Shown one piece after another: positions 1 to 64,000 of a stretch of 64,000 nt of DNA (positions are counted from its first letter, which is position 1; every line of letters begins with the position of its first letter). Under the pieces are notes generated by a model. It searched no databases and was not told the DNA's origin. It saw nothing but the letters and a program-made list of their open reading frames with translations. Made by a program: the position numbers and the translations under genes. Source of the DNA: Stigmatella ashevillena (lineage in GTDB: Bacteria; Myxococcota; Myxococcia; Myxococcales; Myxococcaceae); contig NZ_JAQNDM010000002.1 in the NCBI RefSeq assembly GCF_028368975.1, positions 7,806,425 through 7,870,424 of the forward strand, in the 5' to 3' direction.

Positions 1-2120
1 GGTTCGTTCCTTCGGGCACCGAGGTGAAGAAACTCTCGGACTCCGAGGCGGAGCTCGTGCGCCGCAACGACAAGGGCGACATGCTCGAGCGCACCGTGGC
101 CACCCGGGGGCCGGATGGCGCGGTGGCCTTGGACACGTCCAGCTATGAGGACGGCGTCAACCGGCGGGACCGGGTGGCGACGAAGGGAGATGGCAGCTCG
201 CGCGTCCAGCGCGCCGAGTGGGCGTCCGAGACGAACGAGGTGGCCCAGCCCAAGTCCTTTGAGGACATCGAGAAGGCGCGCGACCGCAACCTCACCTACT
301 CCAGCAATGACGTGCGCTACGAGGAAGGCCGGCTCAAGGTCGACGAGTACGCCCAGGCCGACGGGGGCATCAAGGGCAGCCGCACCAGCTTCTACGAGCA
401 GAAGGGCGACAAGGGGATCGACAACAAGCTGGACAAGCCCTTCGACTACAAGAAGCCGGTGGAGCGGACCGACACCTACTCGTACACCATTCCCGCCCCG
501 GGCGAGGATGGCTCGCAGGGCAATCCCCAGTACAACCGCACCCAGACGTTCTCCCAGGACGGTGTCCAGGCCACCTCCTACGTGGACCGTGATTTGGATG
601 GGCACACGAAGTACGCCGGCGAGGGTCCCCACAACCGCGAGGACGCGGACCGTGTGCGGGATGAGTACTCGAAGCACGGCGGCGAGGACTACGACGCCAA
701 TGAGGGGAAGCCGCCCAAGCGCTGGTTGATGGAGATCCAGAAGGGGCCTGACCAGATGCAGGCGCAGACCTTCATCGAGGGCACGCCCGCGGCCACCATC
801 AAGACGACCAAGAGCCGTGAGGGCAGCACGGTGCGCGAGAGCTACGAGGGGAAGACCTTCAAGCCCGACGCGAAGGACGCGGGAGACCTGGCCGACGTGA
901 AGGGCGAGTCCTCGCGTACCTATGCGCAGGACGGCTCCATCGAGAAGATGGACGCCACGAGCACCGAGGCGGACGGCTCTTCCATGGAGCAGCACTACAA
1001 CAGCACCCGCAAGGCCACCGACGCGGGGCTGGAGCTGAACGAGTCCCTGGAGACGAAGCGCACGAAGGATGGCAAGACGGACACGTCCCTGCGCGAGGAC
1101 ACCTCGCTGTTGTCCGGCAAGGGCGCGCAGCTCACCCACTCGCGCAACACCGTGACGGCCTCCGATGGGCGCCAGGCGGTGCACGAACTGGGCAAGGGCG
1201 GCGAGCGGATGACGCTCTCCGGCCCCGAGGGCCAGGATCCGCGCGACATCTCCGACCCGGAGGCGCTCAAGGATGATCCGGCCGGCAAGGACCTGCTGCT
1301 CCAGGCGGGCATCTCCACCTCCAGCACCGTCAGCTCCTACATGAACAATGGCGGGGCCAAGTCACTGGAGATGCTGGGCGAGCTGGGCAAGGACGCGCAC
1401 CGCCTGCCGTCACTGGCCTCCAAGGTGCTGGGCAACGACACGCTGCTCCAGGGGCTGGAAGGCGCGCGGGGCGGGGTGGCCGCCCTGGGCGGGGTGGCGG
1501 GCGCGGTGGCCGGTGGCATGGAACTCGCCGAGGGCATCCGCAAGAAGAACGTGCCGGAGATCTTCAAGGGCCTCTTCGACACCGGCATGGGCCTCACCAA
1601 CATGTACCAGGGGGGCAAGGCCTTCTTCGATGCCATCAAGGGCGTCACGGCCACGGCGAAGGACGCCACGGGCACCGTCGCCAAGGGCATGGGCAACTGG
1701 GCCAGCGTGCTGGGCAACACGAAGGTGGCCGGGGCGGTGACCTCCAGCGTGCTCAACTCCGTCAAGGGCATGGGCGGCCTGGGCAAGGTGGCCGGCGCCG
1801 CGGCGGAGATGGGGGCCAAGGGGCTCAGCGCGCTCAAGAGCATGGGCGGCTTCATGAACGTCGCCGGCGCGGCGGTGGGCACCGGCCTGGGCATCATGGA
1901 CATCGTCGGCGGCGCCAAGAGCAAGGACGGGGCGCAGATCGCCAAGGGGGCCATCGGGGTGGCGGGCAGCATCGGCGGCGCCATCGCGGCGGGCGCCATC
2001 GGCGGACCCCTGGGCATGGCCGTCGGTCTGGGCGTGGGCCTGCTGACCTTCGGCATCGGCAAGCTGATGGACCTCATCAGCGACAAGAAGCACAAGATCG
2101 CCGAGCTGCAGATTGGCTGA
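1..2120 (+). CDS. Large hydrophilic protein with C-terminal glycine-zipper region, 5' end outside window
   Basis: The frame is open to the window edge, so the true start lies upstream; a GTG at 24 is the first internal candidate and I do not favour it. About 705 residues are visible. The first ~430 are charged, Gly/Asp/Ser/Thr-rich and loosely repetitive (recurring ADG.S and SYEGK-like patterns), suggesting a beta-rich repeat surface. The last ~250 are Gly/Ala-rich with several hydrophobic stretches containing GxxxG-type patterns, ending in a short basic tail. This layout resembles surface or membrane-inserting effector proteins, but I recognise no family and assign no function. A GC-rich hairpin follows the stop. 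Confidence 0.75.
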   Translation, partial: FVPSGTEVKKLSDSEAELVRRNDKGDMLERTVATRGPDGAVALDTSSYEDGVNRRDRVATKGDGSSRVQRAEWASETNEVAQPKSFEDIEKARDRNLTYSSNDVRYEEGRLKVDEYAQADGGIKGSRTSFYEQKGDKGIDNKLDKPFDYKKPVERTDTYSYTIPAPGEDGSQGNPQYNRTQTFSQDGVQATSYVDRDLDGHTKYAGEGPHNREDADRVRDEYSKHGGEDYDANEGKPPKRWLMEIQKGPDQMQAQTFIEGTPAATIKTTKSREGSTVRESYEGKTFKPDAKDAGDLADVKGESSRTYAQDGSIEKMDATSTEADGSSMEQHYNSTRKATDAGLELNESLETKRTKDGKTDTSLREDTSLLSGKGAQLTHSRNTVTASDGRQAVHELGKGGERMTLSGPEGQDPRDISDPEALKDDPAGKDLLLQAGISTSSTVSSYMNNGGAKSLEMLGELGKDAHRLPSLASKVLGNDTLLQGLEGARGGVAALGGVAGAVAGGMELAEGIRKKNVPEIFKGLFDTGMGLTNMYQGGKAFFDAIKGVTATAKDATGTVAKGMGNWASVLGNTKVAGAVTSSVLNSVKGMGGLGKVAGAAAEMGAKGLSALKSMGGFMNVAGAAVGTGLGIMDIVGGAKSKDGAQIAKGAIGVAGSIGGAIAAGAIGGPLGMAVGLGVGLLTFGIGKLMDLISDKKHKIAELQIG

Positions 2121-2138
2121 GCGGCCTCAGGACGAGGT

Positions 2139-2165
2139 GGGAGGCCGCCGTGAGGCCTCCCCTTT
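2139..2165 (+). terminator. Rho-independent-type hairpin after the first gene
   Basis: GGGAGGCC and GGCCTCCC form a perfect 8-bp stem with a 7-base loop, followed by CTTTC. It starts 19 bases after the stop codon and lies between convergent genes, so it may serve both strands. Confidence 0.55.
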
Positions 2166-2173
2166 CGAACGCC

Positions 2174-2776
2174 TCACTTGCGTTGAAGGCTGAGGTACTG
2201 CTGCATCAGCTCCCGGGCCTCGCTGAGCTTGGCCTCGACGAAGCGGTCATCCTCGTCCGGCTCGGGAGGCGGGGCGGGCTTCTCGGCGCCCTTGCCCATG
2301 TCTTCCCCGAAGTCCACCGCGGCCGCCAGCAGGTTGCGCGCGGGGTTGTTGCCCAGCAGGCGGGCGAGCACCGTGGTCTCCACCTCGAGCCACTTCGCCG
2401 ACTGGCGCAGCACATCGAGGAACTCTCCCTCCAGGGTTTTGGAGGGGCGGCCCGGGGCGCTGAAGCACACGCGCGCGTAGCTGTTGTCCCGGTCCGCGTA
2501 GAGGCCCAGCACCCGGTCCCGGAAGTCCTGCGAGAGCGCCTGGACCACCTTGTCCAGGTGCTCCTCCAAGAGCGCGTCCTTGCCCTTGCGGCCGGCGGCC
2601 CCCTGTACCTCGGCGACATGCCAGCCCGCGTCGCTCAGCGCGCTGGCGGACTGCGACCACTTCACTTCAGGCGTGGGCTGACCTACTTCTTCGCACACCC
2701 GGCGCAACGTCTGGCGCAGAGCGGTGAGGTTACCTTCGACGTCAGAGAGGAAGAGGATGAGGCGCGGGTGGGACAA
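2174..2776 (-). CDS. Conserved-looking hypothetical protein, 200 aa
   Basis: Starts at TTG with a good Shine-Dalgarno (AGGAG about 7 bases upstream), which supports this start over later ones. It is a soluble, mostly helical acidic protein. The N-terminus (LILFLSDVEGNLTALRQTL) looks like a beta-strand followed by a helix, and the C-terminus has a Pro/Glu/Asp hinge before a final helix. There is no signal peptide, membrane segment or known motif. It is convergent with the preceding gene and upstream-adjacent to the carboxyltransferase gene on the same strand. I do not recognise the family. Confidence 0.7.
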   Translation of the reverse strand: MSHPRLILFLSDVEGNLTALRQTLRRVCEEVGQPTPEVKWSQSASALSDAGWHVAEVQGAAGRKGKDALLEEHLDKVVQALSQDFRDRVLGLYADRDNSYARVCFSAPGRPSKTLEGEFLDVLRQSAKWLEVETTVLARLLGNNPARNLLAAAVDFGEDMGKGAEKPAPPPEPDEDDRFVEAKLSEARELMQQYLSLQRK

Positions 2777-2875
2777 GCAAGTCTCCTATAAGTGAGCCTC
2801 TTTCAAAGGAAGAGCGGCGATTCATAATTTCCTGATCGCCACGCGCCTGCTTGCCCTCCTGGTGAGCTGCCTGCG

Positions 2876-4444
<1,569 letters not shown>

Positions 4445-4540
4445 GAGGCCGCCCTCTAGCACGATCAAGGGCGGAGCGGGGGGAACCGGTAGGGGGTCGG
4501 GCGTCCGGCGTCTGACGCTGGACGCCCGGGGGGCCGGGGA

Positions 4541-6685
4541 CTACTTGCCGACGCCCACCGCCGTCCAGCTTTCCGCGACCTTCTGGGCCTCGGTGGAGTT
4601 GGCGCCGTACAGGTCCGTGGCCGCCTTGAGGGTGGCCTCGCGCGCCTGGGCGAACGTGGTGTTCGGCGTCATGTAGTGGGCCAGGGCGCGGTAGTAGATC
4701 TTCAGGCCCTTCTCCATGCCGATGCCGTCCTTCACCTCGGCCTTGGACGTGCGGTTGGTGCCGCCGTTGGCCAACAGGTAGAAGGCGTTGTTGGCGATGC
4801 CGCTGGAGCCGTGCACCTCGGTCTGCTTCGGGTAGTTCTTGTAGTGGTCGACCGAGTAGCCGTCCTTCGTCGGGTCGTTCATGTAGCGCAGCGCGTCAGT
4901 GGAGTCTCCATTGGTCGGCGTCCACGCGTCCTCGCCCACGGCCCAGTCGAACTTGACGGCCTCGTTCTTCTGAGAGGCGTACCACTCCACGCCGGTGCCC
5001 ATGATGTCGCTGAAGGCCTCGTTCAGGCCGCCGGACTCGTTGCGGTAGAGCAGGCCCGCGGTGCGCTCGGTGAGGCCGTGGGTGATTTCGTGGCCGGCGA
5101 TGTCCAGGGTCGTCAACGGGCCGGCGTCCTTGCCGTTGCCGTCGCCGTAGTTCATCTGCTTGCCGTCCCAGTACGCGTTCACGAAGTCGGTGCCGATGTG
5201 GATGTTGGAGACGAGCTTCTCGCCCTTGCCATCCAGCGAGTCGCGGCCGAGGACGTTCTTGTACATGTCGTACGTCATCTGCGCGCCGTAGTGCGCGTCC
5301 ACGGCGGCCTTGTTGCGCGAGGGGTCTCCCGCCTCGCCCCAGACGTTGTTGTTGTCCTTGATGGCGACCGGGTTCTGCGCCTCGTCCTTGCCCTGCGCAT
5401 CCAGCGTCACCACGCCCTGGCCGCGCGTGCTGTCCTCCAGGCTGTAGGTGCCGTCCGCGTTCTGCTTGGCGGAGAGGTCCACCTTGCCGCTGTAGAGCGA
5501 GGTGTCATCCACGGTGCCACCGGCCGGGGGGTTCGGCAGCGGCTTGTCGATCTTGGGCGTGGCGCTCAGGCCCCAGCTCTTCAGGGTGCCCGTGTCGCCC
5601 GCGGCGGAGTCCTTCACGGTCAGCGTCCAGTCGCCCTTCGTCTTCTCCCCGGCGAACTCGCTCAGGTCGAACGAGCCCTTCAGGTCATCGGCACCGCCGC
5701 CCTTGCGGTCGCTCACCGTGGCCGTCTTGCCCGAGGGGCTGGTCAGCTGGACGGTCAGGTCGCCGCGGTACGAGTGGGCGATGTCCAGGTCCAGCTTCAG
5801 CGTGTCGATGGAGACGTCCTCGCCGAGGGTGATCTTCGAGGTGACGGACGCGTTGTCCTGGATGGCGGCGTTGGGGGTGGCGGTGCCCGTCACCGCGGTG
5901 GGCTCGGTGCGCGCGGCCTGGGGGCGCTCGATGCCGCCCAGCTGGTTGAAGGACTCGAAGAGCTTGCCGCTGTTCGCGTCGAGCAGGTAGTTCATCCGGC
6001 GCGGCTGCTCCTTGCCGCCGAGGTTGGCCAGTTCCACGCGGTAGGCCGACTGATACTCGCCCTTGGCATCCTGGTAGAGGACGCGCTCCACCTGGGGGGC
6101 CTGGTCCGCGGTGCCACCGAACTGCTTCTGCGCGATGGCCAGCGCGTCCTTCTCGGAGAGCTTGGGCTGCGTCGAGCCGAGCCCGGTGGGCAGCGAGGAC
6201 GTCTCACCGGTGAGGCCCGCGAACTTGCCGTCCGCATTCAGGTGGCCGATGACCTGCTCGCCGAAGACCTTCACGCCTTCGTGGGTGCGGTCCATGCGCA
6301 CGTGCGTCATGCCCAACTCGTCGCGCTCGATGGAGCGGGGGGTGAAGGCCTGGGAGGCATCGAACCGGGGCCCGATGAGGCTCGCGCCCGGGGGGCTCTT
6401 CTGCTGGGAGATGGCCGCCAGCGTGGACTGGACGGCGGCCTGGCCCTCGCGGCTGTTCAGGTTGACCGGGCCGGGGATCGGGGCCTGGTGCGCGGAGGCT
6501 CCCGTCAGCTCGGTGGGCGCGCGGCGGGCGGTAGTGAACGACGACTGATCCGAAGCGCCCGTGCGCGTGGCCGCGGCAGGGGTCTTGACCGTGTTGGGGG
6601 CGACCGTGTTGGCGGCAGGGGTGGTGGGGGTGGTGCGGGAAGCAGGGGTTGCGGGGGGCTGACCATCCAGGCGGCGAATGCTCAC
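4541..6685 (-). CDS. M4 (thermolysin-type) zinc metalloprotease with internal P domain
   Basis: 714 aa, GTG start. Order: Thr/Ala/Pro-rich N-terminus (1-70) without a recognisable Sec signal, FTP/PepSY-type propeptide (~80-250), a P/Homo-B-type jelly-roll (~272-378, with SITLGEDVSIDTLKLDLDI-like start and DWTLTVKDSAAGDTGTLKSW end), then the M4 catalytic domain (~395-714). Zinc ligands are H532-E-I-T-H536 and E556 in GGLNEAFSD, the correct 20-residue spacing. The catalytic-site HGSSGIANNAFYLL is present, so it should be active. P domains normally sit after the protease domain; here one sits before it. With no signal peptide, export may use another route or the start is wrong. Probable extracellular protein degradation. 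Confidence 0.93.
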   Translation of the reverse strand: MSIRRLDGQPPATPASRTTPTTPAANTVAPNTVKTPAAATRTGASDQSSFTTARRAPTELTGASAHQAPIPGPVNLNSREGQAAVQSTLAAISQQKSPPGASLIGPRFDASQAFTPRSIERDELGMTHVRMDRTHEGVKVFGEQVIGHLNADGKFAGLTGETSSLPTGLGSTQPKLSEKDALAIAQKQFGGTADQAPQVERVLYQDAKGEYQSAYRVELANLGGKEQPRRMNYLLDANSGKLFESFNQLGGIERPQAARTEPTAVTGTATPNAAIQDNASVTSKITLGEDVSIDTLKLDLDIAHSYRGDLTVQLTSPSGKTATVSDRKGGGADDLKGSFDLSEFAGEKTKGDWTLTVKDSAAGDTGTLKSWGLSATPKIDKPLPNPPAGGTVDDTSLYSGKVDLSAKQNADGTYSLEDSTRGQGVVTLDAQGKDEAQNPVAIKDNNNVWGEAGDPSRNKAAVDAHYGAQMTYDMYKNVLGRDSLDGKGEKLVSNIHIGTDFVNAYWDGKQMNYGDGNGKDAGPLTTLDIAGHEITHGLTERTAGLLYRNESGGLNEAFSDIMGTGVEWYASQKNEAVKFDWAVGEDAWTPTNGDSTDALRYMNDPTKDGYSVDHYKNYPKQTEVHGSSGIANNAFYLLANGGTNRTSKAEVKDGIGMEKGLKIYYRALAHYMTPNTTFAQAREATLKAATDLYGANSTEAQKVAESWTAVGVGK

Positions 6686-6982
6686 GGGGGGCCTCGGTGA
6701 TTAATGGGGGAGGAGATACATGTATTATCGTCGTGGGGGTAAAGGTGTTGCTTCGTAGGATTAAATAGGTGGAGGTAGGTGTGAGACTCCTGTTGTCTCA
6801 CTCTGTGCGAAAGAGGAGACGCTGGTTTTCGGCGCCGGGGTAGGAGTCGATTGAAGGGCCCCTGGAAATTTCCAGTAGCGTACTCCACCCCCGCACGAGA
6901 ACTCCAGGGAGCCGCCCAGGGGACGAAACATTTGTTTCAGACACACCGGCGGTGTGAGGAGACCGTCGCCGCCCTGGCGGAC
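6686..6982. promoter_or_regulatory. 297-bp intergenic region with several dyads; promoter of the M4 protease
   Basis: No gene. It is AT-richer than its surroundings and carries a perfect 10-bp palindrome ATACATGTAT (6716-6725), a perfect 14-bp palindrome CTGGAAATTTCCAG (6862-6875), a GAAACA-TT-TGTTTC dyad (6925-6938), and a CACACC-GGC-GGTGTG hairpin (6942-6956). The last is likely the terminator of the downstream-ending minus-strand gene. The others lie upstream of the M4 protease and are operator candidates. I cannot place a -35/-10 with confidence. Confidence 0.5.
6942..6956 (-). terminator. Short GC hairpin after the 463-aa exported protein gene
   Basis: CACACC and GGTGTG pair across a 3-base loop, 27 bases beyond the stop codon on the minus strand. 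It is followed by TCTGAAAC rather than a T-run, so termination efficiency is uncertain. Confidence 0.4.
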
Positions 6983-8374
6983 CTATGGAGGCCCAGCGCC
7001 CTCGGACAGAGGGGGCAGGGTCCAGGTGAGGGAGAAGCGGTGGGTGTCTCCGGGCGCGCTGTCGAGCCACCCGGTGATGCGCTCGCTGCTGGCGAGCAGG
7101 GGGCCCAACTCCGAGCTCATGGCGAAGATGGCGGCGAACTGCTGATCGGACACGATGTCCATCAGGGACACTTGGGAGAGCGCTGCCGCCACGCGCTTCG
7201 GATCCACCGTGAAGTCCACCGCGCGGGGCAGCTTCGCGCCCTGGGCGGGCAGGGAGGCGAGCAGGCCCTGCACCACGGTCTCGTCGTTGCCGAGCACGAG
7301 CTGCGGGCCCTTCTGGCGGATGAAGACGGTGCCCCCCTTGAGCGTCAGCGCGTAGCCATCCGCCAAGGTCTGGGCTCCGGGGAAGCTGGCCAGGGGGGCG
7401 AGCGCGGACTTCACCGCCGCCGCATCCTTCACCTCGGCGGCCAGCGCCTGACGCGGTGCGAAGAAGCGCCCCTCGGGGGTGCGCAGCGAGGACTTCACCT
7501 TCACACTGTCCACGTGCATCAGCACCTGTCCGGTGAGCTGCGGGGTGAGGGCCCTCGTTATCGCCTCCACCTTGTCGGGTGGGCACGCCGTGCAGAGCTG
7601 CTGGATGCTGCCGCGCACCGAGCCCACGGCCTGGGACAGCCCCGCGGGCGCCACCTGGGCCCGGGAGAAGAGGAGCCCCTCAGGTTTCATCCCGCCGTAG
7701 GGGCTGCTCCCGGCGGCCTTGAAGGGCGGCAGGGGCAGCTTGGCGGCCGTGCCTTCGGCTTGAAGCCCATTGGGTGTTCCATCCAGGCCCACCCGGTGGG
7801 CTCCCTGGAGGATGAAGACCACACCGGGCAGCTTGCCCAGCCGAGCATCCGGGATGGGGGCCTTGCCCATCAGCTTCACGGTGGCCTTGAGCAGATCCTC
7901 GTCATCATAGAGTGAGGCGAAGGCGCACGCCTCCTGGCCCTTGAGGACGTAGCCCGCACGGCCTGGGCCGCGAGGAGCGATCACCGTCGTCATCCCCTGG
8001 GCCGTGGCGGTCTTCAGCGCGCCTTCGGCCTTCAGGGCCTCTTCGGCCCGGGCCTGGAAGCGCTTGGGGTCGGCGAGCCGGGTGCAGGACACCTTGCCCC
8101 GGCGGATGAAGGAGATGGTGGCCGCGCCCGCCGGATCCATGCCCACGGAGGTGAGTGTCTCGGCGCGCGAGGGGTCCACGACGAGGAAGGGGTGAAGCTC
8201 GGCGTTCCAGTTGGCGGGCCGCATCATGACCGACTGGGTGCCAGCGCGGGCCATGAAGCCATAGAGGCCCTGGAGTGCATCCAGGCGGGGAATGTGGACA
8301 ATGGGGTCCGCGCCGGGGACGGCACGAGGGGCGGGGGCCGCGGCAAGCGCGGTGGCCAGGAGGAACGAGAGCAT
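6983..8374 (-). CDS. Exported hypothetical protein, 463 aa
   Basis: I start at the ATG giving MLSFLLATALAAAPAPRAVPG, a compact Sec signal peptide with cleavage near AAA-AP; the frame is open for 100 codons further upstream but that part overlaps the divergent kinase gene. The mature protein alternates beta-rich segments and Ala/Leu helices and contains a C-x2-C pair (QLCTACPPDK). The repeated layout resembles periplasmic DUF3352-like proteins, a weak impression only. It is divergent from the ROK kinase with ~84 bp between them. Confidence 0.75.
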   Translation of the reverse strand: MLSFLLATALAAAPAPRAVPGADPIVHIPRLDALQGLYGFMARAGTQSVMMRPANWNAELHPFLVVDPSRAETLTSVGMDPAGAATISFIRRGKVSCTRLADPKRFQARAEEALKAEGALKTATAQGMTTVIAPRGPGRAGYVLKGQEACAFASLYDDEDLLKATVKLMGKAPIPDARLGKLPGVVFILQGAHRVGLDGTPNGLQAEGTAAKLPLPPFKAAGSSPYGGMKPEGLLFSRAQVAPAGLSQAVGSVRGSIQQLCTACPPDKVEAITRALTPQLTGQVLMHVDSVKVKSSLRTPEGRFFAPRQALAAEVKDAAAVKSALAPLASFPGAQTLADGYALTLKGGTVFIRQKGPQLVLGNDETVVQGLLASLPAQGAKLPRAVDFTVDPKRVAAALSQVSLMDIVSDQQFAAIFAMSSELGPLLASSERITGWLDSAPGDTHRFSLTWTLPPLSEGAGPP

Positions 8375-8458
8375 GAGGCGGCAGACAGCAGCCGGTCTCC
8401 TATACCCTGTCAAGCCAGACCGCTTTCGCTTTGGGGCGGGTTCGGGCAGGAAGACGCG

Positions 8459-9388
8459 ATGACGACACTGGTGGGTGGTATCGAGGCAGGGGGAACCAAG
8501 TTTGTCTGCGTGGTGGGCACTGGCCCGGAGGACATCCGCGCCCAGGTGCGCATCCCCACCACGACGCCGGAGGCCACGCTGGGAGAGGCCCTGGCGTTCT
8601 TCCAGCAGCAGACCCGGCAGGTGGGCCCGATGGCGGCCCTTGGCATCGCCTCCTTCGGCCCGTTGGATCTGCACCCGGGCTCACCGTCTCATGGGTTCAT
8701 CACCTCCACGGCCAAGCCGGGCTGGAGGAACGTCGATGTGGCGGGGCCGTTCCGGCGGGCGCTGGGCATTCCGGTGGCCTTCGACACGGACGTGAACGGC
8801 GCGGCCCTGGGCGAGGGGCGCTGGGGCGCGGCCAAGGGGCTGAGCACGTTCGTCTACCTGACGGTCGGCACGGGCATCGGCGGGGGCGGGGTCATCAACC
8901 ATCAGATGATGCATGGCCTGATTCATCCGGAGATGGGTCACATCTGGGTGCCGCGCAGTCCGAAGGAGGAGCCCTCCTTCCAAGGAGTCTGCCCGTACCA
9001 TGGGGGGTGTTTCGAGGGGTTGGCCTCGGGGCCCGCGCTGCATCGCCGCTGGGGCGGACAGGCCGAAGCGCTTCCGGAGAATCACCCCGCCTGGGAGCTG
9101 GAGGCGCACTACATCTCGCTGGCGCTGTCCAACTTCATCGCCACGCTCTCCCCGCAGCGGATCATCCTGGGCGGCGGGGTGATGGAGCAGCGGCACCTCT
9201 ATCCGATGGTGCGTGACGAGGTGCGCCGGTTGCTCAATGGCTACATCCACTCCGCCGACATCCTGGAGCGCATGGACGCGTACATCGTCCCGCCTGCCCT
9301 GGGAGGGCTCTCCGGAGCTGCGGGCGCCCTGGCCCTGGCCCTGGGCCGGGTCCTGACGGACAGGCCCTTGCTGGAAAAGACGGGCTGA
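8459..9388 (+). CDS. ROK-family sugar kinase (fructokinase-like)
   Basis: 309 aa from the ATG at 8459, the start that gives the family N-terminus MTTLVGGIEAGGTKFVC (phosphate-binding DxGGTK-type loop). Further marks: GIASFGPLDL, catalytic Asp in FDTDVNGAALGE, VGTGIGGGGVIN (second phosphate loop), HPEMGHIWV, and the ROK zinc site CPYHGGCFEGLASGPA. ILGGGVM lies near the C-terminus. The GIEAGGTK start and PFDTDVN arrangement match bacterial ROK fructokinases, which phosphorylate fructose (some also mannose) with ATP in the cytoplasm. No PTS or sugar transporter gene is nearby. Confidence 0.9.
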   Translation: MTTLVGGIEAGGTKFVCVVGTGPEDIRAQVRIPTTTPEATLGEALAFFQQQTRQVGPMAALGIASFGPLDLHPGSPSHGFITSTAKPGWRNVDVAGPFRRALGIPVAFDTDVNGAALGEGRWGAAKGLSTFVYLTVGTGIGGGGVINHQMMHGLIHPEMGHIWVPRSPKEEPSFQGVCPYHGGCFEGLASGPALHRRWGGQAEALPENHPAWELEAHYISLALSNFIATLSPQRIILGGGVMEQRHLYPMVRDEVRRLLNGYIHSADILERMDAYIVPPALGGLSGAAGALALALGRVLTDRPLLEKTG

Positions 9389-9500
9389 TTTCCTTCCCGC
9401 CAACATCTGCAGAGCCGTCCAGGGCAAGGTGGCTCAAGATAACTCCGCACGAAGGGCGGGAGAGCCACTAAACCGGGGCAGGCTCACACCTCGACTCTGG

Positions 9501-10043
9501 CTATGGCTTCTGAGGGGCGTCTGGTTCCCCATCGCTTTTTGAGTTCCAGGAAGTGAGTTCCGCACGGAGCTTCACGCGCGCGGCGTTCTTCACGTCCACG
9601 GCGTGGTAGATGAGTTCGGCCTCGAAGCACGAGGGACCCGGTTGACCCGTCGCCTGCTCGTCGAAAAGCGGGATACGCACGTCCTTCCCAAACCAAAAGC
9701 CGGGTTCGAGCGTCAGGATGTCTTCCTGACGTTGTTTCGGAGCGTAGACATCCATGATGATGTACGCGAGCTGCTGCCCCGTGGTGCAGTCTACGAGCGT
9801 GTCCACGAGCAGATCCGCCGTGCTGATGAAGCGCTTGTCGATGCGAAGTGCGGTGCCTACCGGGCTGATGAGAAATCGCCCATATAAGGCGTTGCCGTCG
9901 TACGAGACGTTTTCCACGGCCAATCGTGCTCGCGCGAAGGTTGCCGTTGGAGGTGGAGTACCAGGGGACAAGAAGGGAAGACCGTTGCATGCTACCAGAG
10001 GCAGAAGCACTGCGGGTACCCAAGCCCATCCGCTTATTCGCAT
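9501..10043 (-). CDS. Lipoprotein of unknown function, 180 aa
   Basis: The N-terminus has a hydrophobic stretch ending in LVAC-N, a good lipobox with Cys19. The mature part is beta-rich (VENVSYDGNALYGRFLISPVG) with a second cysteine pair that could form a disulfide. It overlaps the upstream metzincin-like gene by 10 bp, so the two are translated together and probably act together at the cell envelope. No family recognised. The lipoprotein call is well supported; the function is unknown. Confidence 0.75.
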   Translation of the reverse strand: MRISGWAWVPAVLLPLVACNGLPFLSPGTPPPTATFARARLAVENVSYDGNALYGRFLISPVGTALRIDKRFISTADLLVDTLVDCTTGQQLAYIIMDVYAPKQRQEDILTLEPGFWFGKDVRIPLFDEQATGQPGPSCFEAELIYHAVDVKNAARVKLRAELTSWNSKSDGEPDAPQKP

Positions 10044-10522
10044 GACAGCTTCCCATCGTCAGCAGGCACTCCGTACCCCTGCCCATGACTCCATCCGCAG
10101 GCATGTGCCAGCTCATGCGCCATGGCCTTGGCTCGGCAATCGCGTGGTGCGGGTTCCTCGCACCAATTGATCTCGGTTGAAGGGTTGTTACAAGAGGTGG
10201 GCCGGTTGGAAAATCGGATCACATAACCGAGGGAAATGAGCCCTTCGGACGCGTTGTTGTTCTCGCGGCAATTCTTTTGAATGGCTTCGCTCTGGCAGTT
10301 GATCTTGACCCCGGAGCATTGCAGTTCGACGCATTGTCTCAGGCAATCATGAGCGATGGTTTGTGCTGCTGCCTGGCACTCTTCAAGGGTCGGCAACTCG
10401 CGGCAGGAGGAGTGCATCGGGGTTCCGGGATGAGCGCATCCTCCCGACGCGTTCATCAATCCAAGCGACCATGCGAGGCCTATGACGGTTAGCTTCTTTC
10501 CGCGCAAGGTGACGCGTCGCAT
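10034..10522 (-). CDS. Small Cys-rich exported protein with metzincin-type zinc motif
   Basis: 162 aa with a basic N-terminus and hydrophobic segment ending in NASGGC (Cys29; signal peptide, possibly lipobox). The striking feature is H136-E-L-A-H140-A-C-G143-W-S-H146, exactly HExxHxxGxxH, the three-histidine zinc motif of metzincin peptidases. There are 13 cysteines in 162 residues, pointing to a disulfide-stabilised extracytoplasmic fold. It is far shorter than normal metzincin catalytic domains, and only 16 residues follow the motif, so there is no room for a usual Met-turn domain. It is coupled to the lipoprotein gene downstream. Peptidase activity is an inference from the motif alone. Confidence 0.75.
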   Translation of the reverse strand: MRRVTLRGKKLTVIGLAWSLGLMNASGGCAHPGTPMHSSCRELPTLEECQAAAQTIAHDCLRQCVELQCSGVKINCQSEAIQKNCRENNNASEGLISLGYVIRFSNRPTSCNNPSTEINWCEEPAPRDCRAKAMAHELAHACGWSHGQGYGVPADDGKLSCE

Positions 10523-10548
10523 GAGGGGCGAGTCTCTCCCGGCGAACG

Positions 10549-10857
10549 TCAGTGGCCGGAGGTGACGCCGCGCACGGTGTGCACCGCGGCGTCCACTTCG
10601 GCGAGGATGCGCCGCGCGTGGTGCAGGAAGGCCTCGCCCGCGGGCAGCAGGCGCATGCCGCGGGCCGTACGCTCGAAGAGCGGGGTGCCCAGCTCGTCCT
10701 CAAGGGCGAGGATGTGGCGGCTGAGGGGAGGCTGGGTGAGGTGCAGCCGACGAGCGGCCCGCCCCACGTGGCCTTCCTCGGCCACCGCCACGAAGGACTG
10801 GATGTACGTGAGACTCACGGTCGGCGAGTCTACCGCAAGTGGTGCGCCCCGTGTCAT
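10549..10857 (-). pseudogene. LysR-family regulator reduced to its HTH domain
   Basis: About 102 aa from the ATG giving MTRGAPLAVDSP. Residues ~12-75 are a clear LysR winged helix-turn-helix (LTYIQSFVAVAEEGHVGRAA, RRLHLTQPPLSRHI, LEDELGTPLFERTARG), followed by the linker helix and then a stop. Normal LysR proteins are ~300 aa with an effector domain that is absent here, and no continuation in another frame is visible because the metzincin-like gene begins 26 bp later. It could be a decayed gene or a functional mini-regulator. It is divergent from map with ~50 bp between. Confidence 0.7.
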
Positions 10858-10907
10858 GCCAAGGCAGCATTGGACGCTCCGCTCCCCCGGTGCCACCTTG
10901 CCGCGCC

Positions 10908-11675
10908 ATGGGCATTCCACTGTTGAAGGGCACGGAAGTCGAGCGTCTCCGTCTTGCGGGGCAGGCGGCGGCGGGAACGCTGGCGTACATCGCCACCCGC
11001 TTGGCGCCCGGCATCTCCACGGCGGACATTGATTCGTGGGTGAGGGAGGACACCGCGCGCCGCGGCGGCACCCCCAGCCAGCTGGGCTACAAGGGCTTCC
11101 CTGCCACGGTGTGCACCAGCCGCAACCAGGTCGTCTGCCATGGCATCCCGCGTCCCGATGAGCGCCTCGCCCCCGGGGACATCGTCAACGTTGACGTGAC
11201 GACGTGCCTGAATGGATTCCATGGGGACACCTCGGCCACGTTCCTCATCGGCGAGGTGTCCCAGGAGGCCCGGCACGTGGTGGATGTGGCGCGCCGGTGC
11301 CGGGAAGCGGGCATGGCGGTGGTGCGCCATGGCGCGCGGATGGGGGACATTGGCGCGGCCATCCAGGAACTGGCGCGGGCCGAGGGGTGCAGCGTGGTGG
11401 AGGAGTTCGGCGGCCATGGCATCGGCCGCAGCATGCACGGCCCTCCCCATGTGCCCCATGTGGGGCGCAAGGGCACGGGCATCACCTTGCGCTCGGGCAT
11501 GGTGCTCACCATCGAGCCCATGGTGAACCTGGGCCGTCCCGAGGTGCGCATCCTTCCGGACGGGTGGACGGTGGTGACGGCGGACGGAAGTCTCTCCGCC
11601 CAGTTCGAGCACACCGTCCTGGTGACGCGCGAGGGCTGCGAGGTGCTTACCCCTCCGTGCCCTCCCGTGGCATAG
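10908..11675 (+). CDS. map: Type I methionine aminopeptidase
   Basis: 255 aa starting at the ATG giving MGIPLLKGTEVERLRLAG. It removes the initiator Met from nascent proteins in the cytoplasm. Family marks are complete: CTSRNQVVCHGIP, metal-ligand Asp residues in GDIVNVDVTTCLNGFHGDTS, the His ligand in EEFGGHGIGRSMHGPPHVPH, and the two Glu ligands in LTIEPMVNLG and SAQFEHTVLVT. Length matches the type I enzymes. It is monocistronic in appearance, divergent from the truncated LysR gene. Confidence 0.95.
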   Translation: MGIPLLKGTEVERLRLAGQAAAGTLAYIATRLAPGISTADIDSWVREDTARRGGTPSQLGYKGFPATVCTSRNQVVCHGIPRPDERLAPGDIVNVDVTTCLNGFHGDTSATFLIGEVSQEARHVVDVARRCREAGMAVVRHGARMGDIGAAIQELARAEGCSVVEEFGGHGIGRSMHGPPHVPHVGRKGTGITLRSGMVLTIEPMVNLGRPEVRILPDGWTVVTADGSLSAQFEHTVLVTREGCEVLTPPCPPVA

Positions 11676-11905
11676 CCCTTCGGCCCTGTTTTCTGGCTCC
11701 TCGCGCTGGTGCCAGGGAGCTTGTACCATCCAACGCTCAGGGTCAACCACCCTTTGCATCGATTACAACTAGCCGGGTAGTTTGGGGAAGAACCATGAAA
11801 CCTCGTTAATTCCAGACTCTGCTGTCTGGCGTTGCTCGCTGCCCTGAATCATCCCTCTCTTGTCGAAGTGATTCGGCTGAGATAGAGGCTGGGGCGGTTG
11901 TCTCT

Positions 11906-14330
11906 TTGAGCGATGCTGGATGGGCACCCGTGACCGTCGACGAGTTTGTTGAGCTGGTGGCCCGTGTCTCTGGGCCAAGCTGGCGTCCCAATCCTGAGCA
12001 GCATGCATGTCTGGTCGGCGATCCAGCGGTTCCCCTGCAGATCGCCGCGGGTCCGGGGTGTGGCAAAACCCTGACGCTGGTCCTGCGAGCGCTCCGGCAC
12101 GTGATGGTCGACCGGGTGTTGCCTGAGCGCATCATGATGACGACCTTCACGCGCAAGGCAGCAAAGGAGATACGGACGCGACTCATCGAGTGGGGCACGC
12201 CGCTCCTCGAAGAGGTCCTCGCGGGCCGGGCAGGGACGTTGGACGCTGCCTACCGCGCCTTCTTGCGACAGGTCGACATCAACCGGTTCGTGACCGGTAC
12301 CCTTGACAGCTTGTGTGAAGAGGCGCTTTCGGGAGCACGCGGGCCCGACGAACGGCCGCCGGTCGTGGTGGAGTCATTTGCCGCGAACCAACTGCTGGCC
12401 CGCCGCGGCGAGATCTACGACACCTCGCAGCGCCTGGGGCAGCCCTTTCTGGATTACCTGGGGCCCTATACCCATACGGGCGACCCGCCCGAAACGCTCG
12501 GCGACATGACGCGGGTGATTCGCACGCTCGTGGACCGCCTCGTCCAGGACGAGGTGGATCTCGCCGATTACGTGGGACCCGGTCCGCATCAAGTGGCCCG
12601 GCAGGCGATCGCCGAAATCTTCGAGCGCTACACGGCGTATCTCCGCGCGACCCACCAGATGGACTTTCCCACGCTGGAGCGTGTGTTCCTGGATCGGCTG
12701 CGTGCGGGCCGTGTGCCCGATCTGATGTCATCCCTTCGCGTTCTGCTCGTGGACGAGTACCAAGACACCAACCCGCTCCAGGAGCATATTTACCTGGAGC
12801 TTGCCCGCCAGACCGGGGCTGCTCTGACCGTCGTCGGGGACGACGACCAGTCGCTGTACCGGTTTCGGGGCGCCACGATCGAGCTCTTCCGGGACTTTCG
12901 CTCGCGGGCAGCCACCGCCCTCGGTGGCCAGACACCCCAGCTCCTCTACCTGACGCAGAACTACCGGTCGACCCCTGAAGTCGTCTCGTTCTTCAATGAC
13001 TTCATTCAGAATGATCCCGACTTCGCTCCGGCGCGAATCCAGCCCCCCCAAGCCGATGATCCGGGCGAACCAGCCCTCGGGCAAGGTGCCGGTGCTCGGG
13101 ATGTTCCGGAGCACTGCGGACGAACTCGCGGACGATCTGGCTGCCTTGCTGCATCAGGTGTTCCGGCAAGGAGGGCGCCCTGCCGATGCTCGGTTGGCGG
13201 AGCCGATCCGGGCCGCCTGCAATGGGGGCGATTTGGGGGATGCCGTGATCCTGGCGCACACGGTGAACGAGTTCCGGCGCGGATATAAGGGAACCCCGCC
13301 GTCCGAGCGTCTGCCTTGGCGGTTGCGGCAGAAGCTCTCGCAGCGGGGGGTGTCCTGTTTCAACCCGCGCGGCCGCTCCCTGAAGGATATTTCCGCGGTC
13401 GGGCGCGTGTTGGGGCTCGTGCTCGAGTGCCTCGATGCGGCCGAGCCGGGCAACGAGCAAGGCCGCATCGTTGCCGGTATGGCGGTGACCCACGCGGCGC
13501 GGAGCGTGTTCAGCCGCTGGCGCCAGGACGCCCAGGCGTTCTTGGCCACCCACCCGTCGGCGGTCATTCGGCGGGGGGAAAGCCTTCAGGAGGTGGTGGC
13601 GCGTTGGCGACGCTTCGCCCGGCATGGGCAGGGGCCCGGGGCCGAGTGGCCCCTGCTCGATGTGCTCTACAACCTGCTGCCGTGGATGCCGGCCTTCCAG
13701 GATGAGCCCGAGCATCAGGTCTATCTGGAGGCGATTTCGCGCACCGCCGCTCAGGCGGCCGCGTTTTCATCCTATCGCGCGCTGATCTTGCGCGATGAGC
13801 GGCACCGGACTCGCAGCATCCAAGCCGTGATCCAAGATGTGCTGGCACCGATCGCCGATGACCTGGTCGAGGTGGACGAGGACATCATGCCGAGCGTTCC
13901 TCGCGACCGGTTGAACCTGATGACCATCCACCAGGCCAAGGGTCTGGAGTTCCCCCTGGTCATCGTCGACATCTCGTCGGACTTCACTCGAAACCACCCC
14001 AAGCAGCGCTTCCGGCGCTTTCCCGACGAGCCCTCGCCGGTCACGCTCTTGGAGGACCATCTCGCCGCGTGCACCCCGATCGGGTCGCTCCGGACCGCCC
14101 GGACGGCCATCCAACGCAGCTTCGAGGACCTGATCCGGCTCTATTACGTCGCTTACAGCCGGCCGCAGAGTGTGCTCATGCTCGTCGGCTGCCTGCCCTG
14201 TCTTCGCTACAGCAAGACCCTCCCGCACGTCGCGACGTTCTGGCGCCGCGACGAGACGTGGGCCTGGCGTCAGCCGCTCTCGGGGCAGCCGCCTCCGATG
14301 GCAGACCGTCATCCGCTCACCCTCCTCTAG
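11906..14330 (+). pseudogene. UvrD/PcrA-type superfamily 1 helicase split by a one-base frameshift
   Basis: Two frames overlap: 11906-13288 (TTG start, or GTG at 11930) and a second ending at 14330. The first holds Walker A (AAGPGCGKTLTL), Ia (TFTRKAAKEI), II (LLVDEYQDTNP), III (VVGDDDQSLYRFRGA) and IV (LTQNYRSTPEVV). The second holds V (LNLMTIHQAKGLEFPLVIVD) and VI (LIRLYYVAYSRPQSVLML). Joining them at the C7 tract 13043-13049, with one C removed, gives a continuous ~808-aa SF1A helicase with every motif intact. So the break is recent, a sequencing error, or a slippage site. A PD-(D/E)XK nuclease gene follows 18 bp later, implying a helicase-nuclease machine. Confidence 0.85.
13043..13049 (+). 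repeat. C7 homopolymer at the helicase frame break
   Basis: Seven consecutive C residues mark the place where the helicase reading frame moves by one base. With six C the codons read Q-P-P-K-P-M-I-R and continue the downstream frame without interruption. Confidence 0.85.
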
Positions 14331-14348
14331 AGCGTCAGGACTCAGCCC

Positions 14349-15545
14349 ATGGAACTCGCTCTCAAGCGGCCTGACCGCATTGTCCCCGAGTACAGCCTGA
14401 CCGGAGACCTCCTCTCCTACCTGCGCTGCATGCTGCAGTACCGCTATTACAATGGCAGCGCGCTGCCTCCGTCGCGCCCCGTGCAGATGTGGTACGGCGA
14501 GTTCATCCACGGGATGCTGGAGGCTGCCTTCCGCCTGTGGGACGCGGCCGGAGGTGCGTTGCCATTTCCCTGGCCCTGTACGCCGTTGCCGGATGCCGGG
14601 CCGCCGCAGGCGCCGCCCCAGGGGCTCGCGCCGCACGACCTGCGCATCATCGGATGGCCGATCGAGGAGGCACTGGCTCACGAGGGCAAGAGGGCCCGGA
14701 GCCGCCGGGCACGGATCTCGGCCTATCGTCGCGCCGAGGCCGCGATCAATCTGCTCGGGCCGCAGTTGTTCCCGCTCATCGCCGACGCGGAGCAGAAGGT
14801 GATCGGCACCCGGCTTTTGCCACCCCTTCCCCAGGGCCCGCCGCTGCGCTCCGAGCGCTACGCGCTGCACGGAGTCATCGACGTCCTCACGAATGTGGAG
14901 TTGGCGAGCGCTGGGCCGGGAAACATCGTTCGCGAGGCGGTCGAGGCGGCGTGTCCGGGACTCACGGGCACGTTTGAAGTGATTGTCGACTACAAAGGGT
15001 CTCACCGGCCCGCGACGGACGAGTCGCATTGGTCCCTGGGTGAGTGGCAGGTCCAGACCTACGCATGGCTTCGGCAGCGGCAGCAGCTCGCCCATCCGGT
15101 GGCGGCTGGCATCTTGATCTATGTGAATGAGCTGGCGCCGGGCGGCGATGACATCCGCCGCTTGCGGAGCGACATCGAGCGAGGCCAGGCCGATGTGGCT
15201 CCAGAGCGCGGCAGCCCTGATTTTTATGCGTTGCAGGCCTGGACCCCTGGCTCCGCTTCGGGCCTGTCGGAGGCGTTCCGCTTTCGCCGGGCGCTCCGCG
15301 TCATTCCGATCACCGAAGCGAGCATCGCGCGAGCGACCCGCGAGTTTGATCGGACTGTGTCCGACATCGAAAGCCAGGTGATCGAGGAGGCAACGCGGGG
15401 CAGCATCCTGGCGACGTGGCCGCCCACGTCTCGCGATCCGGAGACCTGCATTGCCTGCGACTTCCGCTTCTTCTGCCCAAATCCCGCGGCCTCGTCGCCA
15501 GCGCTCACCGCCGAGCCCTCGTTGGCCGACGATGATGACCTGTGA
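14349..15545 (+). CDS. PD-(D/E)XK nuclease with predicted 4Fe-4S cluster (RecB/AddB/Cas4-like)
   Basis: 398 aa. Nuclease motifs: GEFIHGMLEAAFR (early His motif), VIVDYKG with D214-Y-K216, and EWQVQTYAWL (Q-x3-Y). A single Cys27 near the N-terminus plus C367-x2-C370-x5-C376 at the C-terminus reproduce the split four-cysteine arrangement that holds an iron-sulfur cluster in AddB and Cas4 nucleases. It lies 18 bp after the UvrD-like helicase on the same strand, so the pair probably works on DNA ends, either in recombinational repair or in defence against foreign DNA. It ends in an acidic DDDD tail. No Cas1, adenylase or methylase gene is adjacent. Confidence 0.88.
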   Translation: MELALKRPDRIVPEYSLTGDLLSYLRCMLQYRYYNGSALPPSRPVQMWYGEFIHGMLEAAFRLWDAAGGALPFPWPCTPLPDAGPPQAPPQGLAPHDLRIIGWPIEEALAHEGKRARSRRARISAYRRAEAAINLLGPQLFPLIADAEQKVIGTRLLPPLPQGPPLRSERYALHGVIDVLTNVELASAGPGNIVREAVEAACPGLTGTFEVIVDYKGSHRPATDESHWSLGEWQVQTYAWLRQRQQLAHPVAAGILIYVNELAPGGDDIRRLRSDIERGQADVAPERGSPDFYALQAWTPGSASGLSEAFRFRRALRVIPITEASIARATREFDRTVSDIESQVIEEATRGSILATWPPTSRDPETCIACDFRFFCPNPAASSPALTAEPSLADDDDL

Positions 15546-15578
15546 CGAGGGCGCGGAAGGAAGGCGCTTTTCGACGGT

Positions 15579-15941
15579 CTAGGGGTCTCGGTGCACGGTG
15601 TCCGGGGAGAACGCCGGCAGGCAGACGGCGATGTATTCGGCGCCCTCCTCGCCGGGCGTGCTGTAGCGGATCCATTCTCCGGGCTCACACACCACGCCCT
15701 GGCCCGCGCGGACGTCGAGCGAACCCCCCCGGTGCTCTACGCGCAACCAGCCCTTGAGCACCACGGTGTACTCGCGGAAGGTGGGTGTCTGCCCGGGCTC
15801 GACCCAGCCCCCGGGGCTGCGCATGTGGGCCACGCTCAGCTCCCCCGTCTTCGAGTTCACCCTTCCCACGTATTCGTCGATGAGCTTCGGCTTGTTGCCC
15901 GCGGCTTCCACGCGGGTGGGGGAGGGGATGAGGGTCGGCAA
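15579..15941 (-). CDS. Small cupin-domain protein
   Basis: 120 aa, TTG start with GGAG 7-9 bases upstream. Single conserved beta-barrel: TFREYTVVLKGWLRVEHRGGSLDVRAGQGVVCEPGEWIRYSTPG, i.e. the G(X)5-type first motif, a mid-barrel Gly loop, and the PGEWIRYS second motif. Several metal-binding histidines usual in cupin motif 1 are replaced, so a catalytic role is doubtful and a ligand-binding role more likely. Convergent with the nuclease gene and only 33 bp from its end. Confidence 0.85.
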   Translation of the reverse strand: MPTLIPSPTRVEAAGNKPKLIDEYVGRVNSKTGELSVAHMRSPGGWVEPGQTPTFREYTVVLKGWLRVEHRGGSLDVRAGQGVVCEPGEWIRYSTPGEEGAEYIAVCLPAFSPDTVHRDP

Positions 15942-16624
15942 GGCTCGCTCCAGGGCGATGGGTGAGCGGCCGAGACTAGCAGCGGCGCGGTCATCTTCTC
16001 CGGCGAACGAACCACCGGGGCAGGCGCCGGGGATGGAGCGTCTTCCGCTCGTGCGTGGGCCGGTGCCGTCCCCGGGGCCTCCGGCAGGGCAGCCAGGGGG
16101 TACGGGGCCGCTCGCTCACGGTCCGCAGCCCACTGGGGCGGGGAAGAAGCTCGTCGGCCGGTGGCCGCTGCGAGCCTGGCGGCAGGGACGCTGTCATCGC
16201 CGCCCACCCGGAAGCCCTGCGCGCCGCTGGAGTGACATGGAGGACATCTCTGTCCCGCTGAACCCGCTCAAGGGGCGCCGATGGGACGCGGGACTGCATC
16301 GGCGCTCCCCTGGTACGGGAGACGATTTTCCCAAGGAATACCGGTGATTTCCGTGAAGGTGGCAGTGACAGGGATGTAGCACTTTCCGGGGAGGGGCGCG
16401 GAGCGGGTGCGGCGTCCTGTCGGCGCTGGGGCCTGGCGCCTGTGTCCCAGGTGTCCGCGCGAAAGTAGGCGGTGGCCCGAGCCCCGGTGTTCACCAGCGG
16501 ATGCTGTTCTCGTCCCGGAGTCGGATGTCATGCCCGGGGACGAGGGCCGAGCATGGGGGGTCCCGGTGTTGAGGTGTCTCCATTGCCGGGAGTGGACCGA
16601 ACAAAACCGAGGGGGGCTTCAACC
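15942..16624. other. 683-bp stretch without a convincing gene, containing a strong hairpin
   Basis: No frame here has family resemblance or coding character. At 16272-16310 GGGGCGCCGATG pairs with CATCGGCGC(T)CCCC (12 pairs, one bulge, 13-base loop). Right after it, GGTA...TACC and GGGA...TCCC could nest into a second smaller fold (16312-16347). The stretch ends just before the methyltransferase start and probably contains its promoter and leader. No known riboswitch consensus was recognised. Confidence 0.45.
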
Positions 16625-17623
16625 ATGTTGAACCTGTTGGACATGCCTCGCCAGGCGCTGCGCGACGCGAGGGCTCGCCTGAGCAAACACCCATTCGTCA
16701 ACACGCTGCGGTCCGCGATGCCCGCGGGTCTGAGGCTGTCCAGCCCCGCGCCGGATGACCCGGCGTTGGCGGACGCCGAGCGGGTAGAGGCCTACCGCAA
16801 GGCCATCGGGCGGTATGTGAAGCCCGGGCAGGTGGTGATGGACGTGGGGGCGGGGATGGGGTTGCGCACGCTCCTGGCGGCGCACCGGGGCCCGCGCCGG
16901 CTGTACGCGGTGGACCCCTCGCGTCACCTGGACACGGCGCGGTGGGTGGCCCGCAGGCACGGGCTCGCGGACAACATCGACTTCGTGCGCGAGGACAGCG
17001 GACGCTTCACCCCCTCCGAGAAGAAGGTGGACGTGCTCCTGCACGAGCAGACGGGGCCTTCTCTCTTCGATGCGGGGCTGGTGCCGCGGCTGGTGTCGCT
17101 GCGCAACCGGTTGCTGCGTCCCGGCGGGCGGATTCTCCCCCACCGCTTCGAGGTGTTCATCGAGCCCGTCCAGCTTCGGGACGAGGCGTGTTTGCCGTTC
17201 ATCTGGAGCCAGAGCCTGCCCAGCGTGGACTTCAGTTGTCTGAAGACGCTGCGCGAGGCGATGAATCCCGCCTACTTCACGCGGCTCGTGCGGGCCTATG
17301 AAGTGGCCCACCTGCTGTGTGAGCCCGAGCCCGTGTTCAGCTTTGATCTGGAGACGATGAAGCCAGGCGAGTTGCCCCGCCACATCCACTTCCAGCGTGC
17401 CGTGGCGAAACCGGGCCGGCTGGACGGCTTCTGCGTCTTCTACCGGGCGGCCTTCGATGCCGAGACGTCCTTCTCCGTCTCCCCGGAGCGCGGCCACAAC
17501 CCGAGCTCGCTGATGTTGCTCCGGGTGGATGCCCGCGAGTACTCCCGCTCGCAGACCCTCCGGCTGGACCTGGAGTTGCCAGACTTGGAGGATGTCACCT
17601 CCTGGCGCTGGCGCTTCGAGTGA
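16625..17623 (+). CDS. SAM-dependent methyltransferase, PRMT-like
   Basis: 332 aa from ATG 16625. Rossmann motif I is VVMDVGAGMGLRTLLAA, followed by the acidic strand LYAVDPSRHLDTAR. The VDVLLHEQTGPSLFDAGLVPRL segment corresponds to the double-E-loop region of protein arginine methyltransferases, and the C-terminal half forms the beta-barrel-like part (LRVDAREYSRSQTLRLDLELP). PRMT-like enzymes methylate side chains of proteins or small molecules; here the second Glu of the double-E loop is not obvious, so the substrate is open. It is probably the first gene of a four-gene run to 23271. Confidence 0.8.
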   Translation: MLNLLDMPRQALRDARARLSKHPFVNTLRSAMPAGLRLSSPAPDDPALADAERVEAYRKAIGRYVKPGQVVMDVGAGMGLRTLLAAHRGPRRLYAVDPSRHLDTARWVARRHGLADNIDFVREDSGRFTPSEKKVDVLLHEQTGPSLFDAGLVPRLVSLRNRLLRPGGRILPHRFEVFIEPVQLRDEACLPFIWSQSLPSVDFSCLKTLREAMNPAYFTRLVRAYEVAHLLCEPEPVFSFDLETMKPGELPRHIHFQRAVAKPGRLDGFCVFYRAAFDAETSFSVSPERGHNPSSLMLLRVDAREYSRSQTLRLDLELPDLEDVTSWRWRFE

Positions 17624-17646
17624 CGAGGCCCCACCTTCCGGGGGCC

Positions 17647-18447
17647 ATGTCCTCACGTGCTCTTCTTGCCGGTGTGATGCTCCTGGGCTGGACGTTGTCC
17701 GCCGCGGCCCAGGCGCCGTCTCGCCGTCCCCGCACCCTGGCCGGCGTGTGCGGGGCGGCCAACTGGGTCTGTGTCGCCGAATGCATTGACTCGGCGTGCG
17801 TGGACCAATGTCTGAGAGAGGGCTGCGAGACCGCGCTCGATAAGCTCCAGGGCTGCACGGCGAAGGCCGGGTGTGCACCCGAAGACACTTCGTGTCCCAC
17901 CCGCTCCTGTGGGCAGGTCTGCCAGAAGGCGTTCGAGCCCGCGCCCCCCAGCCCCGAGAAGGAGCAGCAGGACCCCTGCACGGCGATTGGCACGCAAGGC
18001 GCTCCGGTGCCCAAGGAGGTGCTGGGCCGGTGGGAGTTGTCCGCGGCCACCCTCAAGCCGGAGCCTCCCGGGACGCCCGCGCGGGCGGACCCGCAGCCCC
18101 GGCCTGATTTCGTGCGCAGCCTGGAGGTCCGGCCTGGGGGGTGTTTCCTGCTGTCCACGCAGCTCAAGGACGCCACGCTGGGACGCGGCAACCAACTGGA
18201 GGTGCGCGCCTGGGGCCTCTTCGCGGTGTCCGGGGACGACCATGTGACGCTGCAGGCCAAGGATGGGCAGGCCTCGGGCCCCGTGTGCGGCAAGCCCCGC
18301 GTCATTCCGCTGTCCAAGGGGAAGTTCCGCGGGCCGCGCTACACCTTCCAAGTGGAGAAGGACACGCTCACGCTCACGGTGGACGATGCCTCCCAGCGGA
18401 CGTTCCAGTTCCAACGGGTGGAAACGGGAGCGCCGCCGAAGGAATAG
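17647..18447 (+). CDS. Exported Cys-rich protein of unknown function
   Basis: 266 aa from ATG 17647 (a GTG at 17620 overlaps the preceding stop as GTGA and would add 9 residues). Signal peptide MSSRALLAGVMLLGWTLSAAAQA. The first mature third has about a dozen cysteines in short spacing (VCVAECIDSACVDQCLREGC; CPTRSCGQVCQKAF), a disulfide-rich module. The remainder is a beta-rich domain resembling lipocalin-like or META-like stability folds (VLGRWELSAATL near its start), a weak impression. Likely cotranscribed with the methyltransferase upstream and the acyltransferase downstream. Confidence 0.75.
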   Translation: MSSRALLAGVMLLGWTLSAAAQAPSRRPRTLAGVCGAANWVCVAECIDSACVDQCLREGCETALDKLQGCTAKAGCAPEDTSCPTRSCGQVCQKAFEPAPPSPEKEQQDPCTAIGTQGAPVPKEVLGRWELSAATLKPEPPGTPARADPQPRPDFVRSLEVRPGGCFLLSTQLKDATLGRGNQLEVRAWGLFAVSGDDHVTLQAKDGQASGPVCGKPRVIPLSKGKFRGPRYTFQVEKDTLTLTVDDASQRTFQFQRVETGAPPKE

Positions 18448-18486
18448 GGTACGTCCGCCGAGGGCTCTGGTACATCGGGTGGGACG

Positions 18487-19872
18487 ATGGAACGGATGTC
18501 GAGCGTGGACGCGGCGTGGCTCCGGATGGAGACACCCACCAACCTGATGATGATCACCGCCGTGCTCTGGTTCGACACGCCGCTGGACTGGGCGCGGCTG
18601 AAGCAGGTGGTGCGGGAGCGGTTGGTGGAGCGCTTCCCGCGTTTCCGGCAGAAGGTGGCGGACGCCAGCGGCGAGTGGGCCTCGCTGCACTGGCAGGAGG
18701 CCCCGGACTTCGAGCTGGAGGCGCACCTGGGGCACCTGACGCTCGATGCGCCAGGAGATCGCGCGGCGCTGGAGGCCCTGGTGAGCCAGTGGATGAGCAC
18801 GCCGCTGGATCGCTCGCGTCCCCTCTGGCAGTTGCATGGGCTGGATGGGTTCGGCCAGGGCAGCGCGTTGCTGGTGCGCATTCACCACTCCCTGGCGGAT
18901 GGCATCTCCCTGGCAAGAGTCCTGCTGTCGCTCATGGATGAGCGCTCGGAGGGGCAGTTCGTCCCCGAGTCCGAGGCGGCCCGGAGTGGAGCGGTGCCTG
19001 CGTGGATGAAGTTGTTGCGAGGGGCCCGGGCGGTGGTGACGGGCTCGCGGGCGGCCTTGAAGCGCGGGGCGGAGCTGATCTCCGAGCCCATCCAGGTGGG
19101 AGATCTGGTGCGTGCGGGGGCACGGGGGGTGAGCGCCCTGGGCCGGTTGACGGTGATGACCTCCGAGCCGCTGACGGTGCTGCGCGGGGAGCTGGGCACG
19201 CAGAAGCGCGCCACGTGGTCGGCGCCGATCGCCCTGGAGGAGGTGAGGGCCCTGAGCGAGGCCACCGGGAGCACGGTCAATGATGTGTTGCTCGCGGCGC
19301 TCACGGGGGCCCTGCGCCGCTACCTGGTGGCGCGGGGAGGGCCCGTGGAAGACTTGCGGGTCCTGGTTCCGGTGAACCTGCGGCCGTTGGATGAGCCGCT
19401 TCCCCGGGAGCTGGGCAACCGCTTCGGGGTGGTGTTCCTGGAGCTGCCGGTGCGCAGGGAAGAGCCTCACCGGCGCTTGCAGGAGCTCAAGCGGCGCATG
19501 GAGGTGCTGAAGCGCTCGCCGGAGGCGGTGGTGACGTTTGGCGCGCTGAGCGTGCTCGGCATGGCCCCGTCCACGGTGGAGCGGCGGGCCATGGATGTGG
19601 TGACGCGGCGGGCCACGCTCATCATGACGAATGTCCCGGGCCCTCGGCACCCGGTGTTTCTGGCCGGCACCCAGCTCTCGGGGCTGATGTTCTGGGTGCC
19701 TCAGGCGGGCAAGCTGGGGCTGGGCGTGAGCATCTTCAGCTACGCGGGGCAGGTGACGGTGGGGGTCTCCGTGGACGCGGCGCTGGTGCCCGATCCGCAC
19801 CGGATGGTGGAGGCCTTTCACGACGAGCTGCGGGCCCTGGGCCGCGAGGACGTGTCCCCGGCTGTCAGGTGA
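18487..19872 (+). CDS. Wax ester synthase/diacylglycerol acyltransferase (WS/DGAT)
   Basis: 461 aa, full family length. Catalytic HHxxxDG is H133-H-S-L-A-D-G139. Other family marks: PTNLMMITAVLWF near the N-terminus, RPLWQLHGLDG (PLW motif, ~121-130), ATGSTVNDVLLAALTGALRRYL (ND motif), and NVPGPRHPVFLAGTQLSGLMFWVP near the C-terminus. These enzymes esterify fatty alcohols or diacylglycerol with acyl-CoA and act at the inner membrane to form neutral-lipid bodies, which myxobacteria accumulate during development. Substrate choice cannot be read from the sequence. Confidence 0.92.
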   Translation: MERMSSVDAAWLRMETPTNLMMITAVLWFDTPLDWARLKQVVRERLVERFPRFRQKVADASGEWASLHWQEAPDFELEAHLGHLTLDAPGDRAALEALVSQWMSTPLDRSRPLWQLHGLDGFGQGSALLVRIHHSLADGISLARVLLSLMDERSEGQFVPESEAARSGAVPAWMKLLRGARAVVTGSRAALKRGAELISEPIQVGDLVRAGARGVSALGRLTVMTSEPLTVLRGELGTQKRATWSAPIALEEVRALSEATGSTVNDVLLAALTGALRRYLVARGGPVEDLRVLVPVNLRPLDEPLPRELGNRFGVVFLELPVRREEPHRRLQELKRRMEVLKRSPEAVVTFGALSVLGMAPSTVERRAMDVVTRRATLIMTNVPGPRHPVFLAGTQLSGLMFWVPQAGKLGLGVSIFSYAGQVTVGVSVDAALVPDPHRMVEAFHDELRALGREDVSPAVR

Positions 19873-19938
19873 GCCCTGCTTGCCTGGCGCTCTCTTTCCA
19901 CACCACACTCCGCCGCCATCTTCCTGGAGCCTGCCCTC

Positions 19939-22900
19939 GTGCAAATCCCGTCACGCGAAGCCTTCCTGTCGGCGTTGGAGTCCCTGGGGTATGGCGCCCG
20001 CACGGCCCGGGCGGCGGCCCTGGGACGCGAGGGCAGGGCCCGCCCCGAACTGCGCCAACTCATGACGACCCTGTTGGCCGGTGATGCCTACGAGGGGGGG
20101 CTGGCGATTGAACTGGCCCATGGCGCGGGGGAGGGGGACATCATCCTGCGAGGGCTCACCCACCCGTCAGGCTTTGTGCGGGCGCGCGCGGCCTCCTTCG
20201 TGGGCCTCCTCGTGCGGGAAGACGAGGTCATCGAGCGTGCACTTCCCGGATTGGCCCCCGCCACCCGCCGCCGGGTCCTCAAGGCCGTGGCGAGGTCCCG
20301 GAGAGGCACCCTGGCGGCCCGGCTGCTTCCCTCCGTACTGGCCCACCACGGGGCCGCGGAAGCCACCTTGCTCCTGTCCGCGCTCGAGGCGTCCACGGTG
20401 TCTCGATTCCTTCCGGAGCTCGAGCACGCCGTGCGCTCCTGGCGCACGCTGGTGTACCGCCATCCCGACGCGGTACGGGCGTTTCTCCAGGAGCGCTTCA
20501 TTCAAGCGCCGGAGCGTGAGCGCTCCCGGCTCTTTTTTCGCTACGGCGCTGTCTTGGCAGAGCTGACGTACCTCCAGCCAGACGCGGTGCTACGGCTGGT
20601 TCAGGAGTTCAGCCCTCCGGACGAGTTACCGGGCTTCCTCCCGCGGTTCCTGCCCTGCCTCACGCGGCGCCATCCCGGGCAGGTGTTCGCGCTCCTGATG
20701 CGGCCCGCGTTCCGTGCGCGCCTGCTCGAGCAGGGCCTCTCCAAGGGGATGCTGCGGCAAGCCAAGACCTTCTCCCAGGAGCAGCGGCTGGCGCTGGCGC
20801 AGGTCTTGTCGGAAGCGCCGCTCCATCTGGGCCGCTTCCTGGCGGCCTTTGCTCCTTCCGAGCGTGCCCCGCTCTTCACCGTGGCGTTCGGGGGAACCTC
20901 GCCCCGCGTGTTGCCCGAGGGGTTGGTCGCGGTGTTGCCGCACGCCGCGCGGGATGCGGAGGCTTCGCGCCAGTTGGGCCTGCGCGAGGTGCAGGAGGAC
21001 CGGGACCGGCAGCTTGCGTTGCAGGCCCTTCGCGCCATCGAGCACGCGCGCGAGCCCTTGCAGAAGGCCGCCTTTGCCAGCAAGGCCGAGGATCGCGCCC
21101 GGGCGCTCGTGCTGCTCGTGTCCTGCTCCGGGCTGTCCCGCCGGGGCATGACCGAGACGCTCGCGCACCTGTCCCGATTGAAGAACGAGCAGGATCCGGT
21201 CCGCCTCGCGGTGCTGTCCGAGCTGGCCCGGGTGCCCGTGTCTGTTTTCGTGCCCGAGCACATTCCTGCCCTCGAAGCCCTGGTGACCTATGCGGCCGAG
21301 GCGCGGGATACCTCGCGTGGGACGCAAGGGGCGCTCCAGGAGCTGTCCTTCCGGTTCATCCGGGCCCATGCCGTCGCGCCCGAGGGCCCTTTCTTCCGCT
21401 TCGCCCTGGCGACGCTGAAGCGCCTTGCGGGACAGTCCGGCTCGCTGGTTCTTCCGTCCCTGGAGAAGAACCTGCCGCGCGGGGCCGAGCACCACCTCTT
21501 CGCGGCCCTGCTCCCGATGATCCGCTCCGCGGGCCAGCGCGAGGGGTATGATCTCATCATCTCGCTGACGCAGGCGCTGGGCCGGCGCGCGTGGGGCATG
21601 GACATGCTCCAGCAGCTGTTGGAGCCCATCACCGAGGCGAAGCCCGACTGGCTGGCGCAGACGGCCATTCAGCTCTGGCTGGCCCCGCCCCGGACGCGGG
21701 ATGGCCGGGTCCGTCAGCTGATGGCGCGCGACGAGAGCCTCGTGACGCTTCCCCTCGTCTTCGAGCACCTCCACCGGCGCAGGCAGGAGTGGCTGGATCC
21801 CTATCTCCAAGGCCGGGTGCTCAAGGGCCGCTTCACCACGGGGAAGACGGGCTGGGTTCCTTCGGTCCAGAGGGGATTCCACCGGTGGTTGCCGCGTCAG
21901 CAGCGCGCATTCCGGGACGTGCTGTTGCGCATTGCCCGGGACACGGGGCGCAGCAGCTGGGAGCGGGGCGGGGTGCTGCGGGTGCTTCCCGCGCTTCACG
22001 TGGTGGGGGTGGACGACTTGAGGCCCTTCCTCCAGGTGCCGGATGTGCCCACCGTGGAAGCCGCGCTGGGCGCGCTGGTGTGGTTGGACCGTCCCGAGCC
22101 TGCGCTGCCCCTGCTCCTGGACGCCTTGGACGGAGATCAGGCCCGGGTGGCCATGTACGCGGTTCCCCGGGTCGCGAAGTTCGTTTCCCCGGAGACGCTG
22201 TCCGCGGCGCTCAGCGCGCTGTTGTCGCGCGAGCGCCTCAAGGTGACGGTCTATAAGGAAGTGCTGCGGTTGCTCGGCACCTTCCGTTCCCCTCAGAGCG
22301 TGGCCCTGCTGCGTCAGCAATGGGGCCGACCCGGGCTTCACCGGGATGTGCGCATCGCCGTGGGGCATGCCGCGCGCCAACTGCTCGATGACCCAGAGGC
22401 CTGGGCCCTGCTGGACGAGATGGCCCGGAGCGCCGACACCTATGTGCCCGCGAGCTTGCTCGACCAGCGCCCCGAGGAGCTGGCCGCGCTGCTTCGCCCC
22501 CGGTATGCGGCCCTCGTTCTCCAAGTCTCCCGCCATCCGGACCTCACCGTGCGCCGTCAGGCCTTCTCCGCCCTGCCGCGCTGGTCCGTGGGGGTGGAGG
22601 AGCAGGTGGCGCGTGAGGCCTCGGGGCGGGTGCTGGACTTCGCCTCGGGGGCGGAGTGGCGCGAGGCCACCCAGGCGTTGGTGGAGGCCACCCGGGAGGG
22701 GACGGCGTTCGAGCAGGTGGTGGCCTGTGTCTCGAAGCTCGTCTCCGCCCCGGTGGCCGAGGACGCGACGCCCGAGCGCGATGTGCCCGCGCTCCAGCGC
22801 TTGAAGGCGCTCTGTCAGGCGCTCCTCGGGCTGCCACGCCCGGTGCGGCTGCGGTTGAGAACCTCGCTGGAGGCGGTGGCCCAGGTCCTGTCCCAGGAGG

Positions 22901-23271
22901 CCTCGTTGTGGCCCCTGCGCGCCTCGCTTCGTCTGGCCTGCCTGGAATGGCATGACGTCCCAGCCGCCGCGGACGTGCTGCTCGCGCTGGGGGAGGAGAT
23001 CCGCGCGGAGCCTCTCTTCGCCCCCTCGCTGGCGGCCGTGGTCTCGGAGGCCGTGGACAACCCCCGTGCCGAGTGGATGCCCGAGAGCCTCCTGGACGTC
23101 GCGGACCGGCTGGGGAGCGCGATGCCGCTGGTCTCCCTGGTGCTCATCTCCGCCGCGGGGCGGCGCCTCCACTGGCGGGAGGACGCGGCGCTGCGTCTGC
23201 GCGCCTTGCGGCGGCATCCCGGGGCCGCCGTCCGCACGGCCGCTCATGCCATCGTCACCGCGAGCGAATAG
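19939..23271 (+). CDS. Giant HEAT-repeat-like protein, 1110 aa
   Basis: GTG start. No signal peptide or membrane segment. The whole length is helical pairs of 30-45 residues rich in Leu, Ala and Arg, with typical armadillo/HEAT punctuation (TVEAALGALVWLDRPEPALPLLLDAL; ARVAMYAVPRVAKFVSPETLSAALSALL). It is a solenoid scaffold, probably cytoplasmic. It begins 66 bp after the acyltransferase in the same direction, so it may belong to that operon. No catalytic motif seen. Similar solenoid proteins in myxobacteria are mostly uncharacterised. Confidence 0.8.
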   Translation: MQIPSREAFLSALESLGYGARTARAAALGREGRARPELRQLMTTLLAGDAYEGGLAIELAHGAGEGDIILRGLTHPSGFVRARAASFVGLLVREDEVIERALPGLAPATRRRVLKAVARSRRGTLAARLLPSVLAHHGAAEATLLLSALEASTVSRFLPELEHAVRSWRTLVYRHPDAVRAFLQERFIQAPERERSRLFFRYGAVLAELTYLQPDAVLRLVQEFSPPDELPGFLPRFLPCLTRRHPGQVFALLMRPAFRARLLEQGLSKGMLRQAKTFSQEQRLALAQVLSEAPLHLGRFLAAFAPSERAPLFTVAFGGTSPRVLPEGLVAVLPHAARDAEASRQLGLREVQEDRDRQLALQALRAIEHAREPLQKAAFASKAEDRARALVLLVSCSGLSRRGMTETLAHLSRLKNEQDPVRLAVLSELARVPVSVFVPEHIPALEALVTYAAEARDTSRGTQGALQELSFRFIRAHAVAPEGPFFRFALATLKRLAGQSGSLVLPSLEKNLPRGAEHHLFAALLPMIRSAGQREGYDLIISLTQALGRRAWGMDMLQQLLEPITEAKPDWLAQTAIQLWLAPPRTRDGRVRQLMARDESLVTLPLVFEHLHRRRQEWLDPYLQGRVLKGRFTTGKTGWVPSVQRGFHRWLPRQQRAFRDVLLRIARDTGRSSWERGGVLRVLPALHVVGVDDLRPFLQVPDVPTVEAALGALVWLDRPEPALPLLLDALDGDQARVAMYAVPRVAKFVSPETLSAALSALLSRERLKVTVYKEVLRLLGTFRSPQSVALLRQQWGRPGLHRDVRIAVGHAARQLLDDPEAWALLDEMARSADTYVPASLLDQRPEELAALLRPRYAALVLQVSRHPDLTVRRQAFSALPRWSVGVEEQVAREASGRVLDFASGAEWREATQALVEATREGTAFEQVVACVSKLVSAPVAEDATPERDVPALQRLKALCQALLGLPRPVRLRLRTSLEAVAQVLSQEASLWPLRASLRLACLEWHDVPAAADVLLALGEEIRAEPLFAPSLAAVVSEAVDNPRAEWMPESLLDVADRLGSAMPLVSLVLISAAGRRLHWREDAALRLRALRRHPGAAVRTAAHAIVTASE

Positions 23272-23300
23272 GCCCGCCGCCCCCGCTTCCGCGGGCCTTC
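23271..23300. terminator. Bidirectional hairpin between HEAT protein and NtrC-type regulator
   Basis: GGCCCGC (23271-23277) pairs with GCGGGCC (23291-23297) across a 13-base loop and is followed by TTC. It overlaps both stop codons of the convergent genes, so it can serve both. Confidence 0.5.
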
Positions 23301-24693
23301 ACACCAGGCCGTGCTCCTCGAGCTTGTTGTAGAGGGTGCGGCGGCTGACGCCCAGCAGGCGCGCGGCGAGCGTGCGGTTGTCCCTCGCCCGCTGGAGGGC
23401 ATCCAGCAGCGCCTGCCGCTCCGTTCCCCGGCGCTGGGCGTCCAGCGTTCCGAGCTCGTTGCCCGGCGGCGTGGCGGGCGGAGGGGGCGGACTCGCCGGG
23501 GCGGAAGGGACGGAGGAGGGCGTCAGCCCGGGTTGCCGCGCCAGCTCGCGCGCCACATCCCCGGCCGTGAGGAGGGGCCCATCCGAGAGCACCACCAGCC
23601 GCTCCATGAAGTTCTGGAGCTGCCGCACGTTGCCCGGCCAGGGCTGGGCCTGGAGGGTCTGGAGCCCCTCGGGTGTCAGCGTGAAGGGCTGCCGCCCGTT
23701 GGCCTTGGCGTGCGCTTCCAGGAAGTGCCGTGCCAGCGGTTCGACGTCCTCGGGTCTCGCCCGGAGCGGAGGCAGTCCCACCGGCACCACGTTGAGGCGG
23801 TAGAAGAGGTCCTCCCGGAACTCGCCTTGCTTCACCATCTCCTCCAGGGAGCGGTGGGTGGCCGCCACGAAGCGCACGTCCACTTTCAGCGTCTGCGTGC
23901 CGCCCAGCCGCTCGAACTCGCGCTCCTGGATGAGCCGCAGCAGCTTCACCTGGACCGAGAGGGTGATGTCCCCAATCTCATCCAGGAAGAGGGTGCCCCC
24001 GTGGGCCAACTCCACCCGCCCCGGCTTGCGCGCCGCCGCGCCGGTGAAGGCGCCTTTCTCGTAGCCGAACAGCTCGCTCTCCAGGAGCGTCTCCGGCAGG
24101 GCCGCGCAGTGCAGCTTCACGAAAGGGCCATTGCGGCGGGGGCTCGCATCGTGCACCGCGCGGGCCGCCAGCTCCTTGCCGGTACCGGACTCTCCCCGAA
24201 GCAGCACCGTTGCCGTGCCCATCGCCGCGCGGGTCAACAGGGCTTCTACCTCGGCCATCGCGGCGCTCCGGCCCACGAAGGCCCCCGTTCTCAGGACGGC
24301 GGGGGCGGGCTCGCCCTGCGCCCGCAGAAGGGTTTTTCGCAGGGTGAAGAGGATCTCCTGCCGGTCGAACGGCTTGAGGATGAAGTCCGCCGCGCCCGCC
24401 CGCATGGCCTCCACCGCCATGGGCACCGTGCCGTGGGCCGTCATCAACACGACGGGGACGTCCGGACACACGCGCGTCACCTCGGTGAGCAGCTCCAGGC
24501 CGCTCATGCCCGGCATCCGCACGTCACTCACCACCACGTCGATGGGCCTCTGCCGCAGCAGGGTGAGCGCCTCCGCCCCGCTCCAGGCGGTGTGCACCGT
24601 GAGCCCCGCTTGCGTCAGCAGGGCGCCGAGCACCTTGGCCACGGCCCGATCGTCATCCACCAGCAGCACGTTTCCCTTCAGCGGCTCGCTCAC
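23299..24693 (-). CDS. Sigma-54-dependent response regulator (NtrC family)
   Basis: 464 aa, GTG start overlapping the kinase stop as GTGA. Receiver domain 1-120 with acidic pocket D13-D-D and phospho-acceptor D57 (VVVSDVRMPGMSG). AAA+ domain ~145-380: Walker A GESGTGKE, the sigma-54-contacting loop GYEKGAFTGA, Walker B GGTLFLDEIGD, and the R-finger region FREDLFYRLNVVPVGLPPLR. Pro-rich linker, then a Fis-type HTH at the C-terminus (RTLAARLLGVSRRTLYNKLEE). It activates sigma-54 promoters when phosphorylated by the partner kinase just upstream. Target genes are unknown. Confidence 0.95.
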   Translation of the reverse strand: MSEPLKGNVLLVDDDRAVAKVLGALLTQAGLTVHTAWSGAEALTLLRQRPIDVVVSDVRMPGMSGLELLTEVTRVCPDVPVVLMTAHGTVPMAVEAMRAGAADFILKPFDRQEILFTLRKTLLRAQGEPAPAVLRTGAFVGRSAAMAEVEALLTRAAMGTATVLLRGESGTGKELAARAVHDASPRRNGPFVKLHCAALPETLLESELFGYEKGAFTGAAARKPGRVELAHGGTLFLDEIGDITLSVQVKLLRLIQEREFERLGGTQTLKVDVRFVAATHRSLEEMVKQGEFREDLFYRLNVVPVGLPPLRARPEDVEPLARHFLEAHAKANGRQPFTLTPEGLQTLQAQPWPGNVRQLQNFMERLVVLSDGPLLTAGDVARELARQPGLTPSSVPSAPASPPPPPATPPGNELGTLDAQRRGTERQALLDALQRARDNRTLAARLLGVSRRTLYNKLEEHGLV

Positions 24694-26231
24694 GGGGCTC
24701 TTTCTCCTGGAACGCTGGCTCCTGGCTGCGCCTCCTGGGCGGGCAGGCGCAGGAGGAGGATGGTACCGTGCCCCTCGCGGCTCGTCAGGGACACCTCGCC
24801 GCCATGGGCCTCCACCACCCGGCGCACGAAGGCCAGGCCCAGCCCACTGCCCGAGGCCTTGGTGGTGAAGAACTCGTCGAAGGCCCGCTCGCGCGTGCGC
24901 GCATCCATGCCCTCGCCCGTGTCCTCCACACACAGCACCACGCTGCGGCCCTCTGGGCCCTCCCGCCGGGTGCGCACCGTGAGGGTTCCTCCCCGGGGCA
25001 TGGCCTCGCAGGCATTGCGCACCAGGTTCTCCAGCGCGTTGGCCAGCAAGTCGTGGTCGCCTTCACACGGGGGCAAGTCCCGCGCCAGGGCGCGCTCCAG
25101 CCTCACGTGGGGAAAGCCGGCGAAGGCCTGGAGCCCCAGCACCTCCTCCACCAGCCGGTTCAGGTCCAGGGGGTGGGTCAGCGGCTCGACCCGCCCCAGC
25201 CGCTGGTAGGTGCTCACCACCCGGTCCAACCGCTCCACCTGTTCCAGCAGCAGGTCCAGGAAGTCCCCCTTGTCCTCCCAGGAGTGGCCCTGGGTGTGCT
25301 CTTCCTTGAGGAACTGTGCGGCCCCCTTGAGCGCGGCGATGGGGTTTTTCAGGTCGTGCGCCATCTGCGCGGAGAAGCGGCCCAGGGTGGCCAGCTGCTT
25401 CAGGCGCTCGCGCTGGAGGACAAAGGCGCTCACCCCCCGGCGCGTGGCGGCCAGGAGCGCCAGGGTGATGGCGGTGGTGGCGGCGATGAGGGCCCCCTGC
25501 GCGGCGGCGAAGAGGCGGAAGACGATGAGGTAGGCGAGCACCCCCACCACCGCCAGCGTCACCGCGTACAGGGCCGCGCCGATGGACAAGTCCTTGCCGA
25601 AGAGGTGGAAGCGCAGGGCCACGGTGGCCATCACGGGCAGGCCCAGCAGCGTGCCCAGCGTCCCCAGCCGGGGAACACTCAGCCCCAGCTCCGCCATCAG
25701 GTCCGTGCCCGGCAGCGCCGCCAGCAGCACCAGCCCCAGCAGCACCAGCCCCGTGCGGAGCCGTTCGTCCAGCCGGACCGAGCGGTGCAGGTGCAGCAGC
25801 AGCAGCCCCCACCCGGCGGCCAGCAGCGGGGCGACGAGCGCCAGCGAGAGGCGGGCAAAGGCCGGCGAGGTGGCGCGCTCGGCCAGCCAGGGGGAGCCCA
25901 GCGCCGAGAAGGCCAGGATGGCCAGGGCACAGTAGACCGCATAGGCGGCGACGAGCCCCCCGCCGAACCGGCGGCGCTGCCCGGTGAAGGAGAGGATGAA
26001 GTGCACCGTGCACGGGGCCGCCAGGACGGTGGCCCCGAGGTTGACGAGCCGCCACCCCTCCTCGCCGGAGACGGCGAAGGCGAAGTTGGCGAAGTTCCAC
26101 ATGGACAGCGCAATGGACAGCAGCGACAGCGGCAGGGCCAGGGGACTTTTGCCCACCCGGGCCAGCGCCAATCCCGCCAGGGCGAGCTGCCCCGCGCAGG
26201 CCATCAGGCTCAGCCACGCCATTCCGCTCAT
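24690..26231 (-). CDS. Membrane histidine kinase, partner of the NtrC-type regulator
   Basis: 513 aa. About eight hydrophobic segments fill residues 1-265, a multi-pass sensor without a periplasmic domain of note. Then the HisKA domain with phospho-accepting H292 in AQMAHDLKNPIAALKG, followed by HATPase_c: N-box NALENLVRNACEAMP, G1 DTGEGMD, G2 GSGLGLAFVRRVVEAHGG. The C-terminal 4 bp overlap with the regulator gene shows translational coupling. The multi-pass region resembles the sensory part of other myxobacterial NtrB-like kinases; the ligand is unknown. The divergent gene is a secreted subtilase. Confidence 0.93.
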   Translation of the reverse strand: MSGMAWLSLMACAGQLALAGLALARVGKSPLALPLSLLSIALSMWNFANFAFAVSGEEGWRLVNLGATVLAAPCTVHFILSFTGQRRRFGGGLVAAYAVYCALAILAFSALGSPWLAERATSPAFARLSLALVAPLLAAGWGLLLLHLHRSVRLDERLRTGLVLLGLVLLAALPGTDLMAELGLSVPRLGTLGTLLGLPVMATVALRFHLFGKDLSIGAALYAVTLAVVGVLAYLIVFRLFAAAQGALIAATTAITLALLAATRRGVSAFVLQRERLKQLATLGRFSAQMAHDLKNPIAALKGAAQFLKEEHTQGHSWEDKGDFLDLLLEQVERLDRVVSTYQRLGRVEPLTHPLDLNRLVEEVLGLQAFAGFPHVRLERALARDLPPCEGDHDLLANALENLVRNACEAMPRGGTLTVRTRREGPEGRSVVLCVEDTGEGMDARTRERAFDEFFTTKASGSGLGLAFVRRVVEAHGGEVSLTSREGHGTILLLRLPAQEAQPGASVPGERAP

Positions 26232-26419
26232 GGGCTCTCCGGGAGGCAGGCCACTGGGGCACTTCGGGCCGGGAGCAGCGGAGACAGGCTGGAGAGGGAT
26301 TCAGGAGATGCATGCTTATAAGCCAATGAAGCCTTTCCAGGATTTTTCGGGTTGTCTATACCGTGTGCGGGTTTGGGCTCCCACCCTCTCTGACCCGAGG
26401 CCCACCCAGGAGCGACATC

Positions 26420-28234
26420 GTGAAACTTTCCCAGTATGTCCGTGCTGCAACTGCTTTCACGCTCGTAGCGTGTGGAGGCGAGGCGCCCGAGGGCATTGAC
26501 GCCGCGCAAGCCCGCGAGGCCTCCCAAGAGGTTCGCGCGGAGGGCACCTTTCTTCGCAACATGGATCCCATTGCGAACCAGTACATCGTCGTGCTGAAGG
26601 ACAGCGCGGTCGCGCTGGGAGACACCCAGTGGGTGGCCCAATCCCTCGCGCAGCGGTTCGGTGGCCGGACGAATCAGGTCTTCCGCCACGCGCTGAATGG
26701 CTTCTCGGTCACGTTGAAGGAAGCGGATGCCCGGGCCCTGTCCGCGGATTCCCGTGTGGCGTACGTGGAGGAGGATGGCTGGGTCTATCCGGATGCGGTG
26801 CAGAGCGGGGCCACCTGGGGCCTGGACCGGGTGGATCAGCGCAACCTGCCGCTGGATGGCAACTATCAGTATGACGGGACGGGCAGCGGGGTTCATGCCT
26901 ATGTCATCGATTCGGGAATTCGTGCCAGCCACTCGGAGTTCGGCGGCCGCGTCTCGCTGGACTACACGGCCGTCAACGATGGGAACGGTGCCGGGGATTG
27001 TAACGGCCATGGAACGCACGTCGCGGGCACCATCGGTGGGAGCACCTGGGGCATCGCCAAGAACGTCAGCCTGCACTCGGTGCGAGTCTTTCCCTGTCAG
27101 GGAGGCGCCTCCTGGGCCACGGTCATCGGTGCGGTGGATTGGGTCACGGCGAACCACATCAAGCCCGCCGTGGTCAACATGAGCCTGGGGGGAGGGGCCC
27201 TCCAGGCGGTGGATGATGCCTTGCGCAACTCCATCGCCGCGGGAGTCACCTATGTGGTGGCCGCTGGCAACTCCGCCACGGACGCGTGCACGCAGTCGCC
27301 CGCCCGCACCGCCGAGGCCATCACCATCGGCGCCACCGAGCCGAACGACGCTCGCGCCTACTACTCCAATTTCGGCACGTGCTTGGATTTGTTCGCTCCG
27401 GGCTCGGGGATTACCTCGGCCAGCTTCCAGGATGATTCCAGCTCCGCCGTCATGAGCGGCACCTCCATGGCCGCCCCCCACGTGGTGGGCGCCGTGGCGC
27501 TGTATCTCTCCAAGACGCCCAGCGCGACGCCTGCGCAGGTCGCCGCAGCCCTGACCACCCGCGCTACGCCCGGCGTGGTGACGGACGCGGGCGCGGGTTC
27601 TCCCAACCTGCTCCTGTTCGTGGGGGATTCCACGACGCCGCCCCCTGCGAACAACTGCTCCACGTACAGCTTCACGTCCTACCGGGGGCAGAATGGCAAG
27701 CAGATCTCCTGCACCTGTGGCGCGGTGACGGGCGGCGCCGTGTGGGGCACGGATCTCTATACTGACGACTCGAACGCGTGTGTGGCGGCGGTGCACGCGG
27801 GCGTCATCCCCGCCAGTGGTGGCACGGTGACCGTCACCATTCAGCCGGGGCAGAGCAGCTACACCGGCTCGACCCGCAATGGAGTGACCACCTACTCCTA
27901 CGGTTCCTGGGCCGGCAGCTTCTCCGTCGGGGGTTCCGCTCCCCCTCTCGCGAAGTGCTCGACGTACAGCTTCACGTCCTACCGGGGGCAGAATGGCAAG
28001 CAGATCCCCTGCTCCTGCGACGCGGTGAGCGGTGGCGCCGTGTGGGGCACGGACCTCTACACGGATGATTCGAACGTGTGTGTGGCGGCGGTGCACGCGG
28101 GCATCATCTCCGCCAGTGGCGGCACGGTGACCGTCACCATTCAGCCGGGGCAGAGCAGCTACACCGGCTCGACCCGCAATGGGGTGACCACCTACTCCTA
28201 CGGTTCCTGGGCCGGCAGCTTCTCGCTTCAGTAG
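26420..28234 (+). CDS. Subtilisin-family (proteinase K-like) lipoprotein protease with two LCCL domains
   Basis: 604 aa from the GTG at 26420, which puts a lipobox (TLVAC, Cys18) in place; no earlier start does so well. Inhibitor-type prodomain ~53-122 (QYIVVLKD...AYVEED). Catalytic domain with D164 (YVIDSGI), H197 (GHGTHVAGT), N284 (AAGN) and S349 ([10 protein letters not shown]); cysteines match proteinase K-type enzymes. After a TTPPPA linker come two LCCL domains (~413-506 and 513-604), each with [29 protein letters not shown] and YTGSTRNGV. They are near-identical. LCCL modules bind ligands or carbohydrates, so they may tether the enzyme to prey surfaces. Confidence 0.93.
27654..28230 (+). 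repeat. Tandem 300-bp duplication encoding the two LCCL domains
   Basis: The segment around 27661-27930 recurs at 27961-28230 with an exact 300-bp offset and only scattered substitutions. Long stretches such as those around 27832-27900 and 28132-28200 are essentially identical. Confidence 0.9.
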
Positions 28235-28267
28235 CAGGGGAGGAGGCCGCCGGGACGGGGGTTGGGC

Positions 28268-31039
28268 TCAGAGCACGCCCAACCGCCGGGCCCGGGCGGC
28301 ATCCACGGCCGTGGCCTCCCAGCGGCGCACGGCGGCCTCGCGCTCGGCCTCGGGCGCGTCCGCGTAATAGCCGAGCGTGTCGTTGAGGGCGCGGCTCAGC
28401 TCCTCGATGGAGGCCAGTCGCACATCCAGCTCCCGGTGCCGCAGGGCCGCCACCAGCCAGTCCGCGCGGCGCCGGGTGCGGTTCTCCACCCACCACGCCA
28501 TCCACTGACGGGGGTTGAGGCCGAACGTGGCCCGGGTGACTTCCCGCAGGGCCTCGGAGGCGGCCTGGGCGCACATCTCGTCCTCGCCACCGGTGAGGTG
28601 GATGAGGCCTTCGATGGCATCCCGGTCATGCAGCGAGCCCAGGGCCCGCGCCGCCAGCGAGCGCCGCAGCGGATCGCGGTTGCTCAGCTCCTGGCGCAGC
28701 TCCTTCATGGCCGCGTCGAAGCGGGGCAGGTGCTTGAGGGCGGAGGCGGCCACGCGCGCGGCGCTGGAGATGTCCGGCTCGAAGTCGAAGAGGCCCCGCA
28801 GCACCCCGTCCACGAGATCCACATAGGGCAGGTTGCCGGCCGTGAGGAGCGCCAGGTAGCGCGTGTCCGCGTCCGTGGCGTCCAGCAGGGGCGCGAGGGC
28901 CTGGGCCGCGGGCCTGCCGAGCCGCGACAGCGCGGCGGGGATGGGGCCCAGCTCATCCGCCTCGGGCAACTCCACCACGGGCAGGCGGCTCCAGGCCGTG
29001 GGGCCGGGGAAGCTCGAGGCGAGCACGCGGGCGCTGGCCTCGGGCGTGCGCGCCAGCTCCGCCATGGCGTTGGCGCGCTGGGCGGCATCCGGTCCCGTGA
29101 GGCGCCTGAGCAGCGGAGCGAAGTCCGGCGGCGGACGCTCCTCGCTCATCACCCGGGGGGGCATCGTCGCGGCGCGGCCCAGGGTGCCGCTCGCGCGGCC
29201 GAAGAAGGGGCTCCACCCGAGGCCCGCCACCACGGCGGGGGCGGGAACGGGGGCCCCGCCCGCGGCAACGGTCTCATCGCTGGTGTCTGGCACCCGCAGC
29301 TCCGTCAGCCGCTGCTTGCGGAAGAGGATGAGCTCCTGGAAGGCGCTCGGGAGATCCTGGCAGAACAGGATGAAGTCGGAGAGCCGCCGCTGGCTCACGG
29401 GCTTCAGGCCGCAGTCCCCGTACAGCAGCGCCACGAGCCGGCCTCGGACCTCCACGGGGTAGAGGAACACGGCGCGCGGAGGCTGCCGCCCGAAGAGCTC
29501 CAGGTAGTGCCGGGTCAACGCATCCGGAGGCAGCGGACCGGCATAGCTGCCACGGGTGACGGCGATGGTGCGGAACACGCTGCCCGCATCGAGCGGGATG
29601 GACACCTGTGCGAGCGCATCGCCTTGCAGGCCCTCTCCACGGGCTTCCCACCCCACCGCTGTGCCCCGCAGGACGGCGAAGGCGGCCACGTAGTCGAACG
29701 TGCGGCGGCCAAAGCGCAGGGCCACGTCGATGAGCCGCTCCCGCTCCCGGGTGGCTTCTTTCAATGCGGCGCGTGCCTGCGCCAGCGTCCAGTCCGGCAC
29801 ATCCTGGGCAGGAGCTGCGGGAGGCCGGGACGCGGTGCCCGGGCTGCCCGCGGGGGCCGTGGCCGGAGACGCAGGGCCCGCGGACGCCTCAGGGGGAAAT
29901 GCCGTCCGAGGGCGGGTCGCCGGGGCGGCCGGGGTGGGGTTGCTGAAGACGAGGAACTGGGGTTCGGCGGGTTTGGGCAGCACCGCCGCGGGGACGGGCG
30001 TGGCCGCGGAAGAGGGGACCACGAGGGGAACCAGGGTCGTGGGGCCGGGCCCGCCCGTGGGAGCGGGCAACGGGACGGCCGCCGCCGGGGGCGCCGGGGG
30101 CCGGGGGGCTGCTGCGGGGGCTGAGGCCTGCGCGGCCGGCATGTTGAGGCGCAGCGGCTCGCGCGTGTACGCCGGGGGCGGGGCCGCCGGGGGCATGGGC
30201 GGGCTGGCCGGCATGTTGAGGCGCAGCGGCTCGCGCGTGTACGCCGGAGGCGCGGGGGGCGGAGGCGTGGCGGCGGAGGCCGCCGGTGTGCGAGGCGGTG
30301 GGGTGGGCACGGCCCCCGCGGAGGCATTGGCGGGCATGTTGAGCCGCAGCGGCTCGCGGGTATAGGCGGGGGGCGCGGGAGGTGGCGGGGCCACCCCCGG
30401 AGGCAGCGTGGAGGGGCCGGGCGGAGGGGGCTTCTTCGCCTCCAGCGCGAGGGGCTCCGAGGCGACGGAGCGTGCCAGCCGCTCCACCATGGAGGCTGTC
30501 AGCGCCGCCTCTTCATCCATGGCCTCCGCGGGGGGCGGAGGAGGGGCCGGGGCGGGGGACGCCGCGGGCCGGCTGTTGAGGGAGGCCATGAGGTGCGCGA
30601 AGCGGGGGGACAGCGGCTGCTTGTAGACGGCGGCGATCCACTCGCGCACGCGCAGCTCGGTGGCCACCCACAGCTCCAGGGGCTTGCCGAGGAGAAACCC
30701 CACCTCGTCCAGCTCCTTGCGGGGCACGGGGTAGCCACAGGCCACGTGGAGCGAGTTGCCGTCCAGCGACAGGGGCACCACGCACAGCCTGTCGGCGATC
30801 TTCGGGGGGATGAAGGTGGCGACGTCCGAGTTGGGCTCGAAGTCCGCCAGGTTCACGGGCCGGTAGCCGGACACCTCCCCCAGCAGCTCGAGCAGGCTCG
30901 ACTCGTTTCCCACGCCCAGCTCCAGCAGCGCCGTGTCGATCGCGCCGCCCCGGGTTTGCTGCTGACGCAAGGCGGCTTCCGCCGTCTCCTGGGGGAGAAG
31001 GCCGCGCGCGACCAGGAATTGAGCGAGTCGGGCTGGCAT
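28268..31039 (-). CDS. MshEN-domain protein fused to Pro-rich linker and HEAT repeats
   Basis: 923 aa. Residues 1-155 are a GspE/PilB N-terminal (MshEN-like) domain (RLAQFLVARGLLPQETAEAAL; FIPPKIADRLCVVPLSLDGNSLHVACGYP), known in relatives to bind nucleotides such as c-di-GMP. Residues ~160-400 are a Pro/Ala linker with three exact AYTREPLRLNMPA repeats. A GAF-like domain (~410-580; VALRFGRRTFDYVAAFAVLRG) follows, then HEAT-like helices to the end. There is no secretion ATPase domain, so this is a regulatory or scaffold protein rather than a motor. The three linker repeats look like docking peptides. Confidence 0.8.
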   Translation of the reverse strand: MPARLAQFLVARGLLPQETAEAALRQQQTRGGAIDTALLELGVGNESSLLELLGEVSGYRPVNLADFEPNSDVATFIPPKIADRLCVVPLSLDGNSLHVACGYPVPRKELDEVGFLLGKPLELWVATELRVREWIAAVYKQPLSPRFAHLMASLNSRPAASPAPAPPPPPAEAMDEEAALTASMVERLARSVASEPLALEAKKPPPPGPSTLPPGVAPPPPAPPAYTREPLRLNMPANASAGAVPTPPPRTPAASAATPPPPAPPAYTREPLRLNMPASPPMPPAAPPPAYTREPLRLNMPAAQASAPAAAPRPPAPPAAAVPLPAPTGGPGPTTLVPLVVPSSAATPVPAAVLPKPAEPQFLVFSNPTPAAPATRPRTAFPPEASAGPASPATAPAGSPGTASRPPAAPAQDVPDWTLAQARAALKEATRERERLIDVALRFGRRTFDYVAAFAVLRGTAVGWEARGEGLQGDALAQVSIPLDAGSVFRTIAVTRGSYAGPLPPDALTRHYLELFGRQPPRAVFLYPVEVRGRLVALLYGDCGLKPVSQRRLSDFILFCQDLPSAFQELILFRKQRLTELRVPDTSDETVAAGGAPVPAPAVVAGLGWSPFFGRASGTLGRAATMPPRVMSEERPPPDFAPLLRRLTGPDAAQRANAMAELARTPEASARVLASSFPGPTAWSRLPVVELPEADELGPIPAALSRLGRPAAQALAPLLDATDADTRYLALLTAGNLPYVDLVDGVLRGLFDFEPDISSAARVAASALKHLPRFDAAMKELRQELSNRDPLRRSLAARALGSLHDRDAIEGLIHLTGGEDEMCAQAASEALREVTRATFGLNPRQWMAWWVENRTRRRADWLVAALRHRELDVRLASIEELSRALNDTLGYYADAPEAEREAAVRRWEATAVDAARARRLGVL

Positions 31040-31091
31040 GGGGTTCGCGGCATCTTACGGCCATGCGCGCAAGGTACAATGATGCTTTGGT

Positions 31092-32144
31092 TCAGCTCGG
31101 TTGAACGACAAACGTCGATGTGAGCTTGTCATGGAGGGTTTGCCCGCGTCGGTCGAACAGGGCCATCCAGAATCCTCCCAGGAACAGTCCAAAAGAGACC
31201 GCTGAGAGCAACGCCCGGACAATGGCGCGGCCCGGAGCGGGGGCCATGCCGTGGGTGTCGACCAGCCGGAGCCCCAGCAGCAGCCTGCCCAGGGTACGCC
31301 CATTCCACAGGAAAGCCGCCACCGTGCAGTAGACGAGGGCCAGTATCAGCAGGAGGAAGAAGCCGGGCACCAGGACGGACTGGAACGCGTGCAGCCACGC
31401 GGCCAGGGTGTCGAGCTCGGTGATCCCCTGGGACGCGGGGGCCTTCACGCCCGTGATGGAGGACGCCAGGGTGATGTAGAGGGCGGCCACCCCCACGAGC
31501 GCGGCGGTGTCGATGCCGAAGGACAGCAACCGCCGCCAGAGGGACGCGGGGCGGGCGTGGATTTCCTGGACGCCGGGCGTGGCCTGGGAGGCCCCCGCCT
31601 CACGGGAGCGCTGCGGCGCGGGTGCCTCCGTGTGCGCGGTTCTCTGCGCGGGCAGCCCCTTGGGCGGGGATCGGGGGGGCGGCTCCTCCCCTCCGTCGGG
31701 GCCCGGCGAGGGACGCGCCGTGGGGGCGAAGGTGACCACGGGCACGGGCGCCGGGGTTTGACGCACAGGGGGCGGCGCGGGGAGGGGTTCTGGCATCCGC
31801 CCGCGCGGCGTGGCGGGAGGCGGCGGGGCCATGGGCGCGGGGAGGGGGGCGTCCTTGATCGTCTCCGGCTCGTCTTCCGAGGTGGCCTGGAGGGCGGCCG
31901 GGGACGGCGCGGGCGGCGTGGGGCCCCGGGCCAGATCCGAGAAGCTCGGAACGGTCGGTTGAGAACCCGACGGGGGCCGCTCTGAAGTTCGCTCCAAAGT
32001 TCGCTCCGAGGTCCGCCGGTCGATCCGCAGATCCTTGTCGAGCAACGGGGAACGGGCAGGGGAGGTGGGCTTCACCGTCACCGCACAGGCGACGCACTCC
32101 CCGATGGTGGGCAGCTCGTAGCCGCATTTCAGGCACTTGGACAA
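31092..32144 (-). CDS. Zinc-ribbon and RDD-family membrane protein
   Basis: 350 aa, TTG start with AGGA 8 bases upstream. N-terminal zinc ribbon MSKCLKCGYELPTIGECVACA (C4, C7, C17, C20). Then a long disordered Ser/Pro/Thr/Arg linker (~25-200), then an RDD domain with three membrane segments (ASLWRRLLSFGIDTAALVGV; LVPGFFLLLILALVYCTVAAFLWNG; AIVRALLSAVSFGLFLGGFW) and the typical GRTLGRLLLGLRLVD loop. RDD proteins are integral inner-membrane proteins of mostly unknown role. It precedes the MshEN-HEAT gene by 52 bp and may be cotranscribed. Confidence 0.85.
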   Translation of the reverse strand: MSKCLKCGYELPTIGECVACAVTVKPTSPARSPLLDKDLRIDRRTSERTLERTSERPPSGSQPTVPSFSDLARGPTPPAPSPAALQATSEDEPETIKDAPLPAPMAPPPPATPRGRMPEPLPAPPPVRQTPAPVPVVTFAPTARPSPGPDGGEEPPPRSPPKGLPAQRTAHTEAPAPQRSREAGASQATPGVQEIHARPASLWRRLLSFGIDTAALVGVAALYITLASSITGVKAPASQGITELDTLAAWLHAFQSVLVPGFFLLLILALVYCTVAAFLWNGRTLGRLLLGLRLVDTHGMAPAPGRAIVRALLSAVSFGLFLGGFWMALFDRRGQTLHDKLTSTFVVQPS

Positions 32145-32217
32145 CGTTTCCTCCCGGTGGCACAGAGGGGTGCTACATGTAAGGACGTCCTTGCACGGGG
32201 AGCAAGAAAAGCGCGAA

Positions 32218-32253
32218 CCCCCGATGGTTCCTCGGTTGAGGAACCGTCAGGGG
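32218..32253 (-). terminator. Strong hairpin after the GlsB-like gene
   Basis: GGTTCCTC and GAGGAACC pair across a GGTT loop, extended outward by CCCC/GGGG pairing. On the minus strand it is followed by TTCGCGCTTTTC, so it terminates transcripts of the 88-aa gene and insulates the RDD gene. Confidence 0.6.
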
Positions 32254-32302
32254 CTCGGCACCTGTCTCCCCCTGTTCCGGAGGAGCCTGTAGGACACGCG
32301 CG

Positions 32303-32569
32303 CTAGGCGTGAACGCGGCGCCGCCCGGCAGCCCCCACCAACAGGAGGACCACGATGGAGCCGATGACGGACATCAAGATTCCCGTCGGGTGCACATCAA
32401 AGAGCCGTCCGTCCCGCGCGAAGAGCGAGCCGACGAGGCCGCCCACGAGCGAGCCGACCATGCCCAGCAGGGTGGTGGCGATGAGCCCCATGCTCTGGCG
32501 ACCCGGCAGGATGGCACGTGCGATGAGACCCGCGATGAGACCGATGATGATGAATGCGATGATGCCCAT
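32303..32569 (-). CDS. GlsB/YeaQ/YmgE-family membrane stress protein
   Basis: 88 aa with three hydrophobic segments and the family pattern MGIIAFIIIGLIAGLIARAILPG.Q.MGLIATTLLGMVGSLVGGLVGS and IGSIVVLLLVG. GGGAG lies 9 bases before the ATG. These small inner-membrane proteins (the misleadingly named transglycosylase-associated family) are commonly induced by envelope or general stress. Monocistronic, with its own terminator. Confidence 0.9.
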   Translation of the reverse strand: MGIIAFIIIGLIAGLIARAILPGRQSMGLIATTLLGMVGSLVGGLVGSLFARDGRLFDVHPTGILMSVIGSIVVLLLVGAAGRRRVHA

Positions 32570-32706
32570 GGAAAGTTCTCCCAGTGAGAAGGGGCCCCCT
32601 CAGGCCCGGATGTGAGGAAAGTAGGATCGCGGATGTGGGTGCGGCACCCAGGGGAGGATTGGGGCTTGCCTCCTTGGCTGCTCACCAGGCTCACCCTCCA
32701 AGCCCG

Positions 32707-33441
32707 CTACCCAAGTTCCCCATCCAGGTGGGCCATCACCGCGAGCGCGGCCAACGCCGCCGTCTCCGTGCGCAGAATGAGCGCCCCCAGGGTGACGCCC
32801 CGCGCCCCGAGTTGCTGGAGCGCCGCCACCTCCTCGCGGGTCAGGCCTCCTTCGGGACCCACGACGAGGGCGATGGGCGCCCCGGCGGCACACGCGCGAA
32901 AGGCCTCCCCCAGCGGTACCGCCGTCTCCTCTTCGTCCAGCACCAGGAGCTGCGTGCCAGGGGGAAGGGCCCGGGCCGCCTCGAGCAGGGGAACGGGAGG
33001 GTGGACGCGGGGCACGTCGTTGCGCCGGCACTGGCGCGCGGCCTCCTCGACGATCTTCTCCCACCGGACGGTGCGCTCCCCGGCGCGTTTGGGCTCGAGC
33101 TTCACCACGCTGCGCGCGGTGGCCACGGGGTAGAAGGCGGCGGCTCCCAGCTCGGTGCCCTTCTGGAGCACCCACTCCAGCTTGTCGCCCTTGGGCAGCC
33201 CCTGGAGCACGCTGAGCGCCCGGCGGGGAGGGGTGCTCCGGGGGGCCCCCAGCGTGAGGCGGGCCTCGCGGGCGTCCACGGAGGCCACTCGGGCCTCGAA
33301 GGCGCGGCCCGTTCCATCGAAGACCTCCAGGGAAGCCCCCTCGCTCAGCCGCAGGACGTGCAGCAGGTAGTGGTGGCGGTCTCCGGAGAGGAGCACCTCG
33401 GTGGGAGGGTGCTCCGGCAAGGGGACGAAGAGGCGAACCAA
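32707..33441 (-). CDS. rsmE: 16S rRNA (uridine1498-N3)-methyltransferase
   Basis: 244 aa, TTG start. N-terminal PUA-like barrel (1-70; RHHYLLHVLRLSEGASLEVFDG). C-terminal SPOUT domain with family marks LPKGDKLEWVLQKGTELG, ARQCRRNDVPRVH, the knot sequence LVVGPEGGLTREEV and GALILRTETAALAAL. It methylates N3 of U1498 in the 30S decoding region. PrmA, often adjacent to rsmE in other bacteria, lies 4 kb away on the same strand, separated by the BlaI/BlaR module and others. Confidence 0.95.
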   Translation of the reverse strand: MVRLFVPLPEHPPTEVLLSGDRHHYLLHVLRLSEGASLEVFDGTGRAFEARVASVDAREARLTLGAPRSTPPRRALSVLQGLPKGDKLEWVLQKGTELGAAAFYPVATARSVVKLEPKRAGERTVRWEKIVEEAARQCRRNDVPRVHPPVPLLEAARALPPGTQLLVLDEEETAVPLGEAFRACAAGAPIALVVGPEGGLTREEVAALQQLGARGVTLGALILRTETAALAALAVMAHLDGELG

Positions 33442-33533
33442 GGGCGGGTCTGCTCCGGCAAGGGCGGTGAGGACGCCCCCGGATTCAACAGGGAGACCTG
33501 CGCCTTGTCTCTAGCCGCGCGGCCCTCGGCGCT

Positions 33534-34022
33534 TCAGGCACGGGAGGCGGAGGGCGCCGGGTGCTGGGGCTTGACGGCGTAGTCCCCCAGCAGCACGGCG
33601 ACGAAGAACATTGGCCCCACGAGGGCGTGGACCATGTTGGTGAGGAAGGAGGGGGACTTCTTCTCCCAGACCGCATGGCCCGCCAGCTGGATGAGCCAGC
33701 CCCCAATGGCCAGGGCGACGATGGCCCACACGGGCAGCAGCCGGCCCAGCGGAAAGCAGAGCGCCATGGCGACGGAGACGATGAGCCCCAGCTTCACGTC
33801 GGCCCGCAGGTACCAGAGGGTGGCCAAGGCCCAGACCCCCATGCCCAGCGTCAGGACGCCCCCGGGGAGCACGGGAATGGCCACGAGCCGCACCCAATCC
33901 AGCATGGCGACGATGTGCAGGACGATGAGGGGAATCGCCACCTTGTGGGTGAGCCGGTTGGTGGGGTGCTGGTGGGAGGTGGCGTAGTCGTCGAACAGGG
34001 CCAGGAGGCGAGGGTTGAGCAT
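33534..34022 (-). CDS. Mpo1-like (DUF962) membrane protein
   Basis: 162 aa from the ATG giving MLNPRLLALFDDYATSHQHPTNRLTH; an upstream in-frame codon would add 5 residues. Family pattern: H-x..-N-x3-H-K-V-AIP near the N-terminus and WLIQLAGHAVWEKKSP in the second half, with four hydrophobic segments. Yeast Mpo1 is an iron-dependent dioxygenase of 2-hydroxy fatty-acid alpha-oxidation that uses these histidines; the same reaction here is an inference. Neighbour of rsmE by chance. Confidence 0.8.
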   Translation of the reverse strand: MLNPRLLALFDDYATSHQHPTNRLTHKVAIPLIVLHIVAMLDWVRLVAIPVLPGGVLTLGMGVWALATLWYLRADVKLGLIVSVAMALCFPLGRLLPVWAIVALAIGGWLIQLAGHAVWEKKSPSFLTNMVHALVGPMFFVAVLLGDYAVKPQHPAPSASRA

Positions 34023-34134
34023 GTGGGAATCCTCCAAAGGTTCAACCCGGGGAGGCTAGGGAAACTTCGGGACGATGTCCTGGCCCAGTGCGTCAAGGCG
34101 CCGGTGACTGGTGCAGGATTCGCCACACAACTGC

Positions 34135-34184
34135 TTGACTACGGCTGTAGTCAGCCGTACCTTTTGCGCGACTACAGTTGTCGT
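34135..34184 (+). promoter_or_regulatory. BlaI/MecI-type operators over a sigma-70-like promoter
   Basis: TTGACT (34135-34140) and TACCTT (34158-34163) are 17 bp apart. The dyad ACTACGGCTGTAGT (34138-34151) overlaps the -35 side and ACTACAGTTGTCGT (34171-34184) covers the expected transcription start. The dyads are 33 bp apart centre to centre, about three helical turns, the TACA...TGTA-like operator style of BlaI/MecI repressors. This predicts autorepression of the blaI-blaR1-like pair. Confidence 0.7.
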
Positions 34185-34201
34185 CAATCGGGTGGCGCGA
34201 G

Positions 34202-34585
34202 ATGAAGAAGCCGGTGGGAGAACAGGAGTTGGTAGTGCTGCGGTACGTGGCGGAGCACGGCCCGGCCACCGTGGGCGAGGTGGCCGAGCGCTTCGGTGAG
34301 CCGCAAGGCCTGGCGCGCTCCACCATCCTGACGGTGATGGAGCGGCTGCGGCTGAAGGGCTACCTGACGCGGCGCAAGGTGGAGGGGGTGTTCCAGTACG
34401 CCTCGCCCGTGCCTCCGGGCGAGCTGCTGCGGGGCGTGGTGGACGACTTCGTGCAGCGGACGCTCGCCGGCTCGCTGTCGCCGTTCGTCACGTACCTGGC
34501 CGAGGCGGAGGATGTGTCCGACGACGAGCTGAAACAGTTGCAGGACGCCGTGGCGCGGCTGCGCCAGAAGCGGCGGAAGGACTGA
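34202..34585 (+). CDS. BlaI/MecI-family transcriptional repressor
   Basis: 127 aa from ATG 34202 (an upstream in-frame codon would add 8 residues but lies within the second operator). Winged HTH: KPVGEQELVVLRYVAEHGPATVGEVAERF, RSTILTVMERLRLKGYLTRRKVEGVFQY, the family recognition helix and wing. C-terminal dimerisation helices follow, containing the region that a BlaR1 protease would cleave. In classical systems BlaI represses beta-lactamase and is destroyed on signal. The BlaR1-like gene starts 3 bp after the stop. Confidence 0.93.
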   Translation: MKKPVGEQELVVLRYVAEHGPATVGEVAERFGEPQGLARSTILTVMERLRLKGYLTRRKVEGVFQYASPVPPGELLRGVVDDFVQRTLAGSLSPFVTYLAEAEDVSDDELKQLQDAVARLRQKRRKD

Positions 34586-34588
34586 GCC

Positions 34589-36580
34589 ATGGGACTGCTG
34601 ACGCTGCCGGAAGTGGGGCTGTGGTTGTCATCGTGGGCCGAAGGGTTGTGGAGGGCCACCTGGCAGGGGGCCTTGGCCGCGCTGGCCGTCTGGGCGCTGG
34701 TGAGGGCCCTGCCGCGCCTTCCTGCCTCGGTGAGGGCGGGGCTGTGGTGGGCCGTGGCCCTGAAGTTCGTGCTGACCCTGGGCTGGCCCCGGCCTCTGCC
34801 CTTGCCCCTGCTGGCGGCCCCCCGTGAGCCGACGGCGCTCGCGCAGGCGCCGCGAAGCCCTGCTCTGCCCCGCTCCGCCCTTGCCGTCGAGGCCTCCCGC
34901 GGGAAGCCGGAGGTGAGCCCGTCCCCGGCCGTGGCTCCGGCGCTGGCCGGAGGCGGAGGCTGGGAGAAGCTGTGGCCTTCCCTGGGGTGGATGGTGCTGT
35001 TCGGCGGGTGGGCCCTGGGGGTGGCCTGGCAGCTTCGCGGCCACGTGCGCTCGTGGCGCCAGGTGCGGAGCATGCGAGAGCGGGCGCGGCCCCTCGAGCA
35101 CCCAGAGCTGGAAGAGGAACTGGACTTCCTCTCCACGGAAGCAGGGCTGCGCCGTCCGCCCAAGCTCCTGGTGTCGAGCGAGGTGGTCAGTCCCCTCGCG
35201 ACGGGGCTGCTGTCCCCCGTGGTGGTGCTGCCCGCGAAGGCCGTGAGCGGCCTGCCGGTCGAGGCACTGCGCATGGCGCTCGCCCACGAAGTCGCCCACC
35301 TGCGGCGCGGAGATTTGTGGATGGGGTGGGCGCCCGCCTTCGCGGAGACGGTCCTCTTCTTCCATCCCCTGGTTCGCCAGGCAGCCCGCGAGTATGCGCT
35401 GGCCCGGGAGGAGGCCTGTGACGCCGAGGCCCTTCGTCTCACCGGCGCCGAGCCCGCGGACTACGGCGAGCTGCTCATCGCCTTCGGAATCGCCCGGGCT
35501 CCCGGCTCTGCCGCGGCCCTCGGTGCTTCCGCTCACCTTCACGCGTTGCACAGGAGGCTTCAGATGTTGGAATTCGTCGATGTCATGTCCCCCCGTCCCC
35601 GCTGGTTGCTGAAGGGCGCGCTCTGCGCGCTCGGAGTGGTGGCCCTGGTGCCCTTCCAGGTCGTCGCGCAGGAGCCCCCTCCCGCGCCGCCTGGCAAGGC
35701 CGCAGTGCCCCCTGCGGCCCCTGCGGTCAGTGCCCTGCCCGCGCCCAGTGCCCCGCCCGTGCCCAGTGCCCCGCCCGCGCCCAGTGCCCCGGCGGCGCGA
35801 ATGGCCGTCCCGGTGCCGCCGGTGCCGCCGGTGCCGCCGATGCCCAGGGGCACGCTCGCGCTCAGGGCCCCGCCAGTGCCGCCGGTGCCGCCGGTGCCGC
35901 CGGTGCTGGGCGGTGACGAGGGCGACAGCTTCGTGCTCGTCACGGATGGCTCCGTCACGATGTCTGGCACGACCGGGGATTTGCGCCTGGCGCGCACCTT
36001 CAAGCAGAACGGCAAGGACCTGCTGTACGTGCGCCGTGGGGAGAAGGCATTCCTCATCCGGGACGCGAAGACCTTGCAGCAGATCCGCGCGCTGATGCAG
36101 GGGCCCCAGGACATGGGGGGCCAGCAACACGAGCTGGGAAAGAAGCAGGGCGAGCTGGGCCAGAAGCAGGGGGCGCTGGGCGTGAAGCAGGGCGAGCTGG
36201 GGGTGAAGCAGGGCCAGCTGGGCGTGAAGCACGCGGAGATGGCGCAGAAGCGGGCCGCCCTGGCGCTGGAGCACTCCCGGCTGGCGTCTCTCAAGGACGA
36301 GGCCGAGCGGGACCGGCTCGAGGCGGAGGTGGAGAAGAAGGAGCAGCAGTTGGATCGGGAGGAGGAATCGCTCGAGAAGGAGCAGGAGGCGTTGAGCGAG
36401 CAGCAAGAGGCGCTGGGTCGGCAGCAGGAGGCGCTCGGGGACGAGCAGGAAGGCCTCGGCCGGGAGCAGGAAAAGCTGGGGCGTCAGCAGGAGAAGCAGG
36501 CGCGAGAGGTGGAGGCGAAGGTGCGCACCGTCATCGACGAGGCGTTGAAGCAAGGCTTGGCCGAGCCGCTGCCCTCCTGA
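34589..36580 (+). CDS. BlaR1/MecR1-like M56 membrane metalloprotease with heptad-repeat tail
   Basis: 663 aa. N-terminal membrane segments (~8-30, 33-55, ~125-145), a cytoplasmic zinc-protease loop with H233-E-V-A-H237-LRRGD and a downstream E in REEACDAEAL, and a fourth membrane segment near 345-365. BlaR1 sensors then carry a periplasmic penicillin-binding domain; this protein does not. Instead it has a Pro/Ala/Val tract (~370-435) and a long charged coiled coil, with near-perfect heptads (KQGELG-Q, KQGALG-V, KQGELG-V, KQGQLG-V at ~515-545) followed by Glu/Gln-rich repeats. So it likely senses something other than beta-lactam. Partner of the BlaI-like repressor. Confidence 0.9.
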   Translation: MGLLTLPEVGLWLSSWAEGLWRATWQGALAALAVWALVRALPRLPASVRAGLWWAVALKFVLTLGWPRPLPLPLLAAPREPTALAQAPRSPALPRSALAVEASRGKPEVSPSPAVAPALAGGGGWEKLWPSLGWMVLFGGWALGVAWQLRGHVRSWRQVRSMRERARPLEHPELEEELDFLSTEAGLRRPPKLLVSSEVVSPLATGLLSPVVVLPAKAVSGLPVEALRMALAHEVAHLRRGDLWMGWAPAFAETVLFFHPLVRQAAREYALAREEACDAEALRLTGAEPADYGELLIAFGIARAPGSAAALGASAHLHALHRRLQMLEFVDVMSPRPRWLLKGALCALGVVALVPFQVVAQEPPPAPPGKAAVPPAAPAVSALPAPSAPPVPSAPPAPSAPAARMAVPVPPVPPVPPMPRGTLALRAPPVPPVPPVPPVLGGDEGDSFVLVTDGSVTMSGTTGDLRLARTFKQNGKDLLYVRRGEKAFLIRDAKTLQQIRALMQGPQDMGGQQHELGKKQGELGQKQGALGVKQGELGVKQGQLGVKHAEMAQKRAALALEHSRLASLKDEAERDRLEAEVEKKEQQLDREEESLEKEQEALSEQQEALGRQQEALGDEQEGLGREQEKLGRQQEKQAREVEAKVRTVIDEALKQGLAEPLPS

Positions 36581-36584
36581 GCCC

Positions 36585-36599
36585 AGCGCGCTCCGCGCT
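36585..36599. terminator. Short hairpin between convergent genes
   Basis: AGCGCG-CTC-CGCGCT, a perfect 6-bp stem with a 3-base loop, just after the BlaR1-like stop and overlapping the stop codon of the converging gene. No T-run follows. Confidence 0.35.
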
Positions 36600-37335
36600 A
36601 CGGCAGCTCAGCAGGGGTGACGTGCACGGTGAGGGTTCTCTCCTCGGACGGGCTCGAATCGTCGGTCACCCAGACGTTGAGGATGAACAGGGTCTCTTCG
36701 CTCACGGTGGGAGCGGTCCAGTACATGGAGGCGTGCTCCTCCTCCTCGGGCCCCATGATGGGCGAGAAACTCCCCAGCGGTGCGGCCGGCAGCCGCTGAC
36801 CCCACGAAAACCAGAGCATGTCGAGTTCCGGATCCGCCGCGGCGACCGTGAAGAGTCCCTGTTGCCCTGAGACGAGGGTGGTAGGCCCCGTGAGCTGCTC
36901 CACCGTGGGCGGCTCGTCGATCCAGAAGACGATGACGTAGACAGCGCGCTTCACCGTGCCGCCCCGTCCGTCCGAGACGGTGACGCTGAGCATGTACTCT
37001 CTGTCCCGGAAGTGGATGTTGGGGGCGGTCCAGGTGGGGGTGGGCAGGGTGGGATCGCTGAAGGTGCCAGGCACGGGCGGGCCCATGCCCGTCAGATCCG
37101 TCCCCCCCCAACTGTAGGTGAGCGGATCTCCGTCCGGATCCGAGGCACTGACGGACAGGAGAATGGAGGTCTGCTCGTCCAGGTCCGTGGAGGAGGCCGT
37201 GGGGACCGAGGTGAAGACGGGCGGGCGGTTCACGGGTTCAGGGGGCCCTTCCCCGGCCGGGGAGGGGCCAGGGCCCATGCCCAACAATCCCATGAACGCC
37301 AGCGGAACGAGGGTTGGCAGAAAGCAGCGACGCAC
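36598..37335 (-). CDS. Secreted protein with Ig/cadherin-like repeats
   Basis: 245 aa from the GTG at 37335, the start that gives a signal peptide (VRRCFLPTLVPLAFMGLLGMGPGPSPAGEG). Two beta-sandwich repeats follow: PPVFTSVPTASSTDLDEQTSILLSVSASDPDGDPLTYSW...YMLSVTVSDGRGG and PPTVEQLTGPTTLVSGQQGLFTVAAADPELDMLWFSW...LFILNVWVTDDSSPSEERTLTV. The DPDGDPLTYSW motif is typical of PKD/cadherin-like domains of secreted proteins. Probably surface adhesion or matrix; no enzyme motif. Confidence 0.8.
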   Translation of the reverse strand: MRRCFLPTLVPLAFMGLLGMGPGPSPAGEGPPEPVNRPPVFTSVPTASSTDLDEQTSILLSVSASDPDGDPLTYSWGGTDLTGMGPPVPGTFSDPTLPTPTWTAPNIHFRDREYMLSVTVSDGRGGTVKRAVYVIVFWIDEPPTVEQLTGPTTLVSGQQGLFTVAAADPELDMLWFSWGQRLPAAPLGSFSPIMGPEEEEHASMYWTAPTVSEETLFILNVWVTDDSSPSEERTLTVHVTPAELP

Positions 37336-37480
37336 GTGAACCTCGGGGCGCGAGGGGGGATGGTCTCCGTGAAGATAGGAAGAGACCTTTTCCCGGGCGC
37401 GACGGCTTCCAGTCGGTGAGCAATGGAAGAAAAAAGACTGTGATGGCCGGGGCCGCGGGGGGCGGCCGGGGCGGTTCTGC

Positions 37481-38347
37481 TCAGCGGTGAAAGTCCAGCC
37501 GCACCCATTCGCCCTGGGCCGCACCGGGCTCCGGGGTGAGCCCCTGGGCGCGGTAGGCGGCTTCCACCTCGGCCTTCTGCGGGGCCAGCACCCCCGCCAG
37601 CACGAGCCGCTCCTTCACCTTGGGCGCGATGAGCGGCGCCAGGGCGATGAGCGTGTTGGCCAGGATGTTGGCCACCACCAGATCGAACGTTCCTGGGACT
37701 TGCTCCAACCCCTTGCCGGACAGCTCCACGTCCAGGGTGTTGTTGACGTCGGCATTCTCGAGGGCGAGCTCCACGGACGTCGGATCATTGTCGGTGCCCA
37801 CCACGCGGCCGGCCCCCAGCTTCTTCGCCGCGATGGCCAGCACGCCCGTGCCTGTGCCCACGTCCAGCACGCTCGCCCCGGGGTGCGAGGCCATGTACGT
37901 GTCGATGGCGGCCAGGCACAGGGACGTCGTCGGGTGGTCTCCGGTGCCGAAGGCCATCTTCGGCTCGATGACGATGCGGGTGCGGTCCTGGGGCGCTTGG
38001 GCTGCTTCCCAGGGGGGGCCGACCCACAACCGCCCCACCTGCACGGACTTGATGAGCGCCTTCCACTCATTGCTCCAGTCTTGCTGGGGCTTCTCCTCGA
38101 GCAGGACGCGGGCCTCGGCGAAGTCCTCGGCCACCTGGGCGCGGGCGGCCTCGGCGATCTCGGCCTCCTCGAAGTACGCGATGACGATGGCCTCGCCCGG
38201 ATTGGGGCCGCGCACGCCCGGCATGGGGGGGGCCTCCCGGTCGCGCACCTCGAGGCCCGTGGCACCGGCCTCGTGGAGCACATCCTGAACGGACTCGGAC
38301 TGGGCTTCCGGCAACTCCACGGTGAGGGACAAATAGGTCTGGGACAT
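37481..38347 (-). CDS. prmA: Ribosomal protein L11 methyltransferase
   Basis: 288 aa, ATG start. N-terminal substrate-recognition domain (MSQTYLSLTVELPEAQSESVQDVLHEAGATGLEV), then the SAM domain with IEPKMAFGTGDHPTTSLCLAAID, motif I VLDVGTGTGVLAIAAKKLGA, GTDNDPTSVELALEN, and FDLVVANILANTLIALAPLI (the N-x-L-A-N motif). It trimethylates ribosomal protein L11. Divergent from a lipoprotein gene with only ~40 bp between starts. Confidence 0.95.
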   Translation of the reverse strand: MSQTYLSLTVELPEAQSESVQDVLHEAGATGLEVRDREAPPMPGVRGPNPGEAIVIAYFEEAEIAEAARAQVAEDFAEARVLLEEKPQQDWSNEWKALIKSVQVGRLWVGPPWEAAQAPQDRTRIVIEPKMAFGTGDHPTTSLCLAAIDTYMASHPGASVLDVGTGTGVLAIAAKKLGAGRVVGTDNDPTSVELALENADVNNTLDVELSGKGLEQVPGTFDLVVANILANTLIALAPLIAPKVKERLVLAGVLAPQKAEVEAAYRAQGLTPEPGAAQGEWVRLDFHR

Positions 38348-38387
38348 GCGGGCCCTTTAACCCCGGTGTGGCTATGGTGGAAGCGCC

Positions 38388-38750
38388 ATGAGAATGCTCG
38401 CCGTTGGGCCGCTGGCCTGGGTGCTCGCCTGCGTGGGGCCGCCCGCGCCCGATGCCGCCCTCTGTCAGGACGTCCTCTCCCGGGTGTGCCTGGCCCGGAG
38501 CTGTCCCGGCGTGAGCGAGCAGCTTGGGCTCGGGTCTCAGGAGTGTTTTGCCACGCTGGAGGCGCGCACCGGGTGTGGCACGGAGGCGTTCGTCCTCACG
38601 GAGCCCTCCCGGGAGAGGCTCCTGGTCTGCCGCCAGCCGCTGGTCCGGCGGAGCACGGACCCTGGCAAGGCGCCCACCTGCGGGGAGATGGCGGAAGTGG
38701 TCCGTGACTGTCCGGACCTGACCGCCTTCCTCCGGGGGAGCGCTCCATGA
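38388..38750 (+). CDS. Small Cys-rich lipoprotein, 120 aa
   Basis: Signal MRMLAVGPLAWVLAC-V, lipobox with Cys15. Mature part has seven further cysteines (ALCQDVLSRVCLARSCPGV; GCGTEAF; VCRQP; TCGEM; DCPDL), suggesting a disulfide-bonded periplasmic domain. Its stop overlaps the next start as ATGA, so the two lipoproteins are translationally coupled. Family not recognised. Confidence 0.8.
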   Translation: MRMLAVGPLAWVLACVGPPAPDAALCQDVLSRVCLARSCPGVSEQLGLGSQECFATLEARTGCGTEAFVLTEPSRERLLVCRQPLVRRSTDPGKAPTCGEMAEVVRDCPDLTAFLRGSAP

Positions 38751-40015
38751 GGTGGCGCAGTGGGGTGGTGGGGGGGATGGTGATGGCGGTGGGGTGCGCG
38801 CCGCTCCAGGTGGAGCGCCGGGTGGAGCGTGGGCCCGTGCTGCGGACCTATGCGCAAGAGAGGGTGCTCGGAGAGAAAGCGCTCGCGGCGGAGGTGGAGG
38901 CCCATTGGCCCCGGCTCACCTTCCGGTTCCTCTCCTCGGAGGTGTGCCGCACCGAGCAGCATGAGGAGTTCATCGAGAACGTCATCACCGAGCGCCATGA
39001 GCCCTCGGCGGCCCCTGCCTTCAGCGCGGGGTTGGTGAATACCGTGCTGGGGGGCGCCTTGTTGCTGGCCCGGCCGCTGTTTTCGAATGCTCCGGACCGG
39101 GATGCCATTGATCGCGAGGGGCGCTATGGCGCTTCTTCCCGGAAGAAGGCCACCGTGTGGGGCTCGGTGTTTGTGGTGCTCGGGGTGCCCTCGCTGGTCA
39201 CGGGCATCGTCCAGAGCCTGCGCTCCGGTGAGGAGACTGAGACGCGCAAGGGCGATGCGGTGGTGAGCCTGCGCGAGGCGCCGTGCCGTGTGGAACCCGC
39301 GAATGGCCAGGTGGAGTTCGCGGGGGGGGCGGGGGCGCCGCCTGCCCCTCGGGCCACCACGGACGGAGCCCTGACGCTCACCGTGGAGGAGATGCGTGGC
39401 ATGCGCTTCGAGGGGGTTCTTTTGGACGGAGTGCCCGCCGTCCTCACGAGCGAGGCCCAGGAGCGGGTGTCGAACTTCCGCGTGTGTGCCCGGCTGTTGA
39501 CGGAGCCCATGGCCGCGGCGGTGTTGGCGCAAGCGGGCGTGGGGCAACTGCGCGCCGTGCGCCAGCAGGTGGCGGGATGTGAAGCGATTCCGGAGGCTCC
39601 CACCGCAGAGCGGCTGAGGATGCTCGATGAGGCGCTTTCGGCCCAGGCAAGCCGTGTGGAGACGCCCGATTCACCCCAGGTGGGCTCGTTCGAGGAGGCG
39701 TTGGCGGTCTACAGGCCTTCTTTGAACATCACTCCGGACAGCGCGGCGCTTCAGAAACTGGAGGATCCAGAGGCGCTCACCGGGCAGGCGCTGACGCTGC
39801 GCGGTGTGTTGGAGCGCTACGAGGGGCAGAACATTGCGGTGGTGCAAGTGGGCCCCGCGCGGGTGCTGGTGTTCCTGGCGCAGGATCGGCTGTGGGGGGC
39901 TGAACTCCGCCGGGGCTCACGGGTGGAACTGGTAGGCGTGGCGATGGGTCGGCAGCGGCTTGGGGACTTGGAGTTGCCGCTGGTGCGCGCGGTGTGGATG
40001 CGGACCGCGCTCTGA
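38747..40015 (+). CDS. Lipoprotein of unknown function, 422 aa
   Basis: Coupled to the preceding lipoprotein by a 4-bp ATGA overlap. Lipobox AVGC (Cys17). Residues ~90-170 contain two hydrophobic segments (SAGLVNTVLGGALLLARPLF; KATVWGSVFVVLGVPSLVTGIVQSL), which could be membrane hairpins. The C-terminal ~90 residues form a beta-rich OB-like segment (LRGVLERYEGQNIAVVQVGPARVLVFLAQDRLW...GSRVELVGVAMGRQRL), similar to domains that bind small ligands or nucleic acids in periplasmic proteins. No assigned family. Confidence 0.75.
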   Translation: MRWRSGVVGGMVMAVGCAPLQVERRVERGPVLRTYAQERVLGEKALAAEVEAHWPRLTFRFLSSEVCRTEQHEEFIENVITERHEPSAAPAFSAGLVNTVLGGALLLARPLFSNAPDRDAIDREGRYGASSRKKATVWGSVFVVLGVPSLVTGIVQSLRSGEETETRKGDAVVSLREAPCRVEPANGQVEFAGGAGAPPAPRATTDGALTLTVEEMRGMRFEGVLLDGVPAVLTSEAQERVSNFRVCARLLTEPMAAAVLAQAGVGQLRAVRQQVAGCEAIPEAPTAERLRMLDEALSAQASRVETPDSPQVGSFEEALAVYRPSLNITPDSAALQKLEDPEALTGQALTLRGVLERYEGQNIAVVQVGPARVLVFLAQDRLWGAELRRGSRVELVGVAMGRQRLGDLELPLVRAVWMRTAL

Positions 40016-40078
40016 GCGGTGGCTGGTGCGCGAACGCCGCATTCTGGCGAGAGGTGACGAGCGGTTTCCGGCTGCCCT

Positions 40079-41416
40079 TTAAGTGCGTCCCGCGTCGATA
40101 GGGGAGCCTGCGTCGTAGCTGCCGCCGCCATCGGAGGGGTGGCCGCCGTCGGAGGCGCCGCCATCGCCTGGGGAACCGGCATCAGGCCGTGGACCACCGT
40201 CGGAAGGATATCCACCGTCGGAGGCGCCGCCATCGCCTGGGGAACCGGCATCAGGCCGTGGACCACCGTCGGAAGGATATCCACCGTCGGAGGCGCCGCC
40301 ATCGCCTGGGGAGCCCGCATCAGGGCGTGGACCACCGTCGGAGCTACCGCCACCGTCGGAGGGAGAGCCGCCGTCGGAGGCGCCGCCATCGCCTGGGGAG
40401 CCAGCATCAGGCCGTGGGCCACCGTCGGAAGGGTATCCACCATCGGAGGGAGAGCCCGCGTCGTAGCTGCCACCGTCGGAGGGAGAGCCGCCGTCGGAGG
40501 CGCCGCCATCGCCTGGGGAGCCCGCATCAGGGCGTGGACCACCGTCGGAGCTACCGCCGCCGTCGGAGGGAGAGCCGCCGTCGGAGGCGCCACCATCACC
40601 TGGGGAACCGGCATCAGGCCGTGGGCCACCGTCGGAGCTGCCGCCGTCGGAGGGAGAGCCGCCGTCGGAGGTGCCGCCATCGCCTGGGGAGCCAGCATCA
40701 GGCCGTGGACCGCCGTCAGAGCTGCCGCCGTCAGAGGCGCCGCCATCGCCTGGGGGGCCCGCATCAGGCCGTGGGCCACCGTCGGAGCTGCCGCCGTCGG
40801 AGGCGCCGCCATCGCCTGGGGAGCCAGCATCAGGCCGTGGGCCACCGTCGGAAGGGTATCCACCGTCGGAGGGAGAGCCCGCGTCAGGCCAAGGGCCCGC
40901 GTCGTAGCTGCCGCCGTCGGAGGGGTAACCCGCATCAGGCCGTGGGCCGCCGTCGGAGCTACCGCCGCCGTCGTAGGAAGGATATCCGCCGTCATAGCTG
41001 CCGCCGCCATCTGGCGGATTTCCTGCGTCGGGTCGTGGGTCCTTGTTAGGCGGGGAGCCCGCGTCAGCAATGCCTGAGTCTGCTTCGCCAGAGCCTCCGT
41101 CCAAATACCCGCACGCCGTCTGTGTCAGGCAATATCCGCCGGGGCCGCCATCGGTGGGATCGCCGCCACAGCAAAGAAGCTGAGAGTCCTGACATCCTAC
41201 GAGTGGCTCACAGGGATCAACGCAAAGGGAGCGCTCGTAAACCTCCACGAAGAGACAGACTTCCTCTGGGTGGCATGTACTTGCATCAGTGCATTCAACC
41301 CAGAGGCCGCCATCCTCACTCTTTAAGAGAGGCAATGGTTCGGGGTCACCGCACCCCTGTGCCATGAGCAGCAGGGCCAGGCCACCCCCCAGGAAACTGA
41401 AGAGAGTATTTCGCAT
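40079..41416 (-). CDS. Repeat-rich lipoprotein (Asp-Gly-Gly minisatellite)
   Basis: 445 aa from the ATG giving MRNTLFSFLGGGLALLLMAQGC (Cys22 lipobox). Residues ~30-110 are a Cys-rich head (CTDASTCHPEEVCLFVEV; CVDPCEPLVGCQDSQLLCCGGDPTDGG; YCLTQTACGYLDGG). The remaining ~330 residues are low-complexity repeats of PRPDAGSPGDGGASDGG and PSDGG units, which would form an extended acidic stalk that may bind Ca2+ through repeated Asp. Because the repeat array is in-frame with 3n units, length changes will not disrupt the gene. The plus strand is also open by composition alone and is not a gene. Confidence 0.85.
   Translation of the reverse strand: MRNTLFSFLGGGLALLLMAQGCGDPEPLPLLKSEDGGLWVECTDASTCHPEEVCLFVEVYERSLCVDPCEPLVGCQDSQLLCCGGDPTDGGPGGYCLTQTACGYLDGGSGEADSGIADAGSPPNKDPRPDAGNPPDGGGSYDGGYPSYDGGGSSDGGPRPDAGYPSDGGSYDAGPWPDAGSPSDGGYPSDGGPRPDAGSPGDGGASDGGSSDGGPRPDAGPPGDGGASDGGSSDGGPRPDAGSPGDGGTSDGGSPSDGGSSDGGPRPDAGSPGDGGASDGGSPSDGGGSSDGGPRPDAGSPGDGGASDGGSPSDGGSYDAGSPSDGGYPSDGGPRPDAGSPGDGGASDGGSPSDGGGSSDGGPRPDAGSPGDGGASDGGYPSDGGPRPDAGSPGDGGASDGGYPSDGGPRPDAGSPGDGGASDGGHPSDGGGSYDAGSPIDAGRT
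40120..41010 (-). repeat. 69-bp tandem minisatellite in the repeat lipoprotein gene
   Basis: The left end has exact 69-bp tandem units (starts at 40151, 40220 and 40289), with further degenerate and shortened copies to about 41010. Copies differ by single substitutions and by loss or gain of short DGG/PSD subunits, always in multiples of three. Confidence 0.85.
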
Positions 41417-41771
41417 GTCAACCAATTCCGGGTGTTTGAGGGGCGTGACTGAGTTCTGACACGCGAATAGCGGGATGCCTATACGCGAATTTTCAGTTGC
41501 TGGCAGCAAACATCAGCATGGGGAGTGGGCTCCCAGTCCTCAGTTTTCTGCGGCCGTGTGATGTTTCTGCGGGCAGGGGATGCATGTTTTGTCTCCCATC
41601 CTTGCGAGTGGAGGACTTTCGAAGACCCGTCACACGCTTCCGCAGTGCATCCAATGCAAAAGGCTGGCCTCTTCCAAAGTTTGGAAGTGAGGCCAGCCTT
41701 GCTCAGAGGGCGGAACAGATGAGGCTTCCGAGAACCCAATCAGGGTGAACGGAAGGAGCGAGGGACCGCGG
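41417..41771. promoter_or_regulatory. 355-bp gap: promoter region of repeat lipoprotein plus M16 terminator
   Basis: No gene. The part nearest the lipoprotein start carries two direct ACGCGAAT copies (41461-41468 and 41483-41490), 22 bp apart start to start, with a TATAGG-like -10 (minus strand) between them. This is a possible operator pair. The right part holds the long hairpin listed separately. Confidence 0.45.
41660..41700 (-). terminator. Long, nearly perfect terminator hairpin after the M16 gene
   Basis: AAGGCTGGCCTC pairs perfectly with GAGGCCAGCCTT; inside, TTCCAAA pairs with TTTGGAA around a single base, leaving a 2-base bulge. On the minus strand the stem is followed by TTGCATT after the closing T residues. 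Confidence 0.75.
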
Positions 41772-44372
41772 TCACGGCCCGACGATGGTGAGCGCGCTCT
41801 GGTTGAAGTCGATGACCCGGCGCGCGGCCGTCCGCACATCCTCCGCGGTCACTGCCGCCACCCGCTCCGCGTAATGGAGGAAGTTCTCCTGGCCCAGGCC
41901 ATAGCAGGCATCCAGGGCGATGAGCGCGGCGCGGGCCCCATTGCGTTGCAGGCCAATCTCGTGCGTGCCGATGAGGTGTTGCTTGGCGCGGGCCAGCTCC
42001 GCCTCGGGCACCGGCTCGTCCCGGACCCGCTCCAGCTCCGTGCGAATCCCGGCCAGCGCCGCGTCCAGCTTCTCGGGGCTCGTGCCCATGTAGATGGCGA
42101 AGTACCCCGGATCCACGCCCTCCATCGAGAAGCTGCTGACGCTGTAGGCCATGGAGCGTTTGTCGCGCAGCTCGATGAAGAGCCGCCCGCCCTGGCCGGA
42201 CAACAGCGTGGACAGCACTTCCAGCGAGTGGCGCCACGGGTCTGAGACACGGGCTCCCTGGAAGCCCAGCACGAGGTGCGCCTGCGCTCGCGACAGGACC
42301 CGCTTTTCCTGGCGAGGGGCCTCGGGGGGCGCCTCCAGGGGCACCTGAGGAGGAGCCACCGCGCGGCCCTTCGAGGTCCCGAACAACTCCCGCGCCAGGG
42401 CCACCACTTCCTCCGCTTTCACATCCCCCACCACGCTCAGGGTGAGCTGGGAAGGATCCATGTGCGCGCTGTGCCAGGCGCTCAGCGCCTCGGGCCCCAG
42501 CTTCTCCACCGAGGCGCTCTCACCCAGAGAGGGCATGCGGTAGGGATGCGAGCGGAACAGCGTCTTGCTGAACAGCTCGAAGGCCAGGCCCGAGGGTTTG
42601 TCCTCGCGGGTGAGGATGTCTTGCAGCATGAGGCCGCGCTCGCGCTTCACCTCGGCCTCCGGGAAGGCCGGGTTCAGCAAGCAGTCGGCGAAGAGGCGGA
42701 AGGCCGGCTCGAAGTGCCGCGAGAGGAACTCACCCCGCAGGCCCACCGAGTTCCGTCCGCCTTGGCCAGAGAGCGAGCCCGCGTACGCGTCGATGAGGTG
42801 GGAGATCTCCTCCGCGTCGTGGGTGGGGGTGCCGCGTGTGAGGGTGCGCCCCAGCAGCGTGGTGATGCCGTTGTCCGCCACCGTCTCGTAGCGCAGTCCG
42901 CCCGGGAACACCGCGCGCACGGCGAAGAGGGGAACGGCGCGCTCTTCGCGGATGAGCAGGCGGGCTCCCGAGGGCAGCCGCTCCTCCATCACCTTCGCCG
43001 CGCTCACCGAGGAAGCGCGCCCGATGCGCATGGGGGGCTCGGCCACCGTTTTGCGCGGCCGACGGTCCCCTCTCAGGGTGGGAGCCTCGTGCAGCGCCCG
43101 GTCGAGGATGTCCCGGGCCTGGGCCTCATCGAAGGCGGTGCCTCGGGGCAATAGCCCGGTGAGCACCGCGTGCTCGAAGCGGAGGTACCGCTCGGCCACG
43201 GCGCGCACGTCCTCTGGGGTGAGCCGGGCCACCGCCTCGTAGTAGCGCGCCTCCGCCTCCAGCCCATCCATGCTGGACTGGTAATAGCCCAGCTTGCGCG
43301 CCAGCCCCTGCACCGTCTCGCGCTGATAGATGGCCTCCGCTTCGATGAGGGCCTTCACCGTGGCGAGTTCCTCGGCGGGCACCGGCTGCGTGCGCAGCTC
43401 GGCCAGCACGCGGACCGTCTCCTCGAGGGCACTGGCCAGGTTCGCCGGGGGCAAGGTGAGCGACGCGGTGAACAGGCCCGGATCCCGGGGCGTGTAGGCC
43501 GAGGCGTGGATGTCGTTGACGAGGCTCCTCTTGCGCTTGACCTCCAGCGCCAGCCGGGACGAGTCCCCCTGGCCCGCGAGCATCGCCAACACGTCCAGGG
43601 CGGGCACGTCCGGGTGCTCCGCTTGAGGGATGCCGAAGCCCACGTGGAGGTAGGCCTCCTTCACATCGTCCTGGCGCAGCAACAGGCGACGGCTCGTGAC
43701 GGTCGGCTCCGGGACCCGCGGCTTCAGCCCCTCGAAGGGCCGGCCCCAGTCCCCGCCGAAGATGTCCTCCACCCACTCCCGCAGCTCCGCTTCCTTCAGG
43801 TCTCCCACCACCGAGAGCACCAGGTTCTTCGGCGAGTAATACCGGTGGTAGAACTCGAGCACCTTCTCGCGCGTGAAGCTGCGCACGCTCTCCTCGGTGC
43901 CGATGACGGGGTGCCGGTACGGGTGCACGGCGTAGGCGGTGGAGAACAGGTCCCTCGAAGCGCGCCGGGACGGTGTGTCCTGGCTGCGCTTGATCTCCTC
44001 GCACACCACCTCGCGCTCCCTCGCCAGCTCGTCAGCGTCGAAGGCCGAACGCCTCACGGCATCTCCCAGGATGTCGAGCCCCATCCGGGCGAACTGGCTG
44101 GCGATGACGATGTGGTAGACCGTCTGGTCGAAGGACGTCCAGGCGTTGATCTCCCCGCCGTGCGCCTCCACGTCCCGGGCAATCTCGCCCGGGCCCCGGC
44201 GCTCCGTGCCCTTGAAGAGCATGTGCTCGTGCAGGTGAGCGAGCCCTGCCTGGTCCGGACGCTCGTCGGCGCTGCCGACCTTCACCCAGACTTGGAAGGC
44301 CGCGACCTTGGCGGCGTGCTGCTCCTCGAAGACAACGGTGAGCCCATTGGAGAGTGCATAGCGGAGGGGCAT
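41772..44372 (-). CDS. Fused double-domain M16 zinc peptidase (insulinase family)
   Basis: 866 aa from the ATG giving MPLRYALSNGLTVVFEEQ, the family start; the open frame extends 35 codons upstream without resemblance. First half: inverted zinc motif H46-L-H-E-H50 and the downstream Glu in REREVVCEEIKRSQD. Second half repeats the fold (LLIREERAVPLFAVRAVFPGG; AYAGSLSGQGGRNSVGLRGEF) but has lost the zinc motif, as in the regulatory halves of processing peptidases. Many bacteria encode the halves as two genes; here they are fused. It degrades peptides, location probably periplasm or cytoplasm (no signal peptide seen). Confidence 0.93.
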   Translation of the reverse strand: MPLRYALSNGLTVVFEEQHAAKVAAFQVWVKVGSADERPDQAGLAHLHEHMLFKGTERRGPGEIARDVEAHGGEINAWTSFDQTVYHIVIASQFARMGLDILGDAVRRSAFDADELAREREVVCEEIKRSQDTPSRRASRDLFSTAYAVHPYRHPVIGTEESVRSFTREKVLEFYHRYYSPKNLVLSVVGDLKEAELREWVEDIFGGDWGRPFEGLKPRVPEPTVTSRRLLLRQDDVKEAYLHVGFGIPQAEHPDVPALDVLAMLAGQGDSSRLALEVKRKRSLVNDIHASAYTPRDPGLFTASLTLPPANLASALEETVRVLAELRTQPVPAEELATVKALIEAEAIYQRETVQGLARKLGYYQSSMDGLEAEARYYEAVARLTPEDVRAVAERYLRFEHAVLTGLLPRGTAFDEAQARDILDRALHEAPTLRGDRRPRKTVAEPPMRIGRASSVSAAKVMEERLPSGARLLIREERAVPLFAVRAVFPGGLRYETVADNGITTLLGRTLTRGTPTHDAEEISHLIDAYAGSLSGQGGRNSVGLRGEFLSRHFEPAFRLFADCLLNPAFPEAEVKRERGLMLQDILTREDKPSGLAFELFSKTLFRSHPYRMPSLGESASVEKLGPEALSAWHSAHMDPSQLTLSVVGDVKAEEVVALARELFGTSKGRAVAPPQVPLEAPPEAPRQEKRVLSRAQAHLVLGFQGARVSDPWRHSLEVLSTLLSGQGGRLFIELRDKRSMAYSVSSFSMEGVDPGYFAIYMGTSPEKLDAALAGIRTELERVRDEPVPEAELARAKQHLIGTHEIGLQRNGARAALIALDACYGLGQENFLHYAERVAAVTAEDVRTAARRVIDFNQSALTIVGP

Positions 44373-44564
44373 AGGAGGCGTCCGAGGCTGGCACCCGCCC
44401 TGTATGGAAGCAAGGCAAGGTGTGTGTTTTCCTGCACTGAGTAACGCTCGGGCCGCCTCCTGGCGAGCCAGAAGCACGTCCGGAGCCTCCCTGGCAGGCC
44501 ATGCGTTCGATATCGGCCTGTGGAGTTGGAGAACAGCCCAGACGAGGGCTAACCTGTGATTCTC

Positions 44565-46778
44565 ATGGCATCACCCATGGAAGAGGTGGATCCTCTTGCG
44601 GATCTGCGCGAGAGCATGCTGGAGGGGGATGCTTCCCTGGCTGCCACACCTTCCGAGCATCTATCGCCGCCCTCCATGACCCCTCCTCCCCTGCCTCCCA
44701 AAAAGGCGGTTCCGGCCCCTCCGTCCGTCCCTGCGCCCTCCTCGGTCATCCGGCCCTCGGGCAGTGCGCCCGCGGTGACGTCCTCTCCGGTCAGGGCCAG
44801 CCGGGGCACCGGGGGGGCGGACCCCTTTGGCGAGCCCCCCGAGCCCCGGATGACCATGGGGTCGGCGCCCGAGGAGAAGCTCGAGTTCTTCCGCCTGGTG
44901 CTCAAGCAGAAGACGGAGACCCTGGCCCGCGCCCGCACCCTTTATGAGGAGAAGGAGACGGAGCTGTTCGCGCTGCGCCAGTCCGTCAACCTCCTTCAGA
45001 AGGATGTCTCCACCGCGAAGAAGGAGGCCCTGGACACCAAGGGCCAGCTGGGCGGACTGAAGGACCTGCCGCAGCGGCTCGCCGAGGCGAAGGAGTCCCT
45101 GGCCCGGCAGGAGAAGCGCGCCACCACGGCCGAGCTGCGCGTGGCGGAGCTGGAAGTCGAGCTGCAAGGGGTGGAGGCGGACCGGAAGGATCTCTCGCGG
45201 GCCCTGGCGGACGTCGAGGCGGAGGTGCCGGGCTTCCAGGACGAGCTGCGTTCGGAGCGGGAGGCCCGCGCGTCGCTGGCCGAGGAGCTCATCGGTGCCA
45301 AGGAAGCCTTGTCCTTGGCTCAGGACCGGGTGGCGGACCTGGCCGCGGAGAAGTCCGAGGCCCAGGGCACGATGGAGGCCGTCCAGGAGCAGTACCAGGC
45401 GGCCCTCGCGGACCTGGAGCGGATGACGGGGGAGTTGCAGGCGGCCACCGCGGAGCGCGAAGAGCTGACGGTGCGCACCGGCCAGTTGGAAGCGGCGCTG
45501 GCCGAGGCCACCGGCTCGTTGAGCGCGCTGGAGAGCGAGAGCGATTGGTCGCGCAGCTCGCTGGAAGAAGCACAGGGCCGTGCCCAGCTCTCCGAGGTGG
45601 AGCGGGACGAGGCCCGGGCGGAAGCGGCCACGCTGCGCCAGCAACTGGAGGCGCTGGAGGGCACCAAGGCCACCCTCCAGAAGCGGGTGGCCGAGCTGGA
45701 GCGCAACCTCGCCTTCAAGGACGCGGACCTGATCGGGGTGCGTGCGGCGCTGTCGGCCCGCACGGCGGAGGCAGGCTCGCTGATTGGCCGGGCGGAGTCG
45801 GCCGAATCCCACCTGGCCTCGCTCAAGGAGAAGAAGGAAGCGCTGGAGGCGGAAGTCCTCGCGCTCACCGAGCGGGCGCAGGCCGCGGAGGTGGAGGTGT
45901 CCTCGCTCAAGGGCGCGCTGGAGGCCGCCGAGGCCGAGCAGGTGATGCTGCGGGACCGGCTGGACTCGGAAGGGGCAGCCCTGACCGATGCGGCGCAGGC
46001 CGCCGAGCTTCAGGTGGAGGAGCTGTCCGCGGCGCTGGAGGAAGTCCGGGCGGAGCGTGAGGCGGCCGCCGCTCAGGTGGCCTCGCTCCAGGCGGAACGG
46101 GATGGCCTGAGCGAGCGGGTGGCTTCCCTGGAAGCGGGCGACGCCGAGCAGGGCTCGCAGGTGGAGGCGCTCAACACGGCGCTGGAGGTGGTGCGCGCGC
46201 AATCCGAGGACTCGGTCCAGCGGCTGAACCAGCGGGTGAAGATGCTGGAAGGGGCGCTGGAGACAGCGCGGAGCGAGGCCGCGGCTGCGGCGAAGAAGGC
46301 CTCCTCCGAGAGCATGGCCTCCGAGAACTCGATGCGGACGCTCCGCAAGAAAGAGGAGGAGGCCTCGCGGGCCCGGACGGAGCTGGAGCAGAAGCTGGCC
46401 CAGGTGGAGGCGAAGCTCCAGGGTGGAAAGTCCGAGCGCACCGGCTTGGAGCTGAAGCTGGCCGAGGTGGAGATGGTGCTCCAGACGGAGCAGTCCGAGC
46501 GCGCGTCGTTGGAGCAGCGGCTCTCCGAGGCCGAGGCGGCCCTCCAAGCGGAGCAGTCCGGACGGACGGCGCTGGAGCAGCAACTGGCCGAGGCGCAGTC
46601 CGCCCCGGGCACGGGCGCGGCCTCCGAGGAGCTCGTGGCAGAGCGGGACAAGCTCAAGGCGGATGTCGCGGCGATGAAGCGCAAGCTGGTGCAGGCGGAG
46701 TCCGCCCTCGAAATGGCCGCCAGCTACAAGGCGAAGGTCGCCCGGCTGGAGGCGCAGTTGAAGGCGGTCGGCAAGTAA
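44565..46778 (+). CDS. Very long coiled-coil protein, 737 aa
   Basis: Start at ATG 44565 (another at 44577 also plausible). Residues 1-105 are Pro/Ser-rich and disordered. From ~110 to the end the sequence is an almost unbroken heptad coiled coil (LEFFRLVLKQKTETLARARTLYEEKETELFALR; repeated VASLQAERDGLSERVASLEA). It resembles the coiled-coil parts of gliding-motility proteins AglZ and FrzS of myxobacteria, but it has no receiver domain. Role: probably scaffold or cytoskeletal spacer; this is an inference from architecture only. hemW begins 7 bp after its stop. Confidence 0.85.
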   Translation: MASPMEEVDPLADLRESMLEGDASLAATPSEHLSPPSMTPPPLPPKKAVPAPPSVPAPSSVIRPSGSAPAVTSSPVRASRGTGGADPFGEPPEPRMTMGSAPEEKLEFFRLVLKQKTETLARARTLYEEKETELFALRQSVNLLQKDVSTAKKEALDTKGQLGGLKDLPQRLAEAKESLARQEKRATTAELRVAELEVELQGVEADRKDLSRALADVEAEVPGFQDELRSEREARASLAEELIGAKEALSLAQDRVADLAAEKSEAQGTMEAVQEQYQAALADLERMTGELQAATAEREELTVRTGQLEAALAEATGSLSALESESDWSRSSLEEAQGRAQLSEVERDEARAEAATLRQQLEALEGTKATLQKRVAELERNLAFKDADLIGVRAALSARTAEAGSLIGRAESAESHLASLKEKKEALEAEVLALTERAQAAEVEVSSLKGALEAAEAEQVMLRDRLDSEGAALTDAAQAAELQVEELSAALEEVRAEREAAAAQVASLQAERDGLSERVASLEAGDAEQGSQVEALNTALEVVRAQSEDSVQRLNQRVKMLEGALETARSEAAAAAKKASSESMASENSMRTLRKKEEEASRARTELEQKLAQVEAKLQGGKSERTGLELKLAEVEMVLQTEQSERASLEQRLSEAEAALQAEQSGRTALEQQLAEAQSAPGTGAASEELVAERDKLKADVAAMKRKLVQAESALEMAASYKAKVARLEAQLKAVGK

Positions 46779-46785
46779 GCGCCTC

Positions 46786-47991
46786 ATGCCGTTCTCTTCC
46801 CCCACGGACCTCTATACCGGGATGCCAGCGGCCCGCTTCGGGCTGTACCTCCACTTCCCGTACTGCCTGGCGAAGTGCCCGTATTGCGACTTCGCGGTGG
46901 CGGTGGCGCGCCAGGTGCCAGAGGAGCGCTACGCGCACGCGGTCCTGGCGGAGTTGGACGCCCGGCTGGCGGCCACGCCCGCGCTGCGGGAGCGGTCTCT
47001 GGAGTCGATCTTCCTGGGCGGAGGCACCCCTTCGCTGTGGCACCCACGGTGGGTGGCGCAGGTGCTGGAGGGCATCGCGGCGAGAATGAAGGTGGCCCCC
47101 GGGGCGGAGGTGTCGCTGGAGGCCAACCCGGAGGCAGCAGATGCGGAGCGCTTCGAGGGTTATCAATCGGCGGGGGTGAACCGGCTGTCGCTGGGGGTGC
47201 AGTCCTTCCAGCCGGAGACGCTGAAGGCGCTGGGCCGGGCGCACGATGCGGCCAGCGTGGAAGCGGCTTTCCGGGCGGCGCGGCGGGCGAAGTTCACCGT
47301 GGTGTCCATGGACTTCATCTATGGGGCGCACGGGCAGACGCGGGCCCAGGTGGAGGCGGATGCGCGGCAGGCGGTGGCGCTGGAGCCCGAGCACCTGTCC
47401 ACCTACGCGCTGACGCTGGAGCGCGAGGAACTGGCCGAGGACACGCCGCTGGCGAAGCGGCTGGCGCGAGGGGAAGTGGCGCTTCCGCCAGACGATGAGG
47501 TGGTGGACATGGCCGCCGCGCTGCGCGAGGTGTACGCGGCGCACGGACTCCACCGCTATGAAATCTCCAACCACGCGCGGCCGGGGTACAGCTCACGGCA
47601 CAACACGCTCTACTGGACGGGGGGCGAGTATTTGGCGCTGGGGGTAGGGGCCACGGGAATGCTGCACGTGCCCTCTGCGCACCGCTACGTGAACCTGCGG
47701 AGCACGGAGGCCTACCTGCGCGCGGTGGAGCAGGGGAGCCTGCCGGAGGCGAGCCGCGAGGCCTTGTCTCCTGGGGATCTCTTCGCGGAGCGGTTGTCCA
47801 TGGGCCTGCGGCTGCGCTCGGGCGTGGACTGGGAGGCCCTGTGTGGGGCCTATGGCCAGGATGCCCAGCCGCGTCGCGTGGAGGTGGCCCGGCTGGTGCA
47901 ACACGGACTGGCCCTGTGGCAGGAGCATCGGCTGGTGCTCACGGAGGTGGGCGCGGACCTGCACAGTGCCATCTGCGCGAAGCTGCTCTGA
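46786..47991 (+). CDS. hemW: HemW-type radical SAM haem chaperone
   Basis: 401 aa. Radical SAM cluster C27-x3-C31-x2-C34 (YLHFPYCLAKCPYCDF). The fourth cysteine of true coproporphyrinogen oxidases (HemN, CxxxCxxCxC) is absent (Phe follows), so HemW is the better call. Further marks: SIFLGGGTPSLW, EANPEA, GVNRLSLGVQSFQPETLKALGRAHDA, VSMDFIYGAHGQTRAQVEADARQAVALEPEHLSTYALTLE. HemW carries haem to target proteins. Start ATG lies 7 bp after the coiled-coil gene, so they are probably cotranscribed. Confidence 0.92.
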   Translation: MPFSSPTDLYTGMPAARFGLYLHFPYCLAKCPYCDFAVAVARQVPEERYAHAVLAELDARLAATPALRERSLESIFLGGGTPSLWHPRWVAQVLEGIAARMKVAPGAEVSLEANPEAADAERFEGYQSAGVNRLSLGVQSFQPETLKALGRAHDAASVEAAFRAARRAKFTVVSMDFIYGAHGQTRAQVEADARQAVALEPEHLSTYALTLEREELAEDTPLAKRLARGEVALPPDDEVVDMAAALREVYAAHGLHRYEISNHARPGYSSRHNTLYWTGGEYLALGVGATGMLHVPSAHRYVNLRSTEAYLRAVEQGSLPEASREALSPGDLFAERLSMGLRLRSGVDWEALCGAYGQDAQPRRVEVARLVQHGLALWQEHRLVLTEVGADLHSAICAKLL

Positions 47992-48005
47992 GCTCCGCGC
48001 GGAGC
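47992..48005. terminator. Palindromic hairpin after hemW
   Basis: GCTCCGCGCGGAGC, a perfect 14-bp palindrome immediately after the hemW stop codon and before the converging CoA-transferase gene. Confidence 0.4.
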
Positions 48006-48022
48006 CCAGCGTTCTCGGGAGG

Positions 48023-49570
48023 CTACTCGCCCGAAGAGGACGCCCCGGCCGCCGAGGCGGGGAAGGTGCGGCAGGCGGCGTCGTACTCCGCCCACCAGCC
48101 CTCCAAGGCTTTCATGTCCGTGGCCCGGGGTTCATCCCCCGGGCCCGCCATCTTCAGGTACGCGTGCAGCAGCGGCCGGAAGTGCGGGTGGGCGCAGCGG
48201 TCGATGATGTCCATGGCCCGCCGCTTCGGTGAGCGGATGTCTATGTTGAGGGCGTAGCCGTGCTCGGTGACGACACACTTGATGTCGTGCTCCGTGTGGT
48301 CGATGTGCCGCACATACGGCATGACGCAGCTCACCGTCCGCCCGTCGCGCAGCCGCCGGGTAGAGGGCGTGTGGACGATGCTCAGGTAGGCATTGCGGAA
48401 GAAATCCCCCGAGCCGCCCAAGCCATTGACGATGCGTGAGCCGTCGATGTGGGTGGAGTTGACGTGCCCATACATGTCCACCTCGATGGGTGTATTCATC
48501 GCGATGACGAACAGGCGGGAGATGATCTCCGGGCTGTTGGACAGCCACATGGGCCGGAGCACCAGCCGGTCCCGGCAGCGCTCGAACAAGTGCTGGAAGC
48601 GCTGGCGCCCCTCGGCCGAGAAGGACACGGCGGTGGACGAGGCACACTCGAACTTCGCGTCGTCCTCGATGTAGCGCAGCATTCCGTCCTGGAACACCTC
48701 GGTCCAGAAACGGATTTTCTGGAAGGGCGAGTCATACAGCTCACCGATGATGGCATTGGCCACGTTGCCCACCCCGGACTGGATGGGTGGCAGGCGCTTG
48801 CCCCACTGGAACTGCTCGCGGCACTGAAGCAGGAAGGCGATGACGTTCTGTGCGATGCGCGTGTCCGTGTCGCTCGTGGCCTTGAATGCGACCGGGTGAT
48901 CCGGCGTACGGGACTCCACGACGGCCACCACCTTGTGGAGGTCGAACTCCACATAAGGGGTGCCGATGCGGTCCCTCACGTTCACCAGCGGCAGCGGCCA
49001 GCCCACCTTGGGGTGCACCGTGGGCAGGACGATGTCGTGAAAGCCCGTGTAGTCGGGCACCGCCGTGTTGACCTCCAGGATGATCTTCTTGGCGCGCGCG
49101 AGCGCCTCGACGCTGACCCCCACCGAGGAGGTGAGGATGAGGCTGCCATCCGGGCGGATGCGGGACACCTCCACCACCGCCACGTCGATGTCCCCATAGA
49201 AGCCGTACATCAGGTTGCGCGCGAAGGCCGACAGGTGGACGTCGGTGAAGTCCATCTCCCCGGTGTGGATGCGCTTGCGCGAGGCGGCCGAGGACATGTA
49301 CGGCCCGCGCTTGCGGATGAAGGGGGCCAGAGGCCCTTCCACATCCTCCGACAGCGAGGCGCCGGACAGCAGGGTGATGCGCGAGTCCGGAGCCGTCTGG
49401 GAGAAGTGGTAGGCCAGGGCGGGGAGGACCGTTTTGGGCTCACCCGACTTGGTGAAGCCGCTGATGACGATGGTGTGTCCGTCGGTGATGTGTTTCACCG
49501 CCTCCTCGACCGGAACCACCTTCGTCCGAAGGAAGGGGTTCTCGATGCGCTCCTGGAGCGTGCTCGTCAC
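48023..49570 (-). CDS. Acetyl-CoA hydrolase / CoA-transferase family enzyme
   Basis: 515 aa from the GTG at 49570, which has AGGAGG 8 bases upstream; the open frame continues upstream but only this start has the RBS. Family marks: GHTIVISGFTKSGEPKTVLPAL, IRPDGSLILTSSVGVSVEAL, the catalytic-Glu region GVGNVANAIIGELYDSP, IEVDMYGHVNSTHIDGSRIVNGLGGSGDFFRNA and VVTEHGYALNIDIRSPKRRA. Relatives hydrolyse acetyl-CoA or swap CoA between succinyl-CoA and acetate or other acids in the cytoplasm. Which of these cannot be decided. A strong hairpin lies between it and the upstream GH16 gene. Confidence 0.92.
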   Translation of the reverse strand: MTSTLQERIENPFLRTKVVPVEEAVKHITDGHTIVISGFTKSGEPKTVLPALAYHFSQTAPDSRITLLSGASLSEDVEGPLAPFIRKRGPYMSSAASRKRIHTGEMDFTDVHLSAFARNLMYGFYGDIDVAVVEVSRIRPDGSLILTSSVGVSVEALARAKKIILEVNTAVPDYTGFHDIVLPTVHPKVGWPLPLVNVRDRIGTPYVEFDLHKVVAVVESRTPDHPVAFKATSDTDTRIAQNVIAFLLQCREQFQWGKRLPPIQSGVGNVANAIIGELYDSPFQKIRFWTEVFQDGMLRYIEDDAKFECASSTAVSFSAEGRQRFQHLFERCRDRLVLRPMWLSNSPEIISRLFVIAMNTPIEVDMYGHVNSTHIDGSRIVNGLGGSGDFFRNAYLSIVHTPSTRRLRDGRTVSCVMPYVRHIDHTEHDIKCVVTEHGYALNIDIRSPKRRAMDIIDRCAHPHFRPLLHAYLKMAGPGDEPRATDMKALEGWWAEYDAACRTFPASAAGASSSGE

Positions 49571-49584
49571 GTGCGGGCCTCCTG

Positions 49585-49628
49585 AAAAGAAAACGGCGGG
49601 GGGGCTCGGATGCCGAACCCGCCCCGCC
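49585..49628 (-). terminator. Rho-independent terminator after the GH16 gene, upstream of the CoA-transferase
   Basis: On the minus strand GGCGGGG and CCCCGCC form the outer stem with an inner TTCGG/CCGAG stem, followed directly by GTTTTCTTTTC. The T-run is immediately 5' to the AGGAGG of the next gene, so this could act as a terminator or an attenuator. Confidence 0.7.
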
Positions 49629-49644
49629 GCCCGCACTCACCCTA

Positions 49645-50979
49645 CTACTGCCACTGGAAGGCGCGCACGTAGTCGATCTCGAACACCTGCGGCGTCCGGG
49701 TGATGAGGTCCGCCGTGGACTGGGGCACGCCGTAGTACGGCGTGGTCGCCCCGTTGACACCGGCCGGGTAGCCACCGCCCACCGCCAGGTTCAGGATGAT
49801 GTACTGGGCCTTGTCGTACTGCCAGGCGCCGTACCGGGTGACATCGGCCTTCGTCACGGTCTTGTAGAGGTTGCCGTCAACGAACCACTTGATTTCGGTG
49901 GGCGCGTACTCGACGCGGTACGTGTGCCAGTTGCTGATCCCATTGCCGGAGGGGAAGGTGTAGCGCCCGTTGATGGGCGTGTTGCCCGAGTAGCCCGGCC
50001 CGTGCAGTGCCATGGAGACCCAGTCGCCGTAGCCGACGTTCTCCATGATGTCGAGCTCGCCGCAGTTCGGCCAGCCCACCGAGTTGATGTCGTGACCCAG
50101 CATCCAGAATGCCGGCCACAGGCCCGGGCCCACCGGCATCTTCAGCCGTGCCTCGACGGCGCCGTGGGTGAACTGCTTCTTGCCCGCGGTCTCCAGTCGG
50201 CCGGAGGTGAAGGGGTAGCCGTTGTTGTTCTCGCGACGGGCGATGAGCTTCAGCGTGCCGTTGCTCACCTGCACGTTGTTGCCCGAAGTGGTGTACTGCT
50301 GCTGCTCGTTGTTGACGTGGATGTTGGTGATGTAGCTCCAGTTGGCGGTGTTCACGGCGGTGCCGTCGAACTCATCGCCCCAGATCTGCACCCACTTGCC
50401 CCCGCCGCCCCCGCCGCCGCCCACGATGCCGATGGAGAACGACTCCCAGCAGCCCGCGGTGGTGCGGTCCGCGTACAGCGGCGCGTTCGCCCCACGGTTC
50501 GTGTCGGTCGATACGTACTTGCCGGTGCTCTTGGCAAGCAGGCCGATGTTGCCGTCGGCGAACTCCACCCACGTGAAGCGCTCCCAATCGCCGATGGTGG
50601 TGCGGTCCGCGACGAGCCGGCCGGCCACGTTCGTGTCGGCCGAGACGTACTTTTGCGTCTCGGCGACGCGCAGCGCGATGGTGCCGCCGCCCGCGTCGAC
50701 CACCTGGAAGTGCTCCCAGCCGGCCGTCGTGGCGCGGTCAGCCACCAGGGGCGAGTTCGCGCCGAGGTTGCCATCCGCGGAGACAAACTTCCCAGTCAGA
50801 CAGGACTTGAGCCAAATCGTCTGCCCGATGGGGGCCTGAACGGATTGCTTCGCCTCGCCCGTGGGGGCGGGGGCAACGTCGCTCTCGGGCGCGCACGCGG
50901 GGGCTCCCAACAGCATGCTCCCGACGCCCATCATCAGGACCCAACGGCTTCCCATCGCCTTCTTGAAGTTCAAAGCCAT
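49645..50979 (-). CDS. Secreted GH16 glucanase with N-terminal fascin-like repeats
   Basis: 444 aa from the ATG at 50979 with AAGGAG upstream. Signal peptide to about residue 29 (ending in GAPAC, a weak lipobox). Residues 52-184 hold three ~45-aa repeats (TGKFVSADGNLGANSPLVAD; QKYVSADTNVAGRLVAD; TGKYVSTDTNRGANAPLYAD), a fascin-like/actin-crosslinking beta-trefoil. A poly-Gly linker (186-194) leads to GH16 with nucleophile and acid/base E308 and E313 in G-E-L-D-I-M-E-N. Such enzymes cut beta-1,3 or beta-1,3-1,4-glucans; the trefoil probably binds polysaccharide. Likely for attack on fungal or yeast prey walls. Confidence 0.93.
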   Translation of the reverse strand: MALNFKKAMGSRWVLMMGVGSMLLGAPACAPESDVAPAPTGEAKQSVQAPIGQTIWLKSCLTGKFVSADGNLGANSPLVADRATTAGWEHFQVVDAGGGTIALRVAETQKYVSADTNVAGRLVADRTTIGDWERFTWVEFADGNIGLLAKSTGKYVSTDTNRGANAPLYADRTTAGCWESFSIGIVGGGGGGGGKWVQIWGDEFDGTAVNTANWSYITNIHVNNEQQQYTTSGNNVQVSNGTLKLIARRENNNGYPFTSGRLETAGKKQFTHGAVEARLKMPVGPGLWPAFWMLGHDINSVGWPNCGELDIMENVGYGDWVSMALHGPGYSGNTPINGRYTFPSGNGISNWHTYRVEYAPTEIKWFVDGNLYKTVTKADVTRYGAWQYDKAQYIILNLAVGGGYPAGVNGATTPYYGVPQSTADLITRTPQVFEIDYVRAFQWQ

Positions 50980-51087
50980 TCGACTCTCCTTAGGTGTATT
51001 GCGCGCCCAGCCAGAACAGCGTGCTGTGACAAATCGCTGATACGCCAAGAAGATGGCTTTTACCAGTATTTCTTGTTGTCAAACGAT

Positions 51088-51109
51088 AGCGGGTTTCTGA
51101 TACCCCGCT
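51088..51109 (-). terminator. Hairpin after the AsmA-like gene
   Basis: AGCGGG pairs with CCCGCT across 10 bases, 10 bases beyond the minus-strand stop, followed by ATCGTTTGAC. The GH16 promoter must lie between this and 50980. Confidence 0.45.
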
Positions 51110-51118
51110 TGTGAGCGT

Positions 51119-52813
51119 TCACTTCACGTCTTCGCCGGTCTTCTTTTCGTACCAACGGGTCGGCTGGAGAATCTGGATGTCCGTGCCCTGGGCGCCCGCC
51201 TCCACGCCCACGGCGAGGATTCCCATCTTCACGAGCAACACGGCCTGGGGCGGTCCTCCCCCAGCACTCTCGGCCTGGCCGCGCAGCTCGAGGCCCTCGC
51301 CCTTGGCGTGCATCTGGTGCAGCTTCACGCCTTTCTCACCCAGGTTCGCCGCCCCGGAGAGCGCCAGGTTCTTGGCGGTGAGCAGGGGCGAGAGCCAGCC
51401 GGGCAGGGCCCCTTTGTGGGTGAGCAGCGCCACGAAGGGCGAGGCGTTGGAGAACTTCCCGGTGAAGCGGCCCTCGAAGGCGGGAGGGGCCAGGGTGAGG
51501 GTGGCCTCCGGAAAGGCCAGGGTGCCTTCCCAATCACGCGCTGCGTCTTCCTTCGTGTGCACCGAGATGTCTTGAAGCTGCATCTGGCTGCCATGGAACG
51601 TGAGCGTGTCCCGGCGGCTGAAGGCCAGCGTGCGCGCGTCGATGTTCACGAGGATGCGTCCCTCCATCGTCGCGCCGGCCCACTCGGCATGGAGGGTCTC
51701 GGTGCGAACATCCAGGTGGACGTCCGGCAAGGGCTCGTCCAGCCGGGGGGATCTCGCCCCCAGCAGCACGAGCACCTCGGGGGTTGTCACCGACAGCGCC
51801 TCGCCCGCGGCCATCCGCACGGGCGCCAGCGTGAGCTTCAATCCGAACCGGGCGCCGCTCCCCTCACGGGGATACACATCGGAATGGAGCTTCCAGGGGG
51901 CCGTCACCTGCACGGGACCTGAACTCAGGGTCAGCGGGGCCCCCGAACCCTTGATCACGGTTCCCGGGGCCAGGCGGCCCTCTTTGACCTGCAAGTCCGC
52001 CTCCAGGGTTCCCGCTCCGCCCCGCAGGCGCACGTCGGTGAAGTGCGAGACGAGGGGCTTCAGCTCCTCCAGCGCGGGGAGGGCGGCGGTGAACCGCAGG
52101 TGGCCTTCCTTCATCCCGGCCGTGAGATCAAACCCTCCCTCTGGCTCCTGACGAGGCGCTTCGATGACGAAGCCCGCCGAGCCCCGCTCCACGCGGGCCA
52201 CGGCCTCGCCCAGGACGCGCAGCTGGCCGGGACCCAGGCGCACTTGCACGTTCTGGGCAGAGACGCGATGGCCGGGCACCAGCTCCAGGTTGCCGGAAGC
52301 CTCCTGGATGCCTGTGAGCTGGACTTCCTTCCAGTTCAGCTCACGGACCTCGTGGATCCGCACGTTGTACAGCAGCACCTGCCAGGGGTCCGGGGAGGGC
52401 GGGCCCTTGGGGGTCTTGTCTTTGGCTGGCTCCGCTGGGGCGGGGGAGATGCGGACGTGCAGCCCCCGGACTTCCAGGGACTCGGCCTCCAGCCGTCGCC
52501 GCAGGAGCGATACGAGCGACAGGTCCACCTTCACGTCTTCCAGGTCGAGTTGCCAGAAGCCGCCGCGCTCGTCCTCCTGCCGCAGCTTCAGGTTCCGGAC
52601 GTAGACGTCTCCAGGCACCAGGCTCCAGGCCCGGCTCCAGCCAATGCTCGGGTGGCCATGGGTCGCGCGGTTGAGAAACGTGGCCAGCAAGCCGGTCACG
52701 AGCACGCCGTTGTAGAGCAACTCCAGGACGATGAGCCCGCCGAGTCCCCACAGCAGGGGACGTGGCCACCGCGCCCGGTGGCGAGAGATCGGCTGGGGAG
52801 AGGGGGACTGCAT
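51119..52813 (-). CDS. AsmA-like envelope protein, 564 aa
   Basis: From the ATG giving MQSPSPQPISRHRARWPRPLLWGLGGLIVLELLYNGVLVTGLLATFL: a short cytoplasmic tail and one membrane anchor (~20-45). The rest is beta-strand-rich repeats of the AsmA/TamB type (VYVRNLKLRQEDERGGFWQLDLEDVKVDLSLVSLLRRRLEAESLEV; VRLRGGAGTLEADLQV; LSGAANLGEKGVKLHQ), which in relatives form long grooves for phospholipid transport between membranes. The AsmA call is by pattern and medium certain. Confidence 0.75.
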   Translation of the reverse strand: MQSPSPQPISRHRARWPRPLLWGLGGLIVLELLYNGVLVTGLLATFLNRATHGHPSIGWSRAWSLVPGDVYVRNLKLRQEDERGGFWQLDLEDVKVDLSLVSLLRRRLEAESLEVRGLHVRISPAPAEPAKDKTPKGPPSPDPWQVLLYNVRIHEVRELNWKEVQLTGIQEASGNLELVPGHRVSAQNVQVRLGPGQLRVLGEAVARVERGSAGFVIEAPRQEPEGGFDLTAGMKEGHLRFTAALPALEELKPLVSHFTDVRLRGGAGTLEADLQVKEGRLAPGTVIKGSGAPLTLSSGPVQVTAPWKLHSDVYPREGSGARFGLKLTLAPVRMAAGEALSVTTPEVLVLLGARSPRLDEPLPDVHLDVRTETLHAEWAGATMEGRILVNIDARTLAFSRRDTLTFHGSQMQLQDISVHTKEDAARDWEGTLAFPEATLTLAPPAFEGRFTGKFSNASPFVALLTHKGALPGWLSPLLTAKNLALSGAANLGEKGVKLHQMHAKGEGLELRGQAESAGGGPPQAVLLVKMGILAVGVEAGAQGTDIQILQPTRWYEKKTGEDVK

Positions 52814-53003
52814 CGGGTGCTTCTGGCAGGAGGCCCCCGTGCCCGCAAGAGGGGCGTGGCGGAAGAAAGCCACGTGCGAAGCGAGTGTTGCCACGCCGAC
52901 CTTCTCTCACGGTGCCCTGGACAACCGGCGGAGGCACCCTACCTTCTGGCCCGAAACCGGCCCTGGAGGCAGACGGACGGGGCCACAAGACAGGGAGCAG
53001 CGA

Positions 53004-53210
53004 ATGACGAAGAAGGCACTGCTGGCGGTGGCGATGCTGGGAACCCTGGTGATGGGGGCGGGCTGTCACCGCAATACGAAGGAGAGCGCGAAGAACGACG
53101 CGGAGCGCGCCGCGGACAAGACCGAGGAGGCTGCGGATGACGCGGGCGACAAGATCAAGGACACCGTCGAGGACGCGGGCGACAAGATCGAGGACGCGAC
53201 CGACAAGTAG
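53004..53210 (+). CDS. Small LEA-like amphipathic lipoprotein, 68 aa
   Basis: ATG 53004 with GGGAG 9 bases upstream. Signal MTKKALLAVAMLGTLVMGAGC (lipobox GAGC, Cys21). The mature 47 residues are pure charged amphipathic helix with 11-residue repeats (DKTEEAADDAG, DKIKDTVEDAG, DKIEDATDK), the pattern of LEA or CsbD-like desiccation and osmotic-stress proteins. Followed by a strong hairpin. Probably a periplasmic or outer-membrane stress protein. Confidence 0.8.
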   Translation: MTKKALLAVAMLGTLVMGAGCHRNTKESAKNDAERAADKTEEAADDAGDKIKDTVEDAGDKIEDATDK

Positions 53211-53225
53211 CCGCTGACGCATGCG

Positions 53226-53257
53226 CCGCCTTGGAGGAGCCTGGCTCCTCAAGGCGG
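53226..53257 (+). terminator. Very stable hairpin after the LEA-like lipoprotein gene
   Basis: CCGCCTT pairs with AAGGCGG and GAGGAGCC with GGCTCCTC, a 15-pair stem with one unpaired base. No T-run follows, so it may be a stabiliser or Rho-independent-like stop. Confidence 0.5.
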
Positions 53258-53337
53258 TGGTGCGTGGGCAACAGGCCTTACCAAGAAGTTCTGGGAAGAC
53301 GATACTTCGCGCGGTTCCCCGCAGAAGGAGTCTCCCC

Positions 53338-53688
53338 ATGAAGAATGTCGTGAGTGTGGTGTTGCTGGCCGCTGGCTTCCTGGTGGCCTGTGGCACGGAA
53401 GCCGAAGTGGCCTCAGGCGCTTCGGCCGCTGCTCCCTCGGAACATGTCGAGTCAGCGCCCCCTGCCGTCACGGGCGCCCCCGGGGCAGCGGCTTCCGAAG
53501 TATCGGCCCAGTCTTGCGTGCAGCTCTACCGTCCCCGGTACATGACCTGGTGGACAGGGTTTCCAATCCAGGTGGATGGGGAAGTCGGCGCCTGCGAGAC
53601 CTATGACGACTGCAGCACGAGCTGTTGGGGGCAGGAGAGCCCCTACCCCACGTACTCGAGCTTCTTCTACTGCACCGTCTGCAACTGA
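53338..53688 (+). CDS. Small Cys/aromatic-rich lipoprotein, 116 aa
   Basis: ATG 53338 with AAGGAG about 10 bases upstream. Signal MKNVVSVVLLAAGFLVAC-G (Cys18 lipobox), then an Ala/Ser/Pro linker (~20-55), then a compact ~55-aa domain with C58, C82, C89, C93, C113, C116 and many Tyr/Trp (LYRPRYMTWWTGFPIQV; SPYPTYSSFFYCTVCN). It looks like a secreted disulfide-bonded surface protein. Convergent with the molybdopterin oxidoreductase operon. No family known to me. Confidence 0.75.
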   Translation: MKNVVSVVLLAAGFLVACGTEAEVASGASAAAPSEHVESAPPAVTGAPGAAASEVSAQSCVQLYRPRYMTWWTGFPIQVDGEVGACETYDDCSTSCWGQESPYPTYSSFFYCTVCN

Positions 53689-53699
53689 CGGGCGCGAGC

Positions 53700-56003
53700 T
53701 CAGCTCACGGGAGGCATCCGTGAGAGGGGCAGCTCACGCACGCGCGTACCCGTGAGCGCGAAGAGGGCGTTGGCGATGGCGGGGGCGACAGGTGGCACCC
53801 CGGGCTCGCCAATGCCCCCTGGCAGGCCCTCGCTGGGCAGGATGTCGACGTGAATCTTGCGAGGCGCCTCGCCGATGCGCATCAGCCGGTAGTCGTGGAA
53901 GTTGGACTGCTGGACGGCGCCGCCCTTCATGGTGATGGCGCCATACATCGCCACGCTCATGCCGAAGATGACCGAGCCCTCCATCTGGGAGCGCGCGCGG
54001 TCCGGGTTGATGACCGTGCCGGCATCGATGACGAGCCAGGCCTCGTCCACGGCGGGCTTGCCGCCCGGGCCTCGGATCACCGAAGCCACCACCGCCACGT
54101 AGCTGAGGAAGCTGCGATGGGCCGCGAGGCCCAGCGACCGGCCGTCCTTCTTCCGCTCATCCCACCGGGACAACTGCGTGACGCGCTCGATGACGTTGCG
54201 CATCCGGCCCACGTCGATGGGGTGCTCTTCCAGGGACCTGCCGTAGTTCCTGAGGCTCTTGACGCCCAGCGCCTCCAGGGTGTTCACCACCCGCGGCGGG
54301 CCATACATCTCCAGCAGGACGTCCCGGGTGTCCTCGCCCCGGGCGTGGGCAATCTCGTCGATGAAGGAGTTGACCGAGAACGCGTGGAAGATGTTGTAGA
54401 CGGACCGGAGCCAGCCGATTCGCACGTGGGCGTTCGCCTCGCAGGCCTCCGCGCGCAGGTTGGGCACCGCCAGCGCCAGGTCCAGCACGCCCTGCTGCAA
54501 ATCTCCCTCGGCGGGACGGTTGACGGGCCCGAAGATGGAGCCAATGGGCGGGAACGCCGTGCGGTGCCTCCAGGCGATGACCTTGCCCTGCGCGTCGAGC
54601 CCCGCGCTCAGGCGCTGCGTGCTGACGGCGTGGTAGTAGTCGTGCCGGATGTCGTCCTCGCGCGTCCACTGCACGCGCACGGGCACACCGGCCTCCCGGG
54701 CCAGCAGGACGGCCTCGGAGATGAAGTCCGCCTTGGACTTGCGCCCGAAGCCACCGCCCAGGAATGTCACGTGCACGGTGACCTTCTCGAACGGAATCCC
54801 CAGCGCGCGCGCCGCCTCCGTGCGCGCCGCCTGCGGGTGCTGCGTGGGCGCCCACACCTCGCAGGTGCCGCCCTCGACGCGCGCGACCACGACGGGGGGC
54901 TCCATCGGCGCGTGCGAGAGGTGGGGCACGTAATACTCGGCCTCCAGCACCCGCGCGGCCTGGGCCAGCGCGCCCTCGGCATCGCCGACGTTGCGGACCA
55001 CCGTGCCAGGGGCCCGCACGGAGGCGGTCAGCTCCTGGCGGTACTGCTCGGAGTCATAGGACGCGTTCTCTCCGTCCTCCCAGGTGATGTCGAGCGCGCC
55101 ACGGCCCTTCATCGCCGCCCAGGTGTTCTCCGCGAGCACGGCGATGCCTCCCCAGGACTGGAACTGGTAGGGCTTCGTGGGCACGGGCAGCTCGATGACG
55201 CGCTTCACCCCGGGCACCGCGAGCGTGCGGGCCGCATCGTACCGGGCCACGCGGCCTCCCACGACGGGAGGCCGGGCCACCAGGGCGGTGAGCATGCCGG
55301 GCAGCCGGATGTCGGCGCCGAACACCGCCGTCCCGGTGACGTAGGCGGGTCCATCGATGAGCGGCAGGTGCTTGCCGACGCGGCGCAGCTCGTTCTTCGG
55401 GCGGAGTTTGACCTGCTCGGCCTTGGGGACGCGCTGCTTGCCGGCCTCGAGCGCGAGCTCTCCGAAGCCGAGCGTGCGTTGGCTTCCCCGGTGGACCACC
55501 TTGTGATCCACCGCCTCGCAGTCCTCGGCAGGCACCTTCCAGCGCTTCGCCGCGGCGGCGACGAGCATCGTGCGCGCGGTGGCGCCCACGCGGCGCATGT
55601 CCGTGTAGATGCCACGCACGCTGTTCGAGCCGTCGGTGTTCTGGTCGCCGTAGATCGGATCTCCGTCGGCTTGGAGGATCTTCACCCGGGCCATGTCCGC
55701 GCCCAGCTCATCGGCGATGAGCACGGGGAGCGAGCTGCGGATGCCCTGCCCCATCTCGGAGCGGTGGCAGACGATGGAGACCACGCCGTCGGGAGCAACG
55801 TGCACGAAGGCGTTCGGATTCAGGCCCGGGGCGGATTTTTCTTGGGCCTCGGAGCCCGCCTTGGGCTTGGCTCCGGTCTTGCCCGAAGGCTCGTCCGCGA
55901 GGGCCTCATTCGAGAAGAGGCCGAGGGCAAGGCCGCCCACGGACAGGTTCAGCCCCGCCAGGAAGGAGCGGCGGGCGATCAACACGGGCTGCTTGGGGCT
56001 CAT
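53700..56003 (-). CDS. iorB: Tat-exported molybdopterin oxidoreductase large subunit (IorB type)
   Basis: 767 aa. Tat signal IARRSFLAGLNLSVGGLAL (RR at ~11-12). Two molybdopterin-binding domains of the xanthine oxidase family: GVVSIVCHRSEMGQGIRSSLPVLIAD, PMEPPVVVARVEGG, VHVTFLGGGFGRKSKADF, and the catalytic Glu in GGIGEPGVPPVAPAIANA near the C-terminus. Relatives oxidise isoquinoline or aldehydes in the periplasm using water as oxygen source. The 2Fe-2S and cytochrome subunits lie upstream in the same operon. Substrate not determined. Confidence 0.93.
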   Translation of the reverse strand: MSPKQPVLIARRSFLAGLNLSVGGLALGLFSNEALADEPSGKTGAKPKAGSEAQEKSAPGLNPNAFVHVAPDGVVSIVCHRSEMGQGIRSSLPVLIADELGADMARVKILQADGDPIYGDQNTDGSNSVRGIYTDMRRVGATARTMLVAAAAKRWKVPAEDCEAVDHKVVHRGSQRTLGFGELALEAGKQRVPKAEQVKLRPKNELRRVGKHLPLIDGPAYVTGTAVFGADIRLPGMLTALVARPPVVGGRVARYDAARTLAVPGVKRVIELPVPTKPYQFQSWGGIAVLAENTWAAMKGRGALDITWEDGENASYDSEQYRQELTASVRAPGTVVRNVGDAEGALAQAARVLEAEYYVPHLSHAPMEPPVVVARVEGGTCEVWAPTQHPQAARTEAARALGIPFEKVTVHVTFLGGGFGRKSKADFISEAVLLAREAGVPVRVQWTREDDIRHDYYHAVSTQRLSAGLDAQGKVIAWRHRTAFPPIGSIFGPVNRPAEGDLQQGVLDLALAVPNLRAEACEANAHVRIGWLRSVYNIFHAFSVNSFIDEIAHARGEDTRDVLLEMYGPPRVVNTLEALGVKSLRNYGRSLEEHPIDVGRMRNVIERVTQLSRWDERKKDGRSLGLAAHRSFLSYVAVVASVIRGPGGKPAVDEAWLVIDAGTVINPDRARSQMEGSVIFGMSVAMYGAITMKGGAVQQSNFHDYRLMRIGEAPRKIHVDILPSEGLPGGIGEPGVPPVAPAIANALFALTGTRVRELPLSRMPPVS

Positions 56004-56010
56004 CGTGTCC

Positions 56011-56475
56011 TCACCCTTCCTCGGGCAGGCCCGCGGCCTTCTTCACGGCCGCGCGGATGCGCGTGTACGTGCCGCACCGGCACAGGTTGCCCGCCAGGGA
56101 TTGTTCAATCTCGGCGTTGGTGGGCTTCGGCTTCTCGGCGAGCAGGGCCGCCGCGCTCATGATCTGGCCCGCCTGACAGAACCCGCACTGCGGCACGCCC
56201 AGGTCGACCCAGGCCTTCTGGAGCGGGTGGCTTCCATCCTTCGAGAGCCCTTCAATCGTGGTGACGGAGCGATCGGCCGCGCGGCGGGTGGGCGTCACAC
56301 AGGCGCGAACCACCTGGCCATCGAGGTGGACCGTGCACGACCCGCACAGCGCCTGGCCGCAGCCGTACTTCGTGCCAGTGAGGCCGAGCACATCGCGCAG
56401 GGCCCAGAGCAGCGGCATCTCGGGATCGACGTCGAGCTCCTGGTCCACACCGTTGATACGGACTCGAATGGTCAT
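56011..56475 (-). CDS. iorA: 2Fe-2S subunit of the molybdopterin oxidoreductase (IorA type)
   Basis: 154 aa. First cluster, plant ferredoxin type: [18 protein letters not shown] with upstream [19 protein letters not shown] and a fourth Cys in RACVTP. Second cluster: [17 protein letters not shown] and [15 protein letters not shown]. This is the normal small subunit that carries electrons from the molybdenum site. It ends 7 bp before iorB; its start overlaps the cytochrome gene's stop as ATGA. Confidence 0.95.
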
Positions 56476-57146
56476 GGCTTTGCCTCTTCACTGGGGCACT
56501 CCGCGCCCGTGTTGACCCACGCCTCGATGATGGCCCCGAAGCGCTCCTGCGAACCCGGGGCGGGCTCGCGTCCCGAGCCTGGGTGCCAGCCCCAAGCGAC
56601 GAGCTCATCGTGTTTGTTGTGCTCGACGATGTCCGCCAGCGACTTGCCGCCATTGCGGGACTTGTCCTTCAGTTGCTCGCAGACGGCCCGAGGCGTCTTG
56701 CCCACCCACGCCATCGACTTGGGCGCGACGTGCCAGTTCGGTGCCCCTGGCACCCGCGAGAACTCGAGGTTGCGGTCCTGGTGGCAGCCCGTGCATTGCA
56801 TGCCGACGACGCCGCGATCCTCCGGGCCTCGCGTGACGGGGGGCTCGTGGACCTGCCCTTGGGTGCCCTGGAGGGGCGTGTCCCCCGCGGGGTGACAGTT
56901 GGCGCACCGGGGGTGGAGCAGCACGCGGCTGGCCTCCAGGAAGAGCGCCCGGGAGCGCTCCTCCTTGTCCGGGATGACGCCAAACACCTCGGGGGCCCGC
57001 AGCTCGCCGGGCGCTACCGGGGGCAGGGCCTCAGGGGGGCGAGGGCCCGCATCAGGCGAGCGTCGGCCACACCCGGCCGCCAGCAGGACCAGGACGGCTG
57101 TCCGGAGGGGGGCCGTGAACAAGTCATGGGATGTCCAACGAACCAT
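56472..57146 (-). CDS. Dihaem c-type cytochrome, electron acceptor for the IorAB enzyme
   Basis: 224 aa from the ATG giving [26 protein letters not shown] (Sec signal, lipobox-like LAAGC). Two haem motifs C-A-N-C-H and C-T-G-C-H, about 36 residues apart ([31 protein letters not shown]). It is translationally coupled to iorA by an ATGA overlap. In relatives such a cytochrome passes electrons from the molybdenum enzyme to the respiratory chain. Confidence 0.88.
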
Positions 57147-57326
57147 GGCCCACGTATACGACTTCAAAGAGGGGGCTTGCAGGTGTTCCATGGACACTTG
57201 CCCAGAAGTTGACCTATTGGCAGGGATGGGAAATTTCCCAGTTCTTCCAGCGGGTTGAGGTGTTTTGGAGGATAAGCCCACCTGCTGGCCTCCTCGGGCA
57301 AGGACCGGCATGCGAGAACCCTGGAC
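57147..57326. promoter_or_regulatory. Divergent promoter region with 14-bp palindrome and mini-frame
   Basis: TGGGAAATTTCCCA (57227-57240) is a perfect palindrome, sharing the GGAAATTTCC core with the one at 6862-6875. It lies 81 bp upstream of the cytochrome start and 87 bp before the TPR gene. A 6-codon mini-frame, MREPWT with ATGA overlap, begins at 57310 and touches the TPR gene start, possibly a leader peptide. Confidence 0.5.
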
Positions 57327-58139
57327 ATGAGCAAGTGGTTGCTGTGGATGTTGCTGACCGCCTTCACTGGAAGGCCCCTGTTGTCGCTGGCGCTCCTGCT
57401 GGTGGGCCTCTGGGTGATGGACCGGTTCACCGTGCAGCTCCTCCCGAGCCCGGCCCGGTGGTGGGGCCGCTGGCGCCGGAGCGGGCAGCTCGAGCGGATG
57501 ATTCTCGCCAACACGCATGACCGGCGGGCCCGGGCCGAGCTGGCGGAGCTGTGGATCGGCCGGGGGCTCTATGCGGAAGCGGCCGGGTTGCTCAAGCCCA
57601 ACCTGGAGGCGGGCGACGAGGACGTGGACACGCTCTTCCTCTTGGGCGTGGCGTACCTGGGCGCGGGGGAGGTGGCCCGGGGAGAGCTGCTCCTGGACGA
57701 GGCGGCGAAGCTCGATGAGGACTTCCGCATGGGGGCCATTGACTTGGAGCGGGGGCGGCTGCGGCTCAAGAACGGAGACGCCCAGGGCGCGGTGGCGCCG
57801 CTGGAGCGCTTCGTGAAGAGCCGACACGGGACGGTCGAGGGCCGGGTGTTGCTGGCCCGTGCCCTGAACCGCTCGGGGCGGGACGCCGAGGCCGCGCTGA
57901 TGCGCGATGAAGCCTGGGCGGAGTACGTGTCCGCGCCGAGGTTCCAGCGCCGGCGTGAGCGGATGTGGGCTTGGCGGGCCCGTCCCAGCCGGCCGCTGAC
58001 CTACGTGGCCCTCGCGTTGGTGGCGATGACGCTCGGGTTTCAATTGATGCGCCACCTGCCTTGGTCGATGGGGAACTCTGTCTACGACAGGCGAGCCCCT
58101 GCGCCTTACACGGCGGGAGAGGACGAAACCTTCGAGTGA
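57327..58139 (+). CDS. Membrane-anchored TPR protein
   Basis: 270 aa. N-terminal membrane segment(s) ([23 protein letters not shown]), then several TPR-like helical hairpins ([62 protein letters not shown]...), and a second membrane segment near the C-terminus ([20 protein letters not shown]). Probably an inner-membrane assembly or scaffold protein. Divergent from the oxidoreductase operon. Confidence 0.82.
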
Positions 58140-58227
58140 GCGCCGAGGATTTCGCGCCTCGCGGATTGTTTCATTCCATTCAGGTTCCATACAATCCAGG
58201 CTTCCATCCCCCGACGAGGCCATCGCG

Positions 58228-59754
58228 ATGTTCCCCGCCCCATCCCACGTGTTGCGTCAGCGCGAGGGGACACTTGCCGAGGTGCCCTTTCCGCTGCTCT
58301 TGAATGCGCTGGCGGCGGAGGAGCGCACGTGCACGCTGGAGCTGAAGGTTCGCCAGCGCGAGAAGCGCATCACCTTCGAGGATGGGGCCCCCGTGGCCTG
58401 TGTCTCGAACCTGCTGCACGAGACGCTGGGGAAGTTCCTGGTGGAGAAGGGGAAGCTCGGCGAGGCGGATTACCAGAAGACGCTCTCGGAGAGCATCCAG
58501 ACGGGGCAGGCCATCGGGACGCTGCTGGTGCAGAAGGGGCTGCTCAGCCCCTTTGACTTGTACAAGCAGCTCCAGGCGAACCTGGGGTTGAGCCTGCTGG
58601 ACTGCTTCCGGTGGACGGACGCGCGCTACCGGCTGATCGCCGACGCGGAGCCACCGGACACGAGTGTGCGGACGAACACCGCGCAGCTCATCCTCACCGG
58701 GGTGGCGAGCATGATGCCCTCTGATGCGGTGGCCACGCACTTCCGCTTCACGGAGGAGCAGCGGTTCGCGCAGGTGCCGGGCGGTGAGGGGCCGAAGCTG
58801 TCGGCGAAGGATGCGCGGCTGCTCCAGGCCTTGCGCCTGCGACCCACGTTTCCGGAGCTGGTGGATCGCACGGGCCTGGACATGGACTCGGCGATGCGCC
58901 GGCTGTACGCGCTGTGTGTCATCGGGGTGGCGGACTTCGCGGATGCGGTGGATGCCCGGCCCGCGCCTGCGGTGGCCCCCGCGCCGGTGGTGGTGGAGCC
59001 CGAGGTGGTGGTGCCGGCCGGGCCCACGGGGACGCCGTTCTCGGATGAGGACGAGACGGTCCGCGACGGGCTGATCAGCGCCTTCCTGGCGCACCGCAGC
59101 CAGGATCCCTTCACGCTCCTGGGGGTGCCCGAGGACGTGCAGCCGCTGACGTTGCGCAAGGCGTTCCTGACGCTGGCGGATCGCTTCAACCCGCTGCGCT
59201 TCCAGACCGTGGAGCTGAAGGAGAAGGCGGAGGTGTTGCTGGCCGCCTATGCCCGGGCGTTCGGAGTGCTCTCGGAGCCGGACCTGGCGGCGTTGTGGCG
59301 CAAGCGGCGGGCGGCGGCGCGGGAGAAGGAGCGGGGTTCGGCCCGGCCGACGACGGCGGAGCAGTTCCGGATCAAAACGGACATGCTGGATGGGCGCACC
59401 CAGTTCACTCAAGGCAAGGCGAGGCTCGAGGCGCAGAACTTCGCGGGGGCCTTCGAGTACTTCGAGTATGCGTGTGACATCGAGCCCCGGCCGATGCACT
59501 TGGCCTACCGGGCGTGGGCACGCTACCTGATGAAGCCGGAGTCGAATGGCGCTCAGGTGCTCCAGGAGTTGAGGGACGTGCTGCGCCAGGAAGCGGGGCT
59601 GGAGGAGGCTTGGTATTTCCTGGGAGAGGTGTGCCGGGGCGAGTCCCAGTGGGAGCAGGCGGAGGACGCCTACCGCAAGGCCTTCAAGCTGAATCCGAAG
59701 AACCGGCGCTACGCGGACCTCGTGCAGGAGACGATGAAGCGCACGAAGCGGTGA
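58228..59754 (+). CDS. DUF4388 (PATAN)-J-like-TPR protein
   Basis: 508 aa. N-terminal DUF4388 domain (1-110; [48 protein letters not shown]), a domain typical of delta-proteobacterial and other gliding/gene-regulatory proteins; then a winged-helix-like segment. At ~290-350 a J-like domain ([33 protein letters not shown]) which lacks HPD (it has FNP), so it probably does not stimulate Hsp70. Last, TPR helices (~390-500). Role unknown. Pro/Val linker at ~248-275. Confidence 0.85.
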
Positions 59755-59784
59755 GTTTTTCAGAGGTGTGAGTTCGGGGATCAC

Positions 59785-61050
59785 ATGTTCAAGAACAACT
59801 TTGGCGTGCCGCAGCCTTCGGATTCTCAGGACAGGAAGCGTTCCCGAGAGGACGGGCCCCCCTCCAACCCAGGGCCCTCCTCATCGGCCAAGCCCTCGAC
59901 CCTCTCCAGCAAGAAGGCGAAGGGCTCTCTTCCTCGGACAGGGGCCCGTCCTGTGCGCGAAAAGTATTACTTCAACCTGCCGGGAAACATGACCGGCGAC
60001 ATCTGGCACCTGGCTGCGGCCATGAGCCTGAACCAGCATTTCGGCGACGGAGTCAAAACCCTGAAGGCGGTCATCGGGGTTGTCAAAACGTCGACAGGAA
60101 AAGGCAAATACGAGGAGCGCAGCCCCTCGCTCTTCGATTTCCTGCTCGCGCTGGGCCTCCCCGTCAGTGAAGTCGAGGTGCCTGTGGAGAATCGGCGGCC
60201 CGGGGTGGCGGCCTCCTATACCAAGGGAGAGATGGACGAGATCATCGCCGAACGGCTCAGCAGGGTAGAGCTGGGCAAGTACGCCGTGCAAGCGGTCATT
60301 GATCAGCGGATCTCAACGACCATTCTGATGCACTATGTGAAAGAGAAGGGGAAGGCTGCGGTCGTCGCGTACTTGCAGCAGAAGTTCACGGAGGGGCTTC
60401 CATTGCCAGACAGACAGGTGATGGATGCGAAAGTCCTTCAGATCCGCAAAGCCATCCAGGACCACGGGGGGAAGCGGGTCGTTCTGCTCAATCGCCGGAC
60501 CGGAGACCTCAACAAGCAGCACAACACCACGGACGGCATCGAGGCGCAGATCGAGTCGCTTGCCGAGCAGAAAGGCATGTTCGTGATGGGGATCGCGACG
60601 CCCCTGGGCAAGCCGGGAGACATCGACCTGTTTGGCTCCGCCTTCAAGGGCAAGTCGAAGCAGGAGTTCGTGGACAAACGCAGGACCGCCTACTTCTGGA
60701 AAGAAGTCAGCCAGATCCCTGAGGTCCATGGGCTCATCGGTGGCCGGAGCGGCTCCATGGACATCGCTGCGTTCATGGGGGTCAACGTCTTCTCTTGGGA
60801 TGAGTACAACTCCCGGGATGAGCAGGTCCTGCGCTTGCTCCAAACCTACCCGCTGATGAGCATCGGGTTCGTGGATGAAAAGACGAAAAACAAGGAAGGC
60901 TCATACGAAAAATTGGATCACTTTCCGTTGAACATCTGGATGACCCGTGGGCAGTACAACACGAAGCGCCCCAGTCGTCTGGAGGAGAGACACATCCAGG
61001 GCTTGGAGGGCGGGGGGTTCAGGGCGCACTATCTGCGCGACCCGCAGTAG
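59785..61050 (+). CDS. Unrecognised 421-aa protein, possible GT-B-like glycosyltransferase
   Basis: Starts with a disordered, basic Ser/Pro tail (~1-60). The folded part has a GDIWHLAAAMSLNQHFGDG start, a helical middle, and a late segment IPEVHGLIGGRSGSMDIAAFMGVNVFSWDEYN. The last recalls the nucleotide-sugar-binding loop of GT-B glycosyltransferases (G-R-S-G/N-S pattern), but this is a weak impression and I claim no reaction. No signal peptide. It stands alone, followed by a double hairpin. Codon use is a bit less GC-biased than that of its neighbours, possibly acquired. Confidence 0.7.
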   Translation: MFKNNFGVPQPSDSQDRKRSREDGPPSNPGPSSSAKPSTLSSKKAKGSLPRTGARPVREKYYFNLPGNMTGDIWHLAAAMSLNQHFGDGVKTLKAVIGVVKTSTGKGKYEERSPSLFDFLLALGLPVSEVEVPVENRRPGVAASYTKGEMDEIIAERLSRVELGKYAVQAVIDQRISTTILMHYVKEKGKAAVVAYLQQKFTEGLPLPDRQVMDAKVLQIRKAIQDHGGKRVVLLNRRTGDLNKQHNTTDGIEAQIESLAEQKGMFVMGIATPLGKPGDIDLFGSAFKGKSKQEFVDKRRTAYFWKEVSQIPEVHGLIGGRSGSMDIAAFMGVNVFSWDEYNSRDEQVLRLLQTYPLMSIGFVDEKTKNKEGSYEKLDHFPLNIWMTRGQYNTKRPSRLEERHIQGLEGGGFRAHYLRDPQ

Positions 61051-61052
61051 GC

Positions 61053-61109
61053 GCGCGAGGGAGGGACCGCCCGGCCCTCGCGCCTTGTCTAAAAGGTTCG
61101 GCGCGAGGG
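61053..61109. terminator. Overlapping hairpins between convergent genes
   Basis: GCGCGAGGG (61053-61061) can pair with CCCTCGCGC (61075-61083); the latter can instead pair with GGCGCGAGGG (61100-61109) as a 10-bp perfect stem. The arrangement can end transcription from both sides. Confidence 0.6.
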
Positions 61110-61135
61110 CGGGCGCTGGCCGCGGGGGGGCCTGA

Positions 61136-61660
61136 TTAGCCGACGTACCCGACGAGCTCGTCGCGATCGAGGAACTCTCCCTTGGAGGTGTAGGGCGAGT
61201 ACCACGAGGTGTTCTTGGTGCCCGCCTTGTCGTACTGGAAGTGGGAGTGGGCGCCCGTGGCATTGCCCGTGCCGCCCTCGTTGCCGACCTGGCAGCGGTT
61301 ACAGGTCCGGTCGTACGAGTCGCTGGTCTTGATGAAGTGCCACTGCCGGAACGTGTAGCCGTTGGAGAAGGTGTGCTTCGCCTCGTTCTGGTTGCCGCTG
61401 CCGTTGCCGTTGCAGACAACGCCCGAGGTGTTGATGGTCACGTTCCAGGACAGGGAGGCCTGGACGGCCGTCTCGGCGCCCCAGTAGTTGCACCGGCCGC
61501 TGGAGATGTCCACCGCGCCGTGGAACGTGCCGCTCGAGTAGTACGTGGTGGCCGTCACCGTGCCGGGGAAGGGCGAGCCGACCGTGTATGCGGACGCAGC
61601 CGCGGGAATGAGCGCCAGGGACGCCAGCGCCGCCAGGGTTGTCTTCAGGGGGGTACGCAT
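61136..61660 (-). CDS. Secreted M23 (LytM-type) peptidase-like protein
   Basis: 174 aa. Signal peptide MRTPLKTTLAALASLALIPAAASA. Zinc-site residues H47-x3-D51 (FHGAVDISSG) and H138-x-H140 (GAHSHFQ), with H108 in between (QWHFI), the LytM pattern HxxxD ... HxH. Four cysteines. This family cuts peptidoglycan cross-bridges (glycyl or D-Ala-diamino acid bonds). Last gene of a run with two HEAT proteins. It could attack prey walls or remodel its own; this is inference. Confidence 0.85.
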   Translation of the reverse strand: MRTPLKTTLAALASLALIPAAASAYTVGSPFPGTVTATTYYSSGTFHGAVDISSGRCNYWGAETAVQASLSWNVTINTSGVVCNGNGSGNQNEAKHTFSNGYTFRQWHFIKTSDSYDRTCNRCQVGNEGGTGNATGAHSHFQYDKAGTKNTSWYSPYTSKGEFLDRDELVGYVG

Positions 61661-61707
61661 CGTTGTTCCTTTCGGACCGGGTTACCGGCCTCCGAATGAG
61701 TCGCTTC

Positions 61708-62712
61708 TCATCGAGCCTGTTGCAGCCGTTGCTTCTCCCTCAGGATCAGGCTCCACTCCTGGTGGTCCATGCCGAGCACGTGAATCCACGCGTCGACCTC
61801 GGGCGCGAGGCGTGGGTCGACGCCTCGCAGCCGTTGGAGTTCAGGCACCGCGCTGGAAAAGCCCAGCCGGGCGATGCTCTCGAGGATGGCCTTGCGCACC
61901 CCCGGTTCTGTCTCGCCCCGGTACATGCCGAGCAGTGACTCGCGGGCGCTGCCCATCTCCGTGGCGGGGACACCGCCCAGGGCCGTGGCCGCCGCCCCGC
62001 GAACCTCGGGGGCATCGCTGTGCAGCAGTTGCTCCAGCTTGCGTGCGGAGCCGGCGCCCACCGCCCCCGTCTCCAGTTGGCCGAGGATTTGCGCGGTCAC
62101 CTGAGGGTCCGTCGAGGCCGAAGCCGCCATCACCGCGGCATCCGCCGCCCGGCCGTCGCGTCCCCCGTAGACCTCCCGGTTGTCCTCGACGAGGTTGCGC
62201 GCGGCTTCCTGGCGGACCTCGGGGGAACTGTCCCGGATCAGCCGCTCATACATATCCCCGGTTCGCTCCAGGGCCCCCGTGCGCCGGAGCGCCCGGACCG
62301 TGGCGGCGCGGACCGCCGGGTTGGCATCTCCCAGCGCCCGCCGGGCCACGGCCTCCATTCCGGAGGACTCGAGCCCTCGCTCCGTCCGCGCGACGAGGGC
62401 CGCCGCGAGGTGCTCGGCCAGGGCGGGGTCGGTTTCACGCTCGAAGGCCGCTTGAAGCTCGGGGGCGGGCAGGAGCACGGCGGACTCATTCAGGAGCCCC
62501 CGGAGGTAGTTTTTGTAGGCTTCCGAACTTGAGCCGAGGCCTTGGCGGATCTGAGCCATCAATCCCTCGACCGAGCAGCTCCCCGCCTGGAGCAGGGGGG
62601 CTTCGCCCGAAGGGCTTGGCGCTCCCGCGGCGGGCAGGACCGGTCCGAGCAGACAGAGGGTGAGCATCCAGGGGGACAGTGCGTTCATGCGCAAAAAAGG
62701 GAGGCGTGTCAT
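61708..62712 (-). CDS. Exported HEAT-repeat protein, 334 aa
   Basis: Signal MTRLPFLRMNALSPWMLTLCLLGPVLPAAGA. The remainder is classical HEAT/PBS-lyase-type repeats (ARRALGDANPAVRAATVRALRRTG; LIRDSSPEVRQEAARNLVEDN; LLHSDAPEVRGAAATALGGVP; ILESIARLGFSSAVPELQRL). A periplasmic helical solenoid. Starts 15 bp after the next HEAT gene and 47 bp before the M23 gene, so the three form an operon. Confidence 0.85.
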   Translation of the reverse strand: MTRLPFLRMNALSPWMLTLCLLGPVLPAAGAPSPSGEAPLLQAGSCSVEGLMAQIRQGLGSSSEAYKNYLRGLLNESAVLLPAPELQAAFERETDPALAEHLAAALVARTERGLESSGMEAVARRALGDANPAVRAATVRALRRTGALERTGDMYERLIRDSSPEVRQEAARNLVEDNREVYGGRDGRAADAAVMAASASTDPQVTAQILGQLETGAVGAGSARKLEQLLHSDAPEVRGAAATALGGVPATEMGSARESLLGMYRGETEPGVRKAILESIARLGFSSAVPELQRLRGVDPRLAPEVDAWIHVLGMDHQEWSLILREKQRLQQAR

Positions 62713-62727
62713 GGGGGGCTCTGGGCC

Positions 62728-63954
62728 TCAGTCTTTGTGCTCGAAACAGCCGTGGGGGTCTTGCGTCGGAAGGCTGGACCAGAGCCGGTCGAAGTCGACG
62801 ATGCCGCTGGCATAGAGGCGCTCGAATTCCCGGTAGTCCGCCTGGAAGCGTGAATCCTGGACGGCCATGTTCGCCATGACGGGCAGCGCGTTCCGGCCGG
62901 CGGTCCGGGCGGCGAAGCGGAACAGGGCCCACCGCACGCACAGATCCCGCTCGGTGGCGAAGGCCTGGGCGTAGATCTCCAGCGCCTCGGTCTTGTCCTG
63001 GGCCATCGAGAGTTGGTGGGCGGCCACCTGCCGGACATCCTCACTGCCCTCGGTTGCGAGCACCTTCGCCAGCCCTGCGGTGGCCTGCGCGTCGAGCGGT
63101 GCATCGGCGTGCATTCCCATCTCGAAGGCAAGGTAACGGACCGGCTCCTCCAGCGACTCGCTGCCCACGGCGAGGAGCTTGTCGAGGTACGGCTTGGCGT
63201 TCCCGGAGCGGGAGAGGTCCTCCTTCATCACCCGGCCGAGGGTCCGGGTGGCGATCCAGCCGGCTTCTCCCGAGGTCGGGCTCTGGGCGAACTGGGCGAG
63301 CCGGTCAATCACCGCGGGCTCGAACCGGTGCTGGGTTTCCAGCGCCGCCAGCAAGCCCGCGCGCCGGCTGAGCTCCAGGCGTTCGTCGAGCCCCATCTCC
63401 GTGAGCTGCGCGGCGACCTTGGGATGGTGAATCGCCTGCGAGCCCCGAAGTCCGCCCAGGAACACCTTGAACTCGCCGGGAGACGCCTCGCGCGCCCAGC
63501 CGAGAACTTCGCTCGCCCGGCCAGGGTCATTCGCGATGAGCTCGGCGAGGCGGCCCTTGAGGTAATTCAGGACGAGCGGGTCCCCTGCGGCCAGCAGCGG
63601 AGCGGCCCACTCCCGGAACGTCGCGAGGGTCACCGCCTCGTTGAAGCGGTCCAGGTTCTGCCAGCAGGTGGTGCCGCCGAAGTGGCGGGGACGCGCCGTG
63701 GCCTCCTCGACAGGGGCCGGGAGCGGGTGGCCTGCCGTGGAGCCGTGTCGCGCCGGGCCTTCCGGCGCGGCGCCCGCTGAGGACATCCCGCTCGGGGGGG
63801 CGTCTTCCCCCTCCGCGTGGCCGGCTGCGCGGGAACTCAGCGCGAAGACGGCGAGCAGGGCCAGGACGCCGAGTGCGACTGCGGCCTTCGGCGCAAGACG
63901 GCTCCGGGGCGTGGCGGAGGAAGCAGCAGGGGGCGGAGAGGATTCTGGAGTCAT
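62728..63954 (-). CDS. Membrane-anchored HEAT-like protein, 408 aa
   Basis: From the ATG at 63954 (a GTG 5 codons upstream is possible). Single membrane anchor (AAVALGVLALLAVFALSS, ~20-40), a disordered region, then helical repeats with Cys-containing start (FGGTTCWQNLDRFNEAV) and HEAT-like pairs to the end. The ATG overlaps a possible upstream stop as ATGA: the in-frame-shifted string to the window edge stays open, so an upstream gene may be coupled. Probable partner of the HEAT and M23 genes. Confidence 0.75.
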   Translation of the reverse strand: MTPESSPPPAASSATPRSRLAPKAAVALGVLALLAVFALSSRAAGHAEGEDAPPSGMSSAGAAPEGPARHGSTAGHPLPAPVEEATARPRHFGGTTCWQNLDRFNEAVTLATFREWAAPLLAAGDPLVLNYLKGRLAELIANDPGRASEVLGWAREASPGEFKVFLGGLRGSQAIHHPKVAAQLTEMGLDERLELSRRAGLLAALETQHRFEPAVIDRLAQFAQSPTSGEAGWIATRTLGRVMKEDLSRSGNAKPYLDKLLAVGSESLEEPVRYLAFEMGMHADAPLDAQATAGLAKVLATEGSEDVRQVAAHQLSMAQDKTEALEIYAQAFATERDLCVRWALFRFAARTAGRNALPVMANMAVQDSRFQADYREFERLYASGIVDFDRLWSSLPTQDPHGCFEHKD

Positions 63955-64000
63955 GTCGGGCGGCACCAAGAAGAGGTCCCACTGGAAAGAGGGCCCGTCT
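63952..64000 (-). CDS. Possible C-terminal end of a further upstream gene
   Basis: Reading the minus strand in the frame that ends with the TGA at 63951-63953 (overlapping the next start as ATGA), no stop occurs to the window edge; the last residues would be GPLSSGTSSWCRPT. Too short to identify, and coding is only inferred from the coupling pattern. Confidence 0.3.

Follow-up and report, generated by a model that had tools for sequence, protein, structure and literature searches.

A UvrD-type helicase and an AddB-type nuclease encoded side by side form a probable mobile restriction effector of 7-deazaguanine DNA-modification systems

The window analysed here, a stretch of 64,000 nucleotides from Stigmatella ashevillena (contig NZ_JAQNDM010000002.1), carries a helicase gene directly followed by a nuclease gene. 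The relevant features are (positions within the window):

10839..11675, + strand: Peptidase_M24 gene of the methionine aminopeptidase type (Pfam 6.5e-49), left edge of the variable interval
11930..13288, + strand: UvrD/AddA-type helicase, frame a, with motifs I, Ia, II, III and IV (Pfam UvrD-helicase 3.1e-41)
12996..14330, + strand: UvrD/AddA-type helicase, frame b, with motifs V and VI (Pfam UvrD_C 1.6e-8)
13043..13049, + strand: C run at the junction of helicase frames a and b, seen in the sequence; sole intragenic length difference from the sister species (G005)
14349..15545, + strand: AddB/Cas4-type Fe-S PD-(D/E)XK nuclease of 398 aa, intact (PDDEXK_1 4.3e-10)
15579..15941, - strand: small cupin gene (Cupin_2 3e-6), right edge of the variable interval

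A sequence-only reading had placed a complete SF1A motif set 18 bp before the nuclease. The UvrD-type helicase and the 18 bp between helicase stop and nuclease stand, but the motifs are split over two frames (I, Ia, II, III and IV in frame a, V and VI in frame b). As a listed open reading frame, frame a opens at TTG 11906 (11906-13288), and alignment with the intact G005 copy points to GTG 11930 as the likely start of the helicase instead. In G005 the helicase is whole, a single frame of 799 codons (L036:7016-9415). Compared with this copy, the window shows one length difference on the scale of a single base, at the C run around 13043-13049, and no other across the roughly 2.4 kb of the gene. 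Homology in frame b starts near 13044, and a Bradyrhizobium helicase used as tblastn query matched 13044-14327 at 67% identity. Programmed frameshifting at the C run was rejected: the G005 gene runs uninterrupted in one frame, which shows that no shift is conserved. Values of dN/dS against G005 were 0.25-0.29 for the nuclease and the two helicase halves (0.26 and 0.29 for the halves), and the break would therefore be either very recent or an assembly or sequencing error. That the window helicase is a true pseudogene, and the window thus holds a relic of the system, could go either way: two frames here against one intact frame in the sister species speak for it, while a single length difference in about 2.4 kb, located at a homopolymer, and the lack of excess amino-acid change in either half speak against it, and an assembly error would look alike. 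This reading is compatible with all others discussed below and concerns the window copy, not the helicase-nuclease family.

The nuclease signature proposed earlier (D-Y-K, Q-x3-Y and Cys27 plus C-x2-C-x5-C) was recovered as C27, D214-Y-K216, Q234-x3-Y238 and C367-x2-C370-x5-C376. Together with H54, E148 and D178 it is invariant in 27/27 aligned sequences and thus not a product of chance. PDDEXK_1 is the sole domain of the protein, which has no helicase part. A phmmer search of PDB sequences with the nuclease gave no match, and its AF2 model (pLDDT 82) matched AddB best among PDB structures (Z 14.6); ACE1 (Z 13.8) and Cas4 (Z 11.6) also matched. The helicase fold matched AdnB (Z 26.6 over 598 residues) and AddA (Z 21.0). 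Neither protein showed a recognisable domain for reading modifications. With Cas4 and the Argonaute-associated Cas4-family protein ACE1 the nuclease shares the Fe-S PD-(D/E)XK fold, and all four of its PADLOC matches were Cas4 models; unlike Cas4, however, it is partnered with a helicase, and its NCBIfam cas4 score of 24.9 bits is below the cut-off of 65. Gabija (GajAB) likewise has a UvrD-type helicase adjoining a nuclease gene, and GajB profiles gave generic matches (best 1e-29). Gabija was nevertheless rejected because the partner nuclease is from another family, PDDEXK_1/AddB-like and not the OLD-type TOPRIM of GajA. A further difference is the link of the pair to the DNA-modification enzyme DpdA (see below).

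Both flanks, predicted before as a housekeeping gene and a small cupin gene, were confirmed as Peptidase_M24 and Cupin_2, and DNA matches to both were found in 6/6 genus mates searched. The interval between them differs within the genus; G002, G003 and G006 are uninformative on its width, as the two flanks match separate contigs. The pair itself is patchy, being present in 2/7 genomes of the genus and 7/98 relatives, and helicase and nuclease adjoin in every convincing case examined. Leaving aside the sister species (86%), Bradyrhizobium (72%) is nearer to the window than are members of the same family (53% in G020; 58% and 50% in two pieces in G009). The pair has apparently moved horizontally. 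The suggestion of an accessory insert thus held up: the two genes are found together, and not in an invariant core locus.

The fold matches would suit a compact AddAB/AdnAB-like pair that processes DNA ends for repair, a reading that we consider very unlikely. With AddAB and AdnAB the pair shares an AddA/AdnB-like helicase fold, an AddB-like nuclease fold and the cysteines of a predicted Fe-S cluster (C27 and C367/C370/C376). In AddAB and AdnAB both subunits are large and include a helicase-type part, whereas here the 398-aa nuclease is separate, the helicase of about 800 aa lacks a nuclease domain, and a second helicase-scaffold subunit is absent. Scanned apart, the helicase halves reached 85.4 and 31.2 bits with the addA model TIGR02785 (cut-off 707.65). 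The accessory distribution and the closer relationship to Bradyrhizobium than to G020 and G009 also argue against a repair role. A stand-alone AddAB analogue was accordingly rejected on its subunit build and distribution.

The specific partner, which the sequence-only reading had missed, is the 7-deazaguanine DNA-modification enzyme DpdA, by which 7-deazaguanine is inserted into DNA. Among 20 genome_contigs loci found by the nuclease sequence alone, 19/20 lay in DpdA-bearing genomes and 13/20 had dpdA within 10 kb; the loci come from 19 genomes with redundancy kept, and 4/20 are from Ensifer. The NCBIfam cut-off check covered 8 of the 13 local DpdA proteins, and the other five were assigned by their identity of 51-61% with the DpdA of Bradyrhizobium. 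In two more loci, from Polyangium and Rubellimicrobium, dpdA is on the contig of the pair at a distance of about 21-22 kb, and queC is present in the locus stretch of 7/20. Three relatives were found on plasmids, a second query retrieving no others, and dpdA was near the pair in all of them; on the plasmid of Bradyrhizobium 41S5, dpdA, two dpdB genes and queC/D/E adjoin it. Gene-to-gene operons of dpdA, helicase and nuclease occur in L017, L022, L023, L026 and L027 (DpdA scores 314-357 bits, cut-off 200) and in the IMG/VR contig L097. Some compact operons consist of dpdA and the pair, with no other dpd gene in the locus stretch examined. On a second IMG/VR contig, L098, dpdA was not found in the 17 kb examined.

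A DpdA query matched 14/14 pair genomes searched at E<=0.001 and 13/14 at E<=3.3e-51; the 14th, an archaeon with a match of 5e-4, was counted as having none. In the archaeal locus (L032, 38-40% nuclease identity) the neighbours of the pair encode a phosphoesterase and an ATPase of SMC type, and no convincing DpdA was seen. Among 98 relatives, 7/7 pair genomes fell among the 11 with DpdA (P=2e-8), and among 195 genomes of the phylum 8/8 convincing pair genomes fell among the 16 with DpdA (P=3e-10); all P values are nominal, since the genomes are related and not independent. G196, which has no DpdA match and whose fragment scores 45 bits and contains three stops, was left out as a convincing pair. 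Counting it as a miss gave 8/9 in the phylum sample (P=2.5e-9) and, at genus level, DpdA in 6/7 versus 8/90 (nominal P=3e-7). In G053 the helicase beside dpd is more divergent and the nuclease match scores 46 bits; this genome was counted as pair-negative. The nuclease profile A1 includes the divergent L067 and L070, which were found through adjoining dpdA, and may have helped to detect G156; the single-sequence nuclease search that gave the seven pair genomes among the 98 relatives is free of this bias. Within the order to which the Bradyrhizobium genome belongs, DpdA was present in 3/297 genomes, and the nuclease profile matched the central Bradyrhizobium genome alone (1/297), while the two others had DpdA without the nuclease. 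That is, DpdA occurs without the pair, but the pair almost never without DpdA. The link between the pair and Dpd is well supported.

This link does not depend on proximity in six pair genomes of the sample. In the window genome (G000), G005 and G013, dpdA lies megabases from the pair on the same contig, and in G009, G020 and G033 the two are on different contigs. Tight co-evolution with DpdA was not seen: distances of the pair and DpdA correlated weakly (r=0.30-0.34, permutation P of 0.001 or less), compared with 0.95 for helicase and nuclease, and such looser coupling is what an exchange of pairs among Dpd systems would produce. It would also suit an antiphage helicase-nuclease that acts on its own, in the manner of Gabija or Hna, and is carried on the same islands and mobile elements as Dpd without needing it. 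The G020 pair, which adjoins an integrase gene in a stretch of about 6.7 kb common to an island of G004, is consistent with this idea, as are the variable interval that holds the window pair and the archaeal pair without convincing DpdA. Shared islands, however, do not account for the co-occurrence in G000, G005 and G013, and DpdA is uncommon (11/98, 16/195 and 3/297); we therefore regard independence from Dpd as rather unlikely. The earlier proposal of a compact AddAB analogue or antiphage module survives in the folds, which are like AddA/AdnB and AddB. Since the pair goes with DpdA, nearby in most distant bacteria and in trans in the window genome, a stand-alone AddAB or Gabija-like system is not the best reading.

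The window genome carries an intact operon of a dpdC-like gene, dpdA and dpdB, 4.2 Mb from the pair. DpdA, an open frame in L063, reached 563.6 bits with NF041059 (cut-off 200), and the adjoining DpdB (L063 11060-12181) 466.9 bits with NF041060 (cut-off 300). The DpdC-like gene, a 333-aa ORF upstream of dpdA that overlaps the start of its frame, had no NCBIfam match and 20 bits with DUF6884, below the cut-off of 30; in further dpd loci of myxobacteria, relatives of it precede dpdA or dpdB. A QueC relative is encoded elsewhere in the genome (41%, E 5.4e-28). Because the helicase frame is interrupted, the effector in this genome is probably inactive as sequenced, despite the intact modification operon.

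The type example of Dpd is the dpdA-K cluster of Salmonella Montevideo. With such islands the window genome shares DpdA and DpdB above NCBIfam cut-offs and, putatively, a DpdC-type protein encoded by the DpdC-like gene. Unlike a typical Dpd locus, it has its pair 4.2 Mb away from dpdA, although the two stand together in many other genomes. The canonical restriction operon comprises dpdD to dpdK (PMC11888242). These genes encode SNF2, DEAD/DEAH and YprA helicases and a PLD-type nuclease (PMC11888242 and PMC12458937), whereas the pair combines a UvrD-type SF1 helicase with an Fe-S PD-(D/E)XK nuclease. BRIGADE, a Dpd-like system of haloarchaea, resembles the pair's setting in that its 7-deazaguanine cluster includes helicases and, at times, a PD-(D/E)xK nuclease, but is defined by YprA-family SF2 helicases (PMC12458937), not by a UvrD-type SF1 enzyme. 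The open literature searched, with partial coverage that leaves room for an earlier mention, yielded no description of a UvrD/RecB-like pair in dpd clusters.

DpdH had no match in the window genome. DpdE gave below-cut-off matches alone there (best 269.6 bits versus 500), as in 14/14 control genomes, and has little value as a marker, since cross-matches to SNF2 helicases turn up everywhere. Among the 16 DpdA-positive genomes of the phylum, DpdH was present in 0/8 with the pair versus 4/8 without it (nominal P=0.04); two of these four matches (G047 and G132) are below the family cut-off, and that of G132 is far from its dpdA. A strict replacement of DpdD-K was rejected: Polyangium and Rubellimicrobium carry DpdH and DpdE over cut-offs together with the pair, which is therefore not a simple substitute.

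The pair might serve modification itself, the helicase providing ATP-driven strand opening for DpdA and the nuclease trimming or resetting intermediates. No dpdB-like gene was seen near the pair in stretches of 6.6 to 21 kb of L017, L022, L023 and L025-L028, where dpdA, helicase and nuclease are close, and DpdB is described in PMC12839542 as the ATPase for preQ0 insertion, suggested to be dispensable in certain clusters. We nonetheless judge such a helper function unlikely, as a convincing pair is missing in 8/16 DpdA-positive genomes of the phylum sample, the window genome carries dpdB too, and the nuclease catalytic residues are all invariant although not obviously needed for this role.

We favour instead, with a probability of roughly two in three, a role for the pair as a mobile restriction effector in Dpd systems, which modify DNA with 7-deazaguanine; its use in place of the canonical DpdD-K genes, or alongside them, is the best explanation of the patterns described. 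DpdA, DpdB and the DpdC-like protein would place a 7-deazaguanine mark, dPreQ0 or dADG, in the host's DNA. On incoming DNA that lacks the mark, the UvrD-type helicase would load and unwind the duplex, and the Fe-S nuclease would cut the emerging strands, a division of labour like that between the motor of AddA/AdnB and the nuclease domain of AddB. On self DNA, the mark would block or stall the helicase-nuclease. We infer that the pair restricts DNA rather than modifying or repairing it, that it senses when the mark is missing, and that the steps run in this order. The odds are about even for a broader proposal, a compact 7-deazaguanine restriction-modification class reducible to dpdA, a UvrD-type helicase and an AddB-type Fe-S nuclease. 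Here, the mark would spare DNA from an AddAB-like end-degrading machine, and the mobile cassette, at times with an integrase, would plug into resident dpd operons in trans and so explain restriction by 'modification-only' dpd islands of the kind reported for myxobacteria.

A 2025 review states of the restriction activity linked to 7-deazaguanine marking that it 'has not been further explored' (PMC12707154). With a form of just three genes, in which motor and nuclease can be recognised, the cutting of unmarked DNA by Dpd could be tested in vitro. Archangium is named, in PMC11888242, among dpd islands scored as lacking a restriction operon. If the favoured reading is true, an effector would be supplied to islands scored in this way, and the modification and restriction halves could sit megabases apart and be exchanged separately.

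Among viral sequences, no relative was found in the phage collection, and PHROGs gave a generic helicase family and otherwise weak matches alone; the pair is present on both IMG/VR contigs, L097 and L098. G013 carries a second, partial nuclease match of about 61 residues within a 972-aa frame.

A UvrD/AddA-type helicase and an AddB/Cas4-type Fe-S PD-(D/E)XK nuclease are encoded by neighbouring genes of the window, at the positions proposed for them in the sequence-only reading:

The helicase-nuclease pair in the window
11906-13288 (as listed): helicase frame a, Pfam UvrD-helicase 3.1e-41
12996-14330: helicase frame b, overlapping frame a, Pfam UvrD_C 1.6e-8
14349-15545: nuclease, 398 aa, starting 18 bp past the helicase stop, Pfam PDDEXK_1 4.3e-10

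The nuclease signature was borne out. C27, D214-Y-K216, Q234, Y238, C367, C370 and C376 are invariant in 27/27 aligned sequences, as are H54, E148 and D178, and we take the invariant residues to be a full RecB/AddB-type active site plus a four-cysteine Fe-S signature. The AlphaFold2 model (mean pLDDT 82, but <50 from residue 371 onward, inside the C-terminal cysteine region) matched best the AddB nuclease domain (Z 14.6, 277 residues); further matches were ACE1 (Z 13.8), AdnA (Z 13.2) and a Cas4 (Z 11.6).

For the helicase, a complete motif set had been claimed. Motifs I, Ia, II, III and IV do lie in frame a, but V and VI occur only in frame b. In the sister species (G005) the gene is a single frame of 799 codons. 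Compared with it, the window copy shows one intragenic length difference of single-base scale, at a C run near 13043; dN/dS against the same species is 0.26 and 0.29 for the two helicase pieces and 0.25 for the nuclease. Together these findings argue for a gene either freshly broken or mis-sequenced; uninterrupted copies exist in other genomes. The Bradyrhizobium macuxiense helicase was modelled (pLDDT 85.7) and compared with known structures: within the ten best matches, PcrA/Rep/UvrD gave Z 25.6-28.4 and 382-469 aligned residues, while AdnB gave Z 26.6 over 598 residues and AddA Z 21.0 over 636 residues. Because the AdnB and AddA alignments are longer, the model suggests that the motor is AddA/AdnB-like and not simply a UvrD. 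Neither in the helicase nor in the nuclease was a modification-reading domain recognised.

The helicase and nuclease genes are neighbours in 20/20 genome-contig loci, 3/3 plasmids, 2/2 IMG/VR contigs and, in the phylum sample, all 8 genomes with a convincing pair; in G009 a contig end truncates the nuclease. Across 22 systems, with G005 in place of the window's split copy, the pairwise distances of helicase and nuclease correlate at r 0.95. Bradyrhizobium macuxiense carries two pairs (L067 13247-16845 and L013 7594-11197): one is divergent and lies next to dpdA, the other is closely related to the window pair and lies ~240 kb off on the same contig. G096 (L038 3270-14804) has two on one strand, ~4.6 kb apart. 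G053 (L077 3095-6404) has, beside dpdC-like/dpdA/dpdB, a UvrD helicase that is more divergent (225 bits with the helicase profile) and an ORF that matches the nuclease profile at 46 bits.

The sequence-only reading, which saw a compact AddAB analogue or antiphage module, had missed the partner of the pair, namely 7-deazaguanine DNA modification (Dpd), whose mark is inserted by DpdA. A nuclease-only search brought in 20 loci, 19 of them in genomes with DpdA; protein comparison placed dpdA inside the fetched stretch in 13. The order dpdA-helicase-nuclease, with no intervening gene, was found in Thiosymbion, Nitrospira, HGW-Deltaproteobacteria, Thermoanaerobaculia and Thermoguttaceae loci (DpdA 314-357 bits, cut-off 200) and in an IMG/VR contig. 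On a Bradyrhizobium 41S5 plasmid, dpdA, two dpdB and queC/D/E (record annotation) adjoin the pair. The distance to dpdA is ~9 kb on a Picosynechococcus plasmid and ~21-22 kb, on the same contig, in Polyangium and Rubellimicrobium, while two Bradyrhizobium species, a Rhodospirillales MAG and Pelotomaculum carry dpdA elsewhere in the genome. In the genome of a Methanobacteriaceae archaeon the DpdA query gave an 18-bit match only, counted as none; there (L032 3734-11185) an SMC/Rad50-type ATPase and a calcineurin-like phosphoesterase gene precede the pair, and the cassette may serve another sensor.

In the window's own genome (G000) a dpd gene row lies 4.2 Mb from the pair:

The dpd row of G000
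C2:3.596 Mb: open DpdA gene, 563.6 bits
in a row with dpdA: DpdB gene, 466.9 bits (cut-off 300)
upstream in the same row: DUF6884-like, DpdC-like gene, 20 bits (below cut-off)

Of 98 relatives, 7 have the nuclease and 11 have DpdA; 7/7 pair genomes are DpdA-positive (nominal p 2e-8). The nuclease profile matched 9 of 195 phylum genomes; one match, in the DpdA-negative G196, is a 45-bit fragment interrupted by three stops and was not counted as a convincing pair. All 8 convincing pair genomes are among the 16 with DpdA (p 3e-10; with G196 as a miss, 2.5e-9), and at genus level, again with G196 as a miss, the phylum sample gives 6/7 versus 8/90 (p 3e-7). DpdA is uncommon: among 297 genomes of the order to which the Bradyrhizobium genome belongs, 3 have DpdA, this centre genome included, and 1, the centre itself, has the pair.

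In the phylum sample DpdA occurs without a convincing pair in 8/16 genomes, the convincing pair without DpdA in 0/8. Judged from gene content, this one-sided relation is the pattern that a restriction gene harmful to an unmarked cell would leave; the main rival readings are that the pair acts in the modification reaction itself, or that it is an independent defence module. As a restriction mechanism we propose that DpdA/B (and C) would mark self DNA, that the helicase would load on unmarked DNA and feed the nuclease in AddAB fashion, and that the mark would stop helicase, nuclease or both. The data show the motor and active-site residues, the co-occurrence with DpdA and its asymmetry; how the mark is sensed, and which way it discriminates, is what we infer here.

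The available text of PMC11888242 and PMC12458937 assigns canonical Dpd restriction to dpdD-K, whose helicases are of SNF2, DEAD/DEAH and YprA type and whose nuclease is PLD-type, whereas here a UvrD-type helicase stands with an Fe-S nuclease. BRIGADE of haloarchaea likewise differs: its 7-deazaguanine cluster comes with YprA helicases and, in occasional cases, a PD-(D/E)xK nuclease (available text of PMC12458937). The open literature searched, with the founding Dpd papers outside it, gave no description of a UvrD-type helicase plus Fe-S nuclease in Dpd, and mentioned 'DpdA' and 'UvrD' together only in a phage study.

Among the 16 DpdA-positive phylum genomes, DpdH occurs in 0/8 with the pair and 4/8 without (nominal p 0.04), over the cut-off in G002 and G076 and below it in G047 and G132. 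Beside dpdA, G047 has DpdE/F/G-like and G076 DpdH/J/K-like genes, all below family cut-offs for the pieces scanned. In Polyangium and Rubellimicrobium the pair shares a contig with DpdE and DpdH, which rules out a strict substitute for DpdD-K and points to an alternative or additional effector. Near two dpd loci (L033 13212-15177, L020 18994-20985) a gene with weak HNH-nuclease matches keeps company with a gene that has a below-cut-off DGQHR (DpdB-like) match. In Picosynechococcus (L035 1468-24509) and G096 (L038 17784-19899; L074 3-11229) a second, shorter TGT homologue accompanies DpdA, between or beside two DEAD/DEAH helicases and near a NurA nuclease and an ATP-binding protein gene; these loci are perhaps a further Dpd-like subtype.

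The window nuclease is 86% identical to that of the sister species and 72% to that of Bradyrhizobium, versus 53% to same-family G020 and 58% and 50% to two pieces in G009. G005 shares the pair locus, and its DpdA is closest to other myxobacteria (59-70% in 5/6 compared; 35% to G096, versus 38% to Bradyrhizobium). This kinship mismatch, and a pair-DpdA distance correlation of r 0.30-0.34, above chance (permutation p 0.001 or less), suggest that the cassette has probably been passed between genomes separately from the modification operon.

The pair lies in a variable interval bounded by an M24 peptidase gene and a cupin gene. It spans 14 kb in G001 and ~29.6 kb in G004, and its two flanks match different contigs in G002, G003 and G006. 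The G004 island (L095, L096) contains an integrase-like ORF, a UvrD helicase, and HMUDK_hel and MazG_C genes, by Pfam name a 5-hydroxymethyldeoxyuridine-type pair. About 6.7 kb of it, aligned in five pieces of 87-96% identity, recurs next to the G020 pair (L037), where an integrase, kinases and an HTH gene lie; at the place of the G020 pair, G004 has another UvrD helicase. In G004 the UvrD gene is flanked on both sides by ~175-bp repeats, and G020 has one such repeat beyond the pair.
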